Assembly: GCF_012726345.1 (NCBI RefSeq)
Contig: NZ_PTXN01000003.1
Coordinates: 40,996 to 104,995, forward strand
Length of the DNA stretch: 64,000 nt
Source of the DNA: Marinomonas sp. UCMA 3892
Lineage (GTDB): Bacteria; Pseudomonadota; Gammaproteobacteria; Pseudomonadales; Marinomonadaceae
Direction: 5' to 3'
Part shown: one piece after another, positions 1 through 64,000 of the stretch
Position numbering within the stretch: the stretch's first letter is position 1
How the letters are laid out: the number at the start of each line of letters is the position of its first letter
Notes under the pieces: generated by a model
Database searches by the model: none
What the model was told of the DNA's origin: nothing
Seen by the model: only the letters and a program-made list of their open reading frames with translations
Position numbers and translations under genes: made by a program

Positions 1-348
1 TATCGAAGTGCTGAATTAATGCGTGAGGCTTTGCCTTTAGGCGAGTGCTATGGAGGGTATTACGCAGTCTCGATTGATCGTTGGTTAACGCTCTCTTATC
101 AACCATCCATCTTTGGCGCATTCAATGACTTCAATGAGCGCAGTGATCGGGTGGAATACAGCGACAATGTCGTTGACCCAAAGAACCTAAACAAGAGACG
201 TGCGCAAGTAGGTTTGATCAATTTAAACAAAGCCAATGAAGAATGGGCTGATATGATTCGTCAGCGTAAAGCTTATCGATACACCAAAGATGAGTGGCAG
301 GCACTAATACGCAAATGGGCATTAGAAGGCGGCTATATTGCTGCCTAG
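1..348 (+). CDS. C-terminal part of an unrecognised protein, cut by the window start
   Basis: The frame is open from base 1 to a TAG at 346-348, so the true start lies outside the window; the Met at 19 is probably internal. The visible 115 residues are soluble and mixed-charge, with aromatic and charged residues near the end (motif WADMIRQRKAYRYTKDEW). No domain was recognised. The gene is followed by a 13-bp perfect hairpin. Codon use looks ordinary, so it is probably a real gene end. Function unknown. Confidence 0.55.
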   Translation, partial: YRSAELMREALPLGECYGGYYAVSIDRWLTLSYQPSIFGAFNDFNERSDRVEYSDNVVDPKNLNKRRAQVGLINLNKANEEWADMIRQRKAYRYTKDEWQALIRKWALEGGYIAA

Positions 349-370
349 CAGCCATTAGCCTATACGCACC

Positions 371-404
371 ATTGCAGTCAGATAACCTTCCATCTGACTG
401 CAAT
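371..404 (+). terminator. Hairpin after the first gene
   Basis: Perfect 13-bp arms at 371-383 and 392-404 around an 8-base loop (AACCTTCC). No clear T-tract follows, so it may be an mRNA 3' end structure rather than a classical intrinsic terminator. It is placed 22 bp after the stop of the first gene. Confidence 0.5.
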
Positions 405-422
405 TCTTCGACATATATTTTA

Positions 423-659
423 TTAAACGACTTCACCTGATACGTGTACTTTGAAGAAGGCTTGGTATCCTTTGGCGCGATCTTTTTGCTGGCGACTCCA
501 TTGAATATAGAGACCATGGGGTTGCCAGAGCTCACTTTGTCGCTCTAAAGCAATGCTAAAACTCTCAGAAGTTTTGAGCGACGTTATGAAACATTGTAAT
601 ATGTTATCTAAAAAGGGAATCGTGAATAAAGCGGCAGCAAACAGCCCATATCGCCACTT
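423..659 (-). pseudogene. Possible remnant of a REP-associated (Y1) transposase
   Basis: The minus strand holds a 78-codon open stretch between two stops, with no good start codon. Its last ~40 residues contain LWQPHGLYIQW followed by RAKGYQAFFKVHV. This pattern (PHxLY, then a basic spacer, then YxAxFxxH) resembles the region after the catalytic part of REP-associated tyrosine transposases of the IS200/IS605 type. The frame then stops early. The upstream half (GLFAAALFTIPFLDNILQCF) does not resemble that family. I read it as a decayed fragment; it could instead be chance coding. Confidence 0.3.
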
Positions 660-724
660 TTAAAGTAGAAGCAGACTTGGAAATAAACTGGGACTAGGCG
701 TATTAGGCGCCTCTAAAACGAAAA

Positions 725-743
725 CCCCAGCTCAAGGCTGGGG
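725..743 (-). terminator. GC-rich hairpin with T-tract on the minus strand
   Basis: Stem CCCCAGC/GCTGGGG with loop TCAAG. Read on the minus strand it is followed by TTTTCGTTTT, a good intrinsic terminator. No minus-strand gene lies immediately to its right, so it may belong to lost DNA or protect the neighbouring gene from antisense transcription. Confidence 0.5.
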
Positions 744-867
744 CGAGTATTTAGGTCTTTGCGAAAGGTCATTAGCTAAACGCTCATTGGAGCCAAACGC
801 CAACCTTAGGATTAATTCTAGGCCCTACGCTCCCACTAGTCAACACAACATAAAATGGAAGGCAAGG

Positions 868-1773
868 ATGCCAAATACTATTAACAATCAATCAGCATTA
901 ATAAATCAACTTATCTCCAACAAACGGCTCGAAAGCTACAAGGCTGTTTTTCATTGTTCAAATGAGGCTGAACTTATCGGTGCATATCTCTGGAATATTG
1001 AGGTGTGCTCAGCTCTATTCCCGCTTCTAACCAGCGCTGAAGTGACTCTTAGAAATTCAATCGATCATGCATTAACACAAAGCTTCGGTCGCTTTTGGTG
1101 GCGAAAAGGGCGATTACGCTATAATTCTTATGCCCCAGACAAAGAGCCGCCTTTTTCAGTCTCGGCAATTACTAACAACTTTTCAAAAGCAACGAACCAA
1201 GTTAAGCGTGATAAACAAGCACGCTACAATATAGCCAATGTTCGACCGTTGCATCAGGAAATCATAGCGAAAACAGAATTCTCCACTTGGGAGTTCATTT
1301 TGGATAGTGAATTCATGGGTGATGAACTCATATGGCCTGCACAACTTGGGAAAGTATTTCAGGGAAAATGGCCCTCATCCAGTGCAGCGAGTATGCTCAG
1401 TTCAACAAAAGACCTTGTTAAAACATTAAGAGAATTTCGTAATCGTGTTTCTCATAACGAACCCACCTGGAAACGATACGGAGTGGATAGCCAAGAAGAT
1501 GCCATTGCTCACTTACACGAAAAAATAGACCGTATCTACAAGCTGATCCTCTTAATTTCACCACGTAAAGCGGAACTCGTTAAAGAACAGAACTTCCTAT
1601 CAAGCGCCATGAGAGTTTGCTCAACAAATGAAACTTCCATCTGCCAAAATAATAATATCGACTCGATAAAGGAACTTAGGCACGCAATGATGGAAGCAAC
1701 AGCCCAAAACCACACAATCATAATTGAAACCTCAGAAGCACCGCATTGCAAACTCATACCATTAAGGTATTAA
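868..1773 (+). CDS. Abi-family (AbiF/AbiD-like) HEPN-type protein
   Basis: Probable 301-residue abortive-infection-type protein. The start at ATG 868 is preferred over an in-frame TTG at 787 because GGAAGG sits 5 bases upstream. The helical protein has a conserved-looking centre (YLWNIEVCSALFPLLTSAEV) and an RNRVSH motif at residues 191-196. This fits the R-x4-H signature of HEPN ribonucleases, with which Abi_2 proteins have been linked. Family members are predicted to cleave RNA during phage infection; that activity here is inference. The gene stands alone, with a transposase-like remnant upstream and a terminator downstream. No antitoxin gene is visible beside it. Confidence 0.7.
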   Translation: MPNTINNQSALINQLISNKRLESYKAVFHCSNEAELIGAYLWNIEVCSALFPLLTSAEVTLRNSIDHALTQSFGRFWWRKGRLRYNSYAPDKEPPFSVSAITNNFSKATNQVKRDKQARYNIANVRPLHQEIIAKTEFSTWEFILDSEFMGDELIWPAQLGKVFQGKWPSSSAASMLSSTKDLVKTLREFRNRVSHNEPTWKRYGVDSQEDAIAHLHEKIDRIYKLILLISPRKAELVKEQNFLSSAMRVCSTNETSICQNNNIDSIKELRHAMMEATAQNHTIIIETSEAPHCKLIPLRY

Positions 1774-2107
1774 AGCCTTACTAATAAGCTCTCAACACTA
1801 CTAAGAGAACATCATCAACATCAACGCGTCTTTATTGGTAGAAACGGGTGCTAGGATAACCAGGACAATCAATTTGACGCATCCGTCACAGTGTATATAT
1901 CTAACAGTGCGCGCCGTGGGACTTGTTTAGCAAAAGCTTTCCCCCCCCCGCGGACAGATGATAAAGAAGCCTGTATCTAAAGATATGGGCTTTTTTATGC
2001 CCGCCGAAGATTTCCCAATCTTCCCATCTCAAGAGCACTAAAAAGCAATTACAAGCAATTGGTGTCAGGTGAAAATTAAGCTTAATATCGCCAATTTAAT
2101 TTACCCT
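1774..2107. other. Intergenic region with poly-C tract
   Basis: No coding sequence is supported in these 334 bases. They hold a run of nine C residues at 1941-1949, prone to slippage, and an intrinsic terminator at 1967-1996. The rest shows no structure I can name. Confidence 0.6.
1967..1996 (+). terminator. Intrinsic terminator
   Basis: Imperfect stem AAGCCTGTATC/GATATGGGCTT with loop TAAA, followed by a T-rich run (TTTTTT). It lies about 190 bp after the Abi-type gene and is the first terminator in that direction. Confidence 0.6.
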
Positions 2108-2968
2108 TTAACAAAATTTTTTTGCTCCCACCACGCACAAAACGGCTGCCAGTGTTACCCACAGCATGGTTAAACTGATGCTTTCTTGCAGTAACCAAGC
2201 CGCCAGTAAAAACCCCATAAATGGTTGAATTAATTGCAGCTGACTCACCGCCGCAATACCACCTAGCGCCAACCCTCTATACCAGAAAATAAAGCCAAAC
2301 AGCATACTAAAAAGGGAGACATAGCCAAGCCCTAGCCATGCCGATGTCGTCACCAAAGCGAATGAGCTGGGCCATAGGAAATACAGCAATGGCAGCATCA
2401 CAGGTAAAGACACGACTAAAGACCAGCAGATCACCTGCCATCCACCTAATACACGCGACAAACGTGCGCCTTCCGCATACCCCATACCACAGACAACTAT
2501 CGCCGCCAGCATTAAACCATCACCCATTAACGATACTTCACCCGCACCTAAGGCGGCATAGCCAACCACCAAGGTTGCCCCCACCAATGAAAAGAACCAA
2601 AACGGCCAGCTAGGACGTTCACCGCCTCTTAGCACTGCAAACAACGCGGTACAGATGGGCAATACGCCCACAAACACCACACAATGCGCTGAGGTGACGT
2701 ACTGCAGTGCAAAAGCCGTCAATAAAGGAAAACCAACCACTACTCCCATAGCACTAAGCAAGAGCGTAAAAATTTGCGAGGTATTAGGGCGAGGCTGTTT
2801 GAGCAGCAGTAAAAATAATAAACCTAATAATCCAGCAATCGAAGCTCGAGCCACTGTTAAGAAAGTAGGATCAAAGCCTTGCAGAGCGATTCGTGTCGCC
2901 GGTAACGAACCGGCAAAAGTCGCCACGCCCACGAAACCACTAAGCCAACCTTGTGTTACAGGTTTCAT
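2108..2968 (-). CDS. EamA/DMT-family transporter
   Basis: A 286-residue inner-membrane protein with about ten hydrophobic helices forming two EamA repeats, the usual size of RhaT/YdcZ-like drug/metabolite exporters. AGGGAG lies 7 bases upstream of the ATG. It is divergent from a MocR-type regulator across 129 bp. Such pairs commonly mean the regulator controls the exporter, with an amino acid or amine as likely substrate; that is inference. Substrate cannot be read from sequence. Confidence 0.85.
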   Translation of the reverse strand: MKPVTQGWLSGFVGVATFAGSLPATRIALQGFDPTFLTVARASIAGLLGLLFLLLLKQPRPNTSQIFTLLLSAMGVVVGFPLLTAFALQYVTSAHCVVFVGVLPICTALFAVLRGGERPSWPFWFFSLVGATLVVGYAALGAGEVSLMGDGLMLAAIVVCGMGYAEGARLSRVLGGWQVICWSLVVSLPVMLPLLYFLWPSSFALVTTSAWLGLGYVSLFSMLFGFIFWYRGLALGGIAAVSQLQLIQPFMGFLLAAWLLQESISLTMLWVTLAAVLCVVGAKKFC

Positions 2969-3097
2969 ATCATTCTCCCTAAAAATAATAGCACTATGAA
3001 AACGAAAAAATGGCTATAAGAGGAGATACAAACCGACACAATTTAAAAAAACTGTTATGGTTATATTGGCAATACAATTTGAAAGTAGAGGATAAGT

Positions 3098-4486
3098 ATG
3101 GCTCGTGCAGGCACATTGATTGAATCAGTAATGAAGGATATTGAGTCAAAAATCACGTCGCGGGCCTACTTGCCCAATACGCGTTTACCTTCCGTTCGCG
3201 CCCAAGCTAAAGCCATGCAGGTTTCAGTCTCCACTGTTGTCGAAGCCTATGATCGCCTCGTCGCAGAAGGCTGCATTGTGTCTCGCCCTGGAGCAGGCTT
3301 TTATACCTGTGGTCCTATTGCGCCCTTAAACCTCACTCATATTGGCCCTACAGTAGCGCGGGAGATCGACCCGTTATGGGTCTCACGAGAATCGCTGGAA
3401 TCAACACCTGGCTCATTGATGCCGGGCTGTGGATGGCTTCCCTCTGAATGGTTCTATCAATCAGGCATAAAACGCGCTCTGCGAAACCTTGCCAGAACTC
3501 ATTCCTTAGATTTGACAGAATATGCGCCACCTAAAGGCTCCCAAGCGTTTCGTCATTTCTTACAACGTCGGATGTTGAGCCATAATATTGAGGTCACTGC
3601 TGAACAGATTATGCTAACTGAGTCTGGGACTCATGCCATTGATTTAATTGGTCGCTTTCTCCTTTCTCCAGACGATACTGTGCTGGTCGACGATCCCTGC
3701 TACTTTAACTTTCACGCTTTATTAAAAGCACACAGAGTCAACATTATTGGGATTCCCTACACGCCCAATGGGCCTGACTTAGAGCGTTTTGCACAAGCGA
3801 TAAAAGACTACAATCCTAGGCTTTATATCACTAACTCAAGTGTTCATAACCCAACAGGAGCTCATTTAGCACCGCATGTTGCCCATAAATTACTCACACT
3901 AACTCAGGCATCGGAACTGGTTATTGTTGAAGATGATATTTTTGCTGATTTAGAAACCACTCGCTCACCACGTTTAGCGGCCTTGGATGGTTTAAATCAC
4001 GTCATTGAAATTGGTAGTTTTTCCAAAACGGTATCCGCTTCAGTGCGCTGTGGTTACATTGCCGCGAGGCAAGATTGGATAGAGCAACTGGTGGACTTAA
4101 AAATCGCCACATCATTCAGTGGCAATCGCCTCGACAGTGAAATCGTTTTACAAACACTGACAGATAGTGGCTATCGTAAGCACATGGATAAACTTCATAA
4201 CTGGCTTGCGAAACAACGACAAAGCACCACGAAAAAGCTGGTCAACTTAGGTATTCAACCTTGGATTCAACCGAAAGACGGTATGTTCTTATGGTGCCAA
4301 TTACCCACAGGCAAAAACGCCACTCAACTAGCCCGTGATTGTTTGAGCAAAGGGGTCGTTCTCGCCCCGGGCAATGTTTTTAGCCAATCTCAGAATGCCC
4401 ATGATTATCTTCGCTTCAATGTGGCACAATGCACGGATCAGAAAATTTTTGACGTATTGGCTTGGGCTTTAGACCAGCAGAGATAA
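3098..4486 (+). CDS. MocR-type regulator (GntR HTH fused to aminotransferase)
   Basis: 462 residues: a GntR winged helix at about 5-72 (RLPSVRAQAKAMQVSVSTVV), then a class I aminotransferase-like domain. The PLP-binding segment is SFSKTVSASVRCGY, with the lysine in place, and NPTGAH is present. MocR proteins bind PLP or PLP-amino-acid adducts and act as transcription factors rather than transaminases. It probably controls the divergent EamA exporter. Two ACAATTT copies lie in the shared promoter region (around 3038 and 3075); whether they are binding sites is unknown. Confidence 0.88.
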   Translation: MARAGTLIESVMKDIESKITSRAYLPNTRLPSVRAQAKAMQVSVSTVVEAYDRLVAEGCIVSRPGAGFYTCGPIAPLNLTHIGPTVAREIDPLWVSRESLESTPGSLMPGCGWLPSEWFYQSGIKRALRNLARTHSLDLTEYAPPKGSQAFRHFLQRRMLSHNIEVTAEQIMLTESGTHAIDLIGRFLLSPDDTVLVDDPCYFNFHALLKAHRVNIIGIPYTPNGPDLERFAQAIKDYNPRLYITNSSVHNPTGAHLAPHVAHKLLTLTQASELVIVEDDIFADLETTRSPRLAALDGLNHVIEIGSFSKTVSASVRCGYIAARQDWIEQLVDLKIATSFSGNRLDSEIVLQTLTDSGYRKHMDKLHNWLAKQRQSTTKKLVNLGIQPWIQPKDGMFLWCQLPTGKNATQLARDCLSKGVVLAPGNVFSQSQNAHDYLRFNVAQCTDQKIFDVLAWALDQQR

Positions 4487-4765
4487 AAATCGGCAGTATG
4501 AAGAGATGTTGCACGTAATTTATGATTATAACGACACTGTATTGAGAATGGATTCTAGTTTTTAGGTGAGTCTGGCTCTCAGGTATCGAACAATTTTGCT
4601 ATTTTCATCTGTCCCAAATTTCAAAAACCACTTTGCTCGCCCTCTTAAAGACCAGACCTCTTTTGCGACCTATTTTGGTGCAAATATGACGTGTTTTGTT
4701 CGTCTGTTTCAGCATTAAATCGGTAGAATCAAGTTTTACCATGATGGTTAGAGCGAGGAAGGTAG

Positions 4766-5362
4766 ATGGAGTTTAATATAAAGCTTATTTTTAGTTGCAT
4801 CGCCATTGTGTTGGCGATCATTGGCTTTGTGCCTTACATTGCGCTGATCTTACGCGGCCAAGTAAAACCTCACGTATTTTCGTGGGTGATTTGGGGCATA
4901 ACCACAACCATCATTTTCTTTGCTCAACTGGAAGCTGAAGGCGGCGTAGGTGCATGGCCTATTGGGCTATCGGGGTTTATTACGATTTTCATTGCTTTCT
5001 TGGCATATATAAAGCGCGGCGATGCTACTATCACCAAGTTGGATTGGGGCTTTTTAGTCGTGGCGTTGGCGTCGTTACCACTGTGGTATATCACTAGTGA
5101 TCCCTTGTGGACCGTGGTAATTCTGACCACAGTTGATATGATCGGCTTTGGTCCCACCTTCCGAAAAGCTTATCACCGCCCCTTTGAAGACAGCCGTGTG
5201 TTCTTTATTATTATGATTTTACGTAATGCATGTTCCGTTGTGGCACTCGAAGCCTACTCAGTTACCACCGTACTGTTTCCGTTCTGTTTGGCAGTAGGTT
5301 TTTTAATTCTATTAATTATCCTGCAGCACCGTCGCGGTGTGCTGTCCCAGCAAGCAGCTTAG
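4766..5362 (+). CDS. Conserved multi-pass membrane protein
   Basis: 198 residues with about six hydrophobic segments and a short basic tail. The order (VPYIALILRGQVKPHVFSWVIW, then repeated two- or three-helix units) recalls small PQ-loop/SWEET-like transporters, but I cannot assign it. GAGGAAGG at 4755-4762 supports the ATG at 4766. It is single, followed by a long palindrome. Function unknown. Confidence 0.7.
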   Translation: MEFNIKLIFSCIAIVLAIIGFVPYIALILRGQVKPHVFSWVIWGITTTIIFFAQLEAEGGVGAWPIGLSGFITIFIAFLAYIKRGDATITKLDWGFLVVALASLPLWYITSDPLWTVVILTTVDMIGFGPTFRKAYHRPFEDSRVFFIIMILRNACSVVALEAYSVTTVLFPFCLAVGFLILLIILQHRRGVLSQQAA

Positions 5363-5406
5363 TTTGATCAACGATTATTGATTGAGGTCAAGCTAATTGT
5401 CATTGT

Positions 5407-5454
5407 GTTGCATTATGCCTAGATCAACAATCTGCTGCCTAGGCATAATGCAAC
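5407..5454. repeat. Perfect 16-bp inverted repeat
   Basis: Arms at 5407-5422 (GTTGCATTATGCCTAG) and 5439-5454 are exact reverse complements, separated by 16 bases. No T-tract follows on either strand. It may be a Rho-independent-like 3' end, a protein-binding palindrome or a small repeat element. Confidence 0.6.
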
Positions 5455-5647
5455 CCAAGTAAGTAATACTACGTTAGGCGGTTACTTTTAATGATTTCCC
5501 CTTTTTCTATTGTCTTTGCTGACATTTCTAACAAAAAGCGCAAATTACAAGCCGCTTGCTGACTATCTATGCTGAGTTAATGAACTTTCCTACGAGGAAT
5601 TTTGTTTTAAAGTAACGCTATCAATCAGAGCTTTTCTGGAGCTAATT

Positions 5648-6031
5648 ATGTCTACTTACAAAAACGGTGTATCGCTGAATGCAAAGCGTTATAACGACAA
5701 GTTGTTACTAAACATGAAAACATCAGGCCACCCAAGCGAGATGGATTTTGAAAAAATTACCCCTCAGCTAGAAGCCGCAATTTATTCTATCCATTCGCCT
5801 TACGCAGGCTTACTTGTCGATATTAGTGAATTCGAAGGCTGGAGTATGAAAAGTGCGTGGACAGAGTTTTTACTCAGCCAACGACTCGGTGGTGAATTTG
5901 ATCGTATTGCTATTTATGGCAAAAGCCCTTGGCAAAACCGACTTATCCGTGTGATTAGCTGGTTTATCTCAGCAGACATCAAGGTATTCAAGCGTAAGAA
6001 AGAAGCCACAGACTGGGTTATGTCTTCATAA
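5648..6031 (+). CDS. SpoIIAA-like (STAS-like) protein
   Basis: 127 residues, soluble, with the pattern of the SpoIIAA-like family: an N-terminal strand region, then YAGLLVDISEFEGWSMKSAW in the middle and a C-terminal helix with basic residues (KVFKRKKEATDWV). Members of this family adopt a STAS-related/CRAL-TRIO-like fold, and their role is mostly unknown. It is monocistronic and converges on the YdjM-like gene. Confidence 0.7.
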   Translation: MSTYKNGVSLNAKRYNDKLLLNMKTSGHPSEMDFEKITPQLEAAIYSIHSPYAGLLVDISEFEGWSMKSAWTEFLLSQRLGGEFDRIAIYGKSPWQNRLIRVISWFISADIKVFKRKKEATDWVMSS

Positions 6032-6058
6032 GCCAGTCCTGTCTTACTACTGTATTAT

Positions 6059-6781
6059 CTAGCTCCAAAGCGAAGGTAATGCCTTTAGTTCTTGCACTAA
6101 CCATGTGGCTAACGTTTCGTGCTCGGGCCACCAAGCAAATGTATCAAGCCAAGCATCTGCACTTGGGCTGAGCCAGTAGCCCACCACACATCCAAGTACT
6201 AACAAAATAGAAGCTAGCGGCTCGCCCCAGTCGGTGATTTTCATAGCCGTGCCAAATGAACGCTTAATACGCATCCCAGACAGCTCGATGCTATATAATT
6301 CATCAAGAACTAGATGAATGGTCGCACCAAGAAACACAAAAGCACCAATGCCCCACGCGGTTTTCTCTGGCAAAGCAAATAGATGATACGCCGCTGGCAC
6401 AGCAAGAATGACAAACATTATATTCGCCAGCACACTGTGTAACGTGCCTCTGTGAATGGTGAATTGCTCAAACACCCAGCGAATGGGAAATCGCACCACC
6501 AGATAGCTGACAATCGCTAACGCGAGAATTTGCCAATGCAGTAACTTATCCATGCCAAATGCAATCGCTAAGCCACCAGCCAAAGCACCAAATAGCCGGA
6601 AAATTAGTCGAATAGCAGCAGAGTCATCGGCATCTATGTCAGGCAATAGTCCACCAAATGTGCCCGCTAACGCATAAAAAATCGCCTCGTTCATGTTGGC
6701 AAAGCCCATGATAAAGCAGGTTGCAGCCAAAGGCGCACTCAATACGGCTGCCACGGTAACATGGGTCTTAAAATCGGCCAT
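6059..6781 (-). CDS. YdjM-like membrane-bound metal-dependent hydrolase
   Basis: 240 residues with several membrane helices and the family's His/Asp motifs: LLPDIDADDS near residue 44, HRGTLHS near 115 and HLVLDELYS near 155, which would bind metal. The E. coli relative YdjM is LexA-controlled, but I see no clear LexA box in the upstream 200 bp. The enzymatic substrate of the family is unknown. Confidence 0.8.
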   Translation of the reverse strand: MADFKTHVTVAAVLSAPLAATCFIMGFANMNEAIFYALAGTFGGLLPDIDADDSAAIRLIFRLFGALAGGLAIAFGMDKLLHWQILALAIVSYLVVRFPIRWVFEQFTIHRGTLHSVLANIMFVILAVPAAYHLFALPEKTAWGIGAFVFLGATIHLVLDELYSIELSGMRIKRSFGTAMKITDWGEPLASILLVLGCVVGYWLSPSADAWLDTFAWWPEHETLATWLVQELKALPSLWS

Positions 6782-6984
6782 TGTTTTTTGCCCTTACTAC
6801 AAAGATTTAAATCAAAATCAGCTTTTAACAAAGGATTAACGGTTAGTGGGCGCATACTACCGCATATAAATCACAAAATTAAAGACGGTCGTTTGTAAAG
6901 GAATCATAAACTTCCAGCTATTTTTGTTTATACTTAGCCCACTGCAGGCGAGAGCGCTTGATTTAACTGATTAAGAGACAATGA

Positions 6985-7662
6985 ATGGCAAAGCGTAAAC
7001 AAGGTATATTCGGTAGGATTTGGTTTGTTGCATGGCGTTTTTTGCTGTTATTCGTGATTGTTTTGTTCCTGTTTCGGTTTGTGCCACTACCAACCACCTC
7101 CTTCATGCTGCAAAGCCAGTATCCGGTCAAACACACTTGGATTAGCATTGATAAGCTACCGACTTATATGCCGCTGGCGGTTGTGGCGTCTGAAGATCAA
7201 CGTTTTCCGGATCACTTTGGTGTCGACTTTACAGCGATCAGTAAAGCGCTCGACCAATACGACGATGGCGACGGACTACGCGGCGCCAGCACCATTACCC
7301 AACAAACCGCAAAGAATCTCTTTCTGTGGTCAGGACGAAGCTTTATTCGCAAAGGCCTAGAAGCCGGTTTAGCCATCGGCCTAGAAACCCTTTGGGGTAA
7401 GAAACGCATTCTCGAAGTGTATTTAAATATCGCTGAATTTGGCAAAGGCATCTACGGAGTTGAGGCCGCCAGCCAGCATTATTTTGGCCGCTCCGCTAGC
7501 AAGCTCACCATGAATCAAGCGGCACGACTGGCCGTGCTATTACCCAGTCCAAGAACTCGAAACCCAAATGATTTAACTTTTTATCTTCGCGAAAGAGTCG
7601 ACTGGGTTGAACGCCAAATGCAGCAACTTGGCCCTGATTATCTCAAACCAATTATTGAGTAA
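6985..7662 (+). CDS. mtgA: Monofunctional peptidoglycan glycosyltransferase
   Basis: 225 residues: one N-terminal signal-anchor helix (about 12-35), then a glycosyltransferase family 51 domain. The catalytic Glu lies in VASEDQRFPDHFGVDF, followed by GASTITQQTAKNLFLW and a second motif EVYLNIAEFGKGIYG. It polymerises lipid II into glycan strands at the periplasmic face and has no transpeptidase domain. Length fits MtgA. ATG 6985 is chosen; another ATG at 6981 is out of frame. Its end meets the end of the B12 ATPase gene with one base between. Confidence 0.93.
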   Translation: MAKRKQGIFGRIWFVAWRFLLLFVIVLFLFRFVPLPTTSFMLQSQYPVKHTWISIDKLPTYMPLAVVASEDQRFPDHFGVDFTAISKALDQYDDGDGLRGASTITQQTAKNLFLWSGRSFIRKGLEAGLAIGLETLWGKKRILEVYLNIAEFGKGIYGVEAASQHYFGRSASKLTMNQAARLAVLLPSPRTRNPNDLTFYLRERVDWVERQMQQLGPDYLKPIIE

Positions 7663-7663
7663 A

Positions 7664-8437
7664 TTAGGCTATTGGCACAAATAGTGGTTTGCCGTTTAGT
7701 TCTGTCATGGCCAGTTTCTGGCGATAAAGCGGTTCTAGATTTTGCTGAGTTAATAAGCTAGCGGCTTTTCCCCAGATCGGTGGACGGTCTGGGTACAAAA
7801 GTAGTACATGAGAGCACCATTGAGCAGCAACATTTACATCGTGCAGTGACATAACAACCACTTTCTCCATGCTAGCTTGTTCTGCGAGTAAACCCATCAC
7901 CGCGACTTGATAATGCAAATCTAGATGATTAGTCGGTTCGTCCACCAGCCATACATCGGGCGTTTGCGCCATCAAAGCCGCTAACGCTGCACGTTGTCGT
8001 TCTCCACCCGATAAACTGTTTAACGCCCGTTGTGCAAACTCTGCCAAGTCCAAACGTTCTAACGCCGAGTATGCCAGAGCTAAGTCCTGTTCGCTCTCCA
8101 TTTCCCAAGGCGATAAATGCGGAAAGCGCCCCAACAAAACAGTTTCCAGCACGCTCGCAGGGAAACCATCTTGATGCTCTTGAAACATAATGCCAATTTG
8201 CTGAGCGAGTTTTAAGCGATGCAATTCGGTAATAGGTTGGTCATTTAATTCAATAGTGCCTAGTGCTGGCGCTTTCAAAGCTGCCAGAGTATGCAGTAAG
8301 GTAGTTTTTCCCACGCCATTTGGCCCCAAAATCCCCCACATTTGGCCAGCTTGAAAGGTTAATGACAAAGCATGCGTTGGTTGGGCAGATTTATTAGGTA
8401 TCGCCGCCAGCAATTGAGTCAATTTCAGCTTGGTCAT
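7664..8437 (-). CDS. btuD: B12 ABC transporter ATPase (BtuD-like)
   Basis: 257-residue ABC ATPase with Walker A GPNGVGKTTLL, Q-loop MFQEHQDG, signature LSGGERQRAA, Walker B VWLVDEPTNHLD and switch SLHDVN. The start at ATG 8437 overlaps the permease stop as ATGA; a longer upstream extension would run inside the permease gene and has no homology look. Last gene of a riboswitch-controlled operon, so the cargo is most likely cobalamin. By family alone it could be a ferric-siderophore ATPase. Confidence 0.88.
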   Translation of the reverse strand: MTKLKLTQLLAAIPNKSAQPTHALSLTFQAGQMWGILGPNGVGKTTLLHTLAALKAPALGTIELNDQPITELHRLKLAQQIGIMFQEHQDGFPASVLETVLLGRFPHLSPWEMESEQDLALAYSALERLDLAEFAQRALNSLSGGERQRAALAALMAQTPDVWLVDEPTNHLDLHYQVAVMGLLAEQASMEKVVVMSLHDVNVAAQWCSHVLLLYPDRPPIWGKAASLLTQQNLEPLYRQKLAMTELNGKPLFVPIA

Positions 8438-9459
8438 AAGCGCCCCCGTTGCAATAGGTACAAGAAGGTTGGCACCCCAAGCAACGCGGTGATGACGCCT
8501 ACAGGCAGTTGCTCTGGGGCAATAACGGTACGTGCCAAGGTATCTGCAAGTGTTACCAAACAACCGCCAGCTAGAGCACTCGCGGGCAGAATCAGTCGCT
8601 GGTCATTGCCCAGAACCATACGCAGCATGTGTGGAATAACCAAACCAACAAAACCAACGCTACCAGCCGTTGTCACTGCAATCGCGGTCAGTAGACTGGC
8701 TAACAAAAAAACAAAGCGTTCGAGGCTTTTCACATTCACGCCAAGTGCCGCTGCTTGCAAAGGCCCACGAGCCAACACATTGAGGCTGCGCCCGAGTGGC
8801 ATTAAAATCAAGCAAGTCGGAACCAATACCAACCAAGCTAACCATGGCGTGCTGGCGTAGGATAAATCTCCCATCAACCAATACAACATACCAGGGATTT
8901 TATGGGGCGGCGCTAGGGCCAACATAAGTGTAATCAACGCCCCCCAACCTGCAGCAATCACCACGCCAGTTAATAACAACCGCATAGTCGCCGTATTACC
9001 CAAGCGAGCAGATAAACCAAATACCAATAAAGTAGATAAAACTGCGCCGAGAAACGCCATGCCTGACATCAAAACCCCACTGATTCCAAGCAAAATCGCC
9101 GCCAGCGCTGCCACGGATGCGCCACCTGAAATCCCCAATACATAAGGATCTGCCAATGGGTTCCGAAGGAGGATCTGCATCAACGCTCCCGCCACGGCCA
9201 ACAAACCGCCCGTAGCAAACGCCGCCATAACACGAGGCAAGCGCAGCTCTAATACGAGAGTTTGATTAAGACCCGAGCCTTGCCCAAGCAAAGCCTGCCA
9301 AACAGCGTAAGGCGATAAGTTGACGCTGCCTTGGGTGATCGCAAACACGACACTAAGCATCGACACACACATTAATATCCCAAGCGGCAATATCAACGAG
9401 CGCCGGTTTGTCGGGTGGCGAGTCTTAACGTCGAGCACGGGCAATATCCAGTTTTTCAC
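8434..9459 (-). CDS. btuC: B12 ABC transporter permease (BtuC-like, FecCD family)
   Basis: 341 residues with about ten membrane helices. FecCD-family marks are GISGGASVAALAAI in the middle and TALLGVPTFLYLL at the C-terminus. It forms the inner-membrane channel for the substrate delivered by the periplasmic binding protein. Its start overlaps the end of the binding-protein gene by 35 bp and its stop overlaps the ATPase start, implying translational coupling. Confidence 0.88.
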   Translation of the reverse strand: MKNWILPVLDVKTRHPTNRRSLILPLGILMCVSMLSVVFAITQGSVNLSPYAVWQALLGQGSGLNQTLVLELRLPRVMAAFATGGLLAVAGALMQILLRNPLADPYVLGISGGASVAALAAILLGISGVLMSGMAFLGAVLSTLLVFGLSARLGNTATMRLLLTGVVIAAGWGALITLMLALAPPHKIPGMLYWLMGDLSYASTPWLAWLVLVPTCLILMPLGRSLNVLARGPLQAAALGVNVKSLERFVFLLASLLTAIAVTTAGSVGFVGLVIPHMLRMVLGNDQRLILPASALAGGCLVTLADTLARTVIAPEQLPVGVITALLGVPTFLYLLQRGRL

Positions 9460-10327
9460 AGAGTATTTGTGCGCCTTCTAATAATCGCGGCGTTGGACGC
9501 TGAATCAACGATGGCGGCACAAAAAACAGATTGCCTTTTTGCGTAGCTAACAAATCGGCAAACACTCGCCATTTTTCAAGCCAGTTGGCGTTTCGTTCGC
9601 CCATACCTCCTGCGATGATGGCTTCAGGATTTTTCAGTAATACCGCCTCTTGACTCAGACGAGGAATCAAACGCGGCGAATCCGCAAACACGTTATCGCC
9701 GCCACATAAGTCAACCACTTTGCTAATATAATGGCTGCCATTCATCGTCATTAGCGGTTCATCCCAAACTTGATAAAAGGTTTTGACCCGAGGGGCTTGT
9801 TTATAGCGTTCGTGCAAGACATCAATGCCAGTACGAAAGCGCTTTGCTTCTTCCTTGGCTCGTTTTGAGGTGCCAGCTAGTGCGCCCAAGTTGTCGATAT
9901 TACGAGCAATGTCTTCGAACTCATGGGGCTCTACGTAATATACTGGTAGACCCAAGCGTTCTAGTGTTTCGATTTGCTCGGTTGGATTACCGGTTCCCCA
10001 AGCCAGTATTAAATCGGGCTGTAGGCTGATCAAACGCTCTAAATCTAAGCGCGTATGACTGCCCACTGAGGTAACGCTTTTTGCGGCTTCTGGGTAATCA
10101 CTATAAGACACCACCGCAACCACATTATCCCCCGCGCCAGCAGCATAAATCAGCTCGGTGGCGCCAGGTGATAGCGCCGCGATGCGCATTGCCGCATGAT
10201 CAATACAGACATCTCGCCCGCGATCATCCACCACACAGATAGGATCAGCCAACGCGTTGGACACGAATGCCCAACCACTTAACAATAAAGCCGATATTGA
10301 CAACAAACTACGCATCGGGTTAACCAT
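9425..10327 (-). CDS. btuF: Periplasmic B12-binding protein (BtuF-like)
   Basis: 300 residues with an N-terminal signal peptide (hydrophobic 7-24, cleavage near ALA-DP). The mature part has the class III binding-protein pattern: RIAALSPGATELIYAAGAGD, LQPDLILAWGTGNP and LGLPVYYVEP. Its start codon shares one base with the btuB stop (TAATG). A second Met at residue 5 could be the start. Context and riboswitch point to cobalamin; the binding-protein family alone also covers siderophores. Confidence 0.88.
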   Translation of the reverse strand: MVNPMRSLLSISALLLSGWAFVSNALADPICVVDDRGRDVCIDHAAMRIAALSPGATELIYAAGAGDNVVAVVSYSDYPEAAKSVTSVGSHTRLDLERLISLQPDLILAWGTGNPTEQIETLERLGLPVYYVEPHEFEDIARNIDNLGALAGTSKRAKEEAKRFRTGIDVLHERYKQAPRVKTFYQVWDEPLMTMNGSHYISKVVDLCGGDNVFADSPRLIPRLSQEAVLLKNPEAIIAGGMGERNANWLEKWRVFADLLATQKGNLFFVPPSLIQRPTPRLLEGAQILCEKLDIARARR

Positions 10328-12120
10328 TAAAATGCCGAATAGTTAAGGGTTAAGAACACGCCACGACCCGGATTAAAGTAGCCTTTTGCCGTTTGGTACT
10401 CTTTATCAAGGGCGTTTTTGACACTAATTTCAGCGTTCCAATCAGCGGCAAAGTCATAGCTAGCACGCAAGTTCATCGTCACATAGCCCGCCAACGTTTC
10501 AGAGCTGCCCAATGTAGTCGCTCGGCCATCCGCTCCGATTAATGTCACACCAACCCGTCCTTTTTCAAATAGACGATCTGCACTTAAACGGGCACTGCGT
10601 TTGGCACGTTTAGGCAATTGAAAACCCGTATCGTCATCTTTTGCGTCTAGCCACGTTAATGCCGCTTTTAACTGCCATTGCTCTAATGTTAGGCCTGAAG
10701 ACAGCTCAACACCTTGGACTTTAGAATCCACATTGTAAGCCGCCCAAGACCCTGTGTAATTAGACCAGATAACCATATCGCCATAGGAGGCATCAAACAC
10801 CGCAGCGTCCCAGTACATATTGTCATAATCGGCACGAACACCCAGTTCAACAGTTTTAGATTTCGTCGCTTTAAGTGTTGGGTCACCACTGCTTGGATAG
10901 TATAAATCGTTAAACGTTGGCGCTTCGAAAGCGGTCCCGTAGCTTGCACGTAGAGTATGTATGCCATCAAGCTTGTAACCAACAGCCACACCGCCTGTCG
11001 TCGAATCACCATAAGCACTGTTATGATCTTGACGAATATTAAGTTGCAGGTGGGTTGCCCCAAAATCAAACTGAGACTGAGCAAACACCGCATTATTACT
11101 GCGATCAGGCGCTTGATAGCTGGTGACGTCTACTTTGTCTTCAGAGGTTTCAGCTCCCAACACAAACTCATGTTCACCTGCCGAAATAGTGTTGCTCCAA
11201 CGAGCAGTTTGAGTTTTAGTGTTGTACTTATCCTCTGAAGAAATGGTTTTGCTGTCGTTGCGAGTCTGAGACAATTTCAGCTCTGTATCCCAATCTTCCG
11301 TTACTGGAAGGCTGACGCTCAACCCGATCACCTGCACCTGGTAATCATTTTCGTCACCGACATAGTGATTTCGCCCTTCACTATTCATAATCAAACCACT
11401 GATGCGCGCACCACTGCTAAAATCATGTCCAACATTGAGCAATACATTTTCGTTGCGGTAGCCCTGAGCTCCCTCACCTTCTTTAACAATATCACCGTCG
11501 GTTTCAAACTTGCCTGCTGACAAAAGGTATTGCGTGTTATCGCTGGAACCAGACACGGTCGCATCGATAGTTTTTGTATTAAACGAGCCACCACCTACAG
11601 ATACATTCATGTGCGAATCATCATCGGCCTTTGGCAAAAACGCTTGAATCACGCCGCCTACCGCATCAGCGCCATACAAGGTAGCTTTAGGACCTCGAAC
11701 GATCTCTAGACGATCAATTAAAGATGTCGGAATATTTTCAAATGGCGCGCCACCTGATGTCGCAGAATACAAAGGAATACCATCGAGCAAAAACTTAGTA
11801 GATTCTGCACTCGCACCGCGCATATAAACACTAGTGGTCTTTCCGTAACCGCCATTCGAGCTGATATCTACACCCGGCTGCGCCGCTAGTAGCTCGCTTA
11901 TTTCTTGCGCTTGCTGAGCTTTGATTTCTTCACGATTGATGACCGTAACAGATGACAGCGAATCCGCCACACTGACCGAAGTAGATGTTGCCGTAACGAC
12001 CAAAGGTGATAAGGTCGACGATGAATCTGCTGTTGTCTCTGCGTGAGCCGAAACGGCGGACACAACACTAAACGCCACGAGGGTTCTCGTGAACGCTGGG
12101 GAAATACATTGAGTTTTCAT
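10327..12120 (-). CDS. btuB: TonB-dependent outer-membrane cobalamin receptor
   Basis: 597 residues from ATG 12120; a GTG nine codons upstream is less likely. A signal peptide (about 1-28) precedes a TonB-box-like stretch SPLVVTATS. The plug domain follows (INREEIKAQQAQEISELLAAQPG, RLEIVRGPKATLYGADAVGG), then a 22-strand-type barrel ending in a C-terminal Phe (LTLNYSAF). Size matches BtuB. First gene of the operon, directly behind a cobalamin riboswitch, which is the strongest evidence for B12 as ligand. Confidence 0.93.
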   Translation of the reverse strand: MKTQCISPAFTRTLVAFSVVSAVSAHAETTADSSSTLSPLVVTATSTSVSVADSLSSVTVINREEIKAQQAQEISELLAAQPGVDISSNGGYGKTTSVYMRGASAESTKFLLDGIPLYSATSGGAPFENIPTSLIDRLEIVRGPKATLYGADAVGGVIQAFLPKADDDSHMNVSVGGGSFNTKTIDATVSGSSDNTQYLLSAGKFETDGDIVKEGEGAQGYRNENVLLNVGHDFSSGARISGLIMNSEGRNHYVGDENDYQVQVIGLSVSLPVTEDWDTELKLSQTRNDSKTISSEDKYNTKTQTARWSNTISAGEHEFVLGAETSEDKVDVTSYQAPDRSNNAVFAQSQFDFGATHLQLNIRQDHNSAYGDSTTGGVAVGYKLDGIHTLRASYGTAFEAPTFNDLYYPSSGDPTLKATKSKTVELGVRADYDNMYWDAAVFDASYGDMVIWSNYTGSWAAYNVDSKVQGVELSSGLTLEQWQLKAALTWLDAKDDDTGFQLPKRAKRSARLSADRLFEKGRVGVTLIGADGRATTLGSSETLAGYVTMNLRASYDFAADWNAEISVKNALDKEYQTAKGYFNPGRGVFLTLNYSAF

Positions 12121-12184
12121 AATAAAGTCTACTGTTGCACTGAGCACGCCCGCACAGTGGTGACATTTGGTTCCAACTTACGCA

Positions 12185-12370
12185 GAACCCCCAGTTACAG
12201 GCAGGTCTCCGGACTCAAAAGTTGCAAACGCAGGCTTTGCCGCCTTCCCATGGTGAACCACAGTGGCTTGTTGGCAAAGTTTGACTTTTTTACCGTTGCG
12301 GGGGCAGCGTCAGAGTTGCACTGACTTCCCTATTATTGCTGACATCACGCCAGCAACCTATAACGGCGCG
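12185..12370 (-). promoter_or_regulatory. Cobalamin riboswitch
   Basis: Read on the minus strand, the leader shows a GGTTGCTGGCG entry, a GGGAA segment (around 12330), GCCACTG (around 12265), then GGGAAGGCGG and the B12 box AGTCCGGAGACCTGCCT (12215-12199). This is the order seen in AdoCbl riboswitches. It lies 65-80 bp before btuB and should turn off expression when B12 is abundant. Confidence 0.92.
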
Positions 12371-12470
12371 TACTCTAACATAAGGTTCCATCAGGGTCAG
12401 ATGAAAAAACTATCGTCTAAATTCAGTTTCCTTCAATTTGAATGGATAATCCGTTTGGCCTACTAAAAAG

Positions 12471-12790
12471 CTTCAACCCAGATTTAAATTTTCCCGTGAT
12501 ACTTTTGCGCTTATTTTTTCTTGTCCTCACCAATATTAAAGTGATGAGCAAGGTCTTTTTCGATACCTGATACTGAGTTACTGAAATAGTTATTATCCGA
12601 CAATGGCTCTTAAATATTAGCCAATGAGTGAATGCCTATCAGACTCTAATATTGGATTTGTAGGGAAAACGCATAATTCTGGCGTTTTCAGAACACTTTT
12701 ATATGTTTAAACAAGCCTACACTCCTGCACTAGCACGAATCTTATACAGATTTTCTTTCTTATGTCGTTTTGTGTTTAAAAAAAGAAGCA
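12471..12790. other. Intergenic region between the divergent B12 and serine-type operons
   Basis: No gene is supported here. It contains an 8-bp inverted repeat GAAAACGC/GCGTTTTC at 12665-12672 and 12682-12689 and otherwise AT-rich promoter-like DNA for the rightward fusion gene. Confidence 0.5.
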
Positions 12791-12888
12791 ATGCTCTGTT
12801 AGGATGCCTTCCATGGATCTAAGCATTATCTGTGGGTAAGACAGGGAGCCCTCTGTCTGGTTTTAGAAAAACCATAACGCCAGAGCAT
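12791..12888 (+). promoter_or_regulatory. Foldable multi-helix 5' leader, candidate cis-regulatory RNA
   Basis: An 8-bp closing helix pairs ATGCTCTG (12791-12798) with CAGAGCAT (12881-12888). Inside it are a weak arm GATGC/GCATT (12803-12807 with 12823-12827), an 8-bp tetraloop hairpin (12839-12846 with 12851-12858, loop AGCC) and a 6-bp triloop hairpin GGTTTT/AAAACC (12859-12873). The start codon of the fusion gene is 32 bases downstream. No known riboswitch consensus was recognised. The ligand, if any, is unknown. Confidence 0.4.
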
Positions 12889-12920
12889 ACGTATTTAACT
12901 ATCTTACAGGTAATGAAAAA

Positions 12921-15896
12921 ATGACATCTATTGAGCAACTCAAATCCGCTCGCGCCAGTGCGCTTTCTCTGACTCAAAATGGCGCCCCCCAAGCTACCAG
13001 TAACCAATTCTTCGGTGTGGGTCCCATTACGGATATGACTCAGAATGAAGTTGATGCACGTCTATTACGTTTCGAATTTGATGCTTGGATAGAAGAAAAC
13101 TACCCAAAATTAGACGATAAAGGCAATCGTATCGGTAGCTTTACCACGGCTGAAATCGGTCGTGGTATGCACCGTGGCTACCCAGCAGATAAAGTCTTAA
13201 ATGACATGATGCGTGAAATCCACCGTTACTTTGGCTTTCCTAAAGCGAACAGCATGGCGGTAGGTTTAGGTGGTGGTCACAGCGGTTTCACGGCTGCAGC
13301 GCTTCACCTGATGACAGCAAACGACCCATCTCAAATCGTATTTGTTGATACCCCTAAGCCCGAATCCGCTGAAGGTAAAGCGGGTGGTTTCTTCCGCCAA
13401 TCTTGGGGTACTCAGTTAACAGAGCTACAACGCTATGCAACTAACGGTGACGAAGGCCGTATTCTTTTCGCTGAAGGTGAAGGCAGTATCCCAAGTGCTA
13501 ACTTTCTGCTAGAAAAAGGCGTTAAATTATTCTTTGGTGTTGGCCATGAAACAACAGGAGCCACCACTTACACTGAACAAGAAATTGCAAATCTATTGGC
13601 TTGGGTTGACGCTAACCCGAAAGAGCACCATGCAGTAATCGATGCGACGTCCCTACTTGGCGCTATGCCTTGGGCGAAAGAGTTGGTTGATGGCGTACTA
13701 ACTAAGTGCAACCTATTCATGCCGTTTCAAAAAGCAATCGGAGGTATTTCTGGTTACTTCATCGTTTCTTTAACTAGACCAGCTTTAGCACGCATCAACG
13801 CCAACCAAAAAGATCCTTCTTGGGCGATTCCGCGTCAGCTTAAAATTGCAGTGCCACGCGATGCAAAAGAGCCTCTAAGCAGTGAAAAAACCACAGATCT
13901 TGGCCCTATCTACGATGCAGAAAAAGACCAGATGCTTGGTGGTATCATCAACACCTTCAGTACATTAGCATTTGCAGAAACAACTTTTGCGATCCTTCGC
14001 AACGAACGCATGATAGGCGATGTTTACGAACTTAACGCTCGTTCAGCCGCAAACCGTGATCTAGTAAACCAGTGGATTGAAAACAACGATCTATTCGAAC
14101 TAGGTGTATCTAATTCTGATTCTCGCGGTGCAGCGGTTACACTTCTTAAAGTCACTGACAAAGATATCACTGATGCTGACGTACACAATCGTATCATCGT
14201 GAAATCTAAGCAAATGCTAGGCTACGAAGGTATCACTCACACTGATGGTGCTCACGAGAAAGGTCTAGACGTAGCTCGCTATGTAAATGCTTTCCCAGGT
14301 TCTCCTGGTGACTACCGTGCTTGGATAGGTGGTATTCGTCCGGCACAAGACATCACTGCACTACTAGACAACATCCAGTACTGCTACCTACGTGCGAAAA
14401 ACGCTGTACTAGAAGAAATCCTAGCTGAGAAAGGTGAATCGTTCGAAAGTGCTGTTTCTGCAACAACCAAAGATGATGTTCGTATTGACGATGCAAACCG
14501 CGCTTACAAAGTGTTGATCGCTGACCTAGTGGGTATGATATTCGATGCAAAAGGTAATGCGGATTTCAGCCAAGTCGCAGCCTACATCAAGTCTAAAGGT
14601 GGTGAGTTTCACGTCGGCTCTATTACAGATGCCGGCGAGTTAGCGACAGGTAAAGTGCATTTTTTCTATCAGCCAAGCCTAAGCCGCGAAGACGAGCTTC
14701 TAGCTGAAACTGGCGAAGGTCAATACGACGCAGTTATTGCAGCGGCGACATTCTTCCCAGCAGAATCTAAATTCGAGCTAGGCGGCGTACGTATCGGTGC
14801 GGGTACTGGCAACATGGGTTCTGCTAGCTGGGGCGGCGGTAACGGTGAAGGTGGTGTTGCACCACTTATGAATACACCAAGTTTCAATTCTCGTGCCACA
14901 GCACAGGCCGCAATGAAAGCTCTACTTAAAGTACTTCCTGATTTACAAGTATCCACAATGCACGATCGTGTTGTTGCTGGAGACTTCGATACAGGTAAAA
15001 ACCTTGCGGAATTCCCAACAACTAAGCTTGAAGGTAAAAAACTGGCGGTTGTTGGTTACGGTAATATCGGTCGTGAAATGGCGAAACTAGGCGCTGCATT
15101 TGGCATGCAAGTTTCTGTCTATGCTCGTCCCGCTCACCAGAAATGGATTGAATCTGAAGGCTTTACTTACGCATCTAGCATTATTGAAGCAGCTCAAGAC
15201 GCAGATGTTCTTAGCCCACACACTGGCCTAGGCGCACTGAACTCCGACTCTGGTAAATTCAGTAACTCCGACATCATCAATGCAGACGTATTTTCGGCTA
15301 TGAAACATGGCGCGGTTTTGGTGAACTACGATCGTGGCGAAGTGGTTGACATCGAAGCGTTAGACGCGGCACTAACTAGTGGCCAAATCCGTTATGCCGC
15401 TATCGATGCTGATTTGTTTAAAGACCCAAATACTGGTGAACTATCTGGTCCAATGGTTCCTTACCGGAACATTTACGAAAAACACGTAGGGAAAATGGAG
15501 CTTCTACCACATGCGGCGGCAGACACTGAGCACGTATCTCGTGTAGAGGGAGCTAAGCAAGCGGTTGATCAAATCCTAAGCGTGATCCAATACGGTAAAG
15601 TGATTAACCTGAAAGGTGATTTACCTGAAGGCTTCACTAACGATGGCGCTAAAACAGTAAATGGCGTGGGTAAGGTAAACGCAAGTTCTGTTACAACACT
15701 ATCAGCTAAGCAAATTAAGCAGCTAGCTGACAGTGCAACACAAATTGCGGCATACTGGGGAGCAATCAACGCGACCGAAGATGCAGATAAACGTGCGGCA
15801 CTTGTTGCTGAGTACACGGAAATGATGGTATTGAACTCCAATATCTACACGACGTTACTTGCACAAAATGGCCTACAAGGTCCATTGGGTAACTAA
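12921..15896 (+). CDS. Fused class V aminotransferase (SerC-like) and D-2-hydroxyacid dehydrogenase (SerA-like)
   Basis: 991 residues. The N-terminal half (about 25-500) has a class V aminotransferase/SerC-like fold with HAVIDATS (Asp241, PLP ring) and FQKAIGG (Lys271, Schiff base). The C-terminal half (about 525-900) is a SerA/GyaR-like dehydrogenase. It shows VVGYGNIG (Rossmann, 711-717), DRG (Arg805), AAIDADLF (Asp829) and LPHAA (His864), so both active sites look complete. There is no ACT domain; a helical tail of about 90 residues follows. The residues after the second Rossmann strand (VYARPA) suggest NADP rather than NAD. With the next gene, a serine to hydroxypyruvate to glycerate route is plausible; phosphoserine synthesis is the alternative. 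ACAGG lies 10 bases before the ATG. Confidence 0.85.
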   Translation: MTSIEQLKSARASALSLTQNGAPQATSNQFFGVGPITDMTQNEVDARLLRFEFDAWIEENYPKLDDKGNRIGSFTTAEIGRGMHRGYPADKVLNDMMREIHRYFGFPKANSMAVGLGGGHSGFTAAALHLMTANDPSQIVFVDTPKPESAEGKAGGFFRQSWGTQLTELQRYATNGDEGRILFAEGEGSIPSANFLLEKGVKLFFGVGHETTGATTYTEQEIANLLAWVDANPKEHHAVIDATSLLGAMPWAKELVDGVLTKCNLFMPFQKAIGGISGYFIVSLTRPALARINANQKDPSWAIPRQLKIAVPRDAKEPLSSEKTTDLGPIYDAEKDQMLGGIINTFSTLAFAETTFAILRNERMIGDVYELNARSAANRDLVNQWIENNDLFELGVSNSDSRGAAVTLLKVTDKDITDADVHNRIIVKSKQMLGYEGITHTDGAHEKGLDVARYVNAFPGSPGDYRAWIGGIRPAQDITALLDNIQYCYLRAKNAVLEEILAEKGESFESAVSATTKDDVRIDDANRAYKVLIADLVGMIFDAKGNADFSQVAAYIKSKGGEFHVGSITDAGELATGKVHFFYQPSLSREDELLAETGEGQYDAVIAAATFFPAESKFELGGVRIGAGTGNMGSASWGGGNGEGGVAPLMNTPSFNSRATAQAAMKALLKVLPDLQVSTMHDRVVAGDFDTGKNLAEFPTTKLEGKKLAVVGYGNIGREMAKLGAAFGMQVSVYARPAHQKWIESEGFTYASSIIEAAQDADVLSPHTGLGALNSDSGKFSNSDIINADVFSAMKHGAVLVNYDRGEVVDIEALDAALTSGQIRYAAIDADLFKDPNTGELSGPMVPYRNIYEKHVGKMELLPHAAADTEHVSRVEGAKQAVDQILSVIQYGKVINLKGDLPEGFTNDGAKTVNGVGKVNASSVTTLSAKQIKQLADSATQIAAYWGAINATEDADKRAALVAEYTEMMVLNSNIYTTLLAQNGLQGPLGN

Positions 15897-15920
15897 GTAA
15901 AACCTTAATAGTTAGTCAAT

Positions 15921-15968
15921 AAACCGCATCAACGCCGTGACTTTGTCCTGTTGATGCGGTTTTTTTGT
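15921..15968 (+). terminator. Intrinsic terminator
   Basis: A 13-bp perfect stem (15921-15933 with 15950-15962, AAACCGCATCAAC) is followed by TTTTGTTT. It separates the fusion gene from the glycerate kinase gene, so downstream expression depends on read-through or a separate promoter. Confidence 0.85.
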
Positions 15969-16002
15969 TTCACGCCTAAGAGGCAAGCAAGGGAGAACAG
16001 GT

Positions 16003-17133
16003 TTGCATTCAAATGATAGAAATTCTGCCGTCACTATTTTTAACGCCGCGATCAATGCGGTGGCTGGCTACAATGCGACTTACCGTGCGGTAAACAGCTT
16101 TGCTGATTTTACACCAGACCAAATTATCGCGGTGGGTAAAGCCGCTAGCGGCATGTGTGCCGGAGCGTTAGCTGCACTTGGTAATGACTGCCCAGCCTTA
16201 TTGGTAACAAAATACGCTCATACAGACCAAGCAATGTGGGACGCAAATAATGTAACTGTTATCGAATCGGCACATCCCGTGCCAGATCAGAACTCTCTAA
16301 ACGCTGGAAAGCAGATGCTCGCCACAGTCAATAGTATGGAAGCAGGCAGCAAATTACTCCTATTAGTTTCTGGTGGCGCATCAGCTTTATCCGAAGCTCT
16401 GCCCGCTGACGTCAGCTTAGAAGACTGGCAAAAACTGACAAATCAAATGCTTGCGGCTGGTTATAACATTGATCAGATCAATACCCGTCGTAAAGAAACC
16501 TCTTTGATAAAAGACGGTAAGTTACTCGAAAACTTTACAGGTACTGACGTTCGCGTACTGGCTATTTCGGACGTAGAAGGCGATGACATTAGCGTAATCG
16601 GCTCTGGTACAGGATCTATTAAACGTTGTCCATCTACTGCCAGCGTTACCTTGATAGGCACGAACCAAGTCGCTCGAGAAGCAGCAGCAAACAAAGCAAC
16701 CGAGCTTGGTTATCACGTTATCGACAATAAAGAAAATCTGTATGACGATGTTGAAGTTCTGTCTTCTTATATTGGCCAGCAACTAATAAACGCCGAACCA
16801 GGCGTGTACATTTTCGGTGGAGAGCCAACGGTCAAACTGCCGGAAAATCCCGGCAACGGTGGCCGTAACCAAGCTCTCGCGCTAGGCATTGCAGAAAATA
16901 TCGTTGGTCGCGATAATATCTTGGTACTGGTTGCCGGCACAGACGGCAGTGATGGCCCAACTGATGCCGCTGGTGGCATCGTAGATGGTTCGACAGCAAA
17001 AGATCTGCACGCCGTACGCGATGCACTGAAACGTGCTGACGCCGGAACCTACTTGCGTGAACAGGATGCTATCTTTATTACTGGCCCCACTAATACCAAT
17101 GTCATGGATATTGTGGTTGCCATCCTCCACTAA
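16003..17133 (+). CDS. Glycerate kinase, MOFRL/DUF4147 type
   Basis: 376 residues. A TTG start at 16003 is supported by GGGAG 7 bases upstream; no in-frame ATG fits. Family marks are IIAVGKAASGMC, ESAHPVPDQNS, LLLVSGGASAL, ISDVEGDDISVIGSG and the C-terminal NGGRNQALALG with AGTDGSDGPTDAAGG. These enzymes phosphorylate D-glycerate, usually to 2-phosphoglycerate. Its place behind the transaminase/dehydrogenase fusion supports a glycerate-forming pathway that feeds lower glycolysis. Older annotations of this family as hydroxypyruvate reductase are misleading. Confidence 0.88.
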   Translation: MHSNDRNSAVTIFNAAINAVAGYNATYRAVNSFADFTPDQIIAVGKAASGMCAGALAALGNDCPALLVTKYAHTDQAMWDANNVTVIESAHPVPDQNSLNAGKQMLATVNSMEAGSKLLLLVSGGASALSEALPADVSLEDWQKLTNQMLAAGYNIDQINTRRKETSLIKDGKLLENFTGTDVRVLAISDVEGDDISVIGSGTGSIKRCPSTASVTLIGTNQVAREAAANKATELGYHVIDNKENLYDDVEVLSSYIGQQLINAEPGVYIFGGEPTVKLPENPGNGGRNQALALGIAENIVGRDNILVLVAGTDGSDGPTDAAGGIVDGSTAKDLHAVRDALKRADAGTYLREQDAIFITGPTNTNVMDIVVAILH

Positions 17134-17146
17134 ACCTTCAATATAA

Positions 17147-17177
17147 ACCACCAACTCAGAACATAAGGGTTGGTGGT
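17147..17177 (+). terminator. Hairpin after glycerate kinase
   Basis: A 9-bp stem ACCACCAAC/GTTGGTGGT at 17147-17155 and 17169-17177. It lacks a T-tract on the plus strand, so it is a weak terminator or an mRNA-stabilising 3' end. Confidence 0.45.
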
Positions 17178-17288
17178 AAAGACAAGCCTATCCACAAGCT
17201 TGATTTATCTTTGCTATATATAATCGTTTTTTAACGTCAGAGTCTTCTACACTTATATAGAGTCCAACAATAATATAGGAGGCTTGTT

Positions 17289-17702
17289 ATGTATCAAAGT
17301 ATCGCTATGCCCGTGGATTTATCTCATACAGATAAACTTGAGAAAGCGTTAAAAGTCACAGGGGACCTTGCTAAACTCTATTCTTCTAAGGTGTATCTTC
17401 TTGCTGTTACAGCATCTGCTCCTAGCAGTATCGCTCATAACCTTAAAGAATTTAAAGAAAGATTAGACAGTTATGCGAAAGCGCAAGAAGGCGAATTTGG
17501 CGTAATATTTGAGGCGGTTGTCATCCCCTGTGCTGATCCAGCAGCCGATATGGACAAATCACTCAATCATTGGCTCCATGGAAATCCAGTCGATCTCGTG
17601 GTCATGGCATCTCATGTGCCAAGCTTTAAAGACCATATTTTTCATTCACATGGTAGTTTTTTAGCGTCTCATACGGATAAATCAATATTGTTAGTACGCT
17701 AG
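17289..17702 (+). CDS. Universal stress protein, UspA family
   Basis: 137 residues with the Usp fold order: MYQSIAMPVDLSHTDKLEKA at the N-terminus, VDLVVMASHVPS in the middle and SFLASHTDKSILLVR at the end. The usual ATP-binding G-x2-G-x9-G(S/T) is not evident, so it may be a non-ATP-binding member. TAGGAGG upstream is a near-ideal ribosome site. It has its own promoter region of about 155 bp; a link to the glycerate genes is unproven. Confidence 0.85.
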   Translation: MYQSIAMPVDLSHTDKLEKALKVTGDLAKLYSSKVYLLAVTASAPSSIAHNLKEFKERLDSYAKAQEGEFGVIFEAVVIPCADPAADMDKSLNHWLHGNPVDLVVMASHVPSFKDHIFHSHGSFLASHTDKSILLVR

Positions 17703-17837
17703 ATTGAATCCTTGGGGGCACATCGACAGCCCCTCCTTTCAAGCAAGATTAACATCCCTATTATTTATAAGAGCTCTGGCTTCTTTTACTGCTAGAATGT
17801 CGCATTATTTATCCGCTAATACATGCAAAGGCAGGCT

Positions 17838-19766
17838 ATGACCGTTCTTCTGATGACCCCACCCATGACGCAACTGAATACGCCGTATCCAGCAACGGCG
17901 TATCTGACTGGCTTTTTGCGCTCTCGGGGCTATGAAGCGACGCAACGAGATCCGGCCATTGAGCTGTTCCTTGAGATGATGACTTCACCAGCTCTGGATA
18001 TTATTCGCCAGCATGTGGAAGAAAACTTCGAGTCATTTGAAGACGATGAACTACCCGATGCTATCTTTACCTTTTTAGCGGAATTTGATCGTTATCGCCT
18101 TTGTGTCGAACCAGTTATTCGCTTTTTACAAGGCAAAGATTCCAGTCTTGCTTTACGTATTGTCTCGCGTCGTTTTTTGCCAGAAGGCCCAGCGTTCGAC
18201 GCCATTGCCCAAATGGAAGCCGTGTCGGGCGATATTCTCAAAACCGCCTTTGGTCAGCTTGGCGTGCAAGACAAAGCCAAGTATTTAGCCACTTTGTTTA
18301 TCAATGATTTGTCAGCTGTGATCACGCAAGGCGTTGATCCGTATTTTGAAGTAAGTCGTTATGGTGAGCGTTTAGCCGCAGCCAACCCAAGTTTCGATGA
18401 TCTATACAATACACTGATGGGTGAGCCAAGCTTTAGCTCTGAGATTTTAGAGCAATTAGTCGAGCAATATCTGGAAGAAACTCAGCCAAGCGTGGTGGCA
18501 TTAACCGTGCCTTTTCCTGGCAATATGTTGGGTGCACTGCGAATTGCGCAAACTTGTAAAGACATTAATCCTGATCTGCCAGTCGTACTGGGTGGAGGGT
18601 TTGTGAACACTGAGCTGCGTGCCTTGCGTGACCCTCGAGTGTTCGAATTTGTCGATTTTATCTGTCTAGACGATGGCGAACGGCCTTTTATGACCTTGCT
18701 GGAATTCTTTGACGGCAAGCGAGAAATTGACGAGTTAGTACGTACTTACTTCCTAGCAGAAGACGAAAATGGTAAGTCTTACGTTCACTACAACGAAAAT
18801 GCAGAGTTGCATGACATTCCTCAAACCGATGTCGGTACGCCGATTTACGATGGCTTGCCGTTAACTGAATACTTATCCTTGTGTGAGATGCTCAACCCGA
18901 TGCACCGCATCTGGAGCGATGGCCGCTGGAACAAGTTGACCATTGCCCACGGTTGTTACTGGCGTAAGTGTAGCTTTTGTGATGTCACACTGGATTATAT
19001 CGACCGCTACGACGCTGCTGGTGCCGATATATTGGTGGACCGTATTGAAGAGTTGATCGCAGAAACAGGACAAACAGGTTTCCATTTTGTCGATGAAGCG
19101 GCTCCGCCAAAAGCCTTGTTTGCTTTAGCAAGACGTCTAATCGAACGCGGCGTGGTGATCAGCTGGTGGGGTAATATTCGTTTTGAAAAGACTTTTACGC
19201 CAGAGCGTTGTCAGTTGTTAGCAGATTCTGGCTGTATCGCCGTCAGTGGTGGTTTGGAAGTGGCGTCAGATCGATTACTCAAGCTGATGAAAAAAGGCGT
19301 CAGTGTCGAACAAGTGGCGCGTGTCACTAAAGCCTTCAGTGATGTGGGTATTCTGGTGCATTCTTATTTGATGTATGGCTTCCCAACACAGACCGAACAA
19401 GAAACCATTGATGCCCTAGAAATGGTACGTCAGATGATGGCGCAAGAATGCTTCCAATCTGCCTTCTGGCATAGATTCGCAGCCACAGCCCATAGTCCGA
19501 TTGGTATTAATCCAGAAGAATACGGCATTACGCTTGCTGAACGCCCTGATATTTTGTTCGCAGAAAACGACGTGGATTTCACCGACCCAACAGGGACAGA
19601 TCACGACATGCTGGGGGACGGATTGCGTAAAGCACTCTACAACTACATGCATGGTATAGGTTTTGATCAAACGATGGACTTCTGGTTTGATAAACCCGTT
19701 AAACGTACTTTGGTGAAAAAAGACCTGATATCCAAAGCCTTGAACGATCTGATTGTTAGTAGTTAA
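17838..19766 (+). CDS. B12-binding-domain radical SAM protein
   Basis: 642 residues from ATG 17838, preferred over 17823 because AAAGG lies 6 bases ahead. The N-terminal half carries a cobalamin-binding-like region (VVALTVPFPGNMLGALRIA, LPVVLGGGFVNTEL, FICLDDGERPF). The radical SAM core follows. The cluster motif reads HGCYWRKCSFCD, that is C-x4-C-x2-C rather than the common C-x3-C-x2-C. Later SAM-barrel segments are HFVDEAAPP, VSGGLEVASDRLL and YLMYGFPTQTEQE. The substrate is unknown; B12-radical SAM enzymes often methylate or rearrange unactivated carbons. It may form a transcription unit with the next gene, 115 bp away. Confidence 0.85.
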   Translation: MTVLLMTPPMTQLNTPYPATAYLTGFLRSRGYEATQRDPAIELFLEMMTSPALDIIRQHVEENFESFEDDELPDAIFTFLAEFDRYRLCVEPVIRFLQGKDSSLALRIVSRRFLPEGPAFDAIAQMEAVSGDILKTAFGQLGVQDKAKYLATLFINDLSAVITQGVDPYFEVSRYGERLAAANPSFDDLYNTLMGEPSFSSEILEQLVEQYLEETQPSVVALTVPFPGNMLGALRIAQTCKDINPDLPVVLGGGFVNTELRALRDPRVFEFVDFICLDDGERPFMTLLEFFDGKREIDELVRTYFLAEDENGKSYVHYNENAELHDIPQTDVGTPIYDGLPLTEYLSLCEMLNPMHRIWSDGRWNKLTIAHGCYWRKCSFCDVTLDYIDRYDAAGADILVDRIEELIAETGQTGFHFVDEAAPPKALFALARRLIERGVVISWWGNIRFEKTFTPERCQLLADSGCIAVSGGLEVASDRLLKLMKKGVSVEQVARVTKAFSDVGILVHSYLMYGFPTQTEQETIDALEMVRQMMAQECFQSAFWHRFAATAHSPIGINPEEYGITLAERPDILFAENDVDFTDPTGTDHDMLGDGLRKALYNYMHGIGFDQTMDFWFDKPVKRTLVKKDLISKALNDLIVSS

Positions 19767-19881
19767 CACTTCAAGTGGCCCATGTTCTGGTCATTTTTAG
19801 TATTTGTTTTTGGTGAACTCGTCTTCCAAACAATAGATTATTATACTATGCATCAACCCTCTACTTTGAGTCGTAAGTAAA

Positions 19882-21420
19882 ATGTCTTTTGATCAACAAC
19901 TTCAAGATGCGATTACTCTTTTTCAGCAACAAAATTATGATGCCGCCGAAGAGCGATTTACAGCGCTTGCGACTAGCTATCCAGATCAAGGTATTTGTCA
20001 GCTCTATTTGGCGCAGCTGGGTATTTTGAAAGGTAATGGGTCAAACCATATAGAAAGTTTGAACACCCTGCTGAACCTACTTCCCGCATTATCAGACGGT
20101 CATCACATTCTTGGTCAATGCTATCTACAATCGGGCAAACTACCAGATGCTGCTCGATCGTTTTATCAAGCATTAATGGCAAAGTGGTCAGGGGAACAGC
20201 CGATAAATTCAGTAGAGACTAAACATAGAACACCAAAGCCTAAGGCTATCAATTTTGATTCAGACATGGCACTTCAGTTACTTTGGCAAGTATTAGCTCA
20301 ATTTTATGCCGCGGGAATTTATGCCTTTCCAACCGCAGGAACTCTCCTAGGTCTTGAGCGATCTGGTGCATTACTGCCAAATGACAAAGACATTGATATC
20401 GGTGTTGATTGGATACAAATGTCTCAAGCCATCCAACTGCTTGAATCAAACGGCTGGGTTGAGTTCTCAAGATCTTACAATCTAATCAACCCACGCTGTT
20501 TTCGTCATTCATCTGGGTTAATTGTTGATCTATGTGGCTATGGAACTAACGAAGCAACAGGAGAAGCTATATCTGGATTATGGATGAAAGAGGTGCCCTT
20601 TGATTGGAATCGCATTACCTATTTTCCTGCTATATCTCTGTTGTCTAAAGTATCTCCTGCAGGGCCAATTTATTATTTAACATCACCTGAATCTATCTTG
20701 GAGTCGCTCTATGGCCCAAATTGGAAGCAGGAAGACCCGTATTTCGATACCATTGTATGTGCTTATAATCTTAAAGGCCTCTCTTGGTTGCATCGCTGTT
20801 ATGCTTATTCACGTCTTTATGAACATTGGCGTAACAGCAATATCGAGCCTTGCAAACGCATACTCGACTCTTTAACGACCAAGCTGCCGCAGGATATTTT
20901 TTTAAAAAAGCTTGCGAATCACATATCAAGTATCAATAACCCTAAAATCAGCGAGCGCAAAAAGCGGGTGCTTGCTCTTGGGTATTTTGATCTCTTCCAT
21001 ATAGGTCACCTAAATTATCTACGCTATGCAAAATCCAAAGGTGAGCAATTAATCGTTGGGGTCGCACCTGACAGCTTCTCTTTATTGAGTAAAGGGTATG
21101 GACCAATTCAAACAGAAATAGAACGAAAAACATTGATAGAAAATCTAGCAGAAGTTGATGATGCGCAATTGGTTCTCGCTCGGATGGATGATACAGAAAA
21201 CGCAGCAACATGGATTAAAAGTCTTGATATAGATACCGTCGTATGCGGTGAAGAATGGCAAGGTTCATCTCGTTGGCAAAAGCTCGAAGCCATACTTAAT
21301 TCGATGCAAATTACTGTTCTCTACGCACCAAAAACTCAGGAAATATCCACGACTATACTGAAAAAACGCATGCATCAAAACTATTATGAATCAATGCATA
21401 CACCAAAGCCGGACCATTAA
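19882..21420 (+). CDS. Three-domain protein: TPR, LicD/fukutin-like transferase, cytidylyltransferase
   Basis: 512 residues. Residues 1-105 form about three TPR units (YDAAEERFTALATSYPD, SDGHHILGQCYLQSGKLPDA). Residues 125-350 resemble LicD/fukutin-type phosphoalcohol transferases, with TAGTLLGLERSGALLPND and the acidic cluster DKDIDIGVD at 168-176. Residues 362-497 are a TagD/GCT-like cytidylyltransferase with GYFDLFHIGHLNYLR (HIGH at 373-376) and ISTTILKKRM. The cytidylyltransferase could make a CDP-alcohol and the LicD-like domain could transfer the phosphoalcohol to a glycan or protein. The alcohol (glycerol, choline, ribitol or other) is unknown. No signal peptide, so cytoplasmic. Confidence 0.8.
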   Translation: MSFDQQLQDAITLFQQQNYDAAEERFTALATSYPDQGICQLYLAQLGILKGNGSNHIESLNTLLNLLPALSDGHHILGQCYLQSGKLPDAARSFYQALMAKWSGEQPINSVETKHRTPKPKAINFDSDMALQLLWQVLAQFYAAGIYAFPTAGTLLGLERSGALLPNDKDIDIGVDWIQMSQAIQLLESNGWVEFSRSYNLINPRCFRHSSGLIVDLCGYGTNEATGEAISGLWMKEVPFDWNRITYFPAISLLSKVSPAGPIYYLTSPESILESLYGPNWKQEDPYFDTIVCAYNLKGLSWLHRCYAYSRLYEHWRNSNIEPCKRILDSLTTKLPQDIFLKKLANHISSINNPKISERKKRVLALGYFDLFHIGHLNYLRYAKSKGEQLIVGVAPDSFSLLSKGYGPIQTEIERKTLIENLAEVDDAQLVLARMDDTENAATWIKSLDIDTVVCGEEWQGSSRWQKLEAILNSMQITVLYAPKTQEISTTILKKRMHQNYYESMHTPKPDH

Positions 21421-21451
21421 AATGCTAGTAAATTAAGTACCTGTATTCTTA

Positions 21452-22663
21452 TTATATTTCAGACTGTAGAAAGCTATCCGCATGTGGTTTATTGGATTGA
21501 CGATCATGCAAGAAAATATAGATTGCCACCACAAAAAGCACGACGCTCAGCCCGCAGATCAATAAATATACATTTGATAAACTGCCCGCTGCATCATAAA
21601 CAATCCCTGCCAAAACATTACCTAACGCACCGCCCAGGCCAAAAGCAACCATGCCAATACCATTAATCTGCATGGTTGCTTTTGAAGAGTACTGCTTGCT
21701 TACCCAACCTGCGATAACCCCCCAAATAGGAAAGTACATCATGCCGTAGCCGAAGCCTGCGATCATGACAAATTGCGCTGGTCGATAAGTGAAAACCAAC
21801 AGTCCCAAGGCAAACACTCCGAAAATGCTCAAAAGCGCAACGCCATGGCCTTTTTTATCCGCCAATTTACCGACAAAAAAGCCAGCAATCATCCCCGTTA
21901 AACCAATGATCCCCCAAGTGTAACCGCCCAATGCTGGCGGCAATGACAATTCTGCTAGATAAGTATTCAGCCAAGTGGTAAACGTCATGGTTGACGCGCC
22001 AACTAGCAACAATATCAAGCAAGCAAGAAAAGCGGTGCGCTCACTAAACACAGTCTTAAATAGCTGTCGCGTCCCCATAGCAAAAGTGACATCTATCTCT
22101 TGATCTTGCGCTTTAGAACGAACACTTTTGAGCAAACTAAAAGTAGCCAACAAAGTCACCAGCCCAAATATTGAAGCTGCTACCCAACCGCTACGCCAGC
22201 CAAGTAGAGGTACAATTAGTAGAATGATTAAACCGTTAACACTGTACCCCCAAGCTGTGCCACTTGAGGCAATAGAAAGGTTAGTGGCCGTACGATCTGC
22301 ACGGCCATATCGGGTCACCAGCTCAACAATCGAGCCCCAACTCATCGCTGCGCTCGCTGCCATAATAGTAAGGACAAATATCATGATGATCGTATTATCA
22401 AGCCAAGCCATGGTGAACAATAAAGACGTGGTAAGAGTGCCCGTAATTAATAATAAGTGAGCAGAATCTAATCGTGGTCCAATCACACCTAATAACATTG
22501 CCCCAACAAGGTAAGACACTTGCGTTAACGCCCCTGCAAGAGCGAGATGCCAACTGTTAATATCAAGCGTACTTTGCATCGTTGGAACCAACGCTGCAAA
22601 CAAGAAAATACCAAAGCCATGGCTAATCACCTGATTGAAGCCAAATGTTATTGGAATACGCAT
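21452..22663 (-). CDS. MFS transporter
   Basis: 403 residues with twelve hydrophobic segments. ATG 22663 is chosen because AGGAG lies 7 bases before it; nine upstream codons are excluded. Typical MFS loops are visible (FFVGKLADKKGHG between helices 8 and 9, TRYGRADRTATNLSIASSG). It resembles the YbfB/OFA-like major-facilitator groups. It is divergent from a LysR regulator that probably controls it. Substrate unknown. Confidence 0.85.
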   Translation of the reverse strand: MRIPITFGFNQVISHGFGIFLFAALVPTMQSTLDINSWHLALAGALTQVSYLVGAMLLGVIGPRLDSAHLLLITGTLTTSLLFTMAWLDNTIIMIFVLTIMAASAAMSWGSIVELVTRYGRADRTATNLSIASSGTAWGYSVNGLIILLIVPLLGWRSGWVAASIFGLVTLLATFSLLKSVRSKAQDQEIDVTFAMGTRQLFKTVFSERTAFLACLILLLVGASTMTFTTWLNTYLAELSLPPALGGYTWGIIGLTGMIAGFFVGKLADKKGHGVALLSIFGVFALGLLVFTYRPAQFVMIAGFGYGMMYFPIWGVIAGWVSKQYSSKATMQINGIGMVAFGLGGALGNVLAGIVYDAAGSLSNVYLLICGLSVVLFVVAIYIFLHDRQSNKPHADSFLQSEI

Positions 22664-22798
22664 CGCAACACTCCTTGCTAAAACACCCATGGAAGACGTG
22701 TATAAAAAAACATCAATCGCGCTATAGTAGTGGCTTGCATTTATTCGGTAAATCGATAAACATTCAAATCTACGTTCAACTTTATTGAAAACTAAACA

Positions 22799-23668
22799 AT
22801 GCGTGATTTACCAATAAACTTACTCCGTACTTTCATGGTGGTCGCAGAGACGCTGAATCTGACAGAGGCAGCCAAGCAATTGCATAAAGCGCCATCTACT
22901 GTGAGTATGCAACTCAATCGTTTGGAAGGCCTGATCACCAATCCTTTAATGGAACGGGGACAACATGGCGTACGATTGACTGCTGCTGGTGTGCAGTTAA
23001 GAGCACATGCTCAGCAACTTTTAAACCTGCATGATCAAATCGTGGGATCTTTTCAAAATATAGAGATCAGCGGCGTGGTTCGCCTTGGCACCCATGATCA
23101 ATATGCAAGTCGAACACTTGCTCCAATTTTGCAGGATTTCATCTTGAGCTATCCCGAAGCGGAGCTAGAAGCCTTCTGTGATTATCGTCCAGATTATTTG
23201 GTGGATTTACTGGAAAAAGGCAAGCTGGATATCGCTCTGGTAGAGATGCTTGCGGATACAGAAGGTGGTATTCGATTACGTCGAGATGAGTTGGTTTGGG
23301 TCGGCTCAAAGGACCACTTTGTTCACACCCAAGCGGTATTGCCATTAGTGGTATTTGCAGAAGGCTGCAAGCATCGTCAATTTGCCTGTGAAGCACTCAC
23401 AAAAGCCAAAATCCCTTATCGGATTGCCTTTACTAGCCAGAGTCGCTCAGGTGTTATTGCCGCAGTTCGAGCTGGCATTGGCGTTGCCATTATTCCCTAC
23501 CATACCTTAGAAGAGGATCTAGTTATCTATGATAATTTGCCTAATCTTCCTGATATGGAGGTCACGCTTTTTACCTCAGAAAAGGCCAATGAAGCCACGC
23601 TGCGCTTAGAAAAAATCATTGTGGAAAACAATGTATTTAATCCACAAGCCATAACGCGGAACGACTAA
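22799..23668 (+). CDS. LysR-family transcriptional regulator
   Basis: 289 residues. Winged helix at about 1-60 (LNLTEAAKQLHKAPSTVSMQLNRLE), then a periplasmic-binding-type effector domain from about 90 (GVVRLGTHDQYASRTLAPIL, RAGIGVAIIPYHTLE). It is divergent from the MFS gene with 135 bp between, the usual arrangement for a regulator of that transporter. Effector unknown. Confidence 0.88.
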   Translation: MRDLPINLLRTFMVVAETLNLTEAAKQLHKAPSTVSMQLNRLEGLITNPLMERGQHGVRLTAAGVQLRAHAQQLLNLHDQIVGSFQNIEISGVVRLGTHDQYASRTLAPILQDFILSYPEAELEAFCDYRPDYLVDLLEKGKLDIALVEMLADTEGGIRLRRDELVWVGSKDHFVHTQAVLPLVVFAEGCKHRQFACEALTKAKIPYRIAFTSQSRSGVIAAVRAGIGVAIIPYHTLEEDLVIYDNLPNLPDMEVTLFTSEKANEATLRLEKIIVENNVFNPQAITRND

Positions 23669-23831
23669 TCATGAAGCAGCAAAACAGGTAAGAAGAAGCG
23701 AAAGTAGGTAGATCATGTTTTTCTAGTCGCATATATTGAAGTACCTAGCACAATCACGTTTCCTTGCCTTTATTTTACAAAGCGGTGTGGTACCCTGTTT
23801 AGACTATGGCTGGGCTCTAAGGAGAGTTGTA

Positions 23832-25490
23832 TTGTTTAAACCAAACTATTATTTATTGGTTACTGCTGTATTTGTTGTGTTGGCTATCATGACCAACAAC
23901 ATCTATTTTCAGCTAGCTTGGGCATGGTTCGCCTTGTCTTTTTTCACTGTCAGTCTTGCCTACCTTCTTAATAAGCCCACCATTTTTCGCAAACGCTCCG
24001 ATGGCACTGTACCCGTGTATGTTCGTTGGGTCTTTATGCCATTTTTATGGAGCACGCAACTTTATAACAGCTGGGCGAGAAGCACGGACTCTGTTCCTGC
24101 GCTGCAAAAAATAGACGAAGGTTTATACCTTGCGAGACGTTTGTTTCCTTCTGATATTCACCAAATCAAAAGCGAGAACATCAGTGCAGTATTAGATGTA
24201 ACGGCTGAATTCAGCTCTTTGAATTGGATGTTATACCAAGCCGATGTGGATTATTTAAACGTCCCTATTCTTGACCATTCAGTTCCCTCCGATACCCAAA
24301 TACATCGTGCGCTAAACTGGATACATACGCATCGTAAAACGGGACGTTCCGTTGTAGTGCATTGTGCTTTGGGCCGTGGCCGCTCGGTATTTATGATGGC
24401 GGCGTATTTACTCAGCCAGAATCCAAAATCGTCACCCAGCGATATCATGGATAAAATACGTGAAATACGCCAAACAGCTCGTTTGAATAAGCGCCAGTTT
24501 AAGTATTTAAAACGTGCTTTGGATAATAAGCTGCTAGTGGTTCATAACTCGGCTTGGTTAATCGCCAACCCAGTGTCTGGTACGCGTCAATGGGAAGAAC
24601 AACAAGACCTTATCTTGCGTTACTTATCTGCCTATTTTGATATCACGGTAAAAACAACAACACCGGAAATAAACGGTACTGATCTAGCCAAAGAAGCTGT
24701 CAAAGCCTCACCAGATATGATCATTGCTTGTGGAGGAGATGGCACCGTCACCGAGGTTGCTGCCGCAATGGTAGGCACAAATATCAAGTTGGGCATTATT
24801 CCATTTGGAACCGCTAACGCCTTAAGCCATGTATTGTGCGGCACTATGTCGAAAATCGCCCCACTGGAAACAATCTGCTTGAATTTGATCGACGGCTGCG
24901 AGCAACGCATCGACACCGCAACCTGCAATGGCGAATTAATGCTATTACTGGCTGGTGTTGGCTTTGAACAACAAATGATTGAAAAAGCCGATCGTAGTAA
25001 AAAGAACACTAGCGGGCAACTTGCCTATTTGAAAGGTTTATGGGAAGCCATCGGGCAAAACGATGTCTATGAGTTTACCGTACAGCTCAATAACGAAGAG
25101 CCGTTTACCATCAAAACTCCGAGTTTAACCATTGCTAACGCAGCGCCAATCACCACTTTGTTAGCACAAGGTAAAGGTGTGCCGAATATCATGGATGGCG
25201 AATTGGATTTAACTTGGTTAGACCCAGAACGCATGCAAATATTAAACTTAGCAGAATTAGCCATGCTAGGTATGGGTGACAGAAACGAAGATAGCGAATT
25301 ACCAGAAGACAGCAATAGCCCTGAAGGCAACAATGGGATCTTTCACCGTTCTGCACAGCGTGTCACAGTGGATATAAGCCAAGTTGGTCACTATGTAGTG
25401 GATGGCGAAGAGCGTGAAGCAGAGAAGCTAGAAGTGGTCGTCAGACCTCAATCTTTAAGCGTCATCGTGCCTGAATCGGTAGTTAGCTAG
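23832..25490 (+). CDS. Dual-specificity phosphatase fused to a YegS/DAG-kinase-like lipid kinase
   Basis: About 552 residues from TTG 23832, which has AAGGAG 7 bases upstream; an in-frame TTG at 23736 lacks a good site. Two or three N-terminal membrane helices come first. The phosphatase domain follows, with VVHCALGRGRS (HCx5R signature, Cys178). The lipid-kinase catalytic domain begins at about 235 with IANPVSGTRQW and CGGDGTVTEVAAA (GGDGT at 301-305). The combination could dephosphorylate and phosphorylate membrane lipid head groups in one polypeptide; substrates are unknown. It is monocistronic and followed by a long hairpin. Confidence 0.85.
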   Translation: MFKPNYYLLVTAVFVVLAIMTNNIYFQLAWAWFALSFFTVSLAYLLNKPTIFRKRSDGTVPVYVRWVFMPFLWSTQLYNSWARSTDSVPALQKIDEGLYLARRLFPSDIHQIKSENISAVLDVTAEFSSLNWMLYQADVDYLNVPILDHSVPSDTQIHRALNWIHTHRKTGRSVVVHCALGRGRSVFMMAAYLLSQNPKSSPSDIMDKIREIRQTARLNKRQFKYLKRALDNKLLVVHNSAWLIANPVSGTRQWEEQQDLILRYLSAYFDITVKTTTPEINGTDLAKEAVKASPDMIIACGGDGTVTEVAAAMVGTNIKLGIIPFGTANALSHVLCGTMSKIAPLETICLNLIDGCEQRIDTATCNGELMLLLAGVGFEQQMIEKADRSKKNTSGQLAYLKGLWEAIGQNDVYEFTVQLNNEEPFTIKTPSLTIANAAPITTLLAQGKGVPNIMDGELDLTWLDPERMQILNLAELAMLGMGDRNEDSELPEDSNSPEGNNGIFHRSAQRVTVDISQVGHYVVDGEEREAEKLEVVVRPQSLSVIVPESVVS

Positions 25491-25508
25491 CTCTACCATC
25501 CTTTCAAA

Positions 25509-25554
25509 ACACTAAAACGAGAGCCTAATTTTCATTAGACTCTCGTTTTAGTGT
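25509..25554. terminator. Long bidirectional hairpin
   Basis: 21-bp arms with one mismatch (25509-25529 with 25534-25554) around a 4-base loop TTTC; the stem begins ACACTAAAACGAGAG. The TTTTA in the distal arm is part of the stem. It probably ends the phosphatase-kinase transcript. Confidence 0.75.
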
Positions 25555-25577
25555 CATAATTTCCACAACAAACGCCT

Positions 25578-25596
25578 TCAAATGATAACAATTATC
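25578..25596 (+). promoter_or_regulatory. Probable Fur box before cytochrome b561 gene
   Basis: TCAAATGATAACAATTATC matches the 19-bp Fur consensus at 14 positions and is nearly palindromic. It sits about 100 bp before the b561 start, in promoter range. Iron repression is inferred. Confidence 0.5.
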
Positions 25597-25691
25597 GTTA
25601 TAATCAAACTCTTTTATACAAAGCTTTTTAACCGCTAGCATGAGTTACAAACTTCAGGACAAGGTTAAAAAATTAGGGAGCTCTAGATTCA

Positions 25692-26279
25692 ATGACGTTT
25701 CATATAGAAAACACAGGCATCATAAATCAAAGTGATACAAAATGGCGAGACAGTCAAAATTACTACGGAAGAGTCAGCCGTACGTTACATTGGCTTACCG
25801 CAGCCCTCGTCATATTACAGTTCTTCGTAGTGTTAGCTTGGCGGGGAACAGGAAAAAACGCTGTTACATTATTCTTGGCTAACATTGGCCCACATGGGTC
25901 ATTAGGTTTGCTGATTCTGGTCGTCACCCTTGTTCGTTTATATTGGACATGGCTAAACAGAAAACAACGCCCCCCCAAAACACTAGGCTGGGATGGCAAG
26001 CTAGCGCGTCTAGTACATGCAGCCTTTTATGTATTACTACTTCTATTACCCGCTATTGCCTTGCTACGCCAGTATGGTGAGGGCTATGAAATACGTTTAT
26101 ATGGCATGACCATGCTGCCCGAAGCAGAACGTCATATTGCGTGGATGGTTGCTCCTGCCGATCTATTACACAGCCCTCTTTCATGGCTACTGGCAGGATT
26201 AATGATAGGCCACATAGCAATGGCACTAATACACCGCTTTTGGTTCAAAGATAAAGTTTTAGCTCGTATGGCTGGATGA
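25692..26279 (+). CDS. Cytochrome b561-family protein
   Basis: 195 residues with four membrane helices and histidines spaced for two b hemes: RTLHWLTAALVIL, GPHGSLGLLI, LVHAAFYVLLLL and IGHIAMALIHRFW. These are the marks of YceJ/CybB-type quinol-linked cytochromes of the inner membrane. The ATG has AGGGAG about 11 bases upstream. A probable Fur box upstream suggests iron control. Confidence 0.88.
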   Translation: MTFHIENTGIINQSDTKWRDSQNYYGRVSRTLHWLTAALVILQFFVVLAWRGTGKNAVTLFLANIGPHGSLGLLILVVTLVRLYWTWLNRKQRPPKTLGWDGKLARLVHAAFYVLLLLLPAIALLRQYGEGYEIRLYGMTMLPEAERHIAWMVAPADLLHSPLSWLLAGLMIGHIAMALIHRFWFKDKVLARMAG

Positions 26280-26292
26280 AGCTGCCAACAAA

Positions 26293-26331
26293 AAAGCCAG
26301 CATTCACTCTTATTGAGTCAATGCTGGCTTT
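26293..26331 (+). terminator. CCAGCATTGA-type hairpin, copy 1
   Basis: 17-bp arms with one mismatch (26293-26309 with 26315-26331), stem AAAGCCAGCATT, then TTTGC. It ends the b561 transcript. It shares its stem with two further hairpins in this window. Confidence 0.8.
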
Positions 26332-26421
26332 GCAATTCATCCAAACTTTAAGAATAATACTATTTTAAATCATGGTAAAAGTATGGATCAGAAACTAAAC
26401 CCATACTTTTTAATATATAAA

Positions 26422-26610
26422 TCAATAACGATAAAAATACAAAAGAAAAGTAGGGAATACTACGTCAATAACAAGTAGAGCCACACTAGTCAAAATAGAA
26501 TATCGTAATGTTTTTGATATATTTTTATCAAAAATAAAATAATACCCAAGTATAAATACGACTATATAAAATATAATCACTTTTACTATTTTAATTGCCA
26601 AAAAAGCCAT
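26422..26610 (-). CDS. Small two-helix membrane protein
   Basis: 62 residues with two hydrophobic segments (about 5-25 and 38-57) and a short polar turn (FDKNISKTLRYS). There is no similarity I recognise. A GAAGAG upstream is a modest ribosome site. A Fur-box-like palindrome lies about 130 bp upstream. The region is very AT-rich, so chance coding is possible. Confidence 0.4.
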   Translation of the reverse strand: MAFLAIKIVKVIIFYIVVFILGYYFIFDKNISKTLRYSILTSVALLVIDVVFPTFLLYFYRY

Positions 26611-26739
26611 CTAGCTCTTCTCCATACATCCATATATTTAAAAAACTAACTATCAAAAAAATCATGGGATTTTTTATCTGGAATGAAAATTATCTCGGGC
26701 AGCATAACAGTATCAATATTTCTCATTCTCTCAAATAAA

Positions 26740-26758
26740 ACAAATGATTATCATTACT
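26740..26758 (-). promoter_or_regulatory. Fur-box-like palindrome
   Basis: ACAAATGATTATCATTACT matches the Fur consensus at 13 of 19 positions with the core TGATTATCA palindromic. It could regulate the small membrane protein to its left. Confidence 0.4.
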
Positions 26759-26828
26759 GTTTAAAAAATAATATACCCTCACCTTTTTTACGAGTCAAAT
26801 CCAAAGCAAAAATCGGTACTAACAAAAT

Positions 26829-26871
26829 AAAAAGCCAGCATTGACTCTTGTTGAGTCAATGCTGGCTTTTT
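26829..26871. terminator. CCAGCATTGA-type hairpin, copy 2
   Basis: Perfect 19-bp arms (26829-26847 with 26853-26871), loop TTGTT, with A- and T-tracts at both ends of the stem, so it can stop transcription in both directions. It ends the BCCT gene on the minus strand. Confidence 0.85.
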
Positions 26872-26895
26872 GTTTAGTGCTTTTTTAGATCTAAA

Positions 26896-28884
26896 CTAAG
26901 AAACCGTATTCCAAGGTAATTGCCCCGGCGCGGCATCAACAAAATTGAAGTACTGCTCTAACTGGTCAATCAAGTCTCGTATTACTTCATCTTGACTACA
27001 GCCATATAGTTCATAACCCAGAGCACCATTGCGAATATACACATCCGCTTGCCAATGCGTATCGTATTTGGAGTTCTCACTGTGCGCCTCTGGTATCTCA
27101 TGTTCCGTCGCTACAACTTGGTAATAGAAGTCTAATTTTTCGTCACGCTCTAGCTGGAAAGTTACGCCGTTTTCTTCTCTGGTGATATTGGCTTTCCACC
27201 CATGAATCGCCAGCTCTTTTTGAACTTCTTCCATCGCCGGTTCAACTACGTCTTTAATAAAGTGCGTCACCTTGGCTTCGCCAGGAAACTTAAACAAGGT
27301 GCTTAAACGTTTGCGCCAGCTGCCTTCATTACTGAAAGCTCGACCTGGAGTTGCTGCTGCCTCCACGGCTGCTCCACGATGACCCTCGATTACCAAGGCT
27401 CGCCATAAACCAAGTGCTGCAATCAACATGATGATGGCAAAAGGCAAAGCAGCCAAAATACTCATGGTTTGCAGTGCGCCTAAGCCACCAGCCAACAATA
27501 AGGTTGCGGCAATGATACCTTCAAGAGACGCCCAAAACACACGCTGCCAAACTGGCGTTTCTAGTGCGCCACCAGAAGCCAATGAATCGACCACCAATGA
27601 ACCCGAGTCCGAAGAGGTAACAAAGAAAGTAATAATTAAAAATACCGTGATCACTGATAAAAAAGTAGACCAAGGTAACAAGTCATAGAACTGAAATAAC
27701 GCAACAGAATGATCGGCTTGTACTTCGCCAATCAAAACATCCTTGCCCTGTTCCATAATCAAATACAGAGCGGTATCACCAAAGATAGCAAACCATAGGA
27801 AGGTAAATAATGTCGGAACGGCAAGCACGCCAAAAATAAACTGACGGATAGTACGACCACGGCTGATCTTGGCAATAAACAAACCGACGAACGGCGCCCA
27901 AGCGATAGTCCACGCGAAGATGAATAGCGTCCAGTTACCAATCCAATCACTTTGCGTATAAGCCTGTAAATTGAAGGTACGCTCAACAATGTTGCTCAGA
28001 TACGAGCCGGTGTTTTGTACGAAGGCATCAAGAATGTGAATACTTGGGCCAACGAAAAACACAATCACCATAATGAATACAGCCAGTCCCATATTCAAAA
28101 TCGAAAGGTTTTTCACACCCTTATCCATACCCGCAACCACAGAACCAATCGCGGCAAGTGTGATTAAACCAATGGCAGTGATCTGCACCGTGGTGTTAAT
28201 CGGTATGTCTTCCCAAAGGTAATGTAAACCCGCATTGATTTGCGTAACCGACAAACCCAGCGTGGTCGCCAAACCAAATAAGGTACCGAGAATGGCAAAC
28301 ACATCGACAATATGACCAATAGGACCATAAATACGATCACCAATCAGAGGATAAAGCGCCGAACGCACAGACAATGGCAAACCATGGCGAAAAGCAAAAT
28401 AGGCGAGCACCAGCCCCATCAGGCCGTAAATGCCCCAAATATGTAAGCCCCAATGGAAGTAGGCAATTTGCATCGCTTCGCGAGCAGCACCGATCGTCTC
28501 GGCGGTTGCATTAGGTGGTTGGGAGAAATGCAAGACAGGTTCAGCAACGCCAAAGAACAATAAAGCAATACCGTAACCGGCGGAAAATAACATCGCAAAC
28601 CAAGCAGGAAAGCTGTATTCCGGGTCGCCGTGATCTGGGCCTAAGCGAATATTGCCCCAACGACTGAATCCGATACAAACAAGAAATACAAGAAAAATCG
28701 CGGTAGCCAGCATATAGAACCAGCCGAAGGTCTTAGTCACCCAAGCCAATGCGCTTTGAAATACTTCCCCTGCAAGCTCTGGATTACTTAGAGTTCCAAC
28801 GATAAGAAATAGGGTAACAATAACGGTTGGAATAAATACAGGTAGCAAAATTGCACCCGTTGCCGTCTTTTGTGAATTGGTCAT
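26896..28884 (-). CDS. BCCT-family betaine/choline/carnitine transporter
   Basis: 662 residues from ATG 28884, supported by GAGGAGG upstream; a longer form from 28905 is less likely. Twelve membrane helices with the BCCT mark WTIAWAPFVGLFIAKISRG. A C-terminal soluble extension of about 150 residues matches the BetT-type subgroup, where the tail tunes osmotic activation. It imports quaternary ammonium compounds with Na+ or H+; the exact substrate is not decidable. It lies between two related hairpins. Confidence 0.9.
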   Translation of the reverse strand: MTNSQKTATGAILLPVFIPTVIVTLFLIVGTLSNPELAGEVFQSALAWVTKTFGWFYMLATAIFLVFLVCIGFSRWGNIRLGPDHGDPEYSFPAWFAMLFSAGYGIALLFFGVAEPVLHFSQPPNATAETIGAAREAMQIAYFHWGLHIWGIYGLMGLVLAYFAFRHGLPLSVRSALYPLIGDRIYGPIGHIVDVFAILGTLFGLATTLGLSVTQINAGLHYLWEDIPINTTVQITAIGLITLAAIGSVVAGMDKGVKNLSILNMGLAVFIMVIVFFVGPSIHILDAFVQNTGSYLSNIVERTFNLQAYTQSDWIGNWTLFIFAWTIAWAPFVGLFIAKISRGRTIRQFIFGVLAVPTLFTFLWFAIFGDTALYLIMEQGKDVLIGEVQADHSVALFQFYDLLPWSTFLSVITVFLIITFFVTSSDSGSLVVDSLASGGALETPVWQRVFWASLEGIIAATLLLAGGLGALQTMSILAALPFAIIMLIAALGLWRALVIEGHRGAAVEAAATPGRAFSNEGSWRKRLSTLFKFPGEAKVTHFIKDVVEPAMEEVQKELAIHGWKANITREENGVTFQLERDEKLDFYYQVVATEHEIPEAHSENSKYDTHWQADVYIRNGALGYELYGCSQDEVIRDLIDQLEQYFNFVDAAPGQLPWNTVS

Positions 28885-28993
28885 AAAGGCTCCTCCTCTA
28901 TGCATACTTTGACAAAAGCTGACAATAATTGCAATAAATGATTAGATGTCTAATCATTTATTGCCATAAGTGAACCCGTTAAATAGACACAAA

Positions 28994-29033
28994 AAAACCA
29001 GCATTGACCCCTAACCTGTCAATGCTGGCTTTT
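28994..29033. terminator. CCAGCATTGA-type hairpin, copy 3
   Basis: Arms AAAACCAGCATTGAC (28994-29008) and GTCAATGCTGGCTTTT (29018-29033), followed on the plus strand by TTTT within the arm and preceded by a run of A residues. It lies upstream of the BCCT gene and about 130 bp past the stop of the next leftward gene, so it can terminate that transcript. Confidence 0.7.
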
Positions 29034-29162
29034 GAATTAAAGCAGTATTCAGCGACTATTTTGCTTAATTTTCACCTTGGTCTCGTTTTAAAAAACGGAT
29101 ACTAATCGGCGAAATAAGACGCTGCCGTTTTGGAAAATACAGTTTATTTCAAGTACAAACTG

Positions 29163-29615
29163 TTAATGCTGAGCTGCTACTTGCAGAGCTTTCATTTCGT
29201 CATGGCACTCTTTCATTCTGACTTTAACGCGGCGTAGAGTAACTTCACAGTCTTGCGTTTGGTTTCGTTCTAACGCGAGGTCGAGCTCTTCAAGTACCTT
29301 ATCTTCCACTTCTTCTAGCTGGTCAACATAAGTAAAAGCAGTGGATTCACTAGAGATTTTAGATATTAATTTAGTATAAGCCTGACGCGCTTTTACCAAA
29401 TTATCAGTATCGTTTTCTACTTCACCTTGCTGATCGATAGCGAATGGTTGTAGCTCTGTATCAGCCTGCGTTTTAGCACCAATCATGCGATCAAAAAAAG
29501 CGTTGTAAGTGCTGTCATCTAGTTTGGTTTTCGCTTCTTGGTAGAATTCAATACCGCCGTTCATTACTTTAATAATGTCTGTAATGTGGTGGGCATGTGC
29601 AGTTTGATTTTGCAT
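29163..29615 (-). CDS. Four-helix-bundle (DUF2383-like) protein
   Basis: 150 residues, almost entirely helical and soluble, with conserved-looking acidic/aromatic positions (GGIEFYQEAKTKL, FVDQLEEVEDKVLEELDLAL-like pattern). It resembles DUF2383/PA2169-type ferritin-like proteins, which lack a known reaction. A GGAGGA-like site precedes the ATG. No operon partner. Confidence 0.6.
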   Translation of the reverse strand: MQNQTAHAHHITDIIKVMNGGIEFYQEAKTKLDDSTYNAFFDRMIGAKTQADTELQPFAIDQQGEVENDTDNLVKARQAYTKLISKISSESTAFTYVDQLEEVEDKVLEELDLALERNQTQDCEVTLRRVKVRMKECHDEMKALQVAAQH

Positions 29616-29893
29616 ATTTTCCTCCTAAGCTAAATTGTTCTAGTTAACGTTTCTTTTATTTCGTGTTCCTGCATACATAGTTGACGATGACACGACTAAA
29701 AACAACCGTATTTCAGGAGATGCACTTAGACTGCATATTTACTGCAATAAGCAGAGACTCTTTTACACCCCCTCTTTTTCTTATAAAAAATTAAGACACA
29801 ACCCTTGATCTAACGCAGTTTCCACCACCTTTTTCTGTGCCACTATGATCACATAGCATTTCGACTAATGCGCCTAAAGAAGGGAAAAATGTG

Positions 29894-31897
29894 ATGAGTC
29901 ATAAAGACATTTCGACGTTTACTATTTCTACCACTGCCCCAGAGGGATTCGAACATGAACCTGATAGCACCCGCGATTATTGGCATCACCAAGCGTTAAA
30001 CACCTTACCGCCTTATGATTTTATTGCGCCTTATGCTCGTCATAAAACCTTGCCAACTCCAGGTATTCAAAACCGTAAAGCGTGGATTGTTGGCAGTGGC
30101 ATCGGCGGCCTTGCGGCGGCTTTTTATCTGCTTCGTGATGCGCACATGCCTGCTGAAAACATCACCATTTTAGAAGAAATGACTGTGGAAGGTGGTTCTA
30201 TGGATGGTGCGGGTAATCCTGAAGAAGGTTATATCATCCGTGGCGGTCGTGAGATGAATTGGAACTACGATACTCTGTGGGATTTGTTTCAAGATGTACC
30301 TGCAGTCGAGTTGCCAGAAGGCTATTCCATTCTTGATGAATACCGTCTTATTAATGACAACGATCCTAACTATTCCGCAGCGCGTTTAATGCACAAATGT
30401 GGCGAATTGTTGGACGCGAAGGACTTTGGTCTGAGTAAATCCCAGCAATGGGAACTGATTCGTTTGATGCTAAAACGTAAGGAAGAATTAGACGACATCA
30501 GTATCGAAGATTATTTCAGTGAAGGTTTCTTAAAAACAAACTTTTGGTTCCTTTTCCGCTCTATGTTTGCCTTCAAAAATTGCCACAGTCTATTGGAAAC
30601 CAAACTGTATTTGCATCGTTTCCTCGACTCTATCGATGGCTTTGCTGATATGTCGGCATTGGTTTTTCCTAAGTACAATCAATACGATACCTTTATTAAG
30701 CCGCTGGCAGATATGCTGCGCGAGAAAGGTGTTACCTTTCAGTTCGGCACTCGGGTGGAAGATCTTGATATCAACTTCTCTGGCGATAAAAAAACCGTCA
30801 CCGGTATTCGAGCAGTTGTCATCAAAGAAGGCAAAGAAGAAGCCAAACACATTCATGTCGGGCTTGGCGATTTGGTCTTTACACTAACTGGATCAATGAC
30901 GGAACACACGGCTTATGGCGATATGGAAAACGTGCCAGAGCTCACTTGCGACAAGCATGATCCGGGTGAAAAAAGCGGCTGGACCTTATGGAAAAATCTT
31001 GCGAAGAAATCGCCAGTATTCGGTAAGCCAGAAAAATTCTACGGTAATGTGGATAAATCCATCTGGGAATCGGCCACGCTGACTTGCAAACCTTCTCCTC
31101 TTATCGACAAGCTAAAAACCCTGTCGGTGAACGATCCCTATTCTGGTCGTTCTGTCACGGGCGGAATCATCACGATTACCGATTCCAACTGGCTGTTGAG
31201 TGTCACCTGTAATCGCCAGCCTCATTTCCCAGACCAACCAGAGGATACATTGGTTCTTTGGGTATATGGCTTATTGATGGATAAACCAGGTAATCGTATA
31301 CACAAAACCATGGCGCAATGCACCGGTAAAGAAATCCTTACTGAACTTTGTCATCACCTTGGCATTGAAGATCAGCTTGATGAGATTGTTGCCAATACCA
31401 AAATACGCCTCGCACTCATGCCCTATATAACAGCTCAATTTATGACCCGAGCCGCTGGCGATCGCCCTCATGCAGTGCCAGAAGGTTGCACTAATTTAGG
31501 TTTAATTGGACAGTTTGTAGAAACTCGCAACGACATTATTTTCACCATGGAAGCGTCCATTCGTACCGCTCGAATTGGTGTTTATAAACTACTAAACATT
31601 CCTAAACAAGTGCCTGATATTAGCCCGACTCAGTACGATATTCGTAACTTGATTAAAGGCGCCAGAGCACTCAATAGTGGCAAGCCATTTATGGGTGAAC
31701 GCCTGCTGCATCGCTTGCTCGACAAAACCTATTTCGCACACATTTTACCACCACTACCTGAACCAGAGGAAAGCAAGCAATCTTTATTTGAAGAAGAGAT
31801 GCATGAGCTACTCGGTAAAGGCAGCACAGTTATGCATAAGTTCGGCGGTTGGATTAGCTCGCTTAGAGAAAGTCTATCCAACAAAAATAAAAGCTGA
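29894..31897 (+). CDS. ohyA: Oleate hydratase
   Basis: 667 residues. ATG 29894 is chosen, with AGGGA eight bases upstream; a GTG one codon earlier is possible. FAD-binding motif [16 protein letters not shown] at about 59-74, then [18 protein letters not shown] and the family stretch [17 protein letters not shown]. The protein matches the myosin-cross-reactive-antigen family. It adds water to the cis-9 double bond of oleic acid to give 10-hydroxystearate, often seen as detoxification. The C-terminal tail is slightly longer than usual. Confidence 0.93.
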
Positions 31898-32091
31898 TTA
31901 AAAACAAAAAGTTATCAGATTAAAAAAGCAAAAAAACTAGTTTTAAATGTAAATTGTACTGTGATGCAAACATATTGGACTGATGGATAAGTTTTTTATT
32001 TGGTTACTTTTAAAGTTAAGAAGCAAACGAAAGTGTTCTTAACTATAACGCTGTCCTAAACAGCACAAAAAAATAAAAGATGGAGTTTGTT

Positions 32092-33102
32092 ATGAAAGCA
32101 GCTGTAGCCAGTAAGTTTGGTGCCATTCTAAAAATTGAGGATGTTGTTAAACCCAAGATTGAACCACATCAAGTTCTCGTCAAAATTCATGCTTGCGGTG
32201 TGTGCCATACGGATTTACATGCTTGTCATGGAGATTGGCCTGTTAAACCGACACTTCCCTTTATTCCAGGTCATGAAGGTGTTGGTGAAATAGTCGAAGT
32301 CGGCAGTGCAGTAAAGCATTTAGCCTTGGGAGATCGTGTCGGTATTCCTTGGCTGTACAGTGCCTGCGGACATTGTGAATATTGTTTAACAGGTAACGAA
32401 AACTTGTGTCTTTCACAACAAAATGCAGGTTACTCCGTCGATGGTGGTTACGCTGAATATTGCGCAGCTCATGCTGAATATGTCGTTAAAGTTCCAGAAG
32501 GTTTAGGTTATGTTGAAGCGGCACCTTTATTCTGTGCCGGTGTAACTACTTACAAAGCGCTCAAAGTGTCCGGTGCCAAGCCAGGCGATTGGGTAGCTCT
32601 ATTTGGTGTTGGCGGTCTAGGCCATTTAGCCGTGCAATACGCCGTTGCTATGGGCTTTCGAGTTGTTGCTGTCGATACGGGCGCAGCCAAACGTGAGTTA
32701 GCGATGTCATTAGGTGCGGAATATTTCTTTGATTTCAAAACTGACGATGTTGTTAAAGAGATTTTAGAAACAACCTCAGGTGTTCATGCCACCGTTTGTA
32801 CTGCTGTCAGCAAAGCGGGCTTCAGACAAAGTTATGACGTGGTTCGACGTGGTGGTAAATGTGTCTTGGTTGGTTTACCACCAGAAGACATGCCATTGCC
32901 TATTTTCAACACAGTCCTCAATGGCGTCAGTGTCGTTGGCTCCATCGTCGGTACTCGTAAAGATCTGGAAGAGTGCTTGGAATTTGCCGCACGCGGCAAG
33001 GTAAAAGCGATTATCGCTGAAAAATCCCTAGACGATATTAATGAGATCTTCGCTGATATGGAAAAAGGTGAAATTACAGGCCGTATTGTAATGACCTTGT
33101 AA
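32092..33102 (+). CDS. Zinc-dependent alcohol dehydrogenase (AdhP-like)
   Basis: 336 residues from ATG 32092, where GGAG lies 6 bases upstream. Catalytic zinc ligands in [15 protein letters not shown] and [12 protein letters not shown], structural zinc in [15 protein letters not shown], Rossmann [13 protein letters not shown]. It resembles AdhP/AdhA propanol-preferring dehydrogenases. It lies 194 bp after oleate hydratase on the same strand; a role in oxidising hydroxy-fatty acids or another alcohol is speculation. Confidence 0.9.
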
Positions 33103-33131
33103 TTTCTCGTCTTTTAACCGCCCCTAAAAGC

Positions 33132-33163
33132 AATGAAGCCAACCATCAAGGGTTGGCTTCATT
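33132..33163. terminator. Bidirectional hairpin between convergent genes
   Basis: 13-bp perfect stem AATGAAGCCAACC/GGTTGGCTTCATT with loop ATCAAG, between the alcohol dehydrogenase and the diguanylate cyclase genes. T-rich flanks on the plus side are weak (ATTTAAA). Confidence 0.65.
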
Positions 33164-33165
33164 AT

Positions 33166-34455
33166 TTAAATTGCCACTTGTACGTCGCACTTTCCCTGTT
33201 TTTTAACTCGATACATGGTGCTATCAGCTGTTTGTATAAGCGACTTCATGTCCTCACCATGTTCAGGGTAATGAGCAATACCTAGACTAGTACTCACTTG
33301 TACCGTTTTATTCGTATCACTGATCATGACTGGCTCTAATACGACATTTAGAATGATATTGGCTAATTTAAGCACTTCATCACGATCATCAAGACGATCA
33401 AGCCAAATAACAAATTCATCACCACCGACTCTGACGATTTGCCCAACATCTTTAGTTTGGGAATGTAACCGCTCAGCAATACTAGTAAGAACTTGATTAC
33501 CCGCTTCGTGGCCGTGATTATCGTTCACTTGTTTAAAGCCATCTAGATCCAAATATAAAATGGATAATAAATGGTTGTCTTGTTTGGCTTTCGCGATCAA
33601 TTCCCCTTCTTTTTCCAACAAATAATGTAATGAAGGAATTCCAGTCACGGCATCATAATGTGCTAGCCGTCGCAATTTATCTTGCGCCACTTTCTCAGCT
33701 TCTAGAGCCGTGTGTAGTGCAGAAACGTCATACTCAGACATCAGCAGCAAAAATTCTCCCGTTAAAGGGTGACGTGTCATGCGTACATCTAAGCTGTGCT
33801 TACGTGGCCCTGCGGAGGTGTTAACATCACAAGTCCATTGTCCGCCTTTTTCTTCTATTGCCTGTGCTAGTACTTTTTGACCTTCTGCTAAACTGGCAAA
33901 GCGCGAGGTAAAAAAAGATTGCCCCTCTGAGGTGTTTTGTCTTGATAGGTGTTTGTAAGCTTCTGTAGAGGCTGGATTCTCTATTATTGGATCACCAGAA
34001 AAACTGAAGCTAGTCACCACTACACTGGTGTAGCGCATGGCTTCAACCAGTAATAGATTTTCTGGAATATCCCCAATATTTACTTCTTCATTGATAAACG
34101 CAATGATGGCTCTATGTTTATCCGGCCCGACCAAAACCGCACGATGACGCATATACAGAGTTTTTGGTTTTCCATTTGGATAGGTTGTCCAAGGGTCGAT
34201 CGTTAAGCCTGACTTCGCAGCCAGCTCAAAGGTTTGAGCGGTGCGATCCTTTGCGCCTTGGGTATCACCAGACAAGTCTTTATTCATCAAGTCTTCAAGT
34301 GTGTTTAATCCTCAAAACTTAAGAGAAGCTGAATTGCCCCACCACCAGCCGTGTTTATCAAGGTCAAAAATCCACACAACATCAGGGATAAGTTCATATA
34401 AGGCAACTTCGGAATGATCTCTAATATGGATCAAATGATCGTAATTATTTGTCAA
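33166..34455 (-). pseudogene. PAS-GGDEF diguanylate cyclase gene with an in-frame TGA
   Basis: The intact frame would run from TTG 34455 (AAGGAG 7 bases upstream) for 429 codons. Codon 48, at 34314-34312, is TGA. Before it the PAS reads VVWIFDLDKHGWWWGNSASLKF and after it GLNTLEDLMNKDLSGD; relatives usually have a Trp (TGG) at this point. After the stop the frame is intact: a second PAS-like region, then GGDEF with RVGGDEFVIW and no obvious RxxD I-site. A shorter 374-residue product from a TTG at 34290 or 373 residues from ATG 34287 is possible. Whether it is truly broken, or a sequencing error, needs checking. Confidence 0.75.
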
Positions 34456-34596
34456 TGTTACTCTCCTTTCTGAAGCTTACTTATTTATTCATCCTTGTTA
34501 TCAAACCTGACCTCCATGTAGATGTAAATTTTATTTTGTAACTGCGTGACTCGTCATTCTTACATAGCAAACTAACCTATTTCTGTTACACCAAAT

Positions 34597-35058
34597 TTAT
34601 ATTGGCAACCGCGTTGATGCTTTCAATTCTCGCAAAGAAATATTCGAAGCAATCGCAGACACACCGGGCAATTTTCTAAGCACTTGGTCTACAAAACGGC
34701 TGTAATCATCCAAGTCTTTGGCGACCACTTGCAACAAAAAATCCGCCGCGCCTGTGGTGTTATGACAGGATAAAACATTGTCACAACGCTGAATCATTTC
34801 TTCGAAAGTTTGTGTGGTTTCTGCATCATGCTGGTTGCAAGTAAGTTGCACAAAGGCCATCACCCCAAAGCCTAATTTACGACGATCTAGGTTCGCCTGA
34901 TAATCAGTTATAATCCCCTCTTCTTCTAGGCGTTTTAATCGACGCCAACATGGCGTTTCACTCAACGAAAGCTCACTGGCTAATTTCGCGTTGGTCAATT
35001 TACCATCTTGCTGCATACGCCGAACAATATCAGTGTCTACCTTATCCAAAGCCGCCAT
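34597..35058 (-). CDS. Lrp/AsnC-family transcriptional regulator
   Basis: 153 residues: helix-turn-helix at about 5-55 (LTNAKLASELSLSETPCWRRL), then a RAM ligand-binding domain. Divergent from a zinc dehydrogenase gene across 140 bp, so that gene is its likely target. Ligand probably an amino acid; unproven. Confidence 0.88.
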   Translation of the reverse strand: MAALDKVDTDIVRRMQQDGKLTNAKLASELSLSETPCWRRLKRLEEEGIITDYQANLDRRKLGFGVMAFVQLTCNQHDAETTQTFEEMIQRCDNVLSCHNTTGAADFLLQVVAKDLDDYSRFVDQVLRKLPGVSAIASNISLRELKASTRLPI

Positions 35059-35198
35059 TGAAAGATTCCCCTCTAATTAACCTTATATCTGAAATAGTAT
35101 TTCTTAAGTTCTCTAATACACAAGGAAAAGAGCAAGGTAATTTCTAGTGTATTAAGTAGTCTATTAAGCTGACGTATTGAGCACCAAAGGAGCAAACC

Positions 35199-36239
35199 AT
35201 GAAAGCAGTTGTCTACGAAAGTTTTTCGACCACACCAAAGATTATGAATGTCGAAGATCCAACACCAGAAAATCATGGTGTGGTGATCAAAGTTGAAGCC
35301 ACTGGCGTTTGCCGAAGTGATTGGCACGGTTGGATGGGGCACGATCCAGACATTGTGCTGCCACACGTTCCCGGACATGAGTTTGCCGGTATTATTGAAG
35401 CCGTTGGCAAAAATGTTCAGCGTTTTAAAGTAGGCGACCAAGTGACCGTACCTTTTGTTAGTGGATGCGGTTCTTGTCCAGAATGCCACGGCGGGAATCA
35501 TCAAGTCTGCGGCAATCAAACTCAGCCAGGCTTTACCCATTGGGGATCTTTCGCGGAATACGTCTCCATTCATCATGCGGATGTGAATTTGGTGACTTTG
35601 CCAGAAACGATCGACTTCACCACTGCTGCGAGCCTTGGCTGTCGCTTTGTTACCTCGTTTAGAGCGGTTGTCGATCAAGGTAAAGTCAGCGCAGGTCAGT
35701 GGGTAGCTGTTCATGGCTGCGGCGGCGTTGGACTGTCAGCCATCATGATTGCCAACAGTATTGGTGCCAATGTTATTGCCGTGGACGTGACAAACGATAA
35801 ACTTGAGCTCGCAAAAGCTCTAGGCGCCTACGCTACAATTAACGCCACCAGCGTGGCAGATGTGGCTGAAGCGATTAAAGAAATCACCCGCGGCGGTGCC
35901 CATGTATCGATCGATGCTTTAGGTCACCCAACGACTTGCATCAACTCTATTAAAAGTTTGAAAAAACTAGGCAAGCACGTTCAGGTCGGCTTGTTATTAG
36001 CCGATCAAGCCACACCGCCGATTCCGATGAATCTGGTTATCGCTCATGAGCTAGAAATCATCGGCAGCCATGGTATGCAGGCATTTCGTTACGACGCTAT
36101 GCTGGCGATGATCAAATCAGGCAAACTCAGCCCAGAGAAACTGCTTGGTCGAACCATCAGTTTGGAAGAATCTATTGTCGCGCTAACCAATATGGACAAG
36201 ATCAACCCACCGGGCGTCACTGTCGTCACAAGCTTTTAA
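35199..36239 (+). CDS. Zinc-dependent alcohol dehydrogenase-family protein
   Basis: 346 residues, with catalytic-zinc motif [12 protein letters not shown] and [12 protein letters not shown], structural-zinc cysteines in [15 protein letters not shown], Rossmann [20 protein letters not shown] lies well placed before the ATG. It is distinct from the AdhP-like gene 2 kb upstream and is divergent from an Lrp-type regulator. Substrate not readable; MDR proteins of this type oxidise primary or secondary alcohols or polyols. Confidence 0.88.
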
Positions 36240-36255
36240 CCTTTGTTTTATCTAT

Positions 36256-36295
36256 AAAAAGAGCGCTTAACTCAAAAAGTAAGCGCTCTTTTTAT
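36256..36295 (+). terminator. Intrinsic terminator
   Basis: 14-bp stem AAAAAGAGCGCTTA/TAAGCGCTCTTTTT (36256-36269 with 36280-36293), followed by ATT. It ends the dehydrogenase transcript. Confidence 0.85.
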
Positions 36296-36337
36296 TCAGA
36301 TCGCTCTTGAAAATTGATCTTTTTATACTCTATTAGG

Positions 36338-36380
36338 TTGACAGGCATTTATTTTTAAATAAAAATGACACCGATGTCAT
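36338..36380 (+). promoter_or_regulatory. lacI promoter with overlapping operator
   Basis: TTGACA at 36338-36343 with an AT-rich -10-like element 16 bases on. The operator ATGACACCGATGTCAT (36365-36380) covers the -10 side and ends 18 bp before the regulator ATG, implying autorepression. Confidence 0.7.
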
Positions 36381-36398
36381 AACGAGAAAAGAATAAAA

Positions 36399-37448
36399 AT
36401 GACGACCATTTACGATGTTGCAGAAGCCGCTGGAGTCTCTCCAAAGACAGTTTCTCGCGTATTAAATAATGATGTTCCTGTCGGAGAAAAGACCCGTAAG
36501 AAAGTAGAAGCTGCCATTGCAGCTCTTGGCTATGTTCCAAGTACTGCGGCGAGATCTATGCGATCAAATAAATCGGGGCTTATCGGCTTGGTCACAGGTG
36601 CTATTTCTCATTTTTCTGACACATCTAATGCACCCACTGGTTTGCCTGATTTATTTATTGTTCAGGGTATTCAAAAGGTAATGCAAGCCTCTGGTAAAAC
36701 GTTATTAATCGCCGATACAGGAGATTCTGCTGCATCGGTGTCTCATTTAATTCGGACATTTCAAGAACATCGTGTTGAAGGGCTTATTTATGTGGCGAAT
36801 TATCATAAGCAAATAGATTTACCTATCGCCAGTAAAAGCATCCACACTGTACTAGCAAACTGCTTTGATACAAACCACACAACATCCGTGGTTCCAAATG
36901 ACCAAATGGGTCAAAAATCTTTAGTGGATAAAATCATAAAAGAAGGTCACTCCAGAATTGCATACTTGACCTTAGACCCATCCATGGTCGCAACGCATCA
37001 ACGACTTGAAGGATACCAACAGGCCTTACATGAAAACGACATTGCGTACGATCCTGAGTTAGTTTTATGTGCAGACACACTAGATCTACTAGACAACGAA
37101 AAATTGATCATCGACGCGATTGATCACTTGCTTTCATTGGCCTGTCCGCCTACTGCTATTTGTTGTGGTAACGACAAAATGGCACTCAAGCTTTATGGTA
37201 TTTTAAGAGTCAAGGGTATCCGTATACCTGAGCAAATATCCATTGCAGGTTATGATAACTATCTTGCGATTACTGAAGGTTTGTACCCAGCATTAACCAC
37301 GGTACATCTGCCTTATCAAGAAATTGGGCAAGAAGCGGCACGACAACTTTTAAAGTTGATTGATGGTAAAGACCAAAAAGCACCAAACTCAGCAATAACC
37401 ATCGTTGATAGTCCTGTTATTTGGCGACAATCAATACTTAAGATTTAA
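36399..37448 (+). CDS. LacI-family repressor of the sugar ABC operon
   Basis: 349 residues. N-terminal LacI helix-turn-helix (TTIYDVAEAAGVSPKTVSRV), hinge helix (YVPSTAARSMRS), then a periplasmic-binding-like effector domain. It opens a rightward cluster with binding protein, two permeases, hydrolase and ATPase, and matching operators lie before it and before the binding-protein gene. Inducer probably a sugar taken up by that ABC system. Confidence 0.9.
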   Translation: MTTIYDVAEAAGVSPKTVSRVLNNDVPVGEKTRKKVEAAIAALGYVPSTAARSMRSNKSGLIGLVTGAISHFSDTSNAPTGLPDLFIVQGIQKVMQASGKTLLIADTGDSAASVSHLIRTFQEHRVEGLIYVANYHKQIDLPIASKSIHTVLANCFDTNHTTSVVPNDQMGQKSLVDKIIKEGHSRIAYLTLDPSMVATHQRLEGYQQALHENDIAYDPELVLCADTLDLLDNEKLIIDAIDHLLSLACPPTAICCGNDKMALKLYGILRVKGIRIPEQISIAGYDNYLAITEGLYPALTTVHLPYQEIGQEAARQLLKLIDGKDQKAPNSAITIVDSPVIWRQSILKI

Positions 37449-37506
37449 TCACCAATAAATTTATCGAGTAACGCATCAGAGCTACGATGTGTTTCTTTTA
37501 ATTAAA

Positions 37507-37522
37507 ATGACATCGGTGTCAT
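37507..37522 (+). promoter_or_regulatory. LacI-type operator before the ABC operon
   Basis: ATGACATCGGTGTCAT, the same palindrome class as 36365-36380 with two changes at the centre. It lies 33 bp before the binding-protein ATG. Confidence 0.75.
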
Positions 37523-37555
37523 TTTAAAAATAGCTCATATAAATGGGAGAAAAAC

Positions 37556-38833
37556 ATGAAAATAACAAAAAAATTGGCATTAACCATATTGTCTGCAAGT
37601 GTTTTAGGGAGCGCTTTTGTCTCGACTTCCGCCTTTGCAAAAACAGATCTTTCGCTTTGGTATCACGGCGCAGGTAATAAAGTTGAAGCGAAAGTTATTA
37701 ATCAAATTGTTAATGACTTTAATAACAGTCAAGACGATTGGAATGTGGTTTTAGAGTCATTTCCCCAAGGTTCATACAACGACTCTGTTGTTGCTGCCGC
37801 ATTAGCTAACAACTTACCAGATATTTTGGATGTAGATGGTCCAGTGATGCCTAATTGGGCATGGGCAGGATATTTACGACCTTTATTAATCGACGAAGCA
37901 AAAATTGCTGATTTTTTACCAGGAGTTAAAGGCTATTGGGACGGGAAGCTGTATTCAATCGGTTTATGGGACTCTGCCGTCGCTATGATGACACGCCGCT
38001 CAACCTTAAATGAAGTCGGAGCTCGTATACCAACAATTGACTCACCATGGACTGAAGAAGAATTCAACGACGTTCTTAAAAAGCTGAAAGCGACAGGAAA
38101 ATATGATTATCCGCTTGATTTAGGTATGGCTGAAAGTGGCGAATGGTTTCCCTATGCATTTAGCCCATTTCTGCAAAGCTTCGGTGGTGACCTGATTGAT
38201 CGTTCCACCTATAAAACAGCTGAAGGTACATTAAATGGCCCCGAAGCCATAGCCTTTGGTGAGTGGTGGCAAAGCTTATTCGTCAATGGCTATGCGCCAG
38301 GCAACTCTCAAGACCCAGCAGACCATGAAACAGGATTATTAGAGGGAAAATATGCGATGCAATGGTACGGAAACTGGGCGGCTTTAAAAAACTTAAATAA
38401 GTTTGGTGATGATGCGCTGTTTTTACCTGCACCTGATTTTGGACATGGGCCTAAAATAGGTGCTGCAAGTTGGCAATTCGGAGTCTCTTCGGCCTCTAAA
38501 CACCCACAAGGCGCATCGGACTTTATTGAATTTGCTCTTCAAGATAAATACTTAGCTGCATTTTCAGACAGCATTGGCGTAATACCACCAACACAATCCG
38601 CGGCAGCATTAACAAAAAATTATCGACAAGGCGGAGCTTTGGCCGTTTTTTATGCCCTATCCAAAGCACAGGCCTTAGTTCGCCCCGTCACTCCTGGCTA
38701 TATTGTTGAAGCAAAAGTCTTTGAAAAAGCCTTAGCAGATATCGCTGATGGTGCAGATGTTGCGGACACGTTAGATAGCGCAGCAGATGAAATTAATGCC
38801 GATATTGAGAAAAACCGCGGCTACAGCCATTAA
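37556..38833 (+). CDS. Sugar ABC transporter substrate-binding protein
   Basis: 425 residues with a signal peptide (about 1-28, cleavage near AFA-KT). Family 1 (MalE/UgpB-like) extracellular solute-binding pattern: DLSLWYHGAGNKVEAK, VAAALANNLPDILDVDGP, EGKYAMQWYGNWA and PPTQSAAALTKN. It binds the sugar in the periplasm for the two downstream permeases. First structural gene of the LacI-controlled cluster; AGGAGA-like site (GGGAGA) before the ATG. Confidence 0.9.
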   Translation: MKITKKLALTILSASVLGSAFVSTSAFAKTDLSLWYHGAGNKVEAKVINQIVNDFNNSQDDWNVVLESFPQGSYNDSVVAAALANNLPDILDVDGPVMPNWAWAGYLRPLLIDEAKIADFLPGVKGYWDGKLYSIGLWDSAVAMMTRRSTLNEVGARIPTIDSPWTEEEFNDVLKKLKATGKYDYPLDLGMAESGEWFPYAFSPFLQSFGGDLIDRSTYKTAEGTLNGPEAIAFGEWWQSLFVNGYAPGNSQDPADHETGLLEGKYAMQWYGNWAALKNLNKFGDDALFLPAPDFGHGPKIGAASWQFGVSSASKHPQGASDFIEFALQDKYLAAFSDSIGVIPPTQSAAALTKNYRQGGALAVFYALSKAQALVRPVTPGYIVEAKVFEKALADIADGADVADTLDSAADEINADIEKNRGYSH

Positions 38834-38852
38834 TGGGGTTTGATAGATCCTT

Positions 38853-38879
38853 GGCAGGTATAGAACTTCTCTACCTGCC
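38853..38879 (+). other. Intercistronic hairpin
   Basis: 8-bp stem GGCAGGTA/TACCTGCC between the binding-protein gene and the first permease gene. Such hairpins often let binding protein be made in excess by stabilising its mRNA or partly ending transcription. Confidence 0.5.
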
Positions 38880-38924
38880 CACTTTTAGCAAAATATTTTA
38901 GAGCTAGCGATACTGGTATTTTTT

Positions 38925-40004
38925 ATGAAAAAAAACTCGATATTAACGCGGCATAACACCACAGGATGGCTGTTTGCGTCTCCCGGTTTCGGCTTGATGC
39001 TTCTATTTATTGTCATTCCATTTATTTTAGCAATTGCATTTTCTTTGACGAATCAGCGTTTGATGTCACCTAACGCAGCAGAGTTCGTGGGGTTAGAAAA
39101 CTACACCAATATGCTAGATGTAGGCATTTTGGTTGTTGATCCTGAAATCGATGCTAGTGGCAACATTTTAGTGGATAAGAACGGAGACAATAAATACCCA
39201 AGACTCAGAAAATTCACCCGAAATAATCCAGACTATCCCAATGTACAAGGGATGAAAGAGTGGTTCTCATTCTCTTGGGGGGAGCAAAAAGTCGCGATTA
39301 TGGCCAGTGATCTTGTGTTTATGAAAGCTCTGGTTAATACCCTTACCTTCGTGGCGTTTGTTGCCCCTATTCAAGGTGCTTTGGCACTCATATTGGCATT
39401 ACTAATTAACCAACCATTACGCGGCATACAGATTTTCAGGTCGATATATTTTATGCCTGTCGTTGTATCGATCGTGGTCGTCTCTTTGTTATGGCGTTTT
39501 ATCTATGACGGCCAAAACGGACTATTAAATAGTGTGCTGAATACTCTCACATTTGGTCATTTCAAAGCGGTGGACTGGCTGGGTAATCAAGATACGGCGC
39601 TCGGTTCAATCATGGCTATGTCTATTTGGCAGGCGGTAGGTTTTCACATGATTATCTGGCTATCAGGCTTACAAACTATCTCTCCAACACTCTATGAAGC
39701 AGCGAAAATTGAGGGTGCAAGTCCTTGGCAGACATTCCGCTACGTCACATGGCCAGGCTTACGTAATACGGCCGTATTAGTCGTAATCGTCATTACCATG
39801 CAAGCCTTCTCGCTATTTGCGCAGATCGATGTGATGACAAGTGGCGGTCCTCTGGATAGCACTCAGACTATTGTTTATCAGGCAGTAGAGCGCGGTTACG
39901 GAAAGCAGGATATTTCTGGAGGCTCAGCGATGTCTGTCGTGTTATTCCTACTCGTTTTGAGTATTTCTCTACTACAGCGCTACTTAACTCGGGAGAAAAA
40001 CTGA
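38925..40004 (+). CDS. Sugar ABC transporter permease (MalF/UgpA-like)
   Basis: 359 residues with six membrane helices and the EAA loop YEAAKIEGASPWQTFRYVTWP. A soluble insertion lies between helices 1 and 2 (about residues 60-115, VDPEIDASGNILVDKNGDN), as in MalF-like subunits. It shares its stop with the start of the next permease (TGATG overlap). Confidence 0.9.
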   Translation: MKKNSILTRHNTTGWLFASPGFGLMLLFIVIPFILAIAFSLTNQRLMSPNAAEFVGLENYTNMLDVGILVVDPEIDASGNILVDKNGDNKYPRLRKFTRNNPDYPNVQGMKEWFSFSWGEQKVAIMASDLVFMKALVNTLTFVAFVAPIQGALALILALLINQPLRGIQIFRSIYFMPVVVSIVVVSLLWRFIYDGQNGLLNSVLNTLTFGHFKAVDWLGNQDTALGSIMAMSIWQAVGFHMIIWLSGLQTISPTLYEAAKIEGASPWQTFRYVTWPGLRNTAVLVVIVITMQAFSLFAQIDVMTSGGPLDSTQTIVYQAVERGYGKQDISGGSAMSVVLFLLVLSISLLQRYLTREKN

Positions 40005-40882
40005 TGTTTCAACTAGATAAGGACAACCCAACATTGCGCTTAATCGTGCGTTATATGGTATTGACTCTCATCGCGCTCATTTTTGTCACGCCGATTCTTT
40101 TTATGATGATGTCGTCGCTAAAACCTGATCAACAGTTGTTAGCAGATACATCCTCTATTAGAGCGTTTCTACCCATTGGGGACATTAGTTTTGACAACTA
40201 TAAAGCAGCCTTTGAACGCGCTCCCATTGGTATGTTTATGCTGAACTCACTCCTTGTAACAGGCGTGACGGTTGTGCTTGGTCTGCTAGTTTGTTCGATG
40301 GCAGGTTTTTCGTTTGTATTCCTCAACTGGCGAGGAAAAAGCATCGCTTTTTCCATTATTTTGGCCACCCTAATTGTGCCTTTTGAAACCATTGCGATTC
40401 CAATGTTGTTGATGGTTTCAAAATTGCCTTGGCTTGGATTAGATGGCTTTAGCTGGGGCTGGTTAAACAGTTATCGAGTGCAAATTATCCCCTTTATCGC
40501 CGATGGTCTAACCATTTTCTTGTTCGCTCAATACTTTAAAGATTTGCCTAAGGAGCTTATTGAAGCGTCTCGAATAGAAGGCTGCAGTTGGTGGCAGGTT
40601 TACTGGAGAGTGGTTATGCCTTTGTCTGGTCCGATCATTGCCACAGCCGCAATTTTAAAGTTCCTAGCAATGTATAACCAATATTTATGGCCAATCATGG
40701 TGACGCAGCAAGAGCAATATCGTCCGGTATTAGTTGGCTTACAGTACTTTTTTCAATTGAACACGGCATGGGGAGAAGTTATGGCATATCTCACCATCAT
40801 CACTGTGCCTGTCTTAGCTTTTTATCTCGCTTTACAACGTGCATTTATCGCCTCTATCGCATCGACAGGTGTCAAAGGATAG
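40004..40882 (+). CDS. Sugar ABC transporter permease (MalG/UgpE-like)
   Basis: 292 residues with six membrane helices and EAA loop IEASRIEGCSWWQVYWRVVMP. It overlaps the upstream permease by one base and precedes the hydrolase by 22 bp. Together with the binding protein and ATPase it forms a complete type I sugar importer. Confidence 0.9.
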   Translation: MFQLDKDNPTLRLIVRYMVLTLIALIFVTPILFMMMSSLKPDQQLLADTSSIRAFLPIGDISFDNYKAAFERAPIGMFMLNSLLVTGVTVVLGLLVCSMAGFSFVFLNWRGKSIAFSIILATLIVPFETIAIPMLLMVSKLPWLGLDGFSWGWLNSYRVQIIPFIADGLTIFLFAQYFKDLPKELIEASRIEGCSWWQVYWRVVMPLSGPIIATAAILKFLAMYNQYLWPIMVTQQEQYRPVLVGLQYFFQLNTAWGEVMAYLTIITVPVLAFYLALQRAFIASIASTGVKG

Positions 40883-40904
40883 GCTTTTTTTTGGAGTAAT
40901 AAAA

Positions 40905-41897
40905 ATGACAATAGCATTAGAAAAAAAATGGATATGGGACAGCTGGTATCACAAAGAAGGTGATGTTTGGCATGGCTATTTCCTGCAAGCAGATAAGTCA
41001 CTTATCGATCCTGAGTTGCGCCATTTAAATGTATCTCAGGCTCATGCGATATCAAAAGATTTGATCCATTGGGAACATTTAGGCACCTGTTTTGAGCCTT
41101 CGACAACAACAGCCTGGGACGACTCCACAACTTGGACCGGCAGCGTGGTAAAAGACGATGATGGCTTATATCACCTCTTTTATACTGGCACCTGTTTAGC
41201 CGAGAAAAGTTTATATCAACGTGTCGGTCACGCAATAAGCGATGATCTGCATAATTGGAAACGTGTGGGAGACGGCTTGTGCTTAGACATAATCGGCGAA
41301 AATGCCCAATACTATGAAGACCAACATCAAGTAGGTCATTGGCATGATCGAGCGATGCGAGACCCATGGGTGATGAAAAACCCAAACGGCAAAGGCTGGT
41401 TAATGTATTTTACCGCTCGTGCACCAGACATTGAAGAACCCAATGCTGGCGGCGCAATTGGCTTTGCTACCTCTGACGACTTATATCACTGGGAGCTACA
41501 AAAACCTGTTTTTGTTGGCGGCTTTGGCCAATTAGAAGTACCACAAGTGTTTGAACTTGAAGGCCGTTGGTACTGCTTATTCTGCACATCGTCTTCTCAT
41601 TGGGCCGATGCTTTTATAAAAGCTCGTGCTGGTAAACCAGTCACTGGTAATCACTATTTGGTTGCGGACAACCCTGAAGGGCCATGGAGCCTCCCAGAAA
41701 GTGAGTTCCTAGACGGCGATGAACCATGCTACCGATATGCTGCACGAATCCTACAAACCGATACTGGTCCCGTTATCATAGGTTTTCATGATCAAGGCCC
41801 AAATGGCTTTGTTGGTGAAATTTTAGATCCTGTCGCAGTACATGTGAATGATGAAGGATTGTTAAGTACAGACGATAACAATAAAAAAGGACAGTAG
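40905..41897 (+). CDS. GH-J clan glycosidase (GH32/GH68-like), cytoplasmic
   Basis: 330 residues from ATG 40905, with TTGGAG upstream. No signal peptide. It carries WDSW (Asp12, nucleophile candidate, as in GH68), a GH32-type TWTGSVV, RDPW (Asp153, transition-state Asp) and LEVPQVF (Glu211, acid candidate). The length covers only the five-bladed propeller and lacks the C-terminal beta-sandwich of most GH32 enzymes. In the operon it should hydrolyse an imported fructoside, such as sucrose or a short fructan; that is inference. Confidence 0.8.
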   Translation: MTIALEKKWIWDSWYHKEGDVWHGYFLQADKSLIDPELRHLNVSQAHAISKDLIHWEHLGTCFEPSTTTAWDDSTTWTGSVVKDDDGLYHLFYTGTCLAEKSLYQRVGHAISDDLHNWKRVGDGLCLDIIGENAQYYEDQHQVGHWHDRAMRDPWVMKNPNGKGWLMYFTARAPDIEEPNAGGAIGFATSDDLYHWELQKPVFVGGFGQLEVPQVFELEGRWYCLFCTSSSHWADAFIKARAGKPVTGNHYLVADNPEGPWSLPESEFLDGDEPCYRYAARILQTDTGPVIIGFHDQGPNGFVGEILDPVAVHVNDEGLLSTDDNNKKGQ

Positions 41898-41899
41898 TC

Positions 41900-42961
41900 A
41901 TGGCGGATTTACAGCTAAAATCCATTGAAAAAAACTACGGCTCTACTCGTATTATTAAGGGCGTCGATATCGATATCAAAGACGGCGAGTTCGTTGTTTT
42001 TGTTGGCCCTTCTGGTTGTGGTAAATCCACTCTTTTACGCATGATAGCAGGGCTTGAAGATATTTCTGGTGGTGAGTTAACCATAGATGGAAAAGTCGTC
42101 AATGACTTACAACCAAAGGACCGAGGGATCGCCATGGTTTTCCAATCTTATGCCATTTTTCCTCACATGACGGTACGAGAGAACGTTGGCTTTGGATTAA
42201 CCGTATCTGGCGTTCCTAAAGATGAAAAAGTGCAACGGGTAAACGAAGCTGCACAGATTCTGCAAATGGAACATTTGCTGGATCGTCGCCCTAGCCAACT
42301 GTCTGGAGGTCAAAGACAACGTGTTGCGATAGGTCGCGCCATTGTTCGTAATCCTAAAGTGTTTTTATTTGATGAACCGCTCTCAAATTTAGACGCCGCC
42401 TTGCGGATGGATATGAGAATGGAGATTTCAAAGCTGCATAAAAAACTCGATGCCACCATGATTTATGTGACTCACGACCAAGTTGAAGCGATGACTTTAG
42501 CGGACAAAATCGTCGTGCTCAAAGATGGAGAAGTGCAACAAATTGGCTCACCAATGGAGCTTTTCCATAAGCCAGCAAATCGCTTTGTCGCAGGGTTTCT
42601 TGGCTCTCCATCAATGAACTTTGTGAAAGTAAAAGTGGTGGCTCATGATAACGACAGCATCACCGTCAGTTCAGACGTTATAGATGAGGTGGTTTTACCT
42701 AGACACGATCGTGATGTTGCCATTGGAGACACGCTTGAGCTAGGGATTCGTCCTCAGTATTTAGAGCCTCATCACGGTGAAATAAAAGGTTCAATGCATG
42801 GCCGTGTATCATTATCAGAACGTCTTGGTACCGAAACCGTGCTAGACATTACATTAGCTGATGGCAATAAGGTAATTGCGTCTATTAATGAAGATAAAGT
42901 CTTTGAAGTCGACGAAGAAATAAGCCTGTGTTTTGATATCGAAAAGGTTCATGTATTCTAA
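41900..42961 (+). CDS. Sugar ABC transporter ATPase (MsmK/UgpC-like)
   Basis: 353 residues. Walker A GPSGCGKSTLL, Q-loop MVFQSYAIFPH, signature LSGGQRQRVAIGR, Walker B VFLFDEPLSNLD, switch VTHDQVEAMTL. A C-terminal TOBE domain follows at about 240-350. Starts 2 bp after the hydrolase stop. Energises the importer in this operon. Confidence 0.92.
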   Translation: MADLQLKSIEKNYGSTRIIKGVDIDIKDGEFVVFVGPSGCGKSTLLRMIAGLEDISGGELTIDGKVVNDLQPKDRGIAMVFQSYAIFPHMTVRENVGFGLTVSGVPKDEKVQRVNEAAQILQMEHLLDRRPSQLSGGQRQRVAIGRAIVRNPKVFLFDEPLSNLDAALRMDMRMEISKLHKKLDATMIYVTHDQVEAMTLADKIVVLKDGEVQQIGSPMELFHKPANRFVAGFLGSPSMNFVKVKVVAHDNDSITVSSDVIDEVVLPRHDRDVAIGDTLELGIRPQYLEPHHGEIKGSMHGRVSLSERLGTETVLDITLADGNKVIASINEDKVFEVDEEISLCFDIEKVHVF

Positions 42962-42996
42962 AAAAGACAAGCCACTTTTATTACGATAATCATGGT

Positions 42997-43023
42997 AAAG
43001 AGCCTCATTAAAGAGGCTCTTTT
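42997..43023. terminator. Bidirectional intrinsic terminator
   Basis: 10-bp stem AAAGAGCCTC/GAGGCTCTTT at 42997-43006 and 43013-43022. It separates the sugar operon from the leftward EAL gene; A and T runs flank both sides. Confidence 0.8.
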
Positions 43024-43031
43024 CGTACAAA

Positions 43032-44321
43032 CTAAACTCGACTAGAGCAAAAAGCTAACACATCATCAATTGGCAGCGGATGGCAAAAAAAGTATCCTTG
43101 AATTGTTTGAGCCCCTAACTCTTGTAGTGCTTCCAGCTCTGCCAAGGTCTCCACACCTTCACCGAGAACGTTGCTTTTGGTTTCTTTTGCAAAGCCGATT
43201 AAAGCGGCAACCAAAGCTCTTTTTCTGTGATCTGAATTGATATTAGAAATTAAACTTCTATCTAATTTAATGATGTCTGCTTGCAGCTCCAGTATGTGCT
43301 GAAAACTTGCAAAACCAGCTCCTGCATCATCGACAGCAAGTCGCATGCCTCGTTTTCGAAATGGCCGAATCGCGTTACGAAATGCTTTGTAGTCTGGAAT
43401 ACATTCTCGCTCAGTCACCTCCAAAACAATTCTATGCAAAGGTGCTTTATCTAACATGGCTTGCAGATAAGGCGAGGTAAGATGCTTAGGGGAAATATTT
43501 AGGGTTATATAATATTGCTCTGGAATATCAGGCAACAAATTAAGCGCCTCCTCAATGGCAAACAACTCAAGCACTTCACCAATACCAGACACATTGGCTT
43601 TATTGAACCAATAATCAGGGGAACGGTATGGTTCGGTTTGAAAGCGCGATAAACACTCAAAGCCTTGAACACTCTTCTTTTTCAAATCATAAATGGGCTG
43701 GAGGACAATATTAAGCCGTTTTTTATTGATAATATCGAAGAGATCATCACGGGCTATTTGCTGCACTTTTGAAACAATAAGTTCTTTTTCAATATTACGC
43801 GCTGCAAATTTTGCAAACAGGGTTAAAAGCGATAAGTCTTTATTTGATAAAGATTTATCTGCTCGCTCGCTAAAACAGCATAAAGTGCCGTAAATGGAAT
43901 CGTCGGATAGATAAATTGGTACGCCGATGTAACTACCAATATTCAACGCTTTGGTAACGGCTAAGTCTTTTGTTAGTTTATTTTTTGAGGTATCTGGAAT
44001 GATGCTTGGCAGCTTTTTATCCGCGATCAGCCGGCAATAGGTTTCTTCATTTTTATCTTTATGACCTTGATGAAGAACAGTGGTACTGCCAACACTATTA
44101 TCAACATGAAGCATTTCGCGATAGCCATGATGAAAACGAGATAAAAAAGCTGTATCCATTCCCAAATGCTGACGAATGGTTTGAATCAAATGATCTAAGT
44201 CCTGGTGCAGAGCCATAGTCAAAGAGTCTTCAGCCTGAATTTCGCCCTTGCTCTGCATGCTTAAAATAGCAGACAACAAGTCAACATCATCGTTAATTTT
44301 CAGCATCATTGTCTCGCGCAT
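43032..44321 (-). CDS. GAF-EAL cyclic-di-GMP phosphodiesterase
   Basis: 429 residues. N-terminal GAF at about 25-180 (LDHLIQTIRQHLGMDTAFLSRF), C-terminal EAL at about 200-425. Metal and catalytic positions look intact: FECL (EAL position), NISPKHL, LEVTERE, VDDAGAGFAS, IKLDRSLI, GEGVET and QGYFFCHP. It should hydrolyse c-di-GMP to pGpG, controlled by a ligand of the GAF domain. Cytoplasmic, monocistronic. Confidence 0.88.
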   Translation of the reverse strand: MRETMMLKINDDVDLLSAILSMQSKGEIQAEDSLTMALHQDLDHLIQTIRQHLGMDTAFLSRFHHGYREMLHVDNSVGSTTVLHQGHKDKNEETYCRLIADKKLPSIIPDTSKNKLTKDLAVTKALNIGSYIGVPIYLSDDSIYGTLCCFSERADKSLSNKDLSLLTLFAKFAARNIEKELIVSKVQQIARDDLFDIINKKRLNIVLQPIYDLKKKSVQGFECLSRFQTEPYRSPDYWFNKANVSGIGEVLELFAIEEALNLLPDIPEQYYITLNISPKHLTSPYLQAMLDKAPLHRIVLEVTERECIPDYKAFRNAIRPFRKRGMRLAVDDAGAGFASFQHILELQADIIKLDRSLISNINSDHRKRALVAALIGFAKETKSNVLGEGVETLAELEALQELGAQTIQGYFFCHPLPIDDVLAFCSSRV

Positions 44322-44505
44322 TCTCTACCTCTGAGAATTTATTTATATGCATTGGATATGAAAATCATCCCAAAAAACTAAATTCAGGATAACAGAGGCA
44401 CTGACGTTCTTACTGTGTTGTTTAGACGTTATTAGGTAACCAATTGAGTCTATCGTTGTTTCTTAATGTCATTATGTAAATAAATGAATCATTAGGTAAA
44501 CGGAG

Positions 44506-46716
44506 CTAATAAACATCCTCCAAATAACGGCCCTGGGCTTTTAAGGCGTCAACATTGATCTGCAAGGGTTTAAGAATGTCATTAATTGCTTGAGCAACGC
44601 CTGCAGCCATGTCCCGGCCGCCACAAACAAGGATCTGCGCACCTTGCTCTAACATTTGCCGTACCGCGGTTTGATCTTCTAACAGCTTGTCCTGCACGTA
44701 CGCTTTTTCAGCGGCTTGGCTTTTGGTCTGAGAGAAAGCCGTTTGTAGTCCAGTTAAACGATGATCCTCAAGGTAGCGACCTAGGTCTGGCTGATAAAGA
44801 AAATCAGCCTCTTCATTGCGTCCGCCCCAGTAAAGGAACATCGGATTACGCTGAGTATTTTTGCGAATAAATCCCGCCAACGGACCTATGCCCGCGCCAG
44901 CACCAATAAGAATGACTGGATTATCACCAACCGCAGGACGAAACTCAGGATTTTGGCGAATAAAACCTTTAATTCCATCACCTAGTCTTAAGCTATGTAA
45001 ATAACCAGAACAAACACCATGAGGCTGTTTGCGTACGCAGATTTCTAATACGCCATCTGTTGTTGAGGATGCTAAGGAATAAAAACGCGCCACGTCATCA
45101 TTTGGTGGCACAATCCCCAATAAGTCTCCCGCTTCAAAAAGAGGTAAGGGATCCTTACCCGTTGCGCTAAAACGAAAAATGCTCGTGGCAGCCAAGCCTT
45201 CTAGGCCATAGTCTTCACGATCTATCAATGTCAGTTTTGCGGTCGGAGTGGGCAGTGGGTTATGAGTTAAGGCTAGCGGAATATTTGTAACGTGAGAAAT
45301 CAGATTACCCCATTCCCGAAATTGTGCAGAAGAACCTCGATTGATCAAACCTACCGAATGAAGACGAGCTATGCCTTTGTTTTGCAGAGCTGCATCCACA
45401 TCTAGCGCATACTGACAGAATTGCGAAAACTGCTGATCACCGAAGCCCAATACGGCAAATTGCAGGGTCTGATCCGGCCGAAAGCTCCCTAATTTTGTTA
45501 AAAAATTATGGGCAGAAGACGGTGCATCGCCATTGCCGTAGGTCGAAGTTAAAATAAACAATCGCTTAGCTTGTGGATAATAATCCGCCAATTGGTTCAT
45601 CTCAGCGCAATACACCCTACAACCCGCTTTACAGAGGTTTGCTTGCAGATCTCGAGCAAATCCCCAAGTTGTATTGCCCTCTGATCCGACCAAAATAATG
45701 GTATCCGCTTGCTCAAAACTCACCTTGTTAGTCTGGCTATTGGTTTGGGTAATGGCCGAACGGCGACGAATCCACCAAGACCGAGCACCAGTATAAGACA
45801 ACACCGGCACAGTCAACGCAGAAGCTCCTAGGATTAACCCTAACCACCACAAACCTTCACCTGTGTGGAGTTTCGTCACCCACTGCTGAAACGCACCGCT
45901 TTCAGGTAAAGGCTCAAAAGAAAGCCATTGCCCTGTTGATTGATCGACAAAACCAGCACCATGGCGAGTCGTTAAAGAATAGACATCTTGTCGGTCATTA
46001 GGAGCAGGAAAGGTGAGCTCTCGCAGTTCACTTAAATCTATGTTTTTTAATGCTATTAACGAACTAACAGAAGCTGGCCGTCCACCCGATACAGCATTCG
46101 GGAACTCGGCTTCTACATAAGTATGATCGGTAAAGACACCAAAGCGCAGTGCTGACATATAGGCACCGGTTAATGAGGACAGTAGCAAACCAAGTACGGC
46201 GAAACGCGCTAACTCCGAATGAATGCGTTTGCCGCCTTTGCCTTTAAAAGGTCTAACTAAGGCTTTCCAACCACCAATGCGACGCACCAATAAAAAGGTT
46301 CCAGAAAGACAAATCAGCACCATAAAACCAGCGGTCACGCCCGCCATGATTCGACCCGTATCACCCAATAAAAAAGAACGATGCAGATTCTTTACCCAAA
46401 CCATCACAGCGGAAGGTTTATACGGAGCAATGCTTTCACCCGTTAACGGATTAACCAAGTCTGCGTGAATTTTATTATCTTGTTGATAATGAACAATGAC
46501 TTCGCCAGAAAGATCTCGCTCGATGCGTTCGACTTGAGGAAAATGTGTCACGACATGCTGCGCCAGCGTTGCCGCGCTTATTTCGCCAGCGGCAGGAATC
46601 ACAGCGACGGCTCGATGAAATGTCGGCATCAAAGACAGCACCGCACCAGTACAGGCCAGCGTTATAACAAACAACATCACCGCCAAACTTGGTAAACCAT
46701 GCAATTTGCGCAACAT
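44506..46716 (-). CDS. PepSY-flavodoxin-FNR reductase
   Basis: 736 residues. Four membrane helices frame PepSY regions (1-350). The flavodoxin domain (about 345-480) has ILVGSEGNTTWGFARDL and TSTYGNGDAPSSAHNF. The FAD/NADPH domains (about 500-736) contain YSLASSTT, LIGAGAGIGPLAGFIR and LVCGGRDMA. This is the PepSY sulfite-reductase-flavoprotein-like group, which can pass electrons from cytosolic NADPH across or to the membrane, often in iron uptake. Starts 18 bp after the DUF2271 gene, same operon. Confidence 0.88.
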   Translation of the reverse strand: MLRKLHGLPSLAVMLFVITLACTGAVLSLMPTFHRAVAVIPAAGEISAATLAQHVVTHFPQVERIERDLSGEVIVHYQQDNKIHADLVNPLTGESIAPYKPSAVMVWVKNLHRSFLLGDTGRIMAGVTAGFMVLICLSGTFLLVRRIGGWKALVRPFKGKGGKRIHSELARFAVLGLLLSSLTGAYMSALRFGVFTDHTYVEAEFPNAVSGGRPASVSSLIALKNIDLSELRELTFPAPNDRQDVYSLTTRHGAGFVDQSTGQWLSFEPLPESGAFQQWVTKLHTGEGLWWLGLILGASALTVPVLSYTGARSWWIRRRSAITQTNSQTNKVSFEQADTIILVGSEGNTTWGFARDLQANLCKAGCRVYCAEMNQLADYYPQAKRLFILTSTYGNGDAPSSAHNFLTKLGSFRPDQTLQFAVLGFGDQQFSQFCQYALDVDAALQNKGIARLHSVGLINRGSSAQFREWGNLISHVTNIPLALTHNPLPTPTAKLTLIDREDYGLEGLAATSIFRFSATGKDPLPLFEAGDLLGIVPPNDDVARFYSLASSTTDGVLEICVRKQPHGVCSGYLHSLRLGDGIKGFIRQNPEFRPAVGDNPVILIGAGAGIGPLAGFIRKNTQRNPMFLYWGGRNEEADFLYQPDLGRYLEDHRLTGLQTAFSQTKSQAAEKAYVQDKLLEDQTAVRQMLEQGAQILVCGGRDMAAGVAQAINDILKPLQINVDALKAQGRYLEDVY

Positions 46717-46734
46717 AACCTTTACTCCACCCGC

Positions 46735-47208
46735 TTATTTAAGATCGTAGGTAAATGACATCACGTATCCAGATCCGATTACTGCTTTGCCGGATCCTGC
46801 TGTTGTCAAAGGCGTCGACACATCCGCTTGGTTGCTGTTTGCGTCTTCGACAGCGCTATCAATCACTATTTTATAGCCAGAGTCGATCAAGCTATCGTCT
46901 ATGTTCTGAGTAATGTTTAACGCTCTACCACTGGTAATGCTCGCTCCAGTTTTGCCATCGTATTCAGCACTTTTTTTACCGCTTGCACGAGACCAGCCAC
47001 GTAAGTGCGAATAATACTTACGTTCTTTTCCTGCAACCCAAATCGTCTGCTGGTACTTGTCATTGGCGTCCAGAAGATAAATCGCAAAATACGCGCCGCT
47101 GCCATTGTAGCGAGCCAGTTGGGTAGTAAAGGTTACTTCCCGAGCCTGTGCTGACATGGACAATGCCAAGCCTGAAAAAATGCTTAACGCCAATAGAATG
47201 TGTTTCAT
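46735..47208 (-). CDS. Periplasmic DUF2271 protein
   Basis: 157 residues with a signal peptide (about 1-22, cleavage near AQA-RE). The mature protein matches DUF2271: YNGSGAYFAIYLLDANDKY, the WVAGKERKYYSHLRGWSR stretch and a C-terminal strand. Function unknown; often encoded with PepSY flavoproteins and regulators, as here. Directly upstream of the PepSY gene. Confidence 0.8.
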   Translation of the reverse strand: MKHILLALSIFSGLALSMSAQAREVTFTTQLARYNGSGAYFAIYLLDANDKYQQTIWVAGKERKYYSHLRGWSRASGKKSAEYDGKTGASITSGRALNITQNIDDSLIDSGYKIVIDSAVEDANSNQADVSTPLTTAGSGKAVIGSGYVMSFTYDLK

Positions 47209-47345
47209 CGTGGTTTCCTTTTATGTCTGTTAAGCACACTCTATAACCCTTACCTGACTCTGAGCTGAACGCGAATGTTTTTCTGAAAAAGACACAAGTT
47301 CTTAAGAAGGCACAAAAAGCTAACAAGACAAAAATCCGCGTCATT

Positions 47346-47361
47346 CAGGTTAATGTCAGGT
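47346..47361 (+). promoter_or_regulatory. Direct repeat, candidate response-regulator site
   Basis: CAGGT at 47346-47350 and again at 47357-47361, 11 bp apart (one helix turn), 44 bp before the response-regulator ATG. An inverted third copy lies at 47252-47256. OmpR-type regulators often bind such direct repeats. Confidence 0.35.
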
Positions 47362-47404
47362 CGATGAGCTATGATGAGCAAAACAATAGAATCAGAGATA
47401 TGGC

Positions 47405-48070
47405 ATGCGAGTATTGTTAATAGAAGATACAACTGGGTTAGGAGAAGCCGTTCGGGATCAAATTCGTGACGACGGCCACGCTGTAGATTGGGTACAAAGC
47501 CTGAGTTTTGCCGAAGTCAGCGTGAAAGCCACCAGCTATAATTTGATTCTACTCGATCTCATGTTACCGGATGGTAATGGCTTTGATTTTTTAAAAAGCC
47601 TTAGAAAATCAGGAAACTCAACCCCCGTAATCATTCTTACAGCTCGTGATCAGGTGTCTGACCGAATTGAAGGACTAAACGCCGGAGCCGACGATTATTT
47701 AATCAAGCCTTTCGACCTTTCTGAATTATCCGCTCGTGTCGGAGCCGTTGCTCGGCGTTATCGTGGCGACCCAAATCCACTCGTCAAAATCGGTCATTTA
47801 GAAATAGATCTGTGTGAACATCGCATTAGGGCGAATGGACAAGCAGTGGAGTTGACTGCGCGCGAATGGGCGCTATTCGAAGGCTTTGTACAACGCCCAG
47901 GGACGCTTCTATCTCGCTCGCAGCTTGAAGACCGCTTGTACCAATTCGGTGCCGAGATCGAGAGCAACACCATTGAAGTTTACATCAGTCGGTTACGCAA
48001 GAAACTAGGCCGAGATGTCATTATTACCGTCAGAAACATGGGTTATCGTTTGGAGACTTATGAGCACTAA
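47405..48070 (+). CDS. OmpR-family response regulator
   Basis: 221 residues. Receiver domain at 1-115 (VLLIEDTTGLGEAV; phospho-Asp in LILLDLMLPDGNGFD; LTARDQ; Lys in YLIKPFDLSELS), winged helix at about 125-220 (VELTAREWALFEGF, SNTIEVYISRLRKKLG). Divergent from DUF2271/PepSY genes, which it may control. Its end overlaps the kinase start by 11 bp. Confidence 0.9.
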   Translation: MRVLLIEDTTGLGEAVRDQIRDDGHAVDWVQSLSFAEVSVKATSYNLILLDLMLPDGNGFDFLKSLRKSGNSTPVIILTARDQVSDRIEGLNAGADDYLIKPFDLSELSARVGAVARRYRGDPNPLVKIGHLEIDLCEHRIRANGQAVELTAREWALFEGFVQRPGTLLSRSQLEDRLYQFGAEIESNTIEVYISRLRKKLGRDVIITVRNMGYRLETYEH

Positions 48071-49397
48071 TACCAGCTTAAAGAAAAGCCTGAGCATCGG
48101 CCTGACTTTGGGAGTCTCATTACTTTGGCTATTCGGCGCCATAACTTCGGGTTTGGTGGTGCAAAAGGAGATGAACGAATCTTTCGACAAAGCGCTCAAA
48201 AAATCGGCCCAACATATTCTGCCCTTGGTGATTACCGATTCCTTCAAACAACAAAATAACGATAAATTAGGTATCCCTACTTTAGAAAACGATGATGAAT
48301 ACCTGACCTATGTAGTCAAAGACCAGCAAGGCAATGTTCTATTGCGCTCTAAAGATGCCAATCCGCAGATATTTGGCGAAGACCTAAAAATAGGCTTCTC
48401 TAATACCTCGACCCATCGGATTTACACCACATCCGCATTAGAGCACCATGTTTATATTGCAGTGGCTGAACCGCTAGAGCACAGGGAAGAAGATCTCATG
48501 GAGGCAGCGATTGCACTACTGCTTCCCTTACTGTTTTTAGCACCAATTAGTTTGTTAGGTATCTGGTGGATTATTCGATTGTCTCTTCGTAAAGTCGTTA
48601 TCTTTCAACATGCTATTGAAGAACGTGGCGCAGGGAACTTATCGCCAGTGGAAATGGAAAAACTACCCAAAGAATTCAAACCTATCGCTGTAGCCGTCAA
48701 TCGCTTGCTCGAACGACTACGCCGCACATTAGAAGCAGAACGCAGTTTTACCGCCAACAGTGCCCATGAATTACGTACGCCTCTGGCGACAGCGTTGGCC
48801 AAGGTACAACGAATCAAATCGATCACACAAGACGAGCAATTAAAACGGCAAATTGCGGATGTTGAAAGCTCGCTAAAAAGTCTATCAAAGCAGTCAGAGA
48901 AATTACTCGAATTAGCCAAAGCAGAAGGTGGTGGTGCCATTTCACAACAACCACATAACCTTGTACCTATATTGAAGATGATAGTGGGCGACTTTAGTCG
49001 TCAAACCCCAGAACGTATTAAATTAACCTTGCCGACAGGTGACATTAACTCTTTGTTAGACCCCGATGCCTTTGCCATTCTCGCGCGTAACTTAATTGAA
49101 AATGCGCTCAAACATGGCCGACCTAATCGTCCAGTGGATGTCAGTTTGCAGGCAGACGGTACGCTACGAGTGGTAAATGAGTGCGATCTTGTTGCACCGC
49201 AAGACCTCGTTTTATTACGTAATCGATTTGTGCGAGCAAATACAACGGCGCCTGGCTCCGGTCTGGGACTAGCGATTGTCGATGCAATTGCCAAAGGAGC
49301 AGAACTCACCTTACAACTTCGCTCTCCCGCCAGCGGAAAACAAGATGGTTTCGAAGTGGAGCTGAACTTAGGCATAAGCATCTCTAAGCCTTGCTAA
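48060..49397 (+). CDS. Sensor histidine kinase
   Basis: 445 residues from ATG 48060. Helix 1 near 15-35, a periplasmic sensor of about 110 residues, helix 2 near 150-175. The kinase core has H-box ANSAHELRTPLATAL, N-box LARNLIENALKHGRP and G-box APGSGLGLAIV. It partners with the overlapping OmpR-family regulator; the signal is unknown. Confidence 0.9.
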   Translation: MSTNTSLKKSLSIGLTLGVSLLWLFGAITSGLVVQKEMNESFDKALKKSAQHILPLVITDSFKQQNNDKLGIPTLENDDEYLTYVVKDQQGNVLLRSKDANPQIFGEDLKIGFSNTSTHRIYTTSALEHHVYIAVAEPLEHREEDLMEAAIALLLPLLFLAPISLLGIWWIIRLSLRKVVIFQHAIEERGAGNLSPVEMEKLPKEFKPIAVAVNRLLERLRRTLEAERSFTANSAHELRTPLATALAKVQRIKSITQDEQLKRQIADVESSLKSLSKQSEKLLELAKAEGGGAISQQPHNLVPILKMIVGDFSRQTPERIKLTLPTGDINSLLDPDAFAILARNLIENALKHGRPNRPVDVSLQADGTLRVVNECDLVAPQDLVLLRNRFVRANTTAPGSGLGLAIVDAIAKGAELTLQLRSPASGKQDGFEVELNLGISISKPC

Positions 49398-49520
49398 CAT
49401 GTGCCTTTGTAAATCGTCGCTTAAGGTGCTTTAATTCCCTTCTATTCGCTGACACACTCTCTTCGAAATCTGTTTTATTCGAATAACAGCGCACACTAAT
49501 AACCCAAAGAGGAAACACCC

Positions 49521-49796
49521 ATGGTTACTGCTATCATCATGCTTTCTGTTGAGAAAAAATACATTAACCAAGTCGCCGAAAAGCTCGCTTCCATTGAAGG
49601 TTTGGCAGAAGTTTACTCAGTTAGTGGTCCATACGATATCGCGGCCATTGCACGCGTACAAAGCAACGATGAGATTTCTGATCTAGTAACACAACAACTG
49701 GCACAAATTGATTACATTATCAAAACAGAGACCATGCTAGCGTTTAAAGCCTATTCTAAAGATGACCTAGAAGGCATGTTTTCCGTAGGCGTTTAG
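49521..49796 (+). CDS. Stand-alone Lrp-type RAM domain protein
   Basis: 91 residues consisting of only the Lrp/AsnC ligand-binding (RAM) domain: VTAIIMLSVEKKYINQVA, GLAEVYSVSGPYDIAAIARV and TETMLAFKAYS. No DNA-binding part. Such single-domain proteins can bind small ligands or co-assemble with Lrp-type regulators. GAGGA lies before the ATG. Confidence 0.85.
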   Translation: MVTAIIMLSVEKKYINQVAEKLASIEGLAEVYSVSGPYDIAAIARVQSNDEISDLVTQQLAQIDYIIKTETMLAFKAYSKDDLEGMFSVGV

Positions 49797-49827
49797 CTTT
49801 ACAACTCTTTTATTGGAGCGAGTAATT

Positions 49828-50234
49828 ATGAGCCATCTTCACACTGGATCTTGCTTATGTGGCGCGGTTAAATTTGAATTGGAAGGCGAGTTTAAGAAGT
49901 TCTTCCTTTGTCATTGCAGCCGCTGTCAAAAAACATCAGGAAGCGCCCATTGCGCTAACTTATTCGCTCCTGGGGCGAAGCTAACTTGGCTAAGTGGTGA
50001 AGACAAGCTTAGTTTTTATCAGCTCGAAAACACCCATTTTCACGCACATTTTGTTCTGCATGCGGATCAAATGTTCCAACCGATGCAAAAGCGCGTGACG
50101 TGGTCGTGGTTCCAGCCGGATGCCTAGATAGCGAGGTAGACATAACACCGCAAGCCCACATATTTATGGGCAGCAAAGGCAACTGGGACGAGCACCTCAG
50201 CGAGGTTCCGGCATTTGAGACCTTGCCTCAGTAA
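49828..50234 (+). pseudogene. GFA-family (CENP-V/formaldehyde-activating) gene with frameshift
   Basis: The frame from ATG 49828 has the GFA zinc motifs: GSCLCGAVKFEL and CHCSRCQKTSGSAHC. At the T-run 50049-50052 the frame shifts and stops at 50127. One base later, the other frame continues with CSACGSNVPTDAKARD and ends at 50234 after VPAFETLPQ. One extra T would restore a 136-residue protein, so this is a one-base deletion in a T-run or a sequencing error. The family has an S-(hydroxymethyl)glutathione-related fold; real substrates are mostly unknown. Confidence 0.8.
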
Positions 50235-50241
50235 AATACAG

Positions 50242-50267
50242 CTCGGCGAACCTTATGTTTCGCCGAG
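50242..50267. terminator. Hairpin between convergent genes
   Basis: 9-bp stem CTCGGCGAA/TTCGCCGAG between the GFA gene and the leftward aminotransferase. No strong T-tract. Confidence 0.5.
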
Positions 50268-50272
50268 TCACT

Positions 50273-51430
50273 TTATAGGCGAGCTAGCCGCTGAGCAGCG
50301 TCTAACAAGGTACTTTCTTCTTTCGCGAAGCATAAGCGAATGAGGCGCTGATTTGTTGGTGGTTGCTGATAAAAAACACTCACAGGTATCGCTGCCACAC
50401 CGACTTGATCAATAAGCCATTCACAGAAAGCCACATCGTCCAAATCACTAATCTCACTGTAATCCAGCAATTGAAAATAGGTCCCAGTACAAGGTAGCAG
50501 AGTGAATCGACTGTCTGCCAACGCGTTTCGCAATACATCCCGTTTTTGTTGGTAAAACCCTGACAATCCCGCGCTGGCTTCAGGTTCCGCTATTAAATGC
50601 TCCGCCAAGGCTTGTTGCAACGGCGTGGCCGTACAGAAAGAAACAAACTGATGCACTTTTCGCAGTTCAACCGTTAAGGCTTTCGGAGCCACAATATAGC
50701 CCACCTTCCAGCCAGTTAAATGAAAGCTTTTACCAAAAGAAGATACGACTAAGCTTCGTTTAATTAGCTCAGGGTGTTGGTGAACACTTACTGCGGATTT
50801 ACCAAAGTGAATGAATTCATACACTTCATCGGATAAGACATAGATGTCACGCTGGGCAATTGCTTGCCACAAAGATTCTAAATCCTCTTCCAACCAACAA
50901 CTGCCAGTTGGATTATGTGGCGTGTTGATGATGACCAAACGCGTCTTATCCGTTAGCAACTCAGAAAACGCCTGCCAGTCAGGACGGAAGTCTGGCGCTT
51001 TCAAGATCACTCGTCGACAAACACCGCCCGCTAACGTCACCGCGGGTTCATATAAATCATAGGCGGGATCGAATAAAATCACTTCATCGCCGTCATGAAC
51101 TAAAGCTGCAATCGCATCAAAAATGGCTTCCGATGCCCCACTCGTCACCGTAATATCATCATTCGAATTAACTTTTCGGCCATAATGCCCCTCGATCAAA
51201 CGGGCAATTGCCTCTCTGAGCATCGGCAAGCCTGTCATAGGTGAATATTGATTATTGCCGGTTAAAATAGCTTGGGATGCGCGCTCCAATAATCGAGAGT
51301 CAGGTGGGAAGTCTGGAAATCCTTGCGACAAGTTAATCGCCCCTTTTTCGGCCGCAAGAGCGGACATTTTGGTAAAAATAGTAGTGCCAACAGAGGGCAA
51401 CTTGGAAATAAGAACTGAAGCGATGGTCAC
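50273..51430 (-). CDS. Class I aminotransferase, methionine-aminotransferase-like (YbdL)
   Basis: 385 residues. PLP features: INTPHNPTGSCW, YVLSDEVYEF, and Lys in SSFGKSFHLTGWKVGY. Substrate Arg in LIRLCFAKEE near the end. It matches YbdL/MtnE-like enzymes that transaminate methionine or aromatic amino acids with 2-oxo acids. Monocistronic. Confidence 0.85.
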   Translation of the reverse strand: MTIASVLISKLPSVGTTIFTKMSALAAEKGAINLSQGFPDFPPDSRLLERASQAILTGNNQYSPMTGLPMLREAIARLIEGHYGRKVNSNDDITVTSGASEAIFDAIAALVHDGDEVILFDPAYDLYEPAVTLAGGVCRRVILKAPDFRPDWQAFSELLTDKTRLVIINTPHNPTGSCWLEEDLESLWQAIAQRDIYVLSDEVYEFIHFGKSAVSVHQHPELIKRSLVVSSFGKSFHLTGWKVGYIVAPKALTVELRKVHQFVSFCTATPLQQALAEHLIAEPEASAGLSGFYQQKRDVLRNALADSRFTLLPCTGTYFQLLDYSEISDLDDVAFCEWLIDQVGVAAIPVSVFYQQPPTNQRLIRLCFAKEESTLLDAAQRLARL

Positions 51431-51700
51431 GATGTTTTACCCTGTTAAAAGTGAGGCACGTACATTAGTAGATAGAAACTCATTTTCCATGAAAAAAGAA
51501 CGCTGAGTCAAAGGCTATCGTCGCTATTTTCACAGTTATGTTTCACGTTCAAAATTAGGTTTTGTTTCACATCAAAAGCCAGCTATTTTACTGAAAAAAA
51601 TTTAACATTACAGAAAGGAAACATTTCCACAACACCATGTAACTTGAATAAAAACACTAAGAAATTAGAATTCTCAGACATCGTATTTGAGGATTAAAAT

Positions 51701-54022
51701 ATGTCTATTAAGGCGAAAACCACTTTCATTTTTCTATTGTCCACGATCTTATCGCTATCCTTATTAACAAGCGTTATTTATTTCCAAACGAAAGAAAAAT
51801 CAAGTGAGTCATTAGAACAATCTGCAACCGATAAATTAATTTCGGTTCGTGAAGCTCGCAAAAAAAGTATTGAGCGTTATTTAAACTCTACGGTTAATCA
51901 AATAACTGCTCAATCTAACAATCCGACCATTAAAACAGCGATGGTAGATTTCAGTTCTGCTTTTGAAAGTGAGAACGCAGATGGGAGTCTAACAACAGAA
52001 GAAAACACTAACCTAGCATCTTACTACGAAACTGTATTTTCAAAAGAATATGAAAGACTAAATCATAAGTCTATAGATATTAATATGCTTATGGATTCTC
52101 TAAGTACCAAAGAAAAATCCTTACAGTTTCGTTACATCTCGAATAACAAACAGCCTCTTGGTGCTAAACATAAACTGGATGCTGCAAAATCTGCCGCAAT
52201 TTATGATCAAGTACATGCTCAGTATCACCCTTATATTCGTAGCTACTTAGAAACGTTCGGACTTTATGATATTTTTTTGATTTCAACTTCTGGCGAGGTA
52301 GTTTATAGCGTCTACAAAGAAATAGATTTCGCAACTTCGCTAATGAATGAAACTAATATAGATAGCGGCCTAGCAAATGTCTTCCGCCAAGCAAATGAAC
52401 TCAGCAACAACGAAAAATACGCCATTGTAGACTTTTCTCCTTATACCGCTTCTTATGGCGCTGCAGCTTCATTTATAGCAAAACCGCTATTTGTAGACGG
52501 AAAAAAAGTAGGAGTATTGGCTTTTCAAATCCCTATCGATCAAATTAATAACATCATGACTGGCGATAATGATTGGTCTAACTCTGGTCTAGGTCTTTCT
52601 GGAGAGAGCTACCTTGTAAACGATAATCTAAAAGCTGCAAGTATTAATCGTTTTTTGGCTGAAAATCCAGATAGCTATATAGCCAGTCTCAAAAGTACTA
52701 AAATACCTCAAATAGAAATAGAAGAGATATCACTTCGAAAAAATAATGTTGGGGTTCAAACAATAGATACCCCTTCAGTAAGAGCTGCGTTGGCAGGAGA
52801 GTCTGGAAATAAAAAAATCTTCGACTATCGAAACATTTCAGTTTTATCTTCTTATACTCCGGTTAATTTTTCCGGCTTAAATTGGGTACTAATAAGCGAA
52901 ATTGATACAAAAGAAGCATTTCAAGCAGCTACAGATCTAGCTCATTCAATCCTAATAACTGCACTCCTATCATTGCTTGGAGCTAGTATTTTAGCGGTCA
53001 TTATTGGATTGTTTTTTTCGAGTAAGCTCACTACACCAATAATGAAGCTCAATCGTTTTATTAATGATATTAGCCTTAATAAAGATTTATCTCGAAGAGT
53101 AGCAATAGCAGGGAAAGATGAAATATCAGAAATCAGTAACAATATTAATAATTTATTAGAAACCTTCGAAAATATTGTTAAGCAAATCACGGGGACAACG
53201 AATCAACTTGCTACATCCTCTGAGCATTTAGCTGATGTCAGTCACCAGACTCAAAAAAATATGCTACAGCAGCAAGGTGAGAGTGAGCAGCTAGCTACAG
53301 CAATGCACGAGATGGTCGCCACTGTAAATGAAATAGCTAACAACGCATCAATGGCAGCCACTTCCGCCAGAGATGCTGATAACGCTGCAAAGATAGGATT
53401 GCAGACCATTGAAAGCACAGAGTCTCATTTACAAAAATTAAATGTTGAGCTAAAAAATTCCTCTAATGTTGTTCACCGACTCAGCGAAGATAGCCAACAA
53501 ATTTCTCAAATCCTTGATGTAATTAACGGCATTGCTGAACAAACTAATTTGCTGGCATTAAATGCTGCAATCGAAGCAGCACGAGCAGGAGAGCAAGGAC
53601 GAGGGTTTGCTGTCGTTGCAGATGAAGTTCGTACGTTGGCGGCTCGAACCCAAGAATCGACACTACGAATCAATGACATTATTAATATGCTTCAGAATCG
53701 TAGCAAGGAAGCAGTAAGCGCTATGGCGGTGAACGAAGAACATGCGAACCAAACAATAGAACAAGCTTACAAAGCTAAAGATGCACTAAGCGAGATATCT
53801 AGAGGAGTTACAGCAATAACCGATATGAACATCCAAATAGCAAGCGCTGCGGAAGAACAAAGCTTGGTAGCGGAAGAAATAAATAAAAACGTTACGCAAA
53901 TTGTAATTCTAGGTAATTCCTCATCTGAAGGAGCGAATGAAGTATCAAGTGCTAGTGAAAACTTATCCAAAATTAGCAGCGAGCTTTTATCATTAAGCGC
54001 TCAATTTAAAGTTAACAAATAA
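51701..54022 (+). CDS. Methyl-accepting chemotaxis protein
   Basis: 773 residues. N-terminal helix at about 8-28, a periplasmic sensor of about 380 residues (Cache-like; ends [21 protein letters not shown]), helix 2 at about 412-435, HAMP at about 437-490, then the signalling domain with the hairpin tip [18 protein letters not shown]. It lacks an NWETF-type CheR tether. Ligand unknown. The gene is somewhat AT-richer than its neighbours. Confidence 0.9.
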
Positions 54023-54214
54023 GCTTAGTTGGCGGTTTAATGGGAACATCCAGCGAGGTCGCCGCAGGACTGGCGACCACAGATGCTAAATTGATTTCTT
54101 ACGGCTGTATTACTGCGGCTTTTTACACTGCACTAGGTTGTTTATTTTAGGCTCTTCGATTTTATTTATCCTCGTAAGAGCCTTTCTTCCCCACGGATAA
54201 ATCCAGTAGACATA

Positions 54215-54242
54215 AAAACGCCAAGGCTAGCCTTGGCGTTTT
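54215..54242. terminator. Bidirectional terminator
   Basis: Perfect 28-bp palindrome, arms AAAACGCCAAGGCT/AGCCTTGGCGTTTT, between the chemoreceptor and the leftward OYE gene. Confidence 0.85.
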
Positions 54243-54263
54243 AGGTTACATCAGGATAGTGTT

Positions 54264-55340
54264 CTACGCTGTCATAAACGGGTAATCGGTATAACCTTCT
54301 TTACCAGATGTGTAGAAAGTATCAGGGTTAGGCTCGTTTAACTCAGCTCCCACTCGAACTCTCTCAACAAAATCTGGATTCGCCAGAATGCCTTTACCAA
54401 AGGCCACACTGTCCGCTTGATTGCTCTCAATCACTTGATTGGCTTCTTCAGGTGAATAACCCATATTAACCATTAAATGCCCTTTGTAGTGCTCACGAGC
54501 CACGCTCACAACATCGGCTTGTTGCTCCGCAAAGAAGTCTGCACGCATTAAATGTAAATATGCCAAGTTAAACTGATTTAAATGCTCGGATAAAAAGCGC
54601 GTCCAAGTAACGGGGTCATTTTCTCTCATGCTTTGGAAAGTGTTTAAAGGCGACAAGCGCAAACCAACTCGGCCGCTGCCCAAAACATCTGTTACAGCTT
54701 CTAAAATTTCAGTCAAAAAACGCACACGGTTTTCTAAAGAACCGCCATATTCATCGGTGCGCTGGTTTGAGCTTTCACGTAAAAACTGGTCAATCAAATA
54801 ACCGTTAGCACCATGAATTTCTACGCCATCAAAGCCCGCTTCTTTTGCATTAATTGCCGCTTGGCGAAAGTCATTAACAATGTCTTTTATTTCTTCAACG
54901 GTTAACGCACGAGGCACGGCGTACGGTTTTTTGCCTTCTGGAGTATGGGTTTCACCGTCAATGGCAATCGCGCTGGCAGATACCGACTCTTTACCACCAT
55001 TTAACAAAGGATGCGCAGCACGGCCACCATGCCAAATTTGCATAAAAATACGGCCGCCTTTTTCATGTACAGCTTGTGTAGTTAGTTTCCAGCCTTCTAT
55101 TTGCTCTTGCGAATAAATACCGGGGTCATCGCCAAATGTGGATGAACCTTCCGTTACCATTGTGCATTCCGTAATCAACAATCCGGTACTTGCTCGCTGA
55201 GCATAGTACTCGGCCATCAAAGCATTTGGCAGATGCCCTGGTGCACGAGTGCGGGTTAAAGGAGCCATAATAAAACGATTTGGCAACTCTAAGCTCCCCA
55301 ACTTTACTGGGCTGAACAGGTTTGTTTCTGTGCTTGTCAT
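54264..55340 (-). CDS. nemA: Old Yellow Enzyme-family alkene reductase
   Basis: 358 residues from ATG 55340, with CCGGAG 6 bases upstream; twelve upstream codons are excluded. FMN and substrate residues lie in IMAPLTRTRAPG, IWHGGRAAHP, EIHGANGYLIDQFL and SNQRTDEYGG. NADPH-dependent reduction of activated C=C bonds, nitro compounds or nitrate esters is the family reaction. The symbol is by family; the true substrate is not known. Confidence 0.88.
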   Translation of the reverse strand: MTSTETNLFSPVKLGSLELPNRFIMAPLTRTRAPGHLPNALMAEYYAQRASTGLLITECTMVTEGSSTFGDDPGIYSQEQIEGWKLTTQAVHEKGGRIFMQIWHGGRAAHPLLNGGKESVSASAIAIDGETHTPEGKKPYAVPRALTVEEIKDIVNDFRQAAINAKEAGFDGVEIHGANGYLIDQFLRESSNQRTDEYGGSLENRVRFLTEILEAVTDVLGSGRVGLRLSPLNTFQSMRENDPVTWTRFLSEHLNQFNLAYLHLMRADFFAEQQADVVSVAREHYKGHLMVNMGYSPEEANQVIESNQADSVAFGKGILANPDFVERVRVGAELNEPNPDTFYTSGKEGYTDYPFMTA

Positions 55341-55594
55341 TATGAACTCCGGAATAAGTTTCAATCTTGATATCAAGGATAAACACTACATATGGCAGTT
55401 ATTTTAAAAAACAATCTAGTGCACTTTCTTTCCTGAATAGGCATTCCAAGTTCAATAAATAGTAGCTCGAAAAATAAGCACTACCAGTGCTTGCAGCTGA
55501 ACTTTTCAAGGTCTATATTGCGAGCACCAGACGATAGTTATGTCGCCTTTCTTTTACCCTTTAAAACACTTTCTGTGTGAGGGAATTAAACCTA

Positions 55595-57496
55595 ATGACA
55601 TCTGATTCCAATAGGCCAATGGCTCCATTTGGCACCTTGTTAGGCATAGCTCCAGGTAATGTGCCGGTTTACTCTTCCGATTACGATTCCGCTGATGATA
55701 ATGAGCTACCAAACCGTCACGCTTATCGTAGTTATGTTGACGGTATTTTTATGGGCTACAAATGGCAATGCGTAGAGTTTGCCCGTCGTTGGCTGTATCT
55801 AAACAAAGGTTACATCTTTGATGACGTCGCCATGGCATATGATATTTTTCGCCTCACCTCAGTACGCCTAATCGCCGACGAAAGCCGCTTGCCGCTAAAA
55901 TCATTTCGTAATGGCTCCTTGCGTCATCCAGAAGTCGGCGCCCTGCTGATTTGGAACGAAGGCGGTGAGTTTGAAGTGACCGGACACGTGGCAATTGTGA
56001 CAAAAGTCTTGCCAGATCGCTTGTACTTGGTCGAGCAAAACGTCGGTCATCAAGTGTGGCAAGAAGGCCAAGACTATTCTCGAGTATTAGATGCTCGCGT
56101 TAGCGAAGACGGCGGCTATTGGCTACGTTGTTCTTATGGTGATGCTTCAGTAATGGGCTGGGTAATACAAACCGATGATGAGACCCATTCCGAACAAATC
56201 GAACCCGATGATCCTGCCTTGTTTGACTTGCAAATACGCCACGTTCCTAACAAAGGCCAAGCATCTCGCGCTTGGTTAAATGTAGCCAATCCCGCAGAAG
56301 AAGCCTTTGTAGATATGATGGGCGGACATAAGCTCGCCAGTCGACCGGAAGACGACTACAAATATATGGTGATGACGGAAAGCGCCGAACGTGAGCTAAA
56401 ACGCGCAACCAATGAATTGCACGCCTTGTTTATGCATGCCACAGATTACGTATTACAAAACGATGATCTTCTTTCTAGCTTTAATATTCCACCTGCCTTG
56501 TGGCCCAAAATCCACCAGTCTTGGGATAATCGCCGCAATCAGATGATCACTGGACGCTTTGATTTCAGTCTTTCATCGCAAGGTATCAAGGTCTACGAGT
56601 ACAACTGTGACTCTGCTTCTTGCTATATGGAAGCCGGTATCATCCAAGAAAAGTGGGCCAAGCATTATGGTGCCAATGAAGGTGAAGGCTCAGCAACTGA
56701 ACTGGTCGATGAATTGATAGAAGCTTGGAAAAATAGCAAGGTAAAAGGCGTGATTCACATCATGCAGGACACGGACCTTGAAGAGAATTACCACGCTCTT
56801 TTCATGAAACGCACCATGGAAAAAGCCGGGCTGAATTGCAAAGTAATAAAAGGCGTCAGTAGCCTAAGATGGGATGAAGACGGAGATGTTGTTGACGCAG
56901 ATGGCGTTAAGATCCGCTGGGTATGGAAAACTTGGGCATGGGAAACGGCCCTCGATCAAATCCGTGCTGAATGCGATGACGATGAGCAGCGTCTACGAAA
57001 TTACAAAACCGATGTGCCTCGTAGCGAAGCTCCACGTTTAGTCGATGTATTATTGCGTAAAGACGTAATGGTCTATGAACCACTTTGGACGCTTATTCCT
57101 AGTAATAAGGCGATTTTGCCCGTTTTATGGATGCTTTTCCCCGATCATCCGTATTTATTGGAATCGTCATTTGAGTTAAGTGATGAGCTAAAAACTAACG
57201 GCTACGTGAGCAAACCGATTGCTGGTCGCTGTGGTTTTAACATCAGCATGTACGATGGCGAAGATGCCTTAATGGAAGAAACCGCTGGTCGTTTTTCTCA
57301 TCAAGATCAAATCTTCCAAGCTCTATGGAAACTGCCAGACATTGAGGGTTATCGCTCACAAGTCTGTACTTTTTCTGTAGCAGGACATTACGCAGGTAGT
57401 TGTTTGCGCGTGGATCCAACCTTGGTCATTACCAAAGACAGTGATTTAATGACCTTGCGCGTTATCGAAAACGACGATCTCATCGATAACAAATAA
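55595..57496 (+). CDS. gss: Bifunctional glutathionylspermidine amidase/synthetase
   Basis: 633 residues from ATG 55595. N-terminal CHAP/NlpC-like amidase (about 20-200) with YKWQCVEFARRW (nucleophile Cys) and GHVAIV (His). C-terminal ATP-grasp-like synthetase (about 215-630) with YEYNCDSASCYMEAG and PIAGRCGFNISMYDG. It joins glutathione to spermidine with ATP and cleaves the product. It helps protect protein thiols under oxidative stress in E. coli. Followed by a racemase-like gene. Confidence 0.92.
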   Translation: MTSDSNRPMAPFGTLLGIAPGNVPVYSSDYDSADDNELPNRHAYRSYVDGIFMGYKWQCVEFARRWLYLNKGYIFDDVAMAYDIFRLTSVRLIADESRLPLKSFRNGSLRHPEVGALLIWNEGGEFEVTGHVAIVTKVLPDRLYLVEQNVGHQVWQEGQDYSRVLDARVSEDGGYWLRCSYGDASVMGWVIQTDDETHSEQIEPDDPALFDLQIRHVPNKGQASRAWLNVANPAEEAFVDMMGGHKLASRPEDDYKYMVMTESAERELKRATNELHALFMHATDYVLQNDDLLSSFNIPPALWPKIHQSWDNRRNQMITGRFDFSLSSQGIKVYEYNCDSASCYMEAGIIQEKWAKHYGANEGEGSATELVDELIEAWKNSKVKGVIHIMQDTDLEENYHALFMKRTMEKAGLNCKVIKGVSSLRWDEDGDVVDADGVKIRWVWKTWAWETALDQIRAECDDDEQRLRNYKTDVPRSEAPRLVDVLLRKDVMVYEPLWTLIPSNKAILPVLWMLFPDHPYLLESSFELSDELKTNGYVSKPIAGRCGFNISMYDGEDALMEETAGRFSHQDQIFQALWKLPDIEGYRSQVCTFSVAGHYAGSCLRVDPTLVITKDSDLMTLRVIENDDLIDNK

Positions 57497-57502
57497 TCCT
57501 AA

Positions 57503-57535
57503 ACACACCAATACCTGTACCCCGTATTGGTGTGT
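57503..57535 (+). terminator. Hairpin after gss
   Basis: 12-bp perfect stem ACACACCAATAC/GTATTGGTGTGT (57503-57514 with 57524-57535). No T-tract; it may only reduce read-through into the next gene. Confidence 0.5.
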
Positions 57536-57560
57536 CATGATCAACACTAAGAGACTGTTT

Positions 57561-58235
57561 ATGACGAATCAACCTCGTATTGCCTTGATCCATGCTTTAG
57601 AAGAATCTGTCATTCCAGCCCGTGAAACCTTCCTCAAAGAATGGCCTGAAGCGTTTTGTTTTGACTTGTTGGATACCTCCTTGGCCATCGATTTAGCGAA
57701 TGCCGGTAAACTCGATAACGCTATGATGGAGCGCTTTAGCGAGTTAGCGGACTACGCTGCACGTACTACTGGTAAAGCAAATAAAACCGATGCTATTTTA
57801 TTCACTTGTTCTGCCTTTGGCCCTGCTATTAATGCGGTTAAAAGTCAGCTAACAATACCGGTCTTGCGGCCAAATGAATCGGCTTTTGAAGAAGCTATTA
57901 AAATGGGTAATCGTATCGGTTTGATGGTTACGTTTGGCCCTTCTTTACCTGCGCTCAAAGCTGAATTAGAAACTATGGCTGAGTCACTGGGTAAAACCAT
58001 TAATGTACTTCCTGTTTTAGTTGAAGGTGCTTTAACTGCATTAAAAAGCGGTGATGTGGATACTCACAATAGGCTTGCTGCCGAGGCCTGTTTCCAACTA
58101 AACGATATCGACGTGCTAGTGTTGGGACAGTTCTCTCTTGCTAAAGCTGCTCCTTTAATTCGAGAAAGACTGACTATTCCTGTACTAACCACACCAGAAA
58201 GCGCCGTGAAGGCCTTGCGAACATTGCTCATCTAG
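57561..58235 (+). CDS. Asp/Glu/hydantoin racemase-superfamily protein
   Basis: 224 residues from ATG 57561. Two-domain racemase pattern: the first catalytic Cys in LFTCSAFGPAINAV is kept. The second site (VLVLGQFSLAKAAP) has Gln instead of the usual Cys, as seen in some non-racemase relatives. A standard two-base racemase reaction is therefore doubtful. It lies 64 bp after gss on the same strand and ends at a terminator. Confidence 0.75.
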   Translation: MTNQPRIALIHALEESVIPARETFLKEWPEAFCFDLLDTSLAIDLANAGKLDNAMMERFSELADYAARTTGKANKTDAILFTCSAFGPAINAVKSQLTIPVLRPNESAFEEAIKMGNRIGLMVTFGPSLPALKAELETMAESLGKTINVLPVLVEGALTALKSGDVDTHNRLAAEACFQLNDIDVLVLGQFSLAKAAPLIRERLTIPVLTTPESAVKALRTLLI

Positions 58236-58274
58236 TACCTTAAAAGCAAACTATTCCCCTATCTGTTACACACT

Positions 58275-58308
58275 AAAGTGATGTTTCTCAACGTCACTTT
58301 TTGGTTTT
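58275..58308 (+). terminator. Intrinsic terminator
   Basis: 11-bp stem AAAGTGATGTT/AACGTCACTTT with one G-T pair and loop TCTC, followed by TTGGTTTT. It ends the racemase-like transcript. Confidence 0.7.
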
Positions 58309-58310
58309 GA

Positions 58311-58338
58311 TTTCATCCACTCCATTTCATCCACTCCA
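58311..58338 (+). repeat. Tandem 14-bp repeat
   Basis: TTTCATCCACTCCA occurs twice in direct succession (58311-58324, 58325-58338), about 95 bp before the TetR start. It could be a duplication scar or a binding site. Confidence 0.6.
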
Positions 58339-58432
58339 TTTTATTCAGTCCTTTTCCACCATTAAAACCTTGACTCCATACAGCACGCCTTTTAGATTAG
58401 ATAGCAACAAATATAACAAGTGTAACATTTTT

Positions 58433-59089
58433 ATGACTTCTAGAATGATCCATCAAACCGAAGCCACTCGGGACAAAATCATCAATATTGCCGAAGCACT
58501 TTTTATCGAAAACGGCTTTGCAGATACCCAAATGAAAGATATTGCGATTGCCATAGGCATGAGTCGCAATACCTTATACCGCTACTATCAAGACAAATAC
58601 GATTTAGGTTTTGCCATTCTGGTGGTGGTTCTCGCACGTAAGATCAGCGTTTATGAAGGCATCATAGAAAAAATCCAAGCACATCACTATTCCAGCATTC
58701 ACGAAGGCCTTGGCGTGTTAATGCAGGCCTATTCAGATCTTCAATATGCCGACGACGACCGTTTCATTGCCGAATTTGATGGTTATTATGCAGGCTCACG
58801 CATCCCTAGCGGGTTTCGAGAAAATCTAAAGCAGCTACTGATGCCAGATAGCATCTCACAATCCCTATACAACCTTGTGCTTATTGGACAAAAAGAAGGC
58901 AGTATCCGCAGTGATATTCCAGCCGACTATTTGATGGTCACTATTTTCAACGCGATCACCACCTTCTTCCGGCGCATGCTATTACGCCGAGATGCCCTAA
59001 TGGAAATTGAGCAAGAAGCTACCCCTAAACTCACCCCGGTTTTAATTCAATTGCTAATGGATGGAATGAAGCCATCACCACAAAGTTAA
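58433..59089 (+). CDS. TetR-family regulator
   Basis: 218 residues from ATG 58433; the long upstream open frame crosses a terminator and tandem repeat and is not used. N-terminal HTH with ALFIENGFADTQMKDIAIAIGMSRNTLYRYY, then a ligand-binding helical domain. It lies 13 bp before the beta-glucosidase gene on the same strand and probably controls it. Confidence 0.85.
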   Translation: MTSRMIHQTEATRDKIINIAEALFIENGFADTQMKDIAIAIGMSRNTLYRYYQDKYDLGFAILVVVLARKISVYEGIIEKIQAHHYSSIHEGLGVLMQAYSDLQYADDDRFIAEFDGYYAGSRIPSGFRENLKQLLMPDSISQSLYNLVLIGQKEGSIRSDIPADYLMVTIFNAITTFFRRMLLRRDALMEIEQEATPKLTPVLIQLLMDGMKPSPQS

Positions 59090-59102
59090 AAAGGATGAAA
59101 CA

Positions 59103-61505
59103 ATGAGTGACACAAGAATCAAACAACTCTTAGCCGAACTCACCTTAGAAGAAAAAGCCATGCTCTGTACTGGCAAGAACTTTTGGAATCTACATGGTAT
59201 TGAACGCTTAGACTTACCCTCCATCATGGTGACTGATGGGCCCCATGGTTTACGTAAACAAGCAGGCGAAGGCGATCATGTCGGCCTAAACGCAGCGGTA
59301 AAAGCCACCTGTTTCCCAACAGCATCAGGGCTTGCGGCATCTTGGAATACCAAGCTTATTGAAGAAATGGGGGTAGCACTTGGCAAAGAATGCCGCGCCG
59401 AAGATGTGTCTGTCTTGCTTGGACCTGGCACCAATATTAAACGTAACCCATTAGGTGGTCGTAACTTCGAATACTTTTCCGAAGATCCATTACTTGCAGG
59501 CGATATGTCGGCCGCGTGGATCAAAGGCGTACAAAGCCAAGGCGTGGGCACCAGCTTAAAACATTTCGCGGTGAACAATCACGAACACTGCCGTATGACA
59601 GTCGATGCTATCGTCGACCAAAGAACTCTTCGTGAGATTTACCTACCCGCTTTTGAAAGAGCGGTTACACAGACACAACCTTGGACTGTCATGTGCTCCT
59701 ACAACAAAATAAACGGCACGTACGCGGCAGAGCATAAACAACTGCTTGATGATATTCTAGTTAACGAGTGGGGATTTGAAGGCATTGTCGTAACCGATTG
59801 GGGCGCAAATAATGACCGTGTAGAAGGCGTTAAAAACGGTCAGCATCTTGAGATGCCAAGCTCTGGTGAGATGAATACTAAGAAGATCATTACTGCTGTG
59901 GAGAACGGCCAGCTAACGATAGAAGCTTTAGATAAATCCGTCGCTCGAGTATTGGAACTGATTCTGAAATCACAAGCTTCTCTAGAAGCCAATACAGTTC
60001 AAGCAGACTTACAAGCTCACCATGAACTCGCAGCAAGAATCGCAGAAGAAACCTGTGTACTATTGAAAAATGATGGCTTATTACCAGTTCCCGTCGGAAA
60101 GAAAATCGCCGTTATTGGCGCTTTAGCCAACAACACTCGTTACCAAGGCGCGGGCAGCTCTAAAATTAATCCATTCAAATTGGAACAGCCTCTCGACGAA
60201 ATTAAAAAACAATTTGGTAATGATAACGTCAGTTATACTGCGGGTTATCACCTTAATGATGCGGAAGATAGTACCGAGATCGCCAAGGCGATTGAGTTGG
60301 CAAAACAAGCAGATGTAGTCTTTTTGTTTGCCGGGCTAACGCCAAAATATGAATCAGAAGGCTTTGACCGCCAGCACCTGAATCTTCCACAAGTCCAGCT
60401 GGACCTTATAGCAGCCCTTGGCGAACAGCTCAATAAAACCGTGGTTGTTTTACAGAATGGCGCCCCCGTATTATTGCCTTTCGTAGATAAAACCGCCGCC
60501 ATACTTGAAGCCTATTTAGGCGGCCAAGCAGGTGCGTCAGCGATTGCAAAAATCTTGTCTGGTGAGGTCAACCCAAGTGGTAAATTGGCCGAAACCTTCC
60601 CTGCCAATTTAGAAGATGTGCCAAGCCAACCCTATTTCCCAGGTACCACTAAGCAAGTTCAATACCGCGAGGCGATTTGGATAGGTTATCGCTATTTCAA
60701 TACCACTAAAACGAAAGCGCTGTTCCCATTCGGTCATGGTTTGTCCTATACCAATTTCACTTACTATCATTTGAAACTGCTCAGCGGTGATAAAACGCAA
60801 TTTAATGAAAGCGATTCCATCAAGCTGCAAATTACCATTAGCAACATGGGTGATAAGGCTGGTGCAGAAGTCGTCCAGTGTTATGTGGGACAAAAATCTC
60901 CGTCACAACCTCGCCCAGCAAAAGAGCTCAAAGCCTTTGAGAAAGTCTTTTTAGAGCCGGGTGAGAGCAAAGAAGTTATGTTCGAACTGGATTATCGAGC
61001 CTTCGCTTATTGGCACAAAGAAAAAGCGGCTTGGATTGCCGAAAGTGGTGACTATCAAATTCATATAGGCTCTTCTGTTAATGACATTCGAGACACCGCG
61101 ACAATCGCCTTAGAGACAGGCATCGTGGCCGAGCAACCAAATTGCGCTTTGGCTACGTATTTTGATCCGGCTAAACGCGACTTCAACGACGCAGCTTTTA
61201 GTGCTTTATTGGGTTACGACATTCCAACACCAACACCCATTACGCCTTACACAGTGAATTCGACCTTAGGCGACATTGCCAACGAGCCATTAGGAAAGCC
61301 TCTTTTCGATGACATGCTATCTGTGTTTACACAAATGATGGGGGGAGATCAAAACAACTCAGCAGCCGAAGCAGATCGTCTGATGGCGGAATCTATGGTG
61401 GCAGATATGCCGTTGCGTAATTTACCTGTATTCAACGGTCAGCAATATAGCGAAGAAGACATTTTGATATTAATCCATTCAATGAATAGTCGCTCAATGA
61501 TGTAA
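59103..61505 (+). CDS. bglX: GH3 beta-glucosidase
   Basis: 800 residues, no signal peptide, so cytoplasmic. GH3 TIM barrel with LKHFAVNNHE and nucleophile Asp232 in VTDWGA; alpha/beta sandwich from about 310 (GAGSSKINP, FAGLTPKYESEG); fibronectin III-like domain at about 595-680. A C-terminal extension of about 120 residues has no domain I recognise. It should cleave terminal beta-glucosides; symbol by family. In an operon with the TetR gene. Confidence 0.88.
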   Translation: MSDTRIKQLLAELTLEEKAMLCTGKNFWNLHGIERLDLPSIMVTDGPHGLRKQAGEGDHVGLNAAVKATCFPTASGLAASWNTKLIEEMGVALGKECRAEDVSVLLGPGTNIKRNPLGGRNFEYFSEDPLLAGDMSAAWIKGVQSQGVGTSLKHFAVNNHEHCRMTVDAIVDQRTLREIYLPAFERAVTQTQPWTVMCSYNKINGTYAAEHKQLLDDILVNEWGFEGIVVTDWGANNDRVEGVKNGQHLEMPSSGEMNTKKIITAVENGQLTIEALDKSVARVLELILKSQASLEANTVQADLQAHHELAARIAEETCVLLKNDGLLPVPVGKKIAVIGALANNTRYQGAGSSKINPFKLEQPLDEIKKQFGNDNVSYTAGYHLNDAEDSTEIAKAIELAKQADVVFLFAGLTPKYESEGFDRQHLNLPQVQLDLIAALGEQLNKTVVVLQNGAPVLLPFVDKTAAILEAYLGGQAGASAIAKILSGEVNPSGKLAETFPANLEDVPSQPYFPGTTKQVQYREAIWIGYRYFNTTKTKALFPFGHGLSYTNFTYYHLKLLSGDKTQFNESDSIKLQITISNMGDKAGAEVVQCYVGQKSPSQPRPAKELKAFEKVFLEPGESKEVMFELDYRAFAYWHKEKAAWIAESGDYQIHIGSSVNDIRDTATIALETGIVAEQPNCALATYFDPAKRDFNDAAFSALLGYDIPTPTPITPYTVNSTLGDIANEPLGKPLFDDMLSVFTQMMGGDQNNSAAEADRLMAESMVADMPLRNLPVFNGQQYSEEDILILIHSMNSRSMM

Positions 61506-61516
61506 AAACCTAATTA

Positions 61517-61550
61517 GGCAGTAGAAATACCCAGAGGTTCTACTGTCTTT
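61517..61550 (+). terminator. Terminator after GH3
   Basis: Stem GGCAGTAGAA/TTCTACTGTC with one G-T pair (61517-61526 with 61538-61547), followed by TTTAC. Confidence 0.6.
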
Positions 61551-61654
61551 ACTAATATGGAGCCGCATTAATTTGAAGGGAGTAAAGCTTCAATTGAAGA
61601 TAAGGAAAAATTAAAAAAGGAAAGGAAGTAATACAAGTTAAGAACAATACCGCC

Positions 61655-61775
61655 AGAAAAGGGAGTAACCAACGATATCGCTCTTGTTTTCAACTATGTC
61701 TTATCTGTCAACAGTTTAAAGATCAATATCACTAGAAAAGGGAATAACTAGCGATATTGCTCTTTTTATAACTAT
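61655..61775. repeat. Imperfect direct repeat of about 42 bp, two copies
   Basis: AGAAAAGGGAGTAACCAACG at 61655 onward and AGAAAAGGGAATAACTAGCG at 61734 onward begin two related stretches of about 42 bases. They match at roughly four fifths of positions. Both lie just past the porin stop on its 3' side. Meaning unknown; perhaps duplicated transcript-end sequences. Confidence 0.6.
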
Positions 61776-61778
61776 TTA

Positions 61779-62786
61779 TTAGAAACCATAGTTAAAGCGA
61801 ACTCGTGCCGCGGTTGTTTTATCATTTGCGCCTGCTGCTACGTCATCAGCAGTCGAATATGAACCAGCAAATGTCACCGTTGCATTTTCAATATCTAATA
61901 ACGGAACAGTATAGGCAATATAGGTTGTTAACATAGATGGATCATTACCCGTCTTATTATCAACATTTGATCCAATTACGCCCAAACCAAAGTTTCCATA
62001 AACCATGTTAGCGACGAATGAGGATATCTTTTTGTCTGTAACGTCATCTTTACTGAAAGCAGCAGAAACGTTTACGTTTGCATCAGCAACATCAAAATTT
62101 GCAGTAACGGCATAACCGGATAAGTCAACTTTGCCTGTAGCAGTAGGGGCATTAGCTGGACCAGTTAAGGTATCGTATTTAACGCTTTCATAACCCACAG
62201 AAATTGTTGCTGCATCTGTGATAAAAGTCACAGACGGGCGAATACCCGAAATCGCAGTGGTATTATCACCATAAGGGCTAGTATCGTCAGCTTTAGTGGA
62301 ACCATCACCATACAAAGTATCGATTTCAAATTTTAGCTTTTCACTAGCATTGTAATGGAAAGCAATTTGACCGCCGCCATCGCCAATACGACCACGCACT
62401 TTATTGGCCTGATACACATAATCATCGCTAACATGAACAATCAAAGTATCTTTCGCTAATGGGAATAAGTTGATTGCTTCAAAACGGCCAAGCTGGAAAT
62501 CCCACGTACTATTACCTAGTTGGATAAAAGCATCATCAACAGTTGCTTCTCCATCAGTATTCAATAGTACAGTACCTTTACCAGCAAAGAAGTTATCACC
62601 CGCAGTATGCTTACTATATGCATTCAATTCGACACGACCATTCTGGTCATAAGTTGTATCGCCAGTCTCAGTATCAACAGCGTCTGTGTTTAACTCGAAA
62701 TTGGCGTCAAATATAGGAGCGGCATGAGCGGCGCTAACAGATAGGATGCTGCTAACAATAGCAGTAGCTAGGATAGTTTTTTTCAT
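61779..62786 (-). CDS. Outer-membrane porin-like protein
   Basis: 335 residues with a signal peptide (about 1-22, AHA-AP) and alternating beta-strand pattern ending in Phe (VRFNYGF), the C-terminal mark of outer-membrane barrels. Segments such as GDNFFAGKGTVLLN and WDFQLGRFEAINLFPLAK recall carbohydrate/general porins of marine gammaproteobacteria. Loops are Asp/Gly-rich. The substrate class is unknown; the neighbouring GH3 gene hints at sugars only by position. Confidence 0.8.
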   Translation of the reverse strand: MKKTILATAIVSSILSVSAAHAAPIFDANFELNTDAVDTETGDTTYDQNGRVELNAYSKHTAGDNFFAGKGTVLLNTDGEATVDDAFIQLGNSTWDFQLGRFEAINLFPLAKDTLIVHVSDDYVYQANKVRGRIGDGGGQIAFHYNASEKLKFEIDTLYGDGSTKADDTSPYGDNTTAISGIRPSVTFITDAATISVGYESVKYDTLTGPANAPTATGKVDLSGYAVTANFDVADANVNVSAAFSKDDVTDKKISSFVANMVYGNFGLGVIGSNVDNKTGNDPSMLTTYIAYTVPLLDIENATVTFAGSYSTADDVAAGANDKTTAARVRFNYGF

Positions 62787-63188
62787 GATTTCAGACCTAA
62801 TTTTATGTTGTTTTTATAATAAATAGAGCATTAACAAAAAACGTGTGTTTTCGTAACCAATAATACATTTCGGTAACTTTATTACAACAAAACAACATCA
62901 AGAATTATTCTTATTTTTTACTTAATTTTTTAAGACTATAAAACTTAAATTTAACTATTTGATATATATTGCTTTTTTATAAAAATAGAGATATGCAAAA
63001 TAATTAAAATTAGCCAAATTAAGTAAAAAATACTGAAAAAAAAGGCATTATGTTTTTTACTTACATGATTATGAAATATAAAAAAACACGCCATAGCTCC
63101 CAAGCAGATCAGACACCTAACGTAAATCGTCCATCAAAACATTGTTAACACATCATATCTCGCGCAAAAAAATCATTGAGTAACACCA
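62787..63188. other. AT-rich intergenic region
   Basis: About 400 very AT-rich bases with the porin promoter region on the minus strand. No gene, RNA or repeat is supported here. A T-run near 63167-63173 follows the stop of the leftward GGDEF gene. Confidence 0.5.
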
Positions 63189-64000
63189 TTAGCGATTACT
63201 GAACTTAACCGCATACATTGCTTTATCCGCTCTGTGTAATAGGCTTTCTAATGTGTCATTATCTTCTACCAATGCACTACCCACACTAAATTGAATCGTA
63301 ATATCTTGCTCATTAATCCGAATAACAAGTGATTCACGGTCGCTCTGTAGTTGCTCAGATATAGTGACTAGGTCTTGATCACTATTTTGCTTTACGAGTA
63401 TCAAAAACTCATCCCCTCCCCAGCGAGCCACCTCACCCTTATCTCCAACAACATTGGTTAAGTAGGTAGCAATTTCCTGTAATACTAGATCCCCTGCAGC
63501 GTGCCCATGTAAATCATTAACTAATTTAAAACGATTAACATCCACATTAATTAGACCAAATGAATGGTGGTTTTTCTGCCAACGCTGCATATATTCGGTC
63601 ATATGCACTTCAAAACCCCGGCGATTATATAGCTCAGTCAAAGGATCAAGCTTAGCAAGGCGACTCAATGCCTCTGTACGCTCAGCAACTTTATTCTCAA
63701 GTTCAAGCTGATACTCCAATAGAGATGTCGACATCTTCTGATAATGGGAAACCAGTTTTTTGATTTCTAGGCCAGCAAAACGGCCTAATTTTGGCGCTCG
63801 ATACTGTTTTTTATCCAATGACCCAATAGAAAGATCCAACTCAGACAATGGCTTTGTCACAATCAGCGTGAGCAATAGATAGAACACGATTAAAGCGCAT
63901 ACAAGGCTAATGAAAAACACGACTAGCAACCCTGAAAACTCTGTCAGAGGAAGAAAACCATTGATATCAATAAAATTCACTTGAAACCAATCGATTTCAG
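63189..64000 (-). CDS. Membrane diguanylate cyclase, N-terminus beyond the window
   Basis: The frame is open to the window edge (EIDWFQVNFIDINGFLPL), so the real start is outside. One membrane helix (about LLVVFFISLVCALIVFYLLL), a HAMP-like linker, a coiled coil, then GGDEF with RWGGDEFLIL. No RxxD inhibitory site is evident. The missing N-terminal part is probably a periplasmic sensor. It makes c-di-GMP; the signal is unknown. Confidence 0.85.
   Translation of the reverse strand, partial: EIDWFQVNFIDINGFLPLTEFSGLLVVFFISLVCALIVFYLLLTLIVTKPLSELDLSIGSLDKKQYRAPKLGRFAGLEIKKLVSHYQKMSTSLLEYQLELENKVAERTEALSRLAKLDPLTELYNRRGFEVHMTEYMQRWQKNHHSFGLINVDVNRFKLVNDLHGHAAGDLVLQEIATYLTNVVGDKGEVARWGGDEFLILVKQNSDQDLVTISEQLQSDRESLVIRINEQDITIQFSVGSALVEDNDTLESLLHRADKAMYAVKFSNR

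Follow-up and report, generated by a model that had tools for sequence, protein, structure and literature searches.

What is the role of a gene that encodes an aminotransferase and a dehydrogenase in one polypeptide and is followed by a glycerate kinase gene? Such a pair is found in Marinomonas sp. UCMA 3892, on contig NZ_PTXN01000003.1, within a stretch of 64,000 nucleotides that we analysed as a whole and refer to as the window. The original prediction proposed that the fusion takes serine through hydroxypyruvate to glycerate, with the kinase completing the entry to glycolysis; a biosynthetic fusion of SerC and SerA was its alternative.

The gene pair and its distribution

Both reading frames (Table 1) are open and lie where they had been predicted, the fusion first and the kinase second, and Lys271, Asp241, GYGNIG (residues 712-717), Arg805, Asp829 and His864 were all found at the numbers given for them.

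Table 1. Features of the fusion-kinase locus, with positions in the window.
Feature	Position	Strand	Description or basis
SerC-like aminotransferase-2HADH fusion gene (predicted)	12921-15896	+	ATG start, 991 aa, open reading frame
Aminotransferase half, residues 1-505	12921-14435	+	NCBIfam SerC (weak), hhalign with SerC, modelled fold
Dehydrogenase half, residues about 528-898	14502-15614	+	PF02826, hhalign with SerA, residue columns, structure comparison
C-terminal tail of fusion, residues 899-991	15615-15896	+	Mostly helical in model
Intergenic hairpin and T-run, terminator-like	15924-15966	+	Sequence read and folded
Short-form glycerate kinase of class II, DUF4147/MOFRL (predicted)	16003-17133	+	TTG start, 376 aa, Pfam

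A chance reading frame or a sequencing artefact was ruled out by the recurrence of the full-length fusion in 12 other genomes from the genus (90-93% identity) and in other classes (about 60%). Within the genus the fusion is accessory, being present in 13 of 48 genomes. On plasmids there are 31 full-length fusions, with rhizobial and Paracoccus plasmids among the carriers, where such large proteins are annotated only as “NAD(P)-dependent oxidoreductase”. A natural stand-alone aminotransferase half did not emerge from the replicons surveyed, which were plasmids only: 31 of the 36 matching records were the full-length fusions, two matched over 57 aa only, and three came from Ensifer, of which the one that was read is a fusion ending after residue 585. 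No description of such a fusion was found in the titles and abstract openings searched, most subscription journals lying outside that search.

The gap between the two genes is 106 nt and holds the hairpin and its T-run. A similar hairpin was present in all 11 aligned loci of the Marinomonas clade (the window's own included); as a terminator-like element that parts the two genes, it counts against their forming one route. The 5' region of the fusion gene showed only patchy likeness among relatives. Between positions 9000 and 20000, the sole Rfam match (E ≤ 1) was a cobalamin riboswitch on the minus strand (12183-12376), and the search gave no RNA element on the plus strand upstream of the fusion.

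The aminotransferase and dehydrogenase halves

On sequence and modelled fold, the N-terminal half is predicted to be a divergent SerC-like aminotransferase of class V. This assignment is based on weak NCBIfam matches, a profile-profile match and the modelled fold. The best NCBIfam SerC match reached 8e-15 and 55 bits (cut-off 477) and a further SerC model 39 bits (cut-off 448), both below the curated cut-offs. With hhalign, SerC was aligned over 360 columns (probability 96.6, E 5e-10), and the modelled fold superimposed on 2fyf with a Z-score of 23.4 (rmsd 3.6, 337 residues aligned), although SerC and AGXT structures tied in Z. The models had mean pLDDT values of 61.8 (13 sequences) and 68.2 (10 sequences), too weak for the domain interface or channelling, and folds alone were therefore read from them. 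The predicted class V identity thus stands on the SerC profile, the fold, and Lys271 and Asp241 as the PLP Lys and Asp, but Pfam Aminotran_5 had no match at E ≤ 1 in this half or in the three relatives' halves checked. Searched against the sequences of the PDB, the aminotransferase profile gave three matches (E 0.2 to 0.8), all unrelated.

Lys271, Asp241, His84, Arg85 and Arg466 were invariant in the 17 aligned aminotransferase halves. His84-Arg85 is the counterpart of the His-Arg pair in the SHR motif of SerC. In SerC that pair helps bind phosphate, and the E. coli enzyme has two such phosphate-binding pairs; the second, near the SerC C-terminus, falls in an unaligned insertion in hhalign and has no aligned counterpart here. 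SerC proteins of the serC_2/PRK03080 type are homologous to this half along its entire length and align with it at the carboxylate Arg, at the PLP Lys and Asp and at the SHR His-Arg pair; the fusion differs from them in its low model score, its extra segments and its dehydrogenase partner.

The C-terminal half is, by sequence, a D-2-hydroxyacid dehydrogenase (2HADH) without an ACT domain. PF02826 was matched at 99 bits (cut-off 25.1), hhalign aligned SerA at E 1.2e-25, and, as had been predicted, no ACT domain was among the Pfam matches to the fusion at E ≤ 1. GYGNIG fits the GXGXXG motif of 2HADH enzymes, and the catalytic Arg805 and His864 were kept in all 26 aligned dehydrogenases. The triad Glu was not: the column of SerA E269 is Lys834 in the window protein and is variable (K14, R4, S3, Q2, V1, A1, E1; n = 26). 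Asp829, which the original prediction had listed as catalytic, was misassigned, as it aligns with SerA D264 and not with the triad acid. The invariant Asp831 might substitute for the Glu. Dehydrogenase activity is thus a prediction from sequence, and the loss of the triad Glu tells against the catabolic route.

The SERA subfamily is described as marked by an Arg-Ser motif with the phosphate-binding Arg, and by the NAD Asp (PMC6303947). The Arg60-Ser61 columns of SerA, which agreed between hhalign and three MAFFT settings, held Ala or Val followed by Ala in 26 of 26 family members and Arg-Ser in six of six SerA proteins. The NAD Asp column is Ala735 by hhalign and one MAFFT setting and shifts by three residues in the other two; under none of the alignments did any of the 26 have Asp there, and in 24 it is replaced by Ala then Arg. 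A vitamin B6 role of the PdxB type appears unlikely on the same grounds, as PDXB has the Arg-Ser motif (PMC6303947) and the fusion does not.

The dehydrogenase half therefore resembles SerA in fold and in its catalytic Arg and His, and differs in lacking the ACT domain, the phosphate Arg-Ser and the NAD Asp and in its variable triad-Glu column. With the glyoxylate/hydroxypyruvate reductases GHRA and GHRB it has the 2HADH fold in common, and with GHRA an NADP(H)-type beta-B/alpha-D loop, which is the rule in that subfamily (PMC6303947). It differs from them in its low scores (NCBIfam GhrB, 52.5 bits against 492), its long C-terminal tail, its aminotransferase partner and the absence of the GHRA motif [ST]R[ST]X[RK].

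One possibility is that the fusion would convert 3-phosphoglycerate through phosphohydroxypyruvate to phosphoserine within a single polypeptide, duplicating the normal pathway. The family models place the halves nearest SerC and SerA (phosphoglycerate dehydrogenase was the top-scoring family for the second half, far below its cut-off), and the retention of His84-Arg85 and of Asn656, which corresponds to an Asn conserved in SerA, is in keeping with such a role and weighs against the catabolic one. However, this is distinctly unlikely, given the loss of the SERA marks, the kinase linkage that it leaves unexplained, and the serine genes kept elsewhere. The original prediction had taken a lack of separate serA and serC as a sign of biosynthesis; the genome has SerC, SerA and SerB apart from the fusion, so that sign is absent and the fusion was rejected as a replacement for serA or serC. 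Its SerA scored 270 of 454 bits in the PGDH model, below the cut-off, yet exceeded the cut-off of NF008759. Across 22 fusion genomes, the SerC model was matched in 21 (above the cut-off in 18), the exception being the metagenome-assembled G443; the PGDH model was matched in all 22 but above its cut-off in only four, and the best SerA matches in the genomes G445 and G446 (214 and 207 bits) were ambiguous.

The glycerate kinase and the proposed route

The claim of a glycerate kinase held: the window protein is a predicted class II glycerate 2-kinase, above the Pfam cut-offs for both DUF4147 (157 bits, cut-off 23) and MOFRL (102.5, cut-off 28.3), and it matched the putative glycerate kinase 2b8n at E 6.4e-54. 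The NCBIfam equivalog models for glycerate 2-kinase scored below their cut-offs (175 of 550 and 157 of 670), and this short form is about 33% identical to the longer MOFRL kinases. A short MOFRL kinase lay directly downstream of the fusion in 13 of 13 genus genomes with the fusion and at such a place in none of the 35 without it, counts that were drawn from related genomes and carry correspondingly less weight. All 14 Oceanospirillales loci, some of them from those genomes, likewise retained the pair.

These data suggest, at a probability of roughly 0.6, that the two genes form a compact catabolic route from serine through hydroxypyruvate and glycerate to 2-phosphoglycerate, and this non-phosphorylated reading is better supported than the biosynthetic one. 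The PLP-dependent half would use L-serine, or a closely related compound, as the amino donor for a keto acid, with hydroxypyruvate left over; the second half would reduce this to D-glycerate, probably with NADPH; and the kinase would form 2-phosphoglycerate, which enters glycolysis or gluconeogenesis. Here we infer the substrate, the direction, the cofactor and any hand-over of hydroxypyruvate between the halves. In the methylotroph serine pathway, the serine-glyoxylate aminotransferase is AGXT-like and the first two steps are carried out by separate enzymes. Its serine-glyoxylate aminotransferase, hydroxypyruvate reductase and glycerate 2-kinase carry out the three steps proposed here, the last with a kinase of the same class (PMC2063504). 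The difference is that the first two steps would here reside in one polypeptide with a SerC-derived aminotransferase. The class II kinases characterised up to 2007 are described as all yielding 2-phosphoglycerate, with roles in gluconeogenesis from serine in animals and in the serine pathway of methylotrophs (PMC2063504), which is consistent with the catabolic route.

Both half-reactions are reversible in principle and the genes are silent on direction, and one could therefore imagine glycerate being oxidised to hydroxypyruvate and aminated to serine without phosphorylated intermediates. This is very improbable, as a kinase that drains glycerate would work against it and the pocket is of the NADP(H) type, whereas oxidising 2HADH enzymes are described as almost all using NAD+ (PMC6303947).

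If the catabolic route is correct, two proteins would take the carbon of serine to 2-phosphoglycerate, and the amino group would be passed on, not released as it is by serine dehydratase. Hydroxypyruvate, a reactive compound, would be kept within one polypeptide. The large “NAD(P)-dependent oxidoreductase” proteins of rhizobial and Paracoccus plasmids would acquire a meaning, a subfamily lacking the textbook catalytic Glu would be added to the 2HADH enzymes, and engineered serine cycles would have a ready-made fusion.

Other arrangements of the dehydrogenase

The same dehydrogenase also occurs without the aminotransferase half. In Pseudochrobactrum it is joined to a complete MOFRL kinase in one 819-aa reading frame, and in Aminobacter and Paracoccus versutus a lone dehydrogenase gene directly precedes a MOFRL kinase gene. 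In SAR324, a lone dehydrogenase gene nested in the fused clade is preceded by a gene for an AGXT/serine-pyruvate-type aminotransferase. Each of these arrangements argues for the catabolic route. On the other hand, six of the 14 lone dehydrogenases had no neighbouring enzyme that removes amino groups and no neighbouring glycerate kinase, none of the 11 fused loci examined in Alphaproteobacteria and SAR324 had such a kinase beside it, and no MOFRL kinase was found anywhere in three SAR324 genomes.

It could be speculated that the same two-step chemistry acts on an amino acid other than serine, and that the kinase either works on a different acid resembling glycerate or owes its linkage to something else. 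The fusions without an adjacent kinase would fit this, as would the varied catabolic operons around the lone dehydrogenases, which encode GMC and DAO oxidases, HpaI-type and class II aldolases and aldehyde dehydrogenases; the residues give no substrate reading. We consider it unlikely, since the recurrent partner belongs to a kinase class whose characterised members are described as glycerate-specific (PMC2063504).

An extended form of the serine route is possible, if doubtful. The fusion would be a portable bifunctional serine:keto-acid aminotransferase/NADPH-hydroxypyruvate reductase, with hydroxypyruvate handed from one half to the other. The dehydrogenase would define a new 2HADH subfamily with Asp831 in place of the catalytic Glu, and its aminotransferase partner would be exchangeable, being either a SerC-like domain or encoded by an AGXT-type gene. 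In SAR324, a 473-aa kinase-like protein encoded directly downstream, which presumably carries kinase-like motifs, would take the place of the MOFRL kinase.

Two candidates were rejected in this survey: the 426-aa neighbour at L092, considered as a kinase, is a DAO-type oxidase, and L067, considered as a lone dehydrogenase, lies on a contig that starts inside the aminotransferase half. L070, which starts inside the dehydrogenase, was excluded from the tree, and the SAR324 fusions in the tree are L061 and L065, without L062. The root of the tree is unsure because the outgroup branch is very long. The grouping of fused and lone forms on it requires three changes, at least two of them by the starred branches. 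The C-terminal tail of the fusion was recognisable in most lone dehydrogenases and is missing from the Pseudochrobactrum enzyme.

Domain make-up of the gene pair

A 991-residue fusion followed by a glycerate kinase had been proposed in the original prediction, and both open reading frames were found in the window, the kinase being classed by its DUF4147 and MOFRL domains (each above its Pfam cut-off). The closest solved structure to the kinase was 2b8n ("glycerate kinase, putative"; E 6.4e-54).

By sequence comparison, residues 1-505 of the fusion are assigned to a divergent class V aminotransferase. This half gave no Pfam match at E<=1 and weak SerC matches in NCBIfam; a profile-profile comparison with seven SerC-type proteins from related genomes covered 360 columns (probability 96.6, E 5e-10). 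Its predicted structure (mean pLDDT 68.2) was matched equally by alanine-glyoxylate-type (AGXT) and SerC structures, rows less than 1 Z apart being counted as tied (5f9s: Z 23.9, rmsd 6.0, 347 aligned; 2fyf: Z 23.4, rmsd 3.6, 337 aligned). Residues ~528-898 form a D-2-hydroxyacid dehydrogenase (PF02826, 99 bits), which aligned with six SerA proteins in hhalign (probability 99.7, E 1.2e-25) and whose best structure rows reached Z ~19 to 20.

Features in the window and in compared loci
Feature	Location	Strand	Remarks
Fusion	12921-15896	+	single open reading frame, 991 aa
Kinase	16003-17133	+	open reading frame, 376 aa, TTG start
Cobalamin riboswitch	12183-12376	-	122 bits; precedes minus-strand cluster
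Minus-strand cluster	12147-7664	-	by eye, TonB-type receptor and ABC importer
Usp-family protein	17289-17702	+	after kinase; unmatched in 13 related loci compared
512-aa ORF	19882-21420	+	farther downstream; unmatched in 13 related loci compared
Gene after SAR324 fusion	L061:3152-4570		472-473 aa
Gene after SAR324 fusion	L062:4412-5830		472-473 aa
Gene after SAR324 fusion	L065:11028-12449		472-473 aa
Dehydrogenase-kinase ORF	L091:9995-12454		Pseudochrobactrum algeriensis plasmid; 819 aa; record annotates kinase end alone (11150-12454)
Lone dehydrogenase, Shinella plasmids	L096:9974-11422, L097:9974-11422		with small ORF, P1-family peptidase, polyamine-type ABC transporter in both plasmids; a differing context
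Shortened fusion relative	L099:7998-9746		Ensifer adhaerens plasmid; annotated hypothetical protein; stop after residue 585

Active-site residues and the proposed route

Lys271, Asp241, His84, Arg85 and Arg466 were invariant in all 17 aminotransferase halves aligned, and Arg805 and His864 in all 26 dehydrogenases (12 fused, one of them truncated by a contig end, and 14 lone enzymes without the aminotransferase half). Asp829, previously listed as catalytic, did not keep that role: it is invariant in the alignment, yet its column is that of SerA D264 and not of the triad Glu. It would equate to Asp254 of the 2-hydroxyacid dehydrogenase review, because the spacing of five residues from the triad Glu matches; in that review, Asp254 contacts the pyridine ring of the cofactor (PMC6303947). 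The column of the triad Glu itself (SerA E269) is variable and holds Lys834 in the fusion, and Asp831, invariant in 26/26, might act as a stand-in.

According to the same review, SERA enzymes carry an Arg-Ser motif in which the Arg is invariant and binds phosphate, and one Asp that determines NAD preference (PMC6303947). SerA has both features whereas the dehydrogenases of this family lack them. Arg60-Ser61 was present in all six aligned SerA proteins; at these positions the 26 dehydrogenases had Ala (22) or Val (4) followed by Ala, a result common to hhalign and three MAFFT settings. The NAD-Asp column held Ala735, with Arg736 next in 24 of the 26, the exceptions being the lone SAR324 enzymes L068 and L069; the column moves three residues in two of the three MAFFT settings and even so contains no Asp. 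Asn656, which aligns with an Asn found in 6/6 SerA proteins, counts against a non-SerA reading. The better guess for the dehydrogenase half would be an unphosphorylated substrate and NADP(H).

Separate serC, serA and serB genes, looked for as the original prediction had suggested, were all present in the same genome and above their cut-offs (SerC, L006, 511 bits against 253; SerA, L009, 559 against 404; SerB, 221 against 144). Across 22 fusion genomes the SerC model matched in 21 and exceeded its cut-off in 18; the remaining three belong to one other family, probably Rhizobiaceae, and carry a SerC-like gene adjoining SerA, and one MAG had no SerC match. The PGDH model matched 22/22 at E<=1e-60, above cut-off in four. 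The fusion is accessory and not the sole serine pathway.

On the reading that the evidence favours most, serine or a close relative of it would be converted to hydroxypyruvate, this to D-glycerate, and D-glycerate to 2-phosphoglycerate. Both the serine pathway and serine-fed gluconeogenesis already feature these steps and this kinase class (PMC2063504). The new element is the fusion; searches of an open-access library listed no paper describing such an aminotransferase-dehydrogenase fusion.

Kinase linkage and distribution

Within the genus, 13 of the 48 genomes carry the fusion. All 13 encode a short MOFRL kinase, with an open frame of 380-395 aa, immediately after the fusion and in the same orientation; in the window's genome it is the only MOFRL kinase. 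The short kinase is absent from all 35 fusion-free genomes (Fisher test, 5e-12; the genomes are related). Eight of these 35 contain a single, longer MOFRL kinase (422-462 aa), and the other 27 lack MOFRL kinases altogether. The pair was intact in 14/14 Oceanospirillales loci (window counted; many are the same genomes as the genus set). The window's gene neighbours were found again solely in L051 and L053; the pair therefore stays together though its flanks vary. A terminator-like hairpin separates the two genes in 11/11 Marinomonas-clade loci (folding was computed for the window's), L063 and L066 have a different one, and none was seen in L058.

Outside Oceanospirillales the kinase link fails: no ORF resembling the kinase was found in the DNA examined at any of 11 fused loci (eight Alphaproteobacteria and three SAR324, with L060 and L061 lying on short contigs). 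Four of the alphaproteobacterial fusion genomes carry a longer MOFRL kinase elsewhere, and three SAR324 genomes searched had none.

Relatives at 90-93% identity occur in Marinomonas and Maribrevibacterium, and full-length relatives at 61-80% in MAGs of SAR324, Alphaproteobacteria and Oceanospirillaceae. Plasmids carry full-length relatives ~60% identical; in 31 records a single place covers 80% or more of the query (30 listed: Rhizobium, Sinorhizobium, Shinella, Paracoccus). A phylum sample of 398 genomes gave eight matches at E<=1e-60, four with the full fusion (the window's genome among them; one with an additional lone dehydrogenase) and four with a lone dehydrogenase. The rest of the dehydrogenase of L099 was not found in 17.5 kb. 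In L063 (AP025283.1, Aliamphritea spongicola) fusion and kinase are both split into frames and the SerC match is in three pieces, a pattern that suggests indels from base calling in this assembly and not real pseudogenes.

Lone dehydrogenases and SAR324

Eight of the 14 lone-dehydrogenase loci considered link the enzyme to amino-group removal or glycerate phosphorylation, a recurrent but not universal association. In L091 one ORF joins the dehydrogenase to a complete DUF4147-MOFRL kinase; in the near-identical operons of L093 (Aminobacter; Pfam run here) and L094 (Paracoccus versutus) a MOFRL kinase follows it. A DAO-type FAD oxidase lies directly upstream in L084, L092 and L095, the last cluster also having a RidA gene. 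In SAR324, the dehydrogenase of L069 lies 31 nt after the end of an aminotransferase gene, and L068 starts with the final 17 residues of the same aminotransferase. No MOFRL kinase, DAO-type oxidase or aminotransferase was next door in L082, L083, L085, L086 (these four judged by eye from translations), L096 or L097.

L068 and L069 join the fused SAR324 rows in the tree (100/100), within the larger starred group of fused rows. In fused locus L062 a complete fusion follows, after 57 nt, an AGXT/serine-pyruvate-type aminotransferase gene. This aminotransferase shares 86% identity with the one in L069, and its PDB matches are 3-hydroxykynurenine, alanine-glyoxylate and serine-pyruvate aminotransferases (best E 6e-26). 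No such gene was found within 8 kb on either side in L065, or in the 124 nt upstream in L061. The simplest story from these few MAG contigs is that the SerC-like half was lost where a serine/alanine-type aminotransferase was already available; this would indicate an unphosphorylated amino acid.

In all three fused SAR324 loci examined, another gene begins 54-57 nt after the fusion. Two of the three products were compared with Pfam and NCBIfam, without a match at E<=1 or E<=1e-5 respectively, and one with the PDB, where no hit fell below E 0.9. The protein contains the kinase-like motifs HNEVKPANV and FDFDN, and could be an unrelated kinase of the same route.
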